IMG/VR virus record: IMGVR_UViG_3300010885_029239
Span: 1 to 20,120 of that record
Length of the DNA stretch: 20,120 bases
Strand: one strand, 5' to 3'
From: a virus
The position numbers and the translations under genes are program-made. The notes under the pieces were generated by a model, which was given only the letters and a program-made list of their open reading frames with translations, ran no database searches and was not told the DNA's origin. Below are positions 1 through 20,120 of this stretch, piece by piece. The first letter of the stretch is position 1; every line of letters begins with the position of its first letter.

Positions 1-70
1 ACTCAATGATGGATCGATCTGACATTCCCATAGACAAGGCGTCGACAATCAGTTGGTGTAATTCGCTCAT
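1..70 (-). CDS. Small unknown protein, start only (runs off left edge)
   Basis: Only the first 23 codons lie in the window, reading MSELHQLIVDALSMGMSDRS and onward. The ATG is preceded by a good Shine-Dalgarno sequence (AAGGAG, 7 bases upstream) and by a near-consensus sigma70-type promoter (-35 at 129-124, -10 at 106-101), so expression from here is well supported. The fragment is too short to assign a family. It belongs to the series of small, individually promoted genes at the left end of the window. Confidence 0.7.
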   Translation of the reverse strand, partial: MSELHQLIVDALSMGMSDRSIIE

Positions 71-100
71 CGTTTACTCCTTATTAATTACTATGCCCAT

Positions 101-129
101 AGTATAGCATTTTGGCCTTTTTGAGTCAA
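101..129 (-). promoter_or_regulatory. Sigma70-type (early-like) promoter P1
   Basis: On the minus strand TTGACT (129-124) is separated by exactly 17 bases from TATACT (106-101). A short inverted repeat, CTATG-CC-CATAG at 91-102, abuts the -10 box. The motif GTTGACYCAAAA is shared with the two promoters to its right. It would drive the partial gene at 1-70. Confidence 0.75.
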
Positions 130-135
130 CCAAAA

Positions 136-369
136 TCAAACAGTCACAAATTTCCAAGGATCGCGGTAGTCCTTGGCAATAGCGTCAAAAATAGTCTGTT
201 GTAAATCTGCAACATCTTCATTGCTGACGTAAAAATCAGTGGTAGGATCGTAGTACTGTCCTTCTCGGGGATCGTAGTACAAGACTTGACCATTGGGATA
301 ATGGAACGGACCTTCTAGGCCTTTGCGTGGTTCCCACTTGGTATCGTGCTGGAAAACGGTGTAAGCCAT
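136..369 (-). CDS. Tyr/Asp-rich small protein of unknown function, 77 aa
   Basis: The start is the ATG at 369, reading MAYTVFQHDTKW, because AAAAAGGAG lies 6 bases upstream. The open frame continues to 537, but that extension runs through a promoter and an upstream gene, so it is not coding. The protein carries a repeated YYDP motif (VLYYDPREG, QYYDPTTD). This is mirrored in the DNA as a 12-base direct repeat at 245-256 and 269-280. The C-terminal half looks helical and acidic. It has its own sigma70-type promoter and ends just before the next one. No known family is recognised. Confidence 0.8.
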   Translation of the reverse strand: MAYTVFQHDTKWEPRKGLEGPFHYPNGQVLYYDPREGQYYDPTTDFYVSNEDVADLQQTIFDAIAKDYRDPWKFVTV

Positions 370-399
370 CTTGAACTCCTTTTTAACTACAATACAATG

Positions 400-428
400 A
401 TTATATATTAAATGGATTTTTGGGTCAA
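400..428 (-). promoter_or_regulatory. Sigma70-type (early-like) promoter P2
   Basis: TTGACC (428-423), a 17-base spacer and TATAAT (405-400) lie on the minus strand. The TGA stop codon of the upstream 48-aa gene (427-425) is inside the -35 hexamer, so gene end and promoter are nested. It would drive the 77-aa gene starting at 369. Confidence 0.8.
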
Positions 429-571
429 CCTGGATCTGCACTCTTTTTGTGCTTGGGTTGTCGCTGGTACAAGTCCTTGCGCTCAACACGTTTGGGCTTG
501 AATGGAGTGTCGTGAAAAAACAACACCATGTGGGCACGGGTTTTGCGCGGGATTTGTTGTTTATTCTTCAT
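425..571 (-). CDS. Small, very basic protein of unknown function, 48 aa
   Basis: This frame was read directly from the sequence: MKNKQQIPRKTRAHMVLFFH at the start and PKHKKSADPG at the end, followed by TGA. About a third of its residues are Lys or Arg, which suggests binding to nucleic acid, but no family is recognised. No Shine-Dalgarno sequence is visible. The ATG lies only 10 bases past the -10 box of promoter P3, so the message would be nearly leaderless. The frame is intact between two promoters, one of which overlaps its stop codon, and codon content matches its neighbours. Confidence 0.65.
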   Translation of the reverse strand: MKNKQQIPRKTRAHMVLFFHDTPFKPKRVERKDLYQRQPKHKKSADPG

Positions 572-580
572 AATATAGTA

Positions 581-609
581 ATTATACTATATCGTGAATT
601 TTGGGTCAA
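581..609 (-). promoter_or_regulatory. Sigma70-type (early-like) promoter P3
   Basis: TTGACC (609-604), a 17-base spacer and TATAAT (586-581) lie on the minus strand, immediately after the TAG stop of the 73-aa gene. A perfect inverted repeat (ATATAGTA, 4-base centre, TACTATAT; 573-592) is centred on the -10 box. It could be an operator or a local melting element. Confidence 0.8.
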
Positions 610-831
610 CTAGTGCAGAGTATCGTTGTCCAACTGCTCAGGGTCGCGGATTCCAAACAATTTTAAAATTTTGTAGACATTTTTGGGTTGCTTGAAAGGC
701 AATACATCGGGTAAGAATAACGACTTGAGTTCTCCATCGGGTCCTAGTATAAAGCCATAGTCCTCGTCGCCAATGTCCTGATCATTGTATATGCCATCTT
801 CAACTGCTAATTCTTCGGATAATTTACTCAT
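610..831 (-). CDS. Conserved-looking small acidic protein, 73 aa, unknown function
   Basis: The product begins MSKLSEELAVEDGIYNDQDI. It has an acidic N-terminal third and a hydrophobic and basic C-terminal half (YGFILGPDGELKS, then LPFKQPKNVYKILKLFGI). The ATG overlaps the stop of the upstream HExxH gene as ATGA (831-828), so the two are probably translationally coupled. It is the last gene of the SleB / HExxH / 73-aa unit, and promoter P3 follows its stop directly. No enzymatic motif is visible and no family is claimed. Confidence 0.8.
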   Translation of the reverse strand: MSKLSEELAVEDGIYNDQDIGDEDYGFILGPDGELKSLFLPDVLPFKQPKNVYKILKLFGIRDPEQLDNDTLH

Positions 832-1433
832 GATAGCTCCAGTCGTTTAATATACTTATTCGTTTGTTTTTCTAATTGTAGCATAACTTTACGATCTTGC
901 TTAAAATATCGGCGATACATTCTGTACACTTTTGTTAACACCATATGCCGTTTGTAAACTATCATTTCACTTGCAATGTTAAATGAATAGGCCAGTATTT
1001 CATCTTCACATCCTAGATAATCCTTCATGGTGTCACTGTAGCGTAGAAGTTTGTTTGTGCGATATCCACGGCCAAATTCAAATCCACGTTGGCGACAATA
1101 ATACTGATGCAGGTATTCGTGAGTGATGGTATCTGCAATATGAAAACTCATTTCGTTCCAATCATAGTCTTTGAAAGACACACGACGACATCTTGGACTG
1201 AACATCAAGCCGATTGAGATACAGGGTTTATTGTCTTCATCGTCGCCAGGATTGTACGTGCCCTGGATGTGGAAGTTTTTGTTAACTACTATGTCATCCC
1301 GACCGCAGGTGAATCGTAACTGTGGGTCACGAAACTGCATACGTAATAGGTGTGTGAATTGCCTGGGAGTAAAAGTCTTGCCACGGTGTCTGACAGCAAG
1401 ACTTTTCATACGCTCAAAAACTTGAAAAAACAT
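828..1433 (-). CDS. Putative zinc metalloprotease-like protein with HExxH motif, 201 aa
   Basis: Residues 104-111 read THEYLHQY, a clear HExxH zinc-binding signature (H105, E106, H109). An acidic stretch, GCEDEILAYS near residues 141-150, could supply the third zinc ligand as in gluzincin or SprT-like proteins. The C-terminus is strongly basic. The ATG overlaps the SleB stop (TAATG), so it sits in the same transcript. Upstream Shine-Dalgarno signal is poor, and an internal ATG at residue 9 is a possible alternative start. The substrate is unknown: it could process phage or host proteins, or assist lysis. The motif is seen directly, while protease activity is inference. Confidence 0.8.
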   Translation of the reverse strand: MFFQVFERMKSLAVRHRGKTFTPRQFTHLLRMQFRDPQLRFTCGRDDIVVNKNFHIQGTYNPGDDEDNKPCISIGLMFSPRCRRVSFKDYDWNEMSFHIADTITHEYLHQYYCRQRGFEFGRGYRTNKLLRYSDTMKDYLGCEDEILAYSFNIASEMIVYKRHMVLTKVYRMYRRYFKQDRKVMLQLEKQTNKYIKRLELS

Positions 1434-2119
1434 TAACTTTTATTTGTTTCCGAATAAAACAGATGTCCGCCTATGCGAGCCACGTACCGCTTGGTTTTAG
1501 ACCACGGTGGGCGAACAGACGTGTTATGGAAGTACAATGCATCTCCATACTTGTCTTGCCAGTGAACATAGTCACCCTTGAGTATCTGTTCAGCCACCTG
1601 TTGACTTTCAGCCCAACGTTGATTGGTTGATTTTGGATGTCGCACAAACATACATTTCCAACTGAACTGACAAACCGGAACCTGATCCATTTTGATTTCA
1701 GTTACTGTACGTGTTTCCGGTTTACCAAACCAACCTGTACTGACTACTTCTACTCGTTTGACAGCACGTTCACGAACCATGACTGTGCGTTGTTCCACCA
1801 CTGAGCAAATTGATCGACCAAACCGGCCATCGCGAACACGATTAATGGTTACCATGGCCACTGCCACTTTGCCCTCTTCTGGCTCACTGCCAGCTTCGTA
1901 ATAGATATTCTTTGCAAGGCATTCTACGTCCTTGCTTGATATGTTGATGTCTACTATGGGTTTCATAACAACATCTACCAATATGTCCAAGCGGTCCTTT
2001 GCTTGCGATGCAACAGTATCAAAAAATGATACTTGTGTTACTTGTACTTCTTCTGCATGACCGGGTGCCATTACGGTCAGGGCGATTATTGATGCGACGA
2101 TTGAAATCATCTTTTTCAT
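1433..2119 (-). CDS. SleB-type cell wall hydrolase, exported, 228 aa
   Basis: This protein matches the SleB / Hydrolase_2 peptidoglycan hydrolase family. The core begins around residue 66 with ECLAKNIYYEAGSEPEEG, where E75 is the expected catalytic glutamate. It ends with ALYFHNTSVRPPW and GGHLFYSE. Residues 1-22 form a signal peptide with a basic start, a hydrophobic run and probable cleavage after GHA, so it would act in the periplasm without needing a holin. An insertion of about 36 residues (about 111-146, rich in Arg, Val and Thr) splits the usual core between SVVEQ and VCQFSW. The start is supported by a strong Shine-Dalgarno sequence (AAAGGAGG) and by a sigma70-type promoter 5' of a structured leader. 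Confidence 0.9.
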   Translation of the reverse strand: MKKMISIVASIIALTVMAPGHAEEVQVTQVSFFDTVASQAKDRLDILVDVVMKPIVDINISSKDVECLAKNIYYEAGSEPEEGKVAVAMVTINRVRDGRFGRSICSVVEQRTVMVRERAVKRVEVVSTGWFGKPETRTVTEIKMDQVPVCQFSWKCMFVRHPKSTNQRWAESQQVAEQILKGDYVHWQDKYGDALYFHNTSVRPPWSKTKRYVARIGGHLFYSETNKS

Positions 2120-2182
2120 ACTTCGTCCTCCTTTAGAGTTACACCTTTTTCGAGGTGTTAGATATTTACGGCCATATCTATG
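2120..2182 (-). promoter_or_regulatory. Structured 5' leader of the SleB gene
   Basis: The leader contains two tandem inverted repeats on the minus strand. The first is AGATAT, an 8-base loop and ATATCT (2179-2160). The second is ACACCT, a 6-base loop and AGGTGT near 2157-2140. The Shine-Dalgarno sequence follows directly. Neither is followed by a U-run, so they look more like control or stability elements than terminators. No known riboswitch class is recognised. Confidence 0.4.
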
Positions 2183-2187
2183 TCATT

Positions 2188-2216
2188 ATAATACTATATA
2201 AGTCTGTGAAAGTCAA
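2188..2216 (-). promoter_or_regulatory. Sigma70-type promoter P4, upstream of the SleB gene
   Basis: TTGACT (2216-2211), a 17-base spacer and TATTAT (2193-2188) lie on the minus strand. A TATAAT (2190-2185) overlaps with a longer, 20-base spacing. It would drive SleB, the HExxH gene and the 73-aa gene. Confidence 0.7.
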
Positions 2217-2256
2217 GGTAAGTAGCGTTTCTGAGCAAAAAGCTACCAATATAACC

Positions 2257-4107
2257 CTACTTATTCTGTGATAAGTATGTAGTTAATGGTATACCTTGGG
2301 TGCTGGCCTGTGCCAATGCCTGTCTTGGATTTGGATCATTTGTTGCAGTAGATTGACTATTTGTTGATTCGGCAATGACTGCACGAATAGTATCTCCATA
2401 CGCATCATTGGTGATCAGCTTGCCAATAATTTGATTTGCTCCAAGTCCCGATGAATCTGGACTACCATACTGACCAATGCCCGAGCCAAATGACAACAAC
2501 ATAGTAGTGCCGCTGCCACTGGTAAATTTAATACCGGCTCTGGATAAATTTCCAACTTCAGAAGTTATACTGTTAAGCATTTTGTAATATGCTGTTTGAG
2601 CATTGATAAATGCCGAGTTGGCAGTAATTGAATTTAAGTTGGCAACAACCTTGCCAACGTTTGCTGTTACATACGAGGTAGTTACATTACCATATGTGGT
2701 TGATGTTGCCCCGGTGTCTGGGTCGGTGGTAGTTGTGCCAGTTGCCCAATAATCACGGTATGTGTCCATGATCGACTTGTCCAATGCCTGCATTGCCGGT
2801 GTAATTGTGCCAGCAAACAAGTTGTAATTTGCGTTGACTGTGGTGAGACAATCCACATATGGTATACCGGCAACTGCGCCCAAATAATCTGACATGACTG
2901 GATTGCCAAACGGCCCATTGCCAGACCCAACCTGTGCAATTAATGTGCTGGCAGTTCCAGGATTTAATACCGGGGTGCTTGCTGTGGTAGTGGTGTGCAA
3001 CAAGGTTGGAACTGATACCGACAGCAGATACTCTGAGATGCTGTTCCAGCTGTTAAAAGTCTGCGGTTGTTTGCTGAGTCGACTGTTTAGGTATCCGCTA
3101 AAATCAGCAAATGTGGCTACATTGTATTTTGCCAATTGGGTCACATTAACCGATCCAACTACTTTATTAAAATTGATGTAATCTGCCAATGTTACCAAAC
3201 TATTGTTTTTATTAGCAAATCCTGTGGCTGATACAATTGAGGCCAAATCACTGCCGGTTATGGTAGCATAAATTGCCCGGAGTATTTCAGGACTGTTTCC
3301 TGTGGCTGTGGTAGTTTCTATAATATTGTCCACTGTGGGCAATGTAATTTGCCCAATAAACGATGAATGTGTTATTTCGCTGTCGCCCGGATAACTGATA
3401 GTTCCAGTCAGTGGCGGCTGTGTGATATCTATGGTGTTTAGCCCAACAGCTTCTAGTTTATTTTTTAAATTACCGTAACTGCCAAGACCTTGATTCAATA
3501 AGTTTTGACCAAACACATACGGATCTGCAATTAAATTAATATTGGTTGCATCATACATTGTGCCCCAACCAGCAACTATTGATCCAATCAAAGCGGCTTC
3601 GCTACCAACACCACCAGTTAACAAATCTGTAATTCCTGTATATCCAACTCCGCAATCGCCATAGGTTTTTCCAGACAACATACCCAACGAGCCAACTGTG
3701 TCTAGTGATCCGCTTGCACTTCCATAACATAAGCCAAAGCCGCTAGCAAACCCAGCTAGGCCATTTCTAAAAGGATAATTTGCCTGACTTTGTATAGTGC
3801 CAGTTGCATTTGCTAGTCCTTCACTGGCGTAGTATGATACACTACCACTGCAAGCAGGTGTGATATTAGAAGGATATGTGTTTAATAAAAAGTGCCCGAC
3901 AGAGGCACTGTTTATGTTGTTCAACAACGGAACAATAACATTGGCCACGTTGCCATCAGTTGTTGCGTTATTGTATACGTTGGCCAACAGCGTTAATGGT
4001 GTATGATTTTGATAAATTGAAATTGCCGATGCCAGATCCGGACTGGCAGCTAGTCCGTGTCCGTTGACGATGGTGGCAGTGGCATTTAGTGTTGCGGCCG
4101 ATGCCAT
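2257..4107 (-). CDS. Probable virion (tail/baseplate) structural protein, 616 aa
   Basis: The product starts MASAATLNATATIVNGHGLA at the ATG that overlaps the PAAR gene stop (TAATG at 4109-4105), with AAGGG upstream. A longer frame reaching 4164 would run into the PAAR gene and is rejected. Composition is typical of phage tail or baseplate proteins: rich in Ser, Thr, Asn, Ala and Gly, with many short strand-forming segments and no catalytic motif. It has no signal peptide or membrane segment. Coupling to a PAAR spike-tip gene suggests that the two work in the same structure, such as the central spike or baseplate. The exact family is not recognised. Confidence 0.8.
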   Translation of the reverse strand: MASAATLNATATIVNGHGLAASPDLASAISIYQNHTPLTLLANVYNNATTDGNVANVIVPLLNNINSASVGHFLLNTYPSNITPACSGSVSYYASEGLANATGTIQSQANYPFRNGLAGFASGFGLCYGSASGSLDTVGSLGMLSGKTYGDCGVGYTGITDLLTGGVGSEAALIGSIVAGWGTMYDATNINLIADPYVFGQNLLNQGLGSYGNLKNKLEAVGLNTIDITQPPLTGTISYPGDSEITHSSFIGQITLPTVDNIIETTTATGNSPEILRAIYATITGSDLASIVSATGFANKNNSLVTLADYINFNKVVGSVNVTQLAKYNVATFADFSGYLNSRLSKQPQTFNSWNSISEYLLSVSVPTLLHTTTTASTPVLNPGTASTLIAQVGSGNGPFGNPVMSDYLGAVAGIPYVDCLTTVNANYNLFAGTITPAMQALDKSIMDTYRDYWATGTTTTDPDTGATSTTYGNVTTSYVTANVGKVVANLNSITANSAFINAQTAYYKMLNSITSEVGNLSRAGIKFTSGSGTTMLLSFGSGIGQYGSPDSSGLGANQIIGKLITNDAYGDTIRAVIAESTNSQSTATNDPNPRQALAQASTQGIPLTTYLSQNK

Positions 4108-4478
4108 TATATACCCTTGGTCAGTGTGCGTTTGGCACGAGGAACTTGTAGCCAATGTCCGCAACTACATAGACTACCCAGCGGGCCTGCTACTGCCATT
4201 GGTCGACCATTGACCAGTATAGTAGGAGCGCCTTCAACAATGACTGCTGAACCGCACATGGGGTTGAATCCCGGCAACTTGGGATTGGTAAAATTACCGT
4301 GTGGACTTACAGGATCTCCCACTTTAGCAACTGGCAAATATTCACAAACAACTGTGGCGGCTGTGGCCATAACGAACCCTGGGCCTGCCGGCGCAAGGGC
4401 ATTGGCACCTTCTACTCCGGTTCCCGGGGTTATGTCAGTTGACGTGGCAACTGTTGCTACTAAATTTGGGCCTGGCAT
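4107..4478 (-). CDS. PAAR-domain spike-tip protein, 123 aa
   Basis: The sequence fits the PAAR family, which caps the central spike of contractile tails and type VI secretion systems. Characteristic segments are AKVGDPVSPHG (residues 51-61), SAVIVEGAPTILVNGRPMA (77-95) and a Cys/His cluster near the end (C104, C106, H108). With H60 and C75 these could bind the tip metal ion. Residues 1-40 are a Gly/Ala/Pro-rich extension. Its stop overlaps the start of the 616-aa virion protein gene. No good Shine-Dalgarno sequence precedes the ATG, which lies just after the stop of the preceding gene. A late-promoter-like TATAAATAC lies about 125 bases upstream. Confidence 0.85.
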   Translation of the reverse strand: MPGPNLVATVATSTDITPGTGVEGANALAPAGPGFVMATAATVVCEYLPVAKVGDPVSPHGNFTNPKLPGFNPMCGSAVIVEGAPTILVNGRPMAVAGPLGSLCSCGHWLQVPRAKRTLTKGI

Positions 4479-4480
4479 TT

Positions 4481-4789
4481 TTACGTAATTATTCCACTCT
4501 TAGCTGGCTGAATACCTGTTGTAGTACGGATATAGTGATTTTCGATATCTTGTATTACAGGACCGTGCATAATAATATGCTCAGATTTCAGCGTTACATT
4601 AGTATTTATATCTGCAGAAATCAGGCTTTGCATCAGACCTAGGCCTTGCTGGCTAGGAATAACAGTACAGGGACGATTTACTTCAAATCCTTCTGCGGTC
4701 TGTTTTACAATTTTGGCAACAATTTCGTCGCCTGTTACAACCTTGAAGCATACAATGTCACCTTCTTGGTAACCTTTATTGATTAACAT
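4481..4789 (-). CDS. Small beta-rich protein, possibly Sm-like fold, 102 aa
   Basis: Residues 7-28 (YQEGDIVCFKVVTGDEIVAK and onward) resemble the first strands of Sm/LSm-type small barrels, where a G-(D/E)-E-I turn joins two strands. This is a weak pattern match, not a firm assignment. The rest is EGFEVNRPCTVIPS, a glycine-rich turn and HIIMHGPVIQDIENHYI. The start has a clear Shine-Dalgarno sequence (AAAGGA). It lies between the glutaredoxin / 102-aa pair and the PAAR gene, and its body contains a late-promoter-like site. Function unknown. Confidence 0.75.
   Translation of the reverse strand: MLINKGYQEGDIVCFKVVTGDEIVAKIVKQTAEGFEVNRPCTVIPSQQGLGLMQSLISADINTNVTLKSEHIIMHGPVIQDIENHYIRTTTGIQPAKSGIIT
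4603..4610 (-). promoter_or_regulatory. T4-type late promoter candidate (TATAAATA) upstream of PAAR
   Basis: TATAAATA on the minus strand (4610-4603) continues as CTAAT, close to the T4 late consensus TATAAATACTATT. It lies inside the small beta-rich gene, about 125 bases before the PAAR start, so it may serve the PAAR and 616-aa virion genes. The location in coding sequence makes chance occurrence possible. Confidence 0.4.
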
Positions 4790-4798
4790 AATTTTCCT

Positions 4799-5107
4799 TT
4801 AAATTTTTGCGCCCGGTAATAGGTGCGGTAGTGGTACATCAGGTAATGCGGATATATCTAAAGCAAGTATGGCATCTGCCCCACTTGCTATAAATTCATA
4901 ATTATCAAATAGCTTGGGCCAATTGGTATCAGCAGGATCTGGTAAATTACAAAAACATCCATTCCATCTTGGATCTACGTCGGCATGATCATACTCGTCC
5001 CTATGGGAATCAACATGAAAATGTTCAAAATGACGCCCAGAGTTACGAATATGGGATTCTACTTCATCGTTTCTTTCACTAGATTCTTGATAGAACAGTT
5101 GAAGCAT
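4799..5107 (-). CDS. His/Asp-rich protein of unknown function, 102 aa
   Basis: The product starts MLQLFYQESSERNDEVESHI. Its most striking part is residues about 26-45, HFEHFHVDSHRDEYDHADVD, which has five His and many Asp/Glu, followed by GCFCNLPDP with a C-x-C pair. This composition suggests metal binding, but no known motif is matched. The ATG abuts the glutaredoxin stop (TAAATG), so the two genes are probably co-translated and may share a redox or metal context. No signal peptide or membrane segment is visible. Confidence 0.7.
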   Translation of the reverse strand: MLQLFYQESSERNDEVESHIRNSGRHFEHFHVDSHRDEYDHADVDPRWNGCFCNLPDPADTNWPKLFDNYEFIASGADAILALDISALPDVPLPHLLPGAKI

Positions 5108-5350
5108 TTATACCAATGTGGACCAGAATTCCTCGCCTTGTTTTTTCAAGCCTTGGAATCCGCCCTCTACTAATAATTTACCATCTTTATAGATCTGCGG
5201 AACAGTTCTATGCCCTTCACCTACAACAAATTCACGAGCTTCTGTGCTTTCGTCAATTTTTATTTCTTCAAATTCAACGCCTTTTAGTTGTAGCAGACTT
5301 TTTGCTTGAACGCAAAAAGGGCAGTTGTTCTTTGAGTATACTGTAATCAT
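5108..5350 (-). CDS. Glutaredoxin, 80 aa
   Basis: This is a dithiol glutaredoxin of ordinary length. It starts MITVYSKNNCPFC with the CPFC active site (C10, C13). It contains TVPQIY with the cis-proline that contacts substrate, and then GGFQGL, part of the glutathione-binding region. In T4-like phages glutaredoxin-type proteins reduce the phage ribonucleotide reductase, and its position directly after nrdB fits this. The ATG overlaps the nrdB stop as TAATG, with AAAGGA about 11 bases upstream. Confidence 0.93.
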   Translation of the reverse strand: MITVYSKNNCPFCVQAKSLLQLKGVEFEEIKIDESTEAREFVVGEGHRTVPQIYKDGKLLVEGGFQGLKKQGEEFWSTLV

Positions 5351-6477
5351 TATAATCTAAATCCTTTGAATGTGTTGTTATCAACGTCTTGTTTTGTACC
5401 ACCAATGACGTAAGTGGTAATTTCTGTTTCTTGTGGTGCCACTTGTACTTCGGCGCCGGCAATCCATTTGGCTGTCCACGGTAGCGGATTGCTTGATCCT
5501 GGCTTCATGCCACAATCTAATCCCACTGCTGTCATACGTTTGCAAGTTAACCAATCAACATACTGACTTAACAATACTTCGTTGAGACCAATCATTGATC
5601 CGTCTTTGAACAGATACTTGGCCCATGATTTTTCCTGAGCGGCAGCGGCCAAGAACATCTTTTCACATTCGGCCTTGGTTTCAATCTTTAGTACAGCATA
5701 GTCCGGGTCGTCCTGTGGTAGCAACTTTAATAAAGTCTGAGTTGATCCCAAATGTATATTTTCATCACGTGCAATCAGTTTGATAATCTTGGCATTGCCT
5801 TCCATCTTTTTAAGTTCAGCAAATGCCCATGAGCAAGCAAAACTCACATAGAAGCGAATACCTTCCAAGGCGTTTACAGAGTTCAAGCACAACCATAGCT
5901 TGCGCTTTAGGTCGTACATGTCCACTACAATTTCTCGACCATTGACTGTGTGTGTTCCCACACCCAGCATACGATACCAGCCGCTGGCTTCAATCAAGTC
6001 ATCGTAGTATCGGCTAATGTCCCGAGCACAGGCAACAATTTCATCCAGCTCCATCAGTTCATCAAAAATTTCGCTGGGGTTGGCGTACACGTTGCGGATA
6101 ATGTGTGTGTAACTACGACTATGGATAGTTTCATTAAATGCCCATGTTTCAATCCAGGTTTCCAATTCAGGAATGGTGGCCAAGGGCAAGAAAGCCAAGT
6201 TGGGACTGCGACCTTGTACCGAATCCAGCAAGATCTGACGCTTTAGATTACTGGTAAAGATATGTTTTTCAAAGTCAGTTAATTCTTTGAAGTCCTTGGC
6301 ATCACGTAACACATCCACTTCTTCTGGGCGCCAAAAGAATCCCAACTGCTTGTCTGTGAGTTTGTCAAACTGACGATACTTCAATACATCATAACGCTGA
6401 ATTGCCGGTGTACCATTGGTGTCTAAAAAAGCTAGCGATTTGGTGTGTTCTGTTTTTTTAATATTAAATACGCTCAT
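5350..6477 (-). CDS. nrdB: Class Ia ribonucleotide reductase, beta subunit
   Basis: This protein houses the diiron-tyrosyl radical cofactor that starts ribonucleotide reduction in partnership with NrdA. From the ATG at 6477 it has 375 residues, the usual length. D85, E116, H119 and the radical tyrosine Y123 lie in LLDSVQGRSPN and ETIHSRSYTHI. The second set of ligands is in FAELKKMEGNAK and ARDENIHLG. All expected metal ligands and the tyrosine are present. The start was chosen because AAGGAA lies upstream; an in-frame ATG eight codons earlier lies close to the nrdA stop and lacks such a site. It lies 11 bases after nrdA and overlaps glutaredoxin. Confidence 0.96.
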   Translation of the reverse strand: MSVFNIKKTEHTKSLAFLDTNGTPAIQRYDVLKYRQFDKLTDKQLGFFWRPEEVDVLRDAKDFKELTDFEKHIFTSNLKRQILLDSVQGRSPNLAFLPLATIPELETWIETWAFNETIHSRSYTHIIRNVYANPSEIFDELMELDEIVACARDISRYYDDLIEASGWYRMLGVGTHTVNGREIVVDMYDLKRKLWLCLNSVNALEGIRFYVSFACSWAFAELKKMEGNAKIIKLIARDENIHLGSTQTLLKLLPQDDPDYAVLKIETKAECEKMFLAAAAQEKSWAKYLFKDGSMIGLNEVLLSQYVDWLTCKRMTAVGLDCGMKPGSSNPLPWTAKWIAGAEVQVAPQETEITTYVIGGTKQDVDNNTFKGFRL

Positions 6478-6488
6478 TTGTTTTTTCC

Positions 6489-8783
6489 TTAAATTACGCA
6501 ACTGTCACAATCTTCTTGATTGTCAGCCTCGTCTACCGGTATCAGTGCCAATTTATCAATGTCAATTTCACCTTGCTGGTCATTTGTATTAAAGTAATAT
6601 AACTGTTTGGTACCATATTTGTAGCACAACAACAGGTGCTGTAACATGGTGCTCATGGGAATCTTTTCATCTTCGTAGAAGCGTGGGTTATAACTGGTAT
6701 TGATACTGATACCTTGGTCAATGTACTTTTGTAAAACAGCACAAAGTTTTAGGTATCCTTCTGGGCTTTGTTGATCCCATAACAATTCGTATTTGTTTTT
6801 CAAACGGCGAAACTCGGGAACCACTTGGCGTAGCTGTCCGTGTTTACTGCCCTTGATACTGACATAACTGCGAGGGGGCTCAATACCGTTTGTGGCATTG
6901 GATATCTGTGCGGATGTCTCTGCCGGCATTAGAGCCATGAGGGTCGCATTGCGCTGACCAGTAGTTTTGATTTGCTCGCGAAGTTCGGCCCAAGGCATAC
7001 GTTCTTGATGCGGTACCAATTCATCGATCTCTGCCTTGCGTGTGTCAATGGGCAAGAGACCGTCTGCTGATTTTAAATCTTTCCAACGTGTGCAAGGACC
7101 TTGTTCTACGGCAAGATCTGCTGAAGCCTTGAGCAAGTAATAACTCCAGGCCTCGGCAAACTCGTCTACTAGAGCCAATGCTCGTGGATCACTATAACTA
7201 ACATCATTCTTTGCTAGGAAATACGCAAAGTTAATAATACCCACGCCCAGTGGTCTGAATTCTAGTGTTGCTAGTTCGGCTGCTCTTACAGGGTAATTCT
7301 GATAACTTAATAATGCGTCTAAACCACGTACTGCTAGGCGGCACATCTTTTCAAAGTCATGTGGGCTTTTTACATTGCCCCAATTGATCGCGCTCAAAGT
7401 ACATAGTGCGATCCTACCATCCTCGTCGTTGACATCTTTTAATGGCACCGTGGGTAAGTCAATCTCACAACATAGGTTGCTCATTTTCACAGGAGCAATT
7501 TCTTCTTTGAATGGACTGTGCGTATTAGCATGGTCCACGTTCTGTAAATAGATTCGGCCAGTGTCTTTGCGTTCAGTTATAAAGCGACTGAACAGGTCGG
7601 CGGCCTGAAGTGTTTTCTTGCGTAGTTTGTTATTGCGTTCTGCACGTTCATAAAGTTCTTTAAAACGCTCTTGGTTATTGAAGAAAGCTTCGTACATTTC
7701 CGGTACATCGTGGGGACTAAACAGGGTGATATTGCCACCTTGAATGAGTCTTTCGTACATTAATTTGTTGAATTGGACACCGTAATCCATGTGACGTATA
7801 CGATTATCCTCTGTGCCTTTGTTATTCTTTAATACAATGAGGTCTTCGATTTCCAAATGCCAAAGAGGAAAATACAACGTGGCGGCGCCATTGCGTACAC
7901 CGCCTTGGCTACAACTACGTGTGGCTGTTTGGAAATGCTTGTAGAAAGGAATTACACCAGTATGATAAGCATCGCCGTTGCGGATTGGTGAGCCCAAAGC
8001 GCGGATACGTCCTGCGCCAATTCCAATGCCGGCTTTCTGACTCACATACTTGACAATACTACTAGCAGTAGCGTTGATGCTGTCAAGACTATCGTCTGCT
8101 TCAATGAGAACACAGGAACTGAACTGTTTCTGAGGAGTGCGTACACCAGCCATGACAGGGGTAGGAAGGCTAATGTCTCCAAGACTAATTGCATCATAAT
8201 AATCCTTTACCCACCGCAAACGAGTTTCAGCAGGATAAGATTGAAATAGTGTGGCCGCAATTAACATGTAGGCCATTTGTGGAGTTTCAAATATTTCGCC
8301 AGTGACACGATTTTGAACCAGATACTTGCCGCGCCATTGTTCCATGGCCACGTAGGTAAAGTTCTCGTCACGTGCATGATCTATCTTGCTATCCAACATA
8401 TTCCACTCAGTTTGAGAATACGCTTCCAACAGCCCGCGATCATAAAATCCCGATGCTACATTTCTATTGACCAGGTCCAACAGCGAGCAAGGCTCATAGT
8501 TGTTATAAACTTGTTTACGCAGATGATAGTTAATTAAATGTCCGGCTACGTATTGATAATTTGGTGTTTCTTCACTGATTAAATCTGCGGCACTCTTGAT
8601 AAGAGTTTCCTGAATATCCGCTGTTTTAATTCCGTTGTAAAACTGTATATGACTTTTTATTTCTACTTCACTTGCACTTACACCTGTAATGCCTTCAGTG
8701 GCCCAAAATACTACCTTGTGTAACTTTTCTAAATCGAGGTCTTCCGTGTGGCCTTCTCTTTTTGTAACTTTGATTGATGTCAT
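6489..8783 (-). CDS. nrdA: Class Ia ribonucleotide reductase, alpha subunit
   Basis: This is the catalytic subunit that reduces ribonucleoside diphosphates to deoxyribonucleotides. It is full length at 764 residues. An N-terminal ATP-cone (about 3-92) suggests dATP feedback control is retained. C224 and C461 form the active-site redox pair. N436, C438 (thiyl radical) and E440 lie in SNLCCEIDLP. Y729-Y730 continue the radical path, and the C-terminal C759/C762 (CDSC) exchange electrons with glutaredoxin. The start has AAGAGA upstream, just after the stop of the 148-aa gene. Numbering is within one residue of the E. coli enzyme. Confidence 0.97.
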   Translation of the reverse strand: MTSIKVTKREGHTEDLDLEKLHKVVFWATEGITGVSASEVEIKSHIQFYNGIKTADIQETLIKSAADLISEETPNYQYVAGHLINYHLRKQVYNNYEPCSLLDLVNRNVASGFYDRGLLEAYSQTEWNMLDSKIDHARDENFTYVAMEQWRGKYLVQNRVTGEIFETPQMAYMLIAATLFQSYPAETRLRWVKDYYDAISLGDISLPTPVMAGVRTPQKQFSSCVLIEADDSLDSINATASSIVKYVSQKAGIGIGAGRIRALGSPIRNGDAYHTGVIPFYKHFQTATRSCSQGGVRNGAATLYFPLWHLEIEDLIVLKNNKGTEDNRIRHMDYGVQFNKLMYERLIQGGNITLFSPHDVPEMYEAFFNNQERFKELYERAERNNKLRKKTLQAADLFSRFITERKDTGRIYLQNVDHANTHSPFKEEIAPVKMSNLCCEIDLPTVPLKDVNDEDGRIALCTLSAINWGNVKSPHDFEKMCRLAVRGLDALLSYQNYPVRAAELATLEFRPLGVGIINFAYFLAKNDVSYSDPRALALVDEFAEAWSYYLLKASADLAVEQGPCTRWKDLKSADGLLPIDTRKAEIDELVPHQERMPWAELREQIKTTGQRNATLMALMPAETSAQISNATNGIEPPRSYVSIKGSKHGQLRQVVPEFRRLKNKYELLWDQQSPEGYLKLCAVLQKYIDQGISINTSYNPRFYEDEKIPMSTMLQHLLLCYKYGTKQLYYFNTNDQQGEIDIDKLALIPVDEADNQEDCDSCVI

Positions 8784-8792
8784 TGATTTCTC

Positions 8793-9239
8793 TTAATAAT
8801 TTTCTAATTGCAACTCTTCACGGTACTGCTTGGTTAATGTTAATGTTTTATCGATCTGTGTGTTATTTACGACCTCTCCATCAATCATATTAAGTATATA
8901 TTTTCCCTGATTGATCCAAGCTAAATTATACACATGATTGGTTTCGGGGTTGGTATACTGCCGAAAAACAATATCAAGCTCTGTTCTGTGCGTTGTTAAT
9001 AGTACAGTATACACGATCCCCAGACATTTTGCAACATCACAATAGGTATTTTCCATAATTAATGTCCATGGATCGGGCCATCTAGATGGATCATCTGGGT
9101 CTAGATTATACGGAGTAAAAGGAGCCCTGGCCCAATACTGTGCTGTTTGAGCTAGTGCTTGTTCTAAAGGTATTGAGTCTAACGAGGATCGAAATTCGCG
9201 CCAGGACCTCAAGCGGTCCTCTGGCTTTTGTTGAAACAT
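8793..9239 (-). CDS. Hypothetical protein, 148 aa, Trp/Tyr-rich
   Basis: The product starts MFQQKPEDRLRSWREFRSSL. A distinctive central segment reads WARAPFTPYNLDPDDPSRWP, followed by DPWTLIMENTYCDVAKCLGI. It looks like a globular, mostly helical soluble protein without signal peptide or membrane segment. It starts 7 bases after the tail-spike stop and ends 9 bases before nrdA. No Shine-Dalgarno sequence is clear. I believe similar proteins occur in marine T4-like phages, but this is from memory and carries no known function. It could be a virion or assembly protein, given the spike gene next to it. Confidence 0.8.
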   Translation of the reverse strand: MFQQKPEDRLRSWREFRSSLDSIPLEQALAQTAQYWARAPFTPYNLDPDDPSRWPDPWTLIMENTYCDVAKCLGIVYTVLLTTHRTELDIVFRQYTNPETNHVYNLAWINQGKYILNMIDGEVVNNTQIDKTLTLTKQYREELQLENY

Positions 9240-9246
9240 GTTTTAC

Positions 9247-10413
9247 TTATATAAATTGTGTGTGATTGTATTTTATAGTGACCGGAGTTGTAGTCGAGCA
9301 AATAACATTGCCATTGGCATGAGCAAAAAGGTTAGCAGTCAATGAGCTAGCATACGCAGTTGGTTCAACAAACTCGTCATCAAACTTTACATTACCCACT
9401 GTGCCCATGCTGTTGTATTTCAGTTCACCGATTCGATAAACGGTACCTGCTGAATTGTTCATCTGGTACTTGTACACACCAGCGCCGGCTGTGAACACGT
9501 TTCCAATTGATGCCACTGAATTACTTGATATACTTACGTTGGTTGTGTCAAAATAACGCAATCTGGTGACAATGCCAGTGACCGCAGGATCCACATACAT
9601 TGACTTAGTAGCATATCCTGAGAACGAACTGTTGTTGAGTTTGATATCTGCACTTGTGCCAGTTAGACTCAACCCATAGTTGCCACCAATGAATTTAACA
9701 TCGTTGAACGTGACATCTGTTGCTTTATTGACCAAAACTGCTGGAGCTGTTGTGCTAGCAGTTGCTACTGCCAAATCTCTAATAGAGATTGCACCTGGCA
9801 ATATTGCACCGTTGGTACCTATGTTGGTACCGACTTGGAATAGGCTATCGCAAATAGAAAATGCTGTGCCAGTAGTAGCCGAAATGTAGGTGTTATTTTT
9901 GCCATCACCAACCAATACACAATTAGGCGGTATCAATAGAGGACTTGAAATTTTATATGTGCCAGCTGGAATTTTAATGGTACGCTGAATGTTACGATAT
10001 GTACCATTCAAGCTACTTATGTAAATTTGTTGTATAGCGCGATTAAGTGCGGCTGTATCATCTGTTGTGCCATTGGCCACAGTACCAAAGTCTCGCACAC
10101 TGATGCTGTCATCCAACACGCTTTGCAAACTGCGAGTGACTGGCGCTAAAATGGTAGAGCCAGTTTGACTGGTGTACCCGGCATCAGTTCCGGCAAATGT
10201 ATAACTAGAAACAAATCCCAAGAAATCGCTGTGCTCGGTCAAGATTTCGGTGTGTCCAATCTTTGGTGCACCTTCTGCTGTTGTGCCGTTACCGATGAAT
10301 AATCTACGTTGATCTAGACTCCAGCCCATTTCTCCACTGGCCAGCGTAGTATCAGCAAGGTCCGCTTGCAAACCCCTACGAATTTGAATTTGACTGATTT
10401 GTACTATTGCCAT
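9247..10413 (-). CDS. Tail spike/fibre protein with right-handed beta-helix, 388 aa
   Basis: The N-terminal domain (about 1-60) contains QIQIRRGLQADLA, LASGEMGWSLDQRRLFIGNG, a pattern common at the base of phage fibres and tropism proteins. From about residue 105, SVRDFGTVANGTTDDTAALN is the typical entry of a pectate-lyase-3 beta-helix, followed by KIPAGTYKISSPLLIPPNC and strand-rich rungs to about 340. Such proteins bind or cut host surface polysaccharide. A catalytic residue set cannot be named from sequence alone. AGGA lies 10-11 bases upstream of the ATG, and CATAAATAC, a late-promoter-like site, lies 25 bases upstream. Confidence 0.88.
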   Translation of the reverse strand: MAIVQISQIQIRRGLQADLADTTLASGEMGWSLDQRRLFIGNGTTAEGAPKIGHTEILTEHSDFLGFVSSYTFAGTDAGYTSQTGSTILAPVTRSLQSVLDDSISVRDFGTVANGTTDDTAALNRAIQQIYISSLNGTYRNIQRTIKIPAGTYKISSPLLIPPNCVLVGDGKNNTYISATTGTAFSICDSLFQVGTNIGTNGAILPGAISIRDLAVATASTTAPAVLVNKATDVTFNDVKFIGGNYGLSLTGTSADIKLNNSSFSGYATKSMYVDPAVTGIVTRLRYFDTTNVSISSNSVASIGNVFTAGAGVYKYQMNNSAGTVYRIGELKYNSMGTVGNVKFDDEFVEPTAYASSLTANLFAHANGNVICSTTTPVTIKYNHTQFI

Positions 10414-10437
10414 TTACATTAATCCTGAAATATAATG

Positions 10438-10445
10438 TATTTATG
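10438..10445 (-). promoter_or_regulatory. T4-type late promoter candidate (CATAAATA) before the tail spike
   Basis: CATAAATACATTATA on the minus strand overlaps the TAA stop of the exonuclease gene and sits 25 bases before the spike ATG. It fits the NATAAATA late motif described for T4-like phages. Spacing matches the other candidates at 17785 and 11853. Confidence 0.6.
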
Positions 10446-11151
10446 AAGTTTGATAGTACTGTTCTACTCGTTTGTTCCATTGGTTGCAATAGTGTTCAAA
10501 CTCGTGCCCTTCAAGTATGAACTCTTGATAAACAGGGGTGCCAAAAACACCCGGTTCTAGCTCTTTTGGCTGTTGGCACATGAGAATTACACCTTTTTTG
10601 ATATCGGTTCCATGCATGTTATTGTGTGCCTGTGCATAGGCTGCCAACTGTATAAAATAGTCGCCAATGTATTCGCGTTTTTTAAGTTTGTTGGTTTGCT
10701 TGTAATCCATGATGCAGGCTTCGTTGTTGTGTACTCCCACCGAGTCTGTGGTACCAGCATATAACCCGCTATAATAAACAGGAACTTCAACTCCCCACAC
10801 TTCGTTTACTTTTTGAAATCCTTCAAGTATTACTTGTGCGGCCATAAACCAACTTGGTTGTGCAAACGGGTTGCCAGGCAATTCTTTCATTTCGCCGGTT
10901 TTAACATAGTGTTCCAAGTAGCTGTGCATACGTGTTCCGCGATTGGCGGCTTCGGTAGTAATCTGTTGGGCACGTTCTACACCCACAGATTTTTTCCAAC
11001 GATCCAGAGCATCGCGACTTTCTTTGCTTTTGGTTTTGTCTAATATTGTGGTAACACTGGGAACTTTTGACCCGTCTGGCAGACAATAGTGTCTCTTCCC
11101 ATCAATGGTTTCTCTATTGATAGGTTCATAATTGTATTTTTGTATAAGCAT
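10441..11151 (-). CDS. PD-(D/E)XK exonuclease, MGME1/RecB-nuclease-like, 236 aa
   Basis: The motifs of this nuclease fold appear in order. RGTRMHSYLEHY (H76) is the helical G-x-x-x-H motif; YAGTTDSVG supplies D136; IMDYKQTNK supplies D149 and K151; QLAAYAQA (from Q168) is the last helix motif. These would hold one or two Mg ions for DNA cleavage. Length fits the MGME1-like single-strand exonucleases often carried by phages, with roles in replication, recombination or host DNA degradation. The ATG overlaps the iscA stop (TAATG), so it shares a transcript with the Fe-S genes. No Fe-S cysteine cluster of the Cas4/AddB type is visible in it. Confidence 0.88.
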   Translation of the reverse strand: MLIQKYNYEPINRETIDGKRHYCLPDGSKVPSVTTILDKTKSKESRDALDRWKKSVGVERAQQITTEAANRGTRMHSYLEHYVKTGEMKELPGNPFAQPSWFMAAQVILEGFQKVNEVWGVEVPVYYSGLYAGTTDSVGVHNNEACIMDYKQTNKLKKREYIGDYFIQLAAYAQAHNNMHGTDIKKGVILMCQQPKELEPGVFGTPVYQEFILEGHEFEHYCNQWNKRVEQYYQTS

Positions 11152-11477
11152 TATATTCTAAATGATTCGCCACATCCGCAACGATCGCGTTCGTTGGGAT
11201 TTTTAAATTCAAAGCCTTCGTTTAGGCCTTGTCTAACATAATCAACTTCCATGCCGTCTAGATATACATTGTCTTTGACATCTACTAGTACAACAAAATC
11301 TTGTTGGGCATAGTTGATAGTGCCGGGATCACCTGTGTATTCATCAACATACTCTAACACATACGCCATACCCGAACAGCCAGTGGTGCGAACGCCCAGA
11401 CGTATACCAACCCCTCGCCCTCGACGGGTCAAGTTGTCAATGATTTTTTTACTTGCTGTGCTTGTTACGGTAATCAT
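11151..11477 (-). CDS. iscA: A-type iron-sulfur carrier protein (IscA/HesB family)
   Basis: All three conserved cysteines are present: C34 in TTGCSGMAY, and C100 and C102 in the C-terminal CGCGESF. Other hallmarks are ASKKI near the start and YLDGMEVDYVR, followed by GLNEGFEFKNPN. A-type carriers receive clusters from a scaffold such as IscU and pass them to target enzymes. At 108 residues it is of normal length. It overlaps the end of iscU by 29 bases in another frame, with AAGG about 9 bases before its ATG, so the pair is co-translated. ErpA or SufA are alternative names for the same family; the partner IscU favours IscA. Confidence 0.93.
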   Translation of the reverse strand: MITVTSTASKKIIDNLTRRGRGVGIRLGVRTTGCSGMAYVLEYVDEYTGDPGTINYAQQDFVVLVDVKDNVYLDGMEVDYVRQGLNEGFEFKNPNERDRCGCGESFRI

Positions 11478-11826
11478 TTACAGCCGCCTTGATTGCATCT
11501 TCGGCCAAGATGGAGCAGTGGATTTTGACAGGCGGAAGGGCGAGTTCTTCCGCAATCTGAGAATTTTTAATTTCCATTGCGGCATCAAGCGTTTTGCCTT
11601 TAACCCATTCTGTAACAAGACTTGAACTGGCAATGGCAGATCCACATCCGTATGTCTTGAACTTAGCATCTTGAATAATCCCATCCTTAACCTTTATTTG
11701 TAATTTCATCACATCACCGCAAGCTGGAGCTCCGACCATACCGGTTCCTATGGTATCGTCTATTTCCATTTTGCCCACATTGCGTGGATTCTCATAATGA
11801 TCAATTACTTTGTTACTATATGCCAT
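11449..11826 (-). CDS. iscU: Iron-sulfur cluster assembly scaffold IscU
   Basis: This is a complete scaffold of 125 residues. Cluster ligands C36, D38, C61, H103 and C104 are all in place (GAPACGDVMK, YGCGSAIASSS, KIHCSILAED), and the LPPVK motif (97-101) recognised by the HscA chaperone is intact. The sequence is strikingly like proteobacterial IscU, with only a short deletion near residues 19-24, which suggests acquisition from a host. No iscS, hscA, hscB or fdx is in the window, so it must use the host cysteine desulfurase and chaperones. GAGG lies upstream of the ATG, and a promoter with a palindromic -10 precedes it. Confidence 0.96.
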   Translation of the reverse strand: MAYSNKVIDHYENPRNVGKMEIDDTIGTGMVGAPACGDVMKLQIKVKDGIIQDAKFKTYGCGSAIASSSLVTEWVKGKTLDAAMEIKNSQIAEELALPPVKIHCSILAEDAIKAAVNDYRNKHSK

Positions 11827-11838
11827 AGGTATGTCCTC

Positions 11839-11853
11839 ACGCTATTGTAGCGT
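11839..11853. repeat. Perfect palindrome over the iscU -10 box
   Basis: ACGCTA, TTG, TAGCGT forms a 6-base inverted repeat with a 3-base centre that covers the -10 element. Because it lies on the promoter, it is more likely an operator or promoter-opening element than a transcript hairpin. It does not match the IscR consensus I know. Confidence 0.55.
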
Positions 11854-11872
11854 ATTTATTCCGATAAGTCAA
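11844..11872 (-). promoter_or_regulatory. Sigma70-type promoter P5 for iscU-iscA, with embedded late-like motif
   Basis: TTGACT (11872-11867), a 17-base spacer and TACAAT (11849-11844) lie on the minus strand in the gap before iscU. The spacer contains AATAAATAC (11860-11852), a late-promoter-like motif placed 27 bases before the ATG, the same spacing seen at other late-like sites. The gene pair may therefore be readable both early and late. Confidence 0.65.
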
Positions 11873-11893
11873 TTGATTTTTAACTAGGAAGTA

Positions 11894-12334
11894 CTAGGTG
11901 CCGGCAGCACGTTTAGCCATTTGGCTAACAACTTTACCGGAATCTGTTGGACTACCACCTGCACCTGTACTGCCACCAACTTCAGTGGATTGTACTTGTG
12001 TGTCTGGTGTCACAAAGTAGACGTAATTTACACCAGTCTTTTCGTCTGGTTCAATTTTTTCTACTACATCTTTAAATTGTCCAGACTTAATCGCATCGTT
12101 TAAGTCGGTCCAACGGAAAGAGTTATCGCCACGGTCAGCATTGACCATGGCAACTATCTTGCTTGTTTCTTCTCTTGGAATTGCATGTGTGAATACCAAT
12201 TGACTTTGTACTGTCACAAGAGCATTCATAATATCATTGTAACCGTGGGCATTGGCCTTATCATTATGATTGAGATCAGGTCCTTGTGTAGGAGGTTGAC
12301 CTAAATCTTCACAGATAATTTCAGTGATACGCAT
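11894..12334 (-). CDS. Hypothetical protein, 146 aa, MRITEI-type N-terminus
   Basis: The product starts MRITEIICEDLG and continues with a polar segment, a helical middle (DIMNALVTVQSQLVFTHAIP) and NYVYFVTPDTQVQS. It ends in a low-complexity Gly/Ser/Thr tail before QMAKRAAGT. The N-terminus resembles that of the preceding 235-aa gene (MRLSEM) and the short capsid-targeting peptides of T4 internal proteins. One base separates its ATG from the previous stop, so translation is probably coupled. It ends at TAG before the iscU promoter. No family is recognised. Confidence 0.8.
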   Translation of the reverse strand: MRITEIICEDLGQPPTQGPDLNHNDKANAHGYNDIMNALVTVQSQLVFTHAIPREETSKIVAMVNADRGDNSFRWTDLNDAIKSGQFKDVVEKIEPDEKTGVNYVYFVTPDTQVQSTEVGGSTGAGGSPTDSGKVVSQMAKRAAGT

Positions 12335-12335
12335 A

Positions 12336-13043
12336 TTAACGACGTTCGCGTCCTAGTTCTTGTTCACCGCCAACTGCGGCATCGGTGGCATCAAATCCAT
12401 CAGTTTCAGGAGCGGCACCTAGGTCGCTGTCCATATCGCTTTCAGGAGCACCACCCATGGCATCAGGAGCACCACCCATGGCATCAGGAGCACCACCCAA
12501 GCTCATGTCCGTGGCTGGCGCTTGCTCGCCGCTTAGTACACGAACTGATGTGTCGCTGGTTTCACGTGCCTGACTTAGTGCTGTGTATAGGTCTGTCAGT
12601 GTTGGACTGATAGAACTTTTGAATGCTTCGGCTTGCTCACTGCCAATTTGGTCTCGTATTGTGTCAATCAGTGCAGGAACCTGTTCGTTCTGTACTTTAC
12701 TGATTTTTTCTAGCATGTCTTGAATGCTGTCAACAATGTCCTTGGCAGCTAACACAGCTTCGCTACGACCCATTTCGCTTTCAAACAAACCTTGTTCGGA
12801 ACCCATCCATTTGTCTAGTCCTTCTTTGACCAGCATAAGTTCCATGTACTTGCTATTCTTTTCGGCAGTATGTGCGCCAAAAGATTTTTTAATTTGTGTG
12901 ATATTTTCACCAAGAGCCTTGCTCAAGCGTTGAGCTTTGGCATAAGTCAAATTATCATAGTCAATGGTAAAACCAAAGCGGCTTTCCATAACTTTGTTAA
13001 TTTTTTGTGGTGTTACTTCGGTACGCATTTCAGAAAGTCTCAT
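12336..13043 (-). CDS. Hypothetical protein, 235 aa, helical body and low-complexity acidic tail
   Basis: The product starts MRLSEMRTEVTPQKINKVME and has a long helical body (about 30-165) with many charged residues. I recall closely similar proteins in marine T4-like phages, without an assigned role. From about residue 170 the tail is Ala/Gly/Asp-rich, with GGAPDAM repeated in tandem and then diverging, encoded by a 21-base DNA repeat. This layout fits a core, scaffold or other virion assembly protein, but that is inference. The start lies 6 bases after the previous stop, with GGGA upstream. A weak late-like site (CTAAATAC) is 24 bases before the ATG. Confidence 0.8.
   Translation of the reverse strand: MRLSEMRTEVTPQKINKVMESRFGFTIDYDNLTYAKAQRLSKALGENITQIKKSFGAHTAEKNSKYMELMLVKEGLDKWMGSEQGLFESEMGRSEAVLAAKDIVDSIQDMLEKISKVQNEQVPALIDTIRDQIGSEQAEAFKSSISPTLTDLYTALSQARETSDTSVRVLSGEQAPATDMSLGGAPDAMGGAPDAMGGAPESDMDSDLGAAPETDGFDATDAAVGGEQELGRERR
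12443..12505. repeat. Three tandem 21-base units in coding sequence
   Basis: Two identical units (12443-12463 and 12464-12484) begin CAGGAGCACCACCCATGG and are followed by a third, diverged unit (12485-12505). They encode GGAPDAM-type heptads in the tail of the 235-aa protein. The perfect identity of two units suggests recent slippage. Confidence 0.85.
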
Positions 13044-13049
13044 GATGTA

Positions 13050-13586
13050 TTATTCCCATATCTTGTAGTATTTAGCAGTTCTATGTAATTTTGATATTTT
13101 ATCCCGAGCGAGATTTAGCCTAGATTCAGCTATCTCCAACCTGGGCATTCTGGTATCAACTGTTGTGTAATCTTTGCGCTGTCTTGCTTTTTCTACAGTA
13201 TTACGCAATGACAACATATCTGTGTAACATTTATTTATTAACCGATCACAGGTGAGTATTTCGTCTGCGTTGAACAATTTATTCTTGATAGTGTAAATTG
13301 TGTATAGTATAGCACTGATTTTAGTATCAAATCGATGTACAAAATCGCCACAGGGATTTGTTACATCACATGTTTTGTTTGGGTAAACTTTTAAATTATA
13401 AAGCCCAATACGATACCCATTTTTCACAGGTATACATAACGGGCTTGTGCGTTCTTGCTGAATTTTACCTAGCTCACGGGTAGTCCACTGTTTAATGTAG
13501 TCTGTTGTGGCGTTAGATATTGCTCGTACTTCTTTGGGTTCCGGTTTATGGGATTTTTTTCGTGTATGTGATTTGGCCATTTTCAT
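13050..13586 (-). CDS. Hypothetical protein, 178 aa, basic, helical C-terminal half
   Basis: The product starts MKMAKSHTRKKSHKPEPKEV, a strongly basic leader. A middle region (about 45-90) reads SPLCIPVKNGYRIGLYNLKV and has further cysteines in NKTCDVTNPCGDF. Residues about 90-175 look helical and possibly coiled-coil. It overlaps the end of the 69-aa gene by 41 bases in another frame. The ATG at 13586 and a second one two codons later are equally possible, as neither has a clear Shine-Dalgarno sequence. No family is recognised; DNA contact is a guess from charge only. Confidence 0.78.
   Translation of the reverse strand: MKMAKSHTRKKSHKPEPKEVRAISNATTDYIKQWTTRELGKIQQERTSPLCIPVKNGYRIGLYNLKVYPNKTCDVTNPCGDFVHRFDTKISAILYTIYTIKNKLFNADEILTCDRLINKCYTDMLSLRNTVEKARQRKDYTTVDTRMPRLEIAESRLNLARDKISKLHRTAKYYKIWE
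13068..13075 (-). promoter_or_regulatory. Weak late-promoter-like site (CTAAATAC) before the 235-aa gene
   Basis: CTAAATACTACAAG on the minus strand lies 24 bases before the ATG at 13043, the same spacing as the better candidates. Its flank resembles the site at 17785, CATAAATACTACATT. The first bases deviate from NATAAATA, so this is tentative. Confidence 0.25.
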
Positions 13587-13755
13587 TACGGCGCAACAGG
13601 ATGTCCTGTTGTGTTAATTGATTTGCAATTACTTGCTCTCGTTCATCGAGTTTGTTCTTTACTATACTTGGCTCATGTTGAAAGCGGCCAAGTAGATCGG
13701 CTTGTTCGTTTGTTATAGCAACTTGTATGTTGTTTAGTAGTTCTACTATTTTCAT
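13546..13755 (-). CDS. Hypothetical protein, 69 aa
   Basis: The product starts MKIVELLNNIQVAITNEQAD, then LLGRFQHEPSIVKNKLDERE, and ends with a polar tail. It appears fully helical. The ATG overlaps the stop of the 87-aa membrane protein gene as ATGA (13755-13752), and its own end overlaps the 178-aa gene, so it is embedded in a tightly coupled row. Similar small proteins seem familiar from marine T4-like phages, but no function can be given. Confidence 0.78.
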   Translation of the reverse strand: MKIVELLNNIQVAITNEQADLLGRFQHEPSIVKNKLDEREQVIANQLTQQDILLRRNENGQITYTKKIP

Positions 13756-14015
13756 TTGGTTGCTAGGTGTACCACCAATCCAATTATACCACTCAATACT
13801 GCTACAAATATAGCAGTACCAATGGTAATAATAGTTTTGTGACTGTCGATGCCATTTTTGGTTAGGCTATCTTTGATGTCAACAATGTGACCTTCTAGCT
13901 TGTCCATTCGACTGTCTAGATGATTTAATTTGGTTTCCAAAGCCGAGTATCTTTCTGCACAAAGTTCTACGTGGGCTTCAAGACTTTTCTTTTCTATATC
14001 TGTTGTAGTGGACAT
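13752..14015 (-). CDS. Small coiled coil plus membrane segment protein, 87 aa (holin or XhlA-like candidate)
   Basis: Residues about 8-55 form a charged helix with heptad-like spacing (LETKLNHLDSRMDKLEGHIV). Residues about 61-83 are a single hydrophobic span (IITIGTAIFVAVLSGIIGLV) near the C-terminus. This layout matches XhlA-type haemolysin/holin-associated proteins and other phage single-span membrane proteins. A role in lysis is plausible since the SleB hydrolase of the window is exported, but it could instead be a superinfection or membrane-anchoring factor. GGATAA precedes the ATG. Its stop overlaps the next gene as ATGA. Confidence 0.8.
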   Translation of the reverse strand: MSTTTDIEKKSLEAHVELCAERYSALETKLNHLDSRMDKLEGHIVDIKDSLTKNGIDSHKTIITIGTAIFVAVLSGIIGLVVHLATK

Positions 14016-14114
14016 TTATCCAGTCGCTTTCATATTAGCGATGCATGTGTTGTTGAGCCGGTATTTGCCTTGATATGAGCCTTAATGATTGCCTGGTAGC
14101 ATCTATGTTACTAT

Positions 14115-14546
14115 TTAGCTTGGCTTGATCTCTTTGAAATAAACGTTTTTAATGGAACCATATGGATAAAATATGGGCAACATAAATCGAGCTGTTTCAG
14201 TCAGGCCAGTTACTACCGGAACCTGTTCAAAATCCTGCAACAGACCACTTAGTGGTCGGTCTATATCATATACGCCCGAACTTTCCACAGTCCAGGACCA
14301 GGTCCATACTCGTTGCACACCTGAATAAAAATCGCCAAATTCCAATTGGTCAAGTTCTGTATCAATACAGCTGGGTACCTGTATATTATGTGGCTGTGTT
14401 CGTAATCCCATGCATTGTACAACTGTTTCCCAGTTACGTTGTTGGTTACGGTCAACGGCATCGGCATCTTGTCTTCGTATTACACCCGTGGCAGTAATGT
14501 CTATTAGACTGAACCCTTGATAGAGATGTATATTAGTGCTGGACAT
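14115..14546 (-). CDS. Hypothetical protein, 143 aa, possible virion component
   Basis: The product starts MSSTNIHLYQGFSLIDITAT and includes QQRNWETVVQCMGLRTQPHN, VQRVWTWSWTVESSGVYDID, and near the end FMLPIFYPYGSIKNVYFKEI. It looks strand-rich and soluble, and recalls conserved proteins of marine T4-like phages, without a known role. An in-frame ATG three codons earlier (14555) is an alternative start; neither has a Shine-Dalgarno sequence. It is the first gene after the strong terminator at 14571-14597. Its own promoter is unclear, with only a poor ACTAAATA match overlapping the upstream ATG. About 100 bases without a gene follow its stop. Confidence 0.78.
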   Translation of the reverse strand: MSSTNIHLYQGFSLIDITATGVIRRQDADAVDRNQQRNWETVVQCMGLRTQPHNIQVPSCIDTELDQLEFGDFYSGVQRVWTWSWTVESSGVYDIDRPLSGLLQDFEQVPVVTGLTETARFMLPIFYPYGSIKNVYFKEIKPS

Positions 14547-14570
14547 GATATACATATTTAGTGGCCAACA

Positions 14571-14597
14571 AAAAAGGCAACATAAAGTTGCCTTTTT
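14571..14597 (-). terminator. Strong intrinsic terminator, symmetrical
   Basis: AAAAAGGCAAC (14571-14581), a 5-base loop and GTTGCCTTTTT (14587-14597) form a perfect 11-base-pair stem, with T-runs on either strand. On the minus strand it lies 20 bases after the stop of the 134-aa gene and would end its message. It is the clearest terminator in the window and would work in both directions. Confidence 0.92.
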
Positions 14598-14617
14598 GTT
14601 TTTAGTTAAACCAACAA

Positions 14618-15022
14618 TTAAGCTAGTTTGAAACCGCCTGTGCTAACACATGCAACGCCTGGACCGCTATAAATGTTTGCTGCCAAGCCAATGTTACCAG
14701 CGGCTCCGCCATTTAAAGTTTGTAAGCGAGTTTGAACAGCCGATGTAGTTGTGCCGATAGCTTCAACTAAAACGCTGATCTGTGTAGTATCAACTTGATA
14801 CATAACGATTGTAGAATCGATAGCGATTGAACGTAGAATTGCTTCTACTGGACCGCCTGTACCGCTCTCAGTTGCTGAGAAAGTACCGAAACCAGTAATC
14901 TTTAGTGCTGTTGGGTTCTTTGTTAAACCTGTTGCAATGATAGTAGCTAAAGCACCTGCTGTGTTTGAATCAACGTTGTTAACGCCTTGTGCATCACCTG
15001 CATAACGTGTTTGGATTGCCAT
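14618..15022 (-). CDS. Small probable virion protein, highly expressed, 134 aa
   Basis: The product starts MAIQTRYAGDAQGVNNVDSN and is rich in Ala, Gly, Thr and Ser, with few charged residues, as is usual for capsid decoration or tail proteins. There is no signal peptide. Expression signals are the best in the window: a TATAAATA late-promoter-like site 41 bases upstream, a Shine-Dalgarno sequence AAGGAG with good spacing, and a strong terminator just after the stop. Together these predict an abundant late product made from a single-gene transcript. A major structural or decoration role is inference; no family is recognised. Confidence 0.83.
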   Translation of the reverse strand: MAIQTRYAGDAQGVNNVDSNTAGALATIIATGLTKNPTALKITGFGTFSATESGTGGPVEAILRSIAIDSTIVMYQVDTTQISVLVEAIGTTTSAVQTRLQTLNGGAAGNIGLAANIYSGPGVACVSTGGFKLA

Positions 15023-15062
15023 TTTTAAATCTCCTTAATATAAGTGCATCTCTGCATATACT

Positions 15063-15070
15063 TATTTATA
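15063..15070 (-). promoter_or_regulatory. T4-type late promoter (TATAAATA) before the 134-aa gene
   Basis: TATAAATAAGTATAT on the minus strand (15070 downward) is an exact match to the T4 late core TATAAATA. It lies in the non-coding gap between the 59-aa gene stop (15100) and the ATG at 15022, and the unit it would drive ends at the strong terminator. Confidence 0.75.
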
Positions 15071-15099
15071 CAAACTAGGAAAAAACGGTATTTTTAGCT

Positions 15100-15279
15100 T
15101 TAGCGGTTTGCTACGCCAGTTATAGGTGGCATAGGGCCACTGTAAACAGAACCAGAATCGTTAAGAGGTCTAATAAAAGGCCTTACACCTATCGGATGGT
15201 CAATGGGTGTACGTACAGGAATACCTATAATAGGGCTTATAGGATTGTCAATGTAGTTGGCTACACCGGTTTCGTTCAT
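15100..15279 (-). CDS. Small Pro/Ile-rich protein, 59 aa, unknown
   Basis: This short gene was found by reading the gap after the ligase-like gene. It starts MNETGVANYIDNPISPIIG and ends PPITGVANR before TAA. GAGGAG lies 6 bases before the ATG and it begins 3 bases after the ligase-like stop, so translation is well supported. Residues about 12-39 contain two imperfect copies of a Pro-Ile pattern (NPISPIIGIPVRTP and TPIDHPIGVRPFIRP), and GVAN occurs near both ends. There is no hydrophobic membrane span. It may be a small virion or assembly protein, as repetitive Pro-rich chains often are, but there is no match to a family. Confidence 0.75.
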   Translation of the reverse strand: MNETGVANYIDNPISPIIGIPVRTPIDHPIGVRPFIRPLNDSGSVYSGPMPPITGVANR

Positions 15280-15282
15280 AAA

Positions 15283-16377
15283 TTACTCCTCTTTAGCAAA
15301 TAAAGCCGCACTAAATGTTCCGCGGTTTACTAACTTTACTAACCCCGTTGGGGTATTGAATACAAAGCCTTCGCCAGCAGGTTTGCCGTTAACTGATTGC
15401 TCAATGCCCTGTACCTGTTGTTCCAGTTGATCGGCTAGATTAACCTTGAGAACGTACAAACTGTTCCAGACGGCAAATAAAGCATTTAAACCTTTTTGCT
15501 CACGTACCAAGTATCCGTCTTGTCCTTCTGTGCCTACTAGGAAATTAAATTGTTTAGCACTAACATTACCCTGTAACCATGGACCCAGGTCTTCTGCGGT
15601 TTGCCCTGTGATCTTTTTGTTGCAGTACTTTTGCAATGCTTGACGTACCACACCGGGAAGTTCTGCTAGGAAACTTTCAGCCAGTTGTCCATACTGTGAG
15701 ACTGCTCGGTTGGCGGCTTTTGTTAACTGTACAGGATCATTTAGTTTGAACTTGATGCCGGCACTGGGAGTCAATATAACCACAGGACCGTTTATGTTGA
15801 GACCTTTACCATTCCATTGTTGTGGTACGGCTCCATCATCGGCAAAGTATTGATGTACGACTACGCCACCTACGCTTTTGCTGATCTTTTTACCTAATCC
15901 TGTATTAGCGGGTATGCGATATTCAACCACGTTGGGTTTAAACGCATACATACCATTCTGTTCCGGTAGCTGTTCCCACCATAACAAGTCGCCCCAGAAG
16001 AAACCTGGACTATTACCCACCGCGGCTTCTAAACCGGCCCAAATATTTTCTAGTTTAGCATATAGGTCGGGACGTAGTTTACCTGATGCTTTTTTACTAT
16101 CGTACTCCTGCCACTTGGCCGGACTGTCAGCAAAGAACTTGGCGTCAAACATGTATTTGTCCTGTACAGTAAAACGCCCATCCCTTACACGCCCAAATAT
16201 CAGGGCTGGAAAGCCATCCCATTTGATAGTCACTGTACCAGGATTTTTAATAACATATTGCAAACTTTGTAGAGCCTGTGCGGCTGCTTGTGCTCCGTCA
16301 AAGATTGAATCTTCAGGGTGCGGTTGGGCACCGGCACGTGCTTCAACTAGAATTCGATTAATAAAATCTAATCTCAC
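15283..16377 (-). CDS. Ligase-like nucleotidyltransferase with KxDG motif, 364 aa
   Basis: The order of motifs fits the covalent nucleotidyltransferase (DNA/RNA ligase) fold. IKWDGFPALIFGR (51-63) has the lysine-x-Asp-Gly signature (K52). GFFWGDLLW (125-133) resembles motif III. VVEYRIP (150-156) comes next, then GGVVVHQYF (170-178) resembles motif IV and IKFKLN (208-213) motif V. N-terminal EDSIFDG and KWDG recall a conserved T4-like cyanophage protein family of unknown function. The start is GTG at 16377, overlapping the upstream stop as GTGA with AGGA 9 bases before; a longer TTG start (16404) lies inside the upstream gene. The substrate is unknown. Confidence 0.7.
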   Translation of the reverse strand: MRLDFINRILVEARAGAQPHPEDSIFDGAQAAAQALQSLQYVIKNPGTVTIKWDGFPALIFGRVRDGRFTVQDKYMFDAKFFADSPAKWQEYDSKKASGKLRPDLYAKLENIWAGLEAAVGNSPGFFWGDLLWWEQLPEQNGMYAFKPNVVEYRIPANTGLGKKISKSVGGVVVHQYFADDGAVPQQWNGKGLNINGPVVILTPSAGIKFKLNDPVQLTKAANRAVSQYGQLAESFLAELPGVVRQALQKYCNKKITGQTAEDLGPWLQGNVSAKQFNFLVGTEGQDGYLVREQKGLNALFAVWNSLYVLKVNLADQLEQQVQGIEQSVNGKPAGEGFVFNTPTGLVKLVNRGTFSAALFAKEE

Positions 16378-17147
16378 AGGTTGTGTCCTAGTTTGCGGAA
16401 CCAAGCGGCTGTGCCCGGTGCAATATCTTCAGGTAATGTTAACAAACCTTTGGCTTGATCTTGACGTGCTTGTGCCAGTTTGGCTTCTCGGTCTGGATCG
16501 TTGGCCAGTGCGGCCATTACTGTGGCAACTGAGTTTAGGTCGGCAGCCTTGGCCTTGGGATTTAGTAATAATTTAGCGGCATCATTTCTATTGTCAGCAA
16601 CTACCGTATTATCATCTCGACGCATAACGGTACCAGCAAATGAATCTACCTTGACACCTAGTGCTTTGCCTATACTGTTTAACAATATGAACAGTTGATT
16701 TGCTTTGAAGTTGGGATCGTCATACATGCCACGTGGGCCATGTTGGTGCCAATCGGCTACTTTCTCGGCATTGGGAATAATCATGTAGTCCACTTGTGCA
16801 AATGCAGATTTGCCTTCGCTTGTTTTGTAAGGAATACTTACGTGAACATTACGGCCTTTCATTACAGCATCAATGCCCTGAGCTTGAAGGTGTGTCTGTA
16901 ATGCTTTTTTGGCTTGTGTTGAATCTTCAACACCGTAGTTTTTTAGTGCGGCACGTTCGTCAATGAATAGATCAATATCACCAGATGCAACTTTATATCC
17001 GGCTGAGCCAATATCTTTAATTACTTTGTTTTGTAAATCAGAAGGTAACAAACGTCGAGCTAGTTCAATTACACCAGGCACATCTTGTTGTAATACATCT
17101 GTGGTGTTGCTGAATATAGTATGGCTACTTTCATATAGAAAATACAT
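16374..17147 (-). CDS. Polymerase-beta-type nucleotidyltransferase, 257 aa
   Basis: The catalytic signature is IGSAGYKVASGDIDLFID (46-63): a GS turn (47-48) followed by D57 and D59. A third acid, D120, lies in FAQVDYMII. These three carboxylates normally bind the metal ions that transfer a nucleotide. The rest, including HGPRGMYDDPNFKANQLFIL, looks helical and fits the domain that follows the core in this superfamily. The ATG is preceded by GGGAG and overlaps closely with the previous stop (TAAATG). Its own stop overlaps the GTG of the ligase-like gene. Family members act on tRNA, antibiotics, proteins or as toxins, and the target here cannot be told. Confidence 0.78.
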   Translation of the reverse strand: MYFLYESSHTIFSNTTDVLQQDVPGVIELARRLLPSDLQNKVIKDIGSAGYKVASGDIDLFIDERAALKNYGVEDSTQAKKALQTHLQAQGIDAVMKGRNVHVSIPYKTSEGKSAFAQVDYMIIPNAEKVADWHQHGPRGMYDDPNFKANQLFILLNSIGKALGVKVDSFAGTVMRRDDNTVVADNRNDAAKLLLNPKAKAADLNSVATVMAALANDPDREAKLAQARQDQAKGLLTLPEDIAPGTAAWFRKLGHNL

Positions 17148-17525
17148 TTATACTCCCTGGGAATCTGCAAATTTTGTTAACAATGCGGCTGTGGTTTGAT
17201 CTTTGATAGGAAAGTCAGAACCCAAGTATGCCCAATCGCCGGTGCTGTTTAAATGAAATAATTTTTTTCCGTATGCTATAACAAGAGGATCAGTTTCAGC
17301 AATACTCATGTTTTTAAGTACTGCACCTGCTGTGCTGGGACCTTGTTGTGTTGCCACCGGAGTTGCTGGATTTTGTACAGCCGCAACCTGTGGTGCTAAT
17401 TTAGTTTTCAGTGCCGTAATAAACTTTGCATCAGTTTGATAATTAGTATCTCCAGCAATGCTTCTGTATAGATTTTTGCCAATGCCGGCTAAACTGGCAC
17501 CGCCAAATATTTCATTAATTTTCAC
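17148..17525 (-). CDS. Hypothetical protein, 125 aa, MKINEI-type N-terminus
   Basis: The product, from a GTG start, reads MKINEIFGGASLAGIGKNLY, then a segment rich in Ala, Gln, Thr and Pro (about 55-75), and ends with LNSTGDWAYLGSDFPIKDQT. The GTG at 17525 was chosen because AGGAG lies 8 bases upstream; an earlier in-frame GTG (17543) has no such site and starts inside the previous gene. Its end overlaps no gene, and the nucleotidyltransferase starts directly after its stop. No family is recognised; the N-terminus resembles those of the 146-aa and 235-aa genes. Confidence 0.72.
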   Translation of the reverse strand: MKINEIFGGASLAGIGKNLYRSIAGDTNYQTDAKFITALKTKLAPQVAAVQNPATPVATQQGPSTAGAVLKNMSIAETDPLVIAYGKKLFHLNSTGDWAYLGSDFPIKDQTTAALLTKFADSQGV

Positions 17526-17763
17526 TACGCATTCTCCTGACACTACGCTTAAATTTTTCTGGCTCTTGGGCGCGGATACTGTTGATCAGTCGGCGTTCCA
17601 ACTCCCCTGCTTTTTCAGCATCGTAGTTTTCGCGAATATAATTGATTAGATTAATTGCACCCTGTATAACATGGGTGGCACGGCTTTCCACAAGATTCTC
17701 ACGATCTTTGTGTACCAGCAACGTGTCTAATTCGTCTAAAATGCTACGGGACTTCTTTTGCAA
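17515..17763 (-). CDS. Hypothetical helical protein, 82 aa
   Basis: The product, from a TTG start, reads MQKKSRSILDELDTLLVHKD and then ENLVESRATHVIQGAINLIN. It is almost entirely helical and charged, ending in an Arg-rich tail. GGAG lies 6 bases before the TTG and no ATG alternative exists. It is the first gene after a late-promoter-like site and overlaps the start of the 125-aa gene by 11 bases. Similar proteins seem common in T4-like phages of water, but I cannot give a function. Confidence 0.75.
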   Translation of the reverse strand: MQKKSRSILDELDTLLVHKDRENLVESRATHVIQGAINLINYIRENYDAEKAGELERRLINSIRAQEPEKFKRSVRRMRSEN

Positions 17764-17784
17764 GGTATGCTCCAGTTAATGTAG

Positions 17785-17792
17785 TATTTATG
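17785..17792 (-). promoter_or_regulatory. T4-type late promoter candidate (CATAAATA) for the 17763-15100 unit
   Basis: CATAAATACTACATT on the minus strand lies in the short gap after the helicase stop, 22 bases before the TTG start of the 82-aa gene. Position between two units, motif and spacing all agree with the site before the tail spike. Confidence 0.62.
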
Positions 17793-17798
17793 GAAGTG

Positions 17799-19244
17799 TT
17801 AATCAGATTTGGCTTTTAGAGCCGACAGCATTTGCTTGAGTTTTGTGCTTTCTACGCTACTGCCCGGGGTAGCTTGTGGTGTTTCTAAACTCCATCCTTC
17901 TTTGGGCTGTGGTTTGGCCCAGGGTTTAGACTCTGTCACAGTACTGTTGGTCTTGATTTGATTCAAGATACTGGTAGCAGGTTTGCCGTAACCACCTGTG
18001 TTGCTGTCTTGACCTTCTTCTCCGGGATCGGTGATACGCATGGTTTCAATGTTGTATTCCAGGTCAATCTTCATTCCCACGCCTGTGCTACTACGACTCT
18101 TCATACACTGAATTTGATAACGTCCGCGTTCTTTCATGGCTCTGCTGGTAAAGATACCAAACACATTGTCTGCTGTGTTGATCTTACTGATACCACCGGC
18201 AATATGACTATGATCAAATTCAATTTCTTCCACTGCCGATCGATTTAGCTGACTTGCTGTTACCAATAGTACATTGAGTTCTTTAGCTAGGTTACGCAAT
18301 TCTTCTGCCACATACTTGTCTTTGATAAACTGATCATTGGGATTGACCTTGACCGACACTGGCATTACCAAGTCCAAGTAGTCAACCATGACAAAGTCAA
18401 CCTTAATACCTGTTTGAATTTGTACTTCTTTCAAGTAGCTACGGATATCGTTTACGTTGCTCTGTGCTGGCAGGGCCTTGACACGATATTGCCCAGCTTT
18501 CTTGCTCACCATTTTGACTTTAAGTTCGGTGGTTTCAATATCTTTACGAATATCTTTTGTGCCCATGCCTGTAAGCATAGCATCAGTACGTAAACTACAC
18601 AGTTCTTCACTGAGCTCCAAACTTACATACACGCCCGACAGTCCAGCTTGCAACCATGACAAGGCAATGTTCATCATGACAAGACTCTTACCCGAACCCG
18701 ATCCACCAGCAAAGATATTAAGCTCGCCTCGACTGAATCCGCCATACAAGATCTTGTCCATAGTGGGCCAACCTGTACTCACCTGTCCACCTGAGTTAAA
18801 GTATCGGTCAATGCGAGCACGTGGATCACTAAAGTAATCTGTACCCATGTCCTTGGTTAAAGATATTTGTACTGCATCTTTAATTAGCTTTTCTACAGGA
18901 TCATAGTCGCCTTCTTCCAACAAGTCTGCGGCTTTAAGGATAGCACGGCTCAGTTCTTCCTTGCGACTAAATCCCTCAAACTCCGTCATAAACCACTCTT
19001 GGTGGCCTTCCATGGCATCCGGGATAGGACGTAGCTCTACGCCAGTTACTGCCTTAATTTGTTCATAAGTGGGTAGAGTCTTATGATCCATGCTGTGTTG
19101 CTGGATAAACTTTGCAGTATCACGTAGGCTACGATCAAAGTTTTCTGGATTATAGATGTTTTGCACACGCACAAAACTCTGTGCGTCCTGCATCATCATT
19201 TCTAAAAATAGTTTTTGTAAATCAGGATTGTATTCTTTTGCCAT
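17799..19244 (-). CDS. 41: Replicative DNA helicase, DnaB/T4 gp41-like, 481 aa
   Basis: This hexameric 5'-3' helicase would unwind DNA at the phage fork. The N-terminal helical domain (about 1-135) is followed by the RecA-like motor. Walker A is GGSGSGKS (180-187), Walker B is FVMVDYLDLV (284-293), and TASQLNR (329-335) is a conserved DnaB motif. The C-terminal 80 residues are polar and probably flexible, rich in Pro, Ser and Thr. It begins 3 bases after the primase stop, as in T4-like phages where helicase and primase form the primosome. The Shine-Dalgarno sequence is weak, so coupling to the primase is likely. Confidence 0.95.
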   Translation of the reverse strand: MAKEYNPDLQKLFLEMMMQDAQSFVRVQNIYNPENFDRSLRDTAKFIQQHSMDHKTLPTYEQIKAVTGVELRPIPDAMEGHQEWFMTEFEGFSRKEELSRAILKAADLLEEGDYDPVEKLIKDAVQISLTKDMGTDYFSDPRARIDRYFNSGGQVSTGWPTMDKILYGGFSRGELNIFAGGSGSGKSLVMMNIALSWLQAGLSGVYVSLELSEELCSLRTDAMLTGMGTKDIRKDIETTELKVKMVSKKAGQYRVKALPAQSNVNDIRSYLKEVQIQTGIKVDFVMVDYLDLVMPVSVKVNPNDQFIKDKYVAEELRNLAKELNVLLVTASQLNRSAVEEIEFDHSHIAGGISKINTADNVFGIFTSRAMKERGRYQIQCMKSRSSTGVGMKIDLEYNIETMRITDPGEEGQDSNTGGYGKPATSILNQIKTNSTVTESKPWAKPQPKEGWSLETPQATPGSSVESTKLKQMLSALKAKSD

Positions 19245-19247
19245 AGT

Positions 19248-20120
19248 TTAATTATATATTCTCTTCTTGCGTAACTCAATTTTTAATTTGCTCGACTGCC
19301 GTGCTTCAATGATACTCTTGATCACAAACAGTTTACCAAATTCTTCTACTGCACTTGCTACGTCTTTGTGTCGTTCTTGCCAGACTGGAAAACTTACACT
19401 CCAACCAAACTCTATAGCTTGATCAACTAACCGAGCGCCAGCCCGGTCTGCATCAGGCACCACAATAACTTCACGTGCCAAACTGTCAATGATGTCTGCT
19501 TGAATTTCACTGCATTCATTACTTAATACTGCAACACCATCTATGGCCATGGCATCAAACGGTCCTTCGACTACAATAACAAACTTGGCGTCCTTGTGCT
19601 GTCGGTCTGTGTTGAACACATAGTTGGGCTCGTAGCTGGAATGATATTTGGGTTTAACATCTTCACGAAATGTTCTTGCTGTGTATCCAATAATTTCGTT
19701 GCGCCAAGTAAATGGAATAATCACACGCTGATTCAAATTGTGCTGTCGTTCTGGTGTCCAATAAAACGGATACTTGCCAAAGTCTATTTTGCGAGTTGAT
19801 GCATACAGTACAGCATTGTGATATTCTTGCGGAACATCACAATCGTCGTTCAAGGTGTAGAATGTGTTTAGTGCAAAGAAATCTTGTGCTTGTTCCGGCA
19901 ACGGTCTTGCCTTGAAGTTTATGGGTTCTACCGCTTCCGCTTCAACCAGGGTCTCTGGTGCTACAAGTTCACGTATACGTATGGCATCTATAACTAATCG
20001 TTTGACTGTATTTTCGTCTGCACCTAACCAACTTAGTAACTTACGGAATTTATAATATAGTGGACGACCTGGAACATAACTGGCTTTGAAGTTGCAGTTA
20101 AAACAATGATAAGAAACACC
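19248..20120 (-). CDS. 61: DNA primase, T4 gp61-like, 5' end missing
   Basis: The frame stays open to the right edge, so the true start lies outside the window; 290 residues are visible. Near the edge YHCFNCNFKASYVPG contains a C-x-x-C pair, the likely second half of the zinc finger used to recognise the priming site. The TOPRIM domain follows: FVIVVEGPFDAMAIDGVAVL has the conserved Glu, and VIVVPDADRAGARLV the D-x-D, which bind Mg. The primase would make RNA primers for the lagging strand with the helicase encoded directly after. The internal TTG at 19901 is not its start. Confidence 0.9.
   Translation of the reverse strand, partial: GVSYHCFNCNFKASYVPGRPLYYKFRKLLSWLGADENTVKRLVIDAIRIRELVAPETLVEAEAVEPINFKARPLPEQAQDFFALNTFYTLNDDCDVPQEYHNAVLYASTRKIDFGKYPFYWTPERQHNLNQRVIIPFTWRNEIIGYTARTFREDVKPKYHSSYEPNYVFNTDRQHKDAKFVIVVEGPFDAMAIDGVAVLSNECSEIQADIIDSLAREVIVVPDADRAGARLVDQAIEFGWSVSFPVWQERHKDVASAVEEFGKLFVIKSIIEARQSSKLKIELRKKRIYN

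Follow-up and report, generated by a model that had tools for sequence, protein, structure and literature searches.

Overlapping early and late promoters ('middle' genes) have been proposed for RB49 and S-PM2 in the accessible part of the report (PMC2984593), and in T4 the late promoters of gene e are described, in the portion of the source available, as lying in the 5' strand of a hairpin at the ribosome binding site (PMC3014915). T4-type late promoters are placed by the last A of TATAAATA, which stands at -6, and the late motifs of T4-like phages keep the T at -13 poorly, the form in Aeh1 being CTAAATA (both from the available text of PMC1524935). IscU has already been reported from environmental phage genomes (PMC5332604, as far as the accessible part goes). 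Lists of phage auxiliary genes often leave aside the timing of their expression, and the locus described here, upstream of a phage iscU, bears on that question. Like the RB49 and S-PM2 genes, it combines a sigma70-like early promoter and a T4-type late promoter ahead of the same gene, as read at the sequence level. A literature search that covered few subscription papers returned no report of the present arrangement. We consider a nested early/late promoter, together with a hairpin confined to read-through RNA, to be the best explanation of the locus, with a probability of roughly one half.

Layout of the gap ahead of iscU

The window, by which we mean the whole stretch of DNA analyzed, is the 20,120-base virus record IMGVR_UViG_3300010885_029239, in which 29 of the 31 mechanically called genes lie on the minus strand. 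On that strand, the whole promoter stack falls within the 67-nt gap that separates iscU (11826-11449) from the gene at 12334-11894. The iscU product matches NifU_N (PF01592, E 2.8e-52) over positions 2-123 of 125, its whole length, which places it in the IscU family. It overlaps by 29 nt an iscA-like gene for an A-type carrier (11151-11477; Fe-S_biosyn, PF01521, from Pfam), and next in the operon comes a PD-(D/E)XK nuclease-like gene (10441-11151), the match of which falls just below the Pfam cut-off. The upstream gene (11894-12334) has no Pfam or PHROGs match and provided an independent anchor for relatives; beyond it are a virion structural protein gene (12336-13043; phrog_14154) and, as a motif match, a late-like CTAAATAC (13068-13075), all of these again on the minus strand. 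This last element is a possible source of read-through RNA into iscU, and the scan listed no terminator-like site on the minus strand from 13068-13075 to iscU. Among the best 80 loci, the cellular IscU proteins nearest to that of the window come mostly from betaproteobacteria, including Polynucleobacter and further Burkholderiales, and are 81-87% identical to it. One stretch filed as 'Acinetobacter phage MD-2021a' (L322, CAKLQH020000011.1 21388-29768) carries a bacterial iscR-iscS-iscU-iscA-hscB-hscA-fdx operon beside hupB and ppiD and so looks like host chromosome in a phage collection.

Within the gap, and all on the minus strand, the -35 hexamer TTGACT (11867-11872), of which TTGAC is kept in most isc-head promoters found via the upstream gene, is separated by 17 nt from the -10 hexamer TACAAT (11844-11849) found by a sigma70 promoter scan; with 10 of 12 consensus matches and a spacer within the usual 16-18 nt upstream of a gene, the layout is of sigma70 type. 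The spacer contains the late-promoter-like AATAAATAC (11852-11860), read from the sequence and from relatives. Over the -10 lies a palindrome that reads ACGCTA-CAA-TAGCGT on the coding strand, with 3 nt between its arms: the 5' arm ACGCTA (11848-11853) and the 3' arm TAGCGT (11839-11844) form an inverted repeat with a predicted RNA hairpin of -5.0 kcal/mol, and the 3' arm is directly 5' of the Shine-Dalgarno GAGGA (11834-11838), which is followed after 7 nt by the iscU ATG. Hence the overlap put forward in the preliminary description, of TTGACT-N17-TACAAT, a late-like motif and ACGCTA-TTG-TAGCGT, is present in full, with CAA at the center of the palindrome as read on the minus strand. A plus-strand terminator flagged by the scan at 11839-11853 was set aside, as only a weak T-run follows it, and no known RNA family reaches its gathering score in the window. 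Elsewhere in the window there is a strong intergenic terminator-like hairpin, AAAAAGGCAAC-ATAAA-GTTGCCTTTTT (14571-14597), symmetric enough to act in both directions.

By itself the palindrome of the window is unremarkable and may have arisen by chance (P 0.02-0.09 from shuffling the gap). A 6+3+6 inverted repeat arises in 2% of gap shuffles and occurs 7 times in the window, whereas 6-nt arms with a loop of 3-8 arise in 9% of gap shuffles and number 61 in the window against 33 in shuffles; the exact TTGACY-N17-TAYAAT pattern occurs three times. It is therefore the relatives that decide, and once these are included the stack does go beyond chance, the late motif and the symmetry being kept while spacers and arm letters diverge.

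In the mechanism that we propose, the isc operon (iscU, the iscA-like gene and the nuclease-like gene) would be driven from this gap by a nested early/late promoter. Early in infection the host sigma70 RNA polymerase would read TTGACT/TACAAT, and late in infection a phage T4-type late polymerase would read ATAAATAC inside the sigma70 spacer, so that with this nesting the isc genes would be expressed both early and late. The palindrome over the -10 would act as an RNA hairpin, its 3' arm abutting the Shine-Dalgarno. The late transcript is predicted to start at 11846-11847 in the hairpin loop, by the T4 rule for TATAAATA, and the sigma70 transcript at 11837 in the Shine-Dalgarno, 7 nt past the -10 (both minus strand). 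Because both predicted starts fall inside or after the hairpin, only read-through RNA from the upstream virion genes would carry the whole hairpin, which would mark or damp this RNA for translation or decay and leave locally started RNA free of it. In this scheme we infer the use of the late polymerase, the start points, the read-through itself and the effect of the hairpin.

Symmetry of the palindrome among relatives

Relatives were gathered by IscU (best 80 per search) and, independently, by the upstream gene. What is unexpected is that they preserve the symmetry of the palindrome and not its letters. The arms ACGCTA/TAGCGT are found in the window and in L083, L003 and L085, and CCTTATA/TATAAGG in L087 and L089, the upstream proteins of this group being 74-88% identical to that of the window. 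In L088 (L593), of the same group and with an upstream protein 76-79% identical, the arms are TATTGTAT/ATACAATA, such that close relatives, as in the window and L088, can differ in their arms entirely. Further pairs are CTATAC/GTATAG (L090), GTGTAT/ATACAC (L606), CGTTATA/TATAACG (L620) and TATACTGG/CCAGTATA (L041), and together with two small variants of the window's pair, TGCTA/TAGCA (L045) and GCTAT/ATAGC (L375), there are nine complementary arm pairs in total.

The main test set comprised 201 entries with 70 distinct 33-mers and 30 representatives, of which 21 form class A (the TTGAC/TAGAC class, with the doubtful members L343, L697 and L721 kept in). The mean arm in class A is 4.76, compared with 3.37 (sd 0.30) when the right flanks are permuted, with none of 2000 permutations as long, and the mean hairpin energy is -2.87, compared with -1.27, with none of 300 as low; an earlier, looser set of 24 gave 3/1000 for the arm and 1/300 for the energy. 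The second promoter class has no palindrome: in the TTGTA class (nine representatives, two of them chance coding matches) the mean arm is 2.33 against 3.21, with 1990 of 2000 permutations as long, and in a set of eight representatives 956 of 1000 were as long. Compared with 60 other early promoters of the same records, and uncorrected for kinship, the 24 isc-head promoters have longer arms (4.04 versus 2.42, p 0.001), with arms of at least 4 in 12/24 and 15/60, respectively, and a marginally lower hairpin energy (-3.26 versus -2.57, p 0.05, likewise uncorrected). The symmetry is imperfect in places. Among 26 distinct operon-head cores with AATA(C/T) in place, a table that includes loci found by pattern, Watson-Crick arms of 6, 5, 4, 3 and 2 occur in 3, 5, 9, 8 and 1 cores; arms are at most 3 in 9 of the 26, several of them owing to a C-to-T change, after which a G.U pair remains, as in the common variant ACGTTA...TAGCGT, in which the changed position has only a G.U pair. 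DNA pattern scans, in which the matches listed were mostly unrelated sigma70-like promoters, were left out of the palindrome statistics and of the motif fractions given below. The relatives share ancestry, so these counts are not independent.

Taken together, the comparison shows what looks like selection on inverted symmetry, the palindrome apparently being kept as symmetry, and not as sequence, in many relatives. The conservation that the preliminary description asked of the palindrome thus holds for its symmetry, whereas the arm letters and the loop length change. As a separate observation, what follows the upstream gene in L697 and L721 (L015 type) is another sigma70-like element that lacks the late motif, and L697 still has ATTATC/GATAAT arms over its -10.

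The comparison also places the palindrome beside the Shine-Dalgarno, since the end of the 3' arm lies within -4 to +1 nt of it in 11 of the 12 class A members judged (permuted mean 5.8; 5/1000 as high), two divergent loci, L041 and L090/L613, having no Shine-Dalgarno close to the palindrome. This position bears on a possible operator role of the palindrome, in which a dimeric phage regulator with fast-evolving specificity would shut the early promoter later. Of the 15 class A representatives with arms of at least 4, 9 do have the dyad axis inside the -10 hexamer, where repressors commonly sit, and the quick change of the arms resembles that of repressor immunity types, the specificity of which changes fast. 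Against an operator, the arm end tracks the Shine-Dalgarno, and arms that change together with a loop that varies from 3 to 8 are a poor fit to a fixed operator. A shared operator elsewhere in the same genome was also sought: allowing up to two mismatches, 10 of 11 records contain their site only once and the eleventh (G003) has a second match, and exact 4-nt arms with a free centre recur up to three times per record, about as expected by chance. We regard an operator as unlikely.

The late motif and the early promoter

The preliminary description had also suggested that the stack could allow both early and late reading, and the comparison lends support to this part, a late-like TAAATAC being kept in the sigma70 spacer before iscU. 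Anchoring on IscU gave 205 loci with 141 distinct 70-nt upstream stretches (27 further loci gave no start), of which 46 have a loose sigma70 layout; TAAATA is present in 40 of these 46, and some of the remaining six look like matches to coding sequence. With the upstream gene as anchor, a first set of 66 loci (one too short) gave 49 distinct tails, 28 with a promoter, and TAAATA(C/T)NN stands directly before the -10 in 24 of the 28 distinct promoters; the other four (L588, L591, L606 and L613) have no TAAATA and all retain a palindrome. The second set, the best 80 of 257 loci, gave 45 distinct tails, all 45 with a promoter, and the motif is in the same place in 43. These fractions were obtained without selection for the motif, whereas the columns of a 21-promoter table chosen by AATA(C/T) at a fixed place are conditioned by that choice. 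The conservation of the late motif in the spacer thus shown by comparison marks the isc operon promoter as a putative early/late composite.

To place this in the context of whole records, 11 related phage records (903 kb, 1234 genes called mechanically, piece by piece) were counted. Of the 135 TAAATAC occurrences, 68 are no more than ∼75 nt ahead of a called gene, where 7.2 would be expected. Three of the window's four gene-proximal NTAAATAC sites are ahead of virion or tail-like genes, the fourth being that of iscU, and NTAAATAC is in this respect a TATAAATA-like motif ahead of late genes, as in T4-type late promoters. This group's form, NTAAATA, also agrees with the late motifs of T4-like phages. 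By these measures TAAATAC behaves as a late motif of the phage group. A separate early class, ggTTGACC...TGCTATAAT, is found mostly ahead of small genes in the same records; the left end of the window has a cluster resembling the early class ggTTGACC...TATAAT of the relatives, with three strong sigma70-like promoters, TTGACY-N17-TATAAT or TATACT, at 101-129, 400-428 and 581-609 on the minus strand.

Early and late elements are combined ahead of only 9 of the 1234 genes, once each in 9 of the 11 records and always ahead of iscU, compared with 61 early-only and 159 late-only genes; at the level of sequence, the composite is thus shown to be confined to this place. The iscU gene follows directly in seven records (G001-G005, G013 and G014, with the called ORF of G003 misplaced), after one inserted gene in G011, and ∼1.7 kb downstream in G015. 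No composite was called in two records: in G010 the promoter stands before an inserted gene and iscU but was left unassigned, and in G012 the motif ends in A. Several phages have a small signal-peptide-like gene inserted between promoter and iscU, with the promoter staying at the head. Such small genes (MKK...) lie between the nested promoter and iscU in L002 (5688-5999), L005 (5512-5832), L085, L087 and L088, the L087 and L088 loci ending before iscU; the two that were tested, those of L002 and L005, have no Pfam match. One of the nine composites, that of G013, belongs to the second promoter class, TTGTAAATA...TGTTAYAAT, in which the late motif overlaps the -35, so that the early/late pairing recurs in another register.

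An alternative that we consider improbable is that only the sigma70 promoter works, the spacer TAAATAC being kept for spacer shape or by common descent and the palindrome being a by-product. Sigma70-like promoters are plentiful in the phage group, and L588, L591, L606 and L613 of the first set lack TAAATA and keep the promoter. T4-type late promoters are read by the phage sigma factor gp55 together with gp33 and the clamp. The late sigma factor homologue gp55 (phrog_234) was found in 5 of 29 iscU-phage records, possibly fragments, and in none of the class A records; G013, of the TTGTAAATA class, is the sole composite-promoter record with a gp55 homologue (phrog_234, E 5e-24), and the other four gp55 records have no such promoter directly before iscU. 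Comparing T4 gp55 and the frames of the G013 gp55 locus with those of G001, G002, G005, G006, G010, G011 and the window gave no convincing match to gp55, and one weak match of another frame (E 2e-5). A homologue of the T4 clamp-loader gp44 is present in G001; MotA (PF09114) had no match in nine records, in a search in which the control likewise matched nowhere, so that its absence is not established. Against a sigma70 promoter alone, the first eight spacer positions are only 37% (set 1) and 60% (set 2) identical among the motif-keeping promoters, and the other 61 early promoters lack the motif in this place. The enrichment of the motif ahead of genes genome-wide, virion genes included, and the recurrence of the pairing in the TTGTAAATA class point the same way.

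The same nested layout, TTGAC-N9-TAAATAC-AYTACAAT, precedes a folE-like ORF (GTP cyclohydrolase I) in L238, L277, L279, L280, L290 and L305, with PF01227 tested and confirmed for L277 and L290 only. The leaders of these loci have a hairpin with paired stem changes (GTC/GAC, GAC/GTC, GCC/GGC) and a fixed loop, ATCCAC. They were found by a pattern that demands TAAATA, and their counts are biased accordingly.

Hairpin, regulators and described systems

We examined the predicted folding of the leader in 19 read-through RNAs, in which the hairpin has a pair probability of 0.48-1.0. In only 4 of the 19 was the Shine-Dalgarno predicted to be less exposed when the RNA reads through than when it starts at the late promoter, which does not indicate masking; the median exposures were 0.21 for read-through, 0.14 for late-started and 0.40 for sigma70-started RNA. 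As folding does not hide the Shine-Dalgarno in read-through RNA, the damping step of the proposed mechanism is a guess, via steric hindrance or decay.

The sense and antisense hairpins of class A are equally stable (-2.87 versus -2.65), with no preference for the sense strand, as would be expected if the symmetry acted on DNA, either in a bidirectional promoter with one shared -10 or in a -10 that melts more easily. Bidirectional promoters sharing a -10 are common in E. coli, according to the accessible part of PMC12825309, and the position of the dyad axis in the hexamer in 9 of 15 cases would suit such a role. The opposite-strand -10, however, is no better in the palindromic class A than in class B (4.52 versus 4.56 of 6), the arms are longer than a shared -10 needs, and no plus-strand gene is called nearby, the only two in the window being at 4117-4488 and 19864-20055. 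We consider an action on DNA quite improbable.

Host isc operons are controlled by IscR, and iscU is an Fe-S scaffold gene. The preliminary description raised the possibility of iron or Fe-S sensing by a host factor at the palindrome, with IscR and Fur as candidates for binding. With a matrix built from 63 sites upstream of iscR in bacterial relatives, where IscR-like sites are indeed seen, the gap scores -7.9 against a site median of 29, and 56% of equal window tiles score as high; the match to the Fur box consensus is 11/19 and is reached by 26% of window tiles. With scores this low, the gap having neither an IscR site of the kind upstream of bacterial iscR nor a Fur box, and with none of 80 bacterial isc loci showing the palindrome, sensing of iron or Fe-S status by either regulator is not supported and is very improbable indeed. 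IscR, Fur, a shared operator and a bidirectional promoter are thus all disfavored.

A metabolic gene set that lies beside virion genes and whose own promoter is apparently kept for early and late use suggests that Fe-S assembly is needed throughout infection. We also put forward, tentatively and with the odds somewhat against it, a more general proposal: that the locus represents a cis element selected for inverted symmetry itself and not for sequence, with the early -10 and the late start inside it and its end at the ribosome site, in which the start of the transcript would decide whether the hairpin forms. It would be used once per genome, and if this is true, the Fe-S scaffold gene would have its own early and late supply, kept separate from read-through of the virion genes. 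The compensated arms offer a concrete, testable case of selection on symmetry within a promoter, and they provide a marker with which uncultured phages can be searched for promoters of this kind.

Among the systems described, as far as the available parts of the sources allow comparison, the locus resembles in geometry the leaders of T4 genes e, soc, 49 and I-TevI. As in these, the local starts (here predicted) lie inside the hairpin with the promoter in its 5' strand, only read-through RNA could form it, and the hairpin adjoins the ribosome binding site. Unlike in the gene e group, the arms here, mostly of 4-8 bp, often end next to the Shine-Dalgarno without taking it in, the sigma70 -10 is also in the hairpin, and no masking is predicted; since sequestration of the Shine-Dalgarno and AUG was tested and is not seen (lower exposure in 4 of 19), we do not class the locus as a gene e-type switch. 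The PeSL cassettes of T4-like phages, in the accessible account, similarly have an early promoter and a stem-loop between genes, near a site of small-gene turnover. They are, however, repeated promoter-terminator motifs that are denser in shuffled regions, whereas here there is a single copy per record with no T-run after the hairpin on the coding strand, and the locus is not such a cassette. With the late promoter of Aeh1, CTAAATA, it shares the core NTAAATA; in the available text of PMC1524935 the Aeh1 motif is described before late genes, and its nesting in a sigma70 spacer is a feature of the present locus. The same nesting, within a spacer of 17 nt, distinguishes the locus from the overlapping promoters of RB49 and S-PM2, compared here by their description in the accessible part of the report, as do the occurrence of at most one composite per record and the palindrome of class A.
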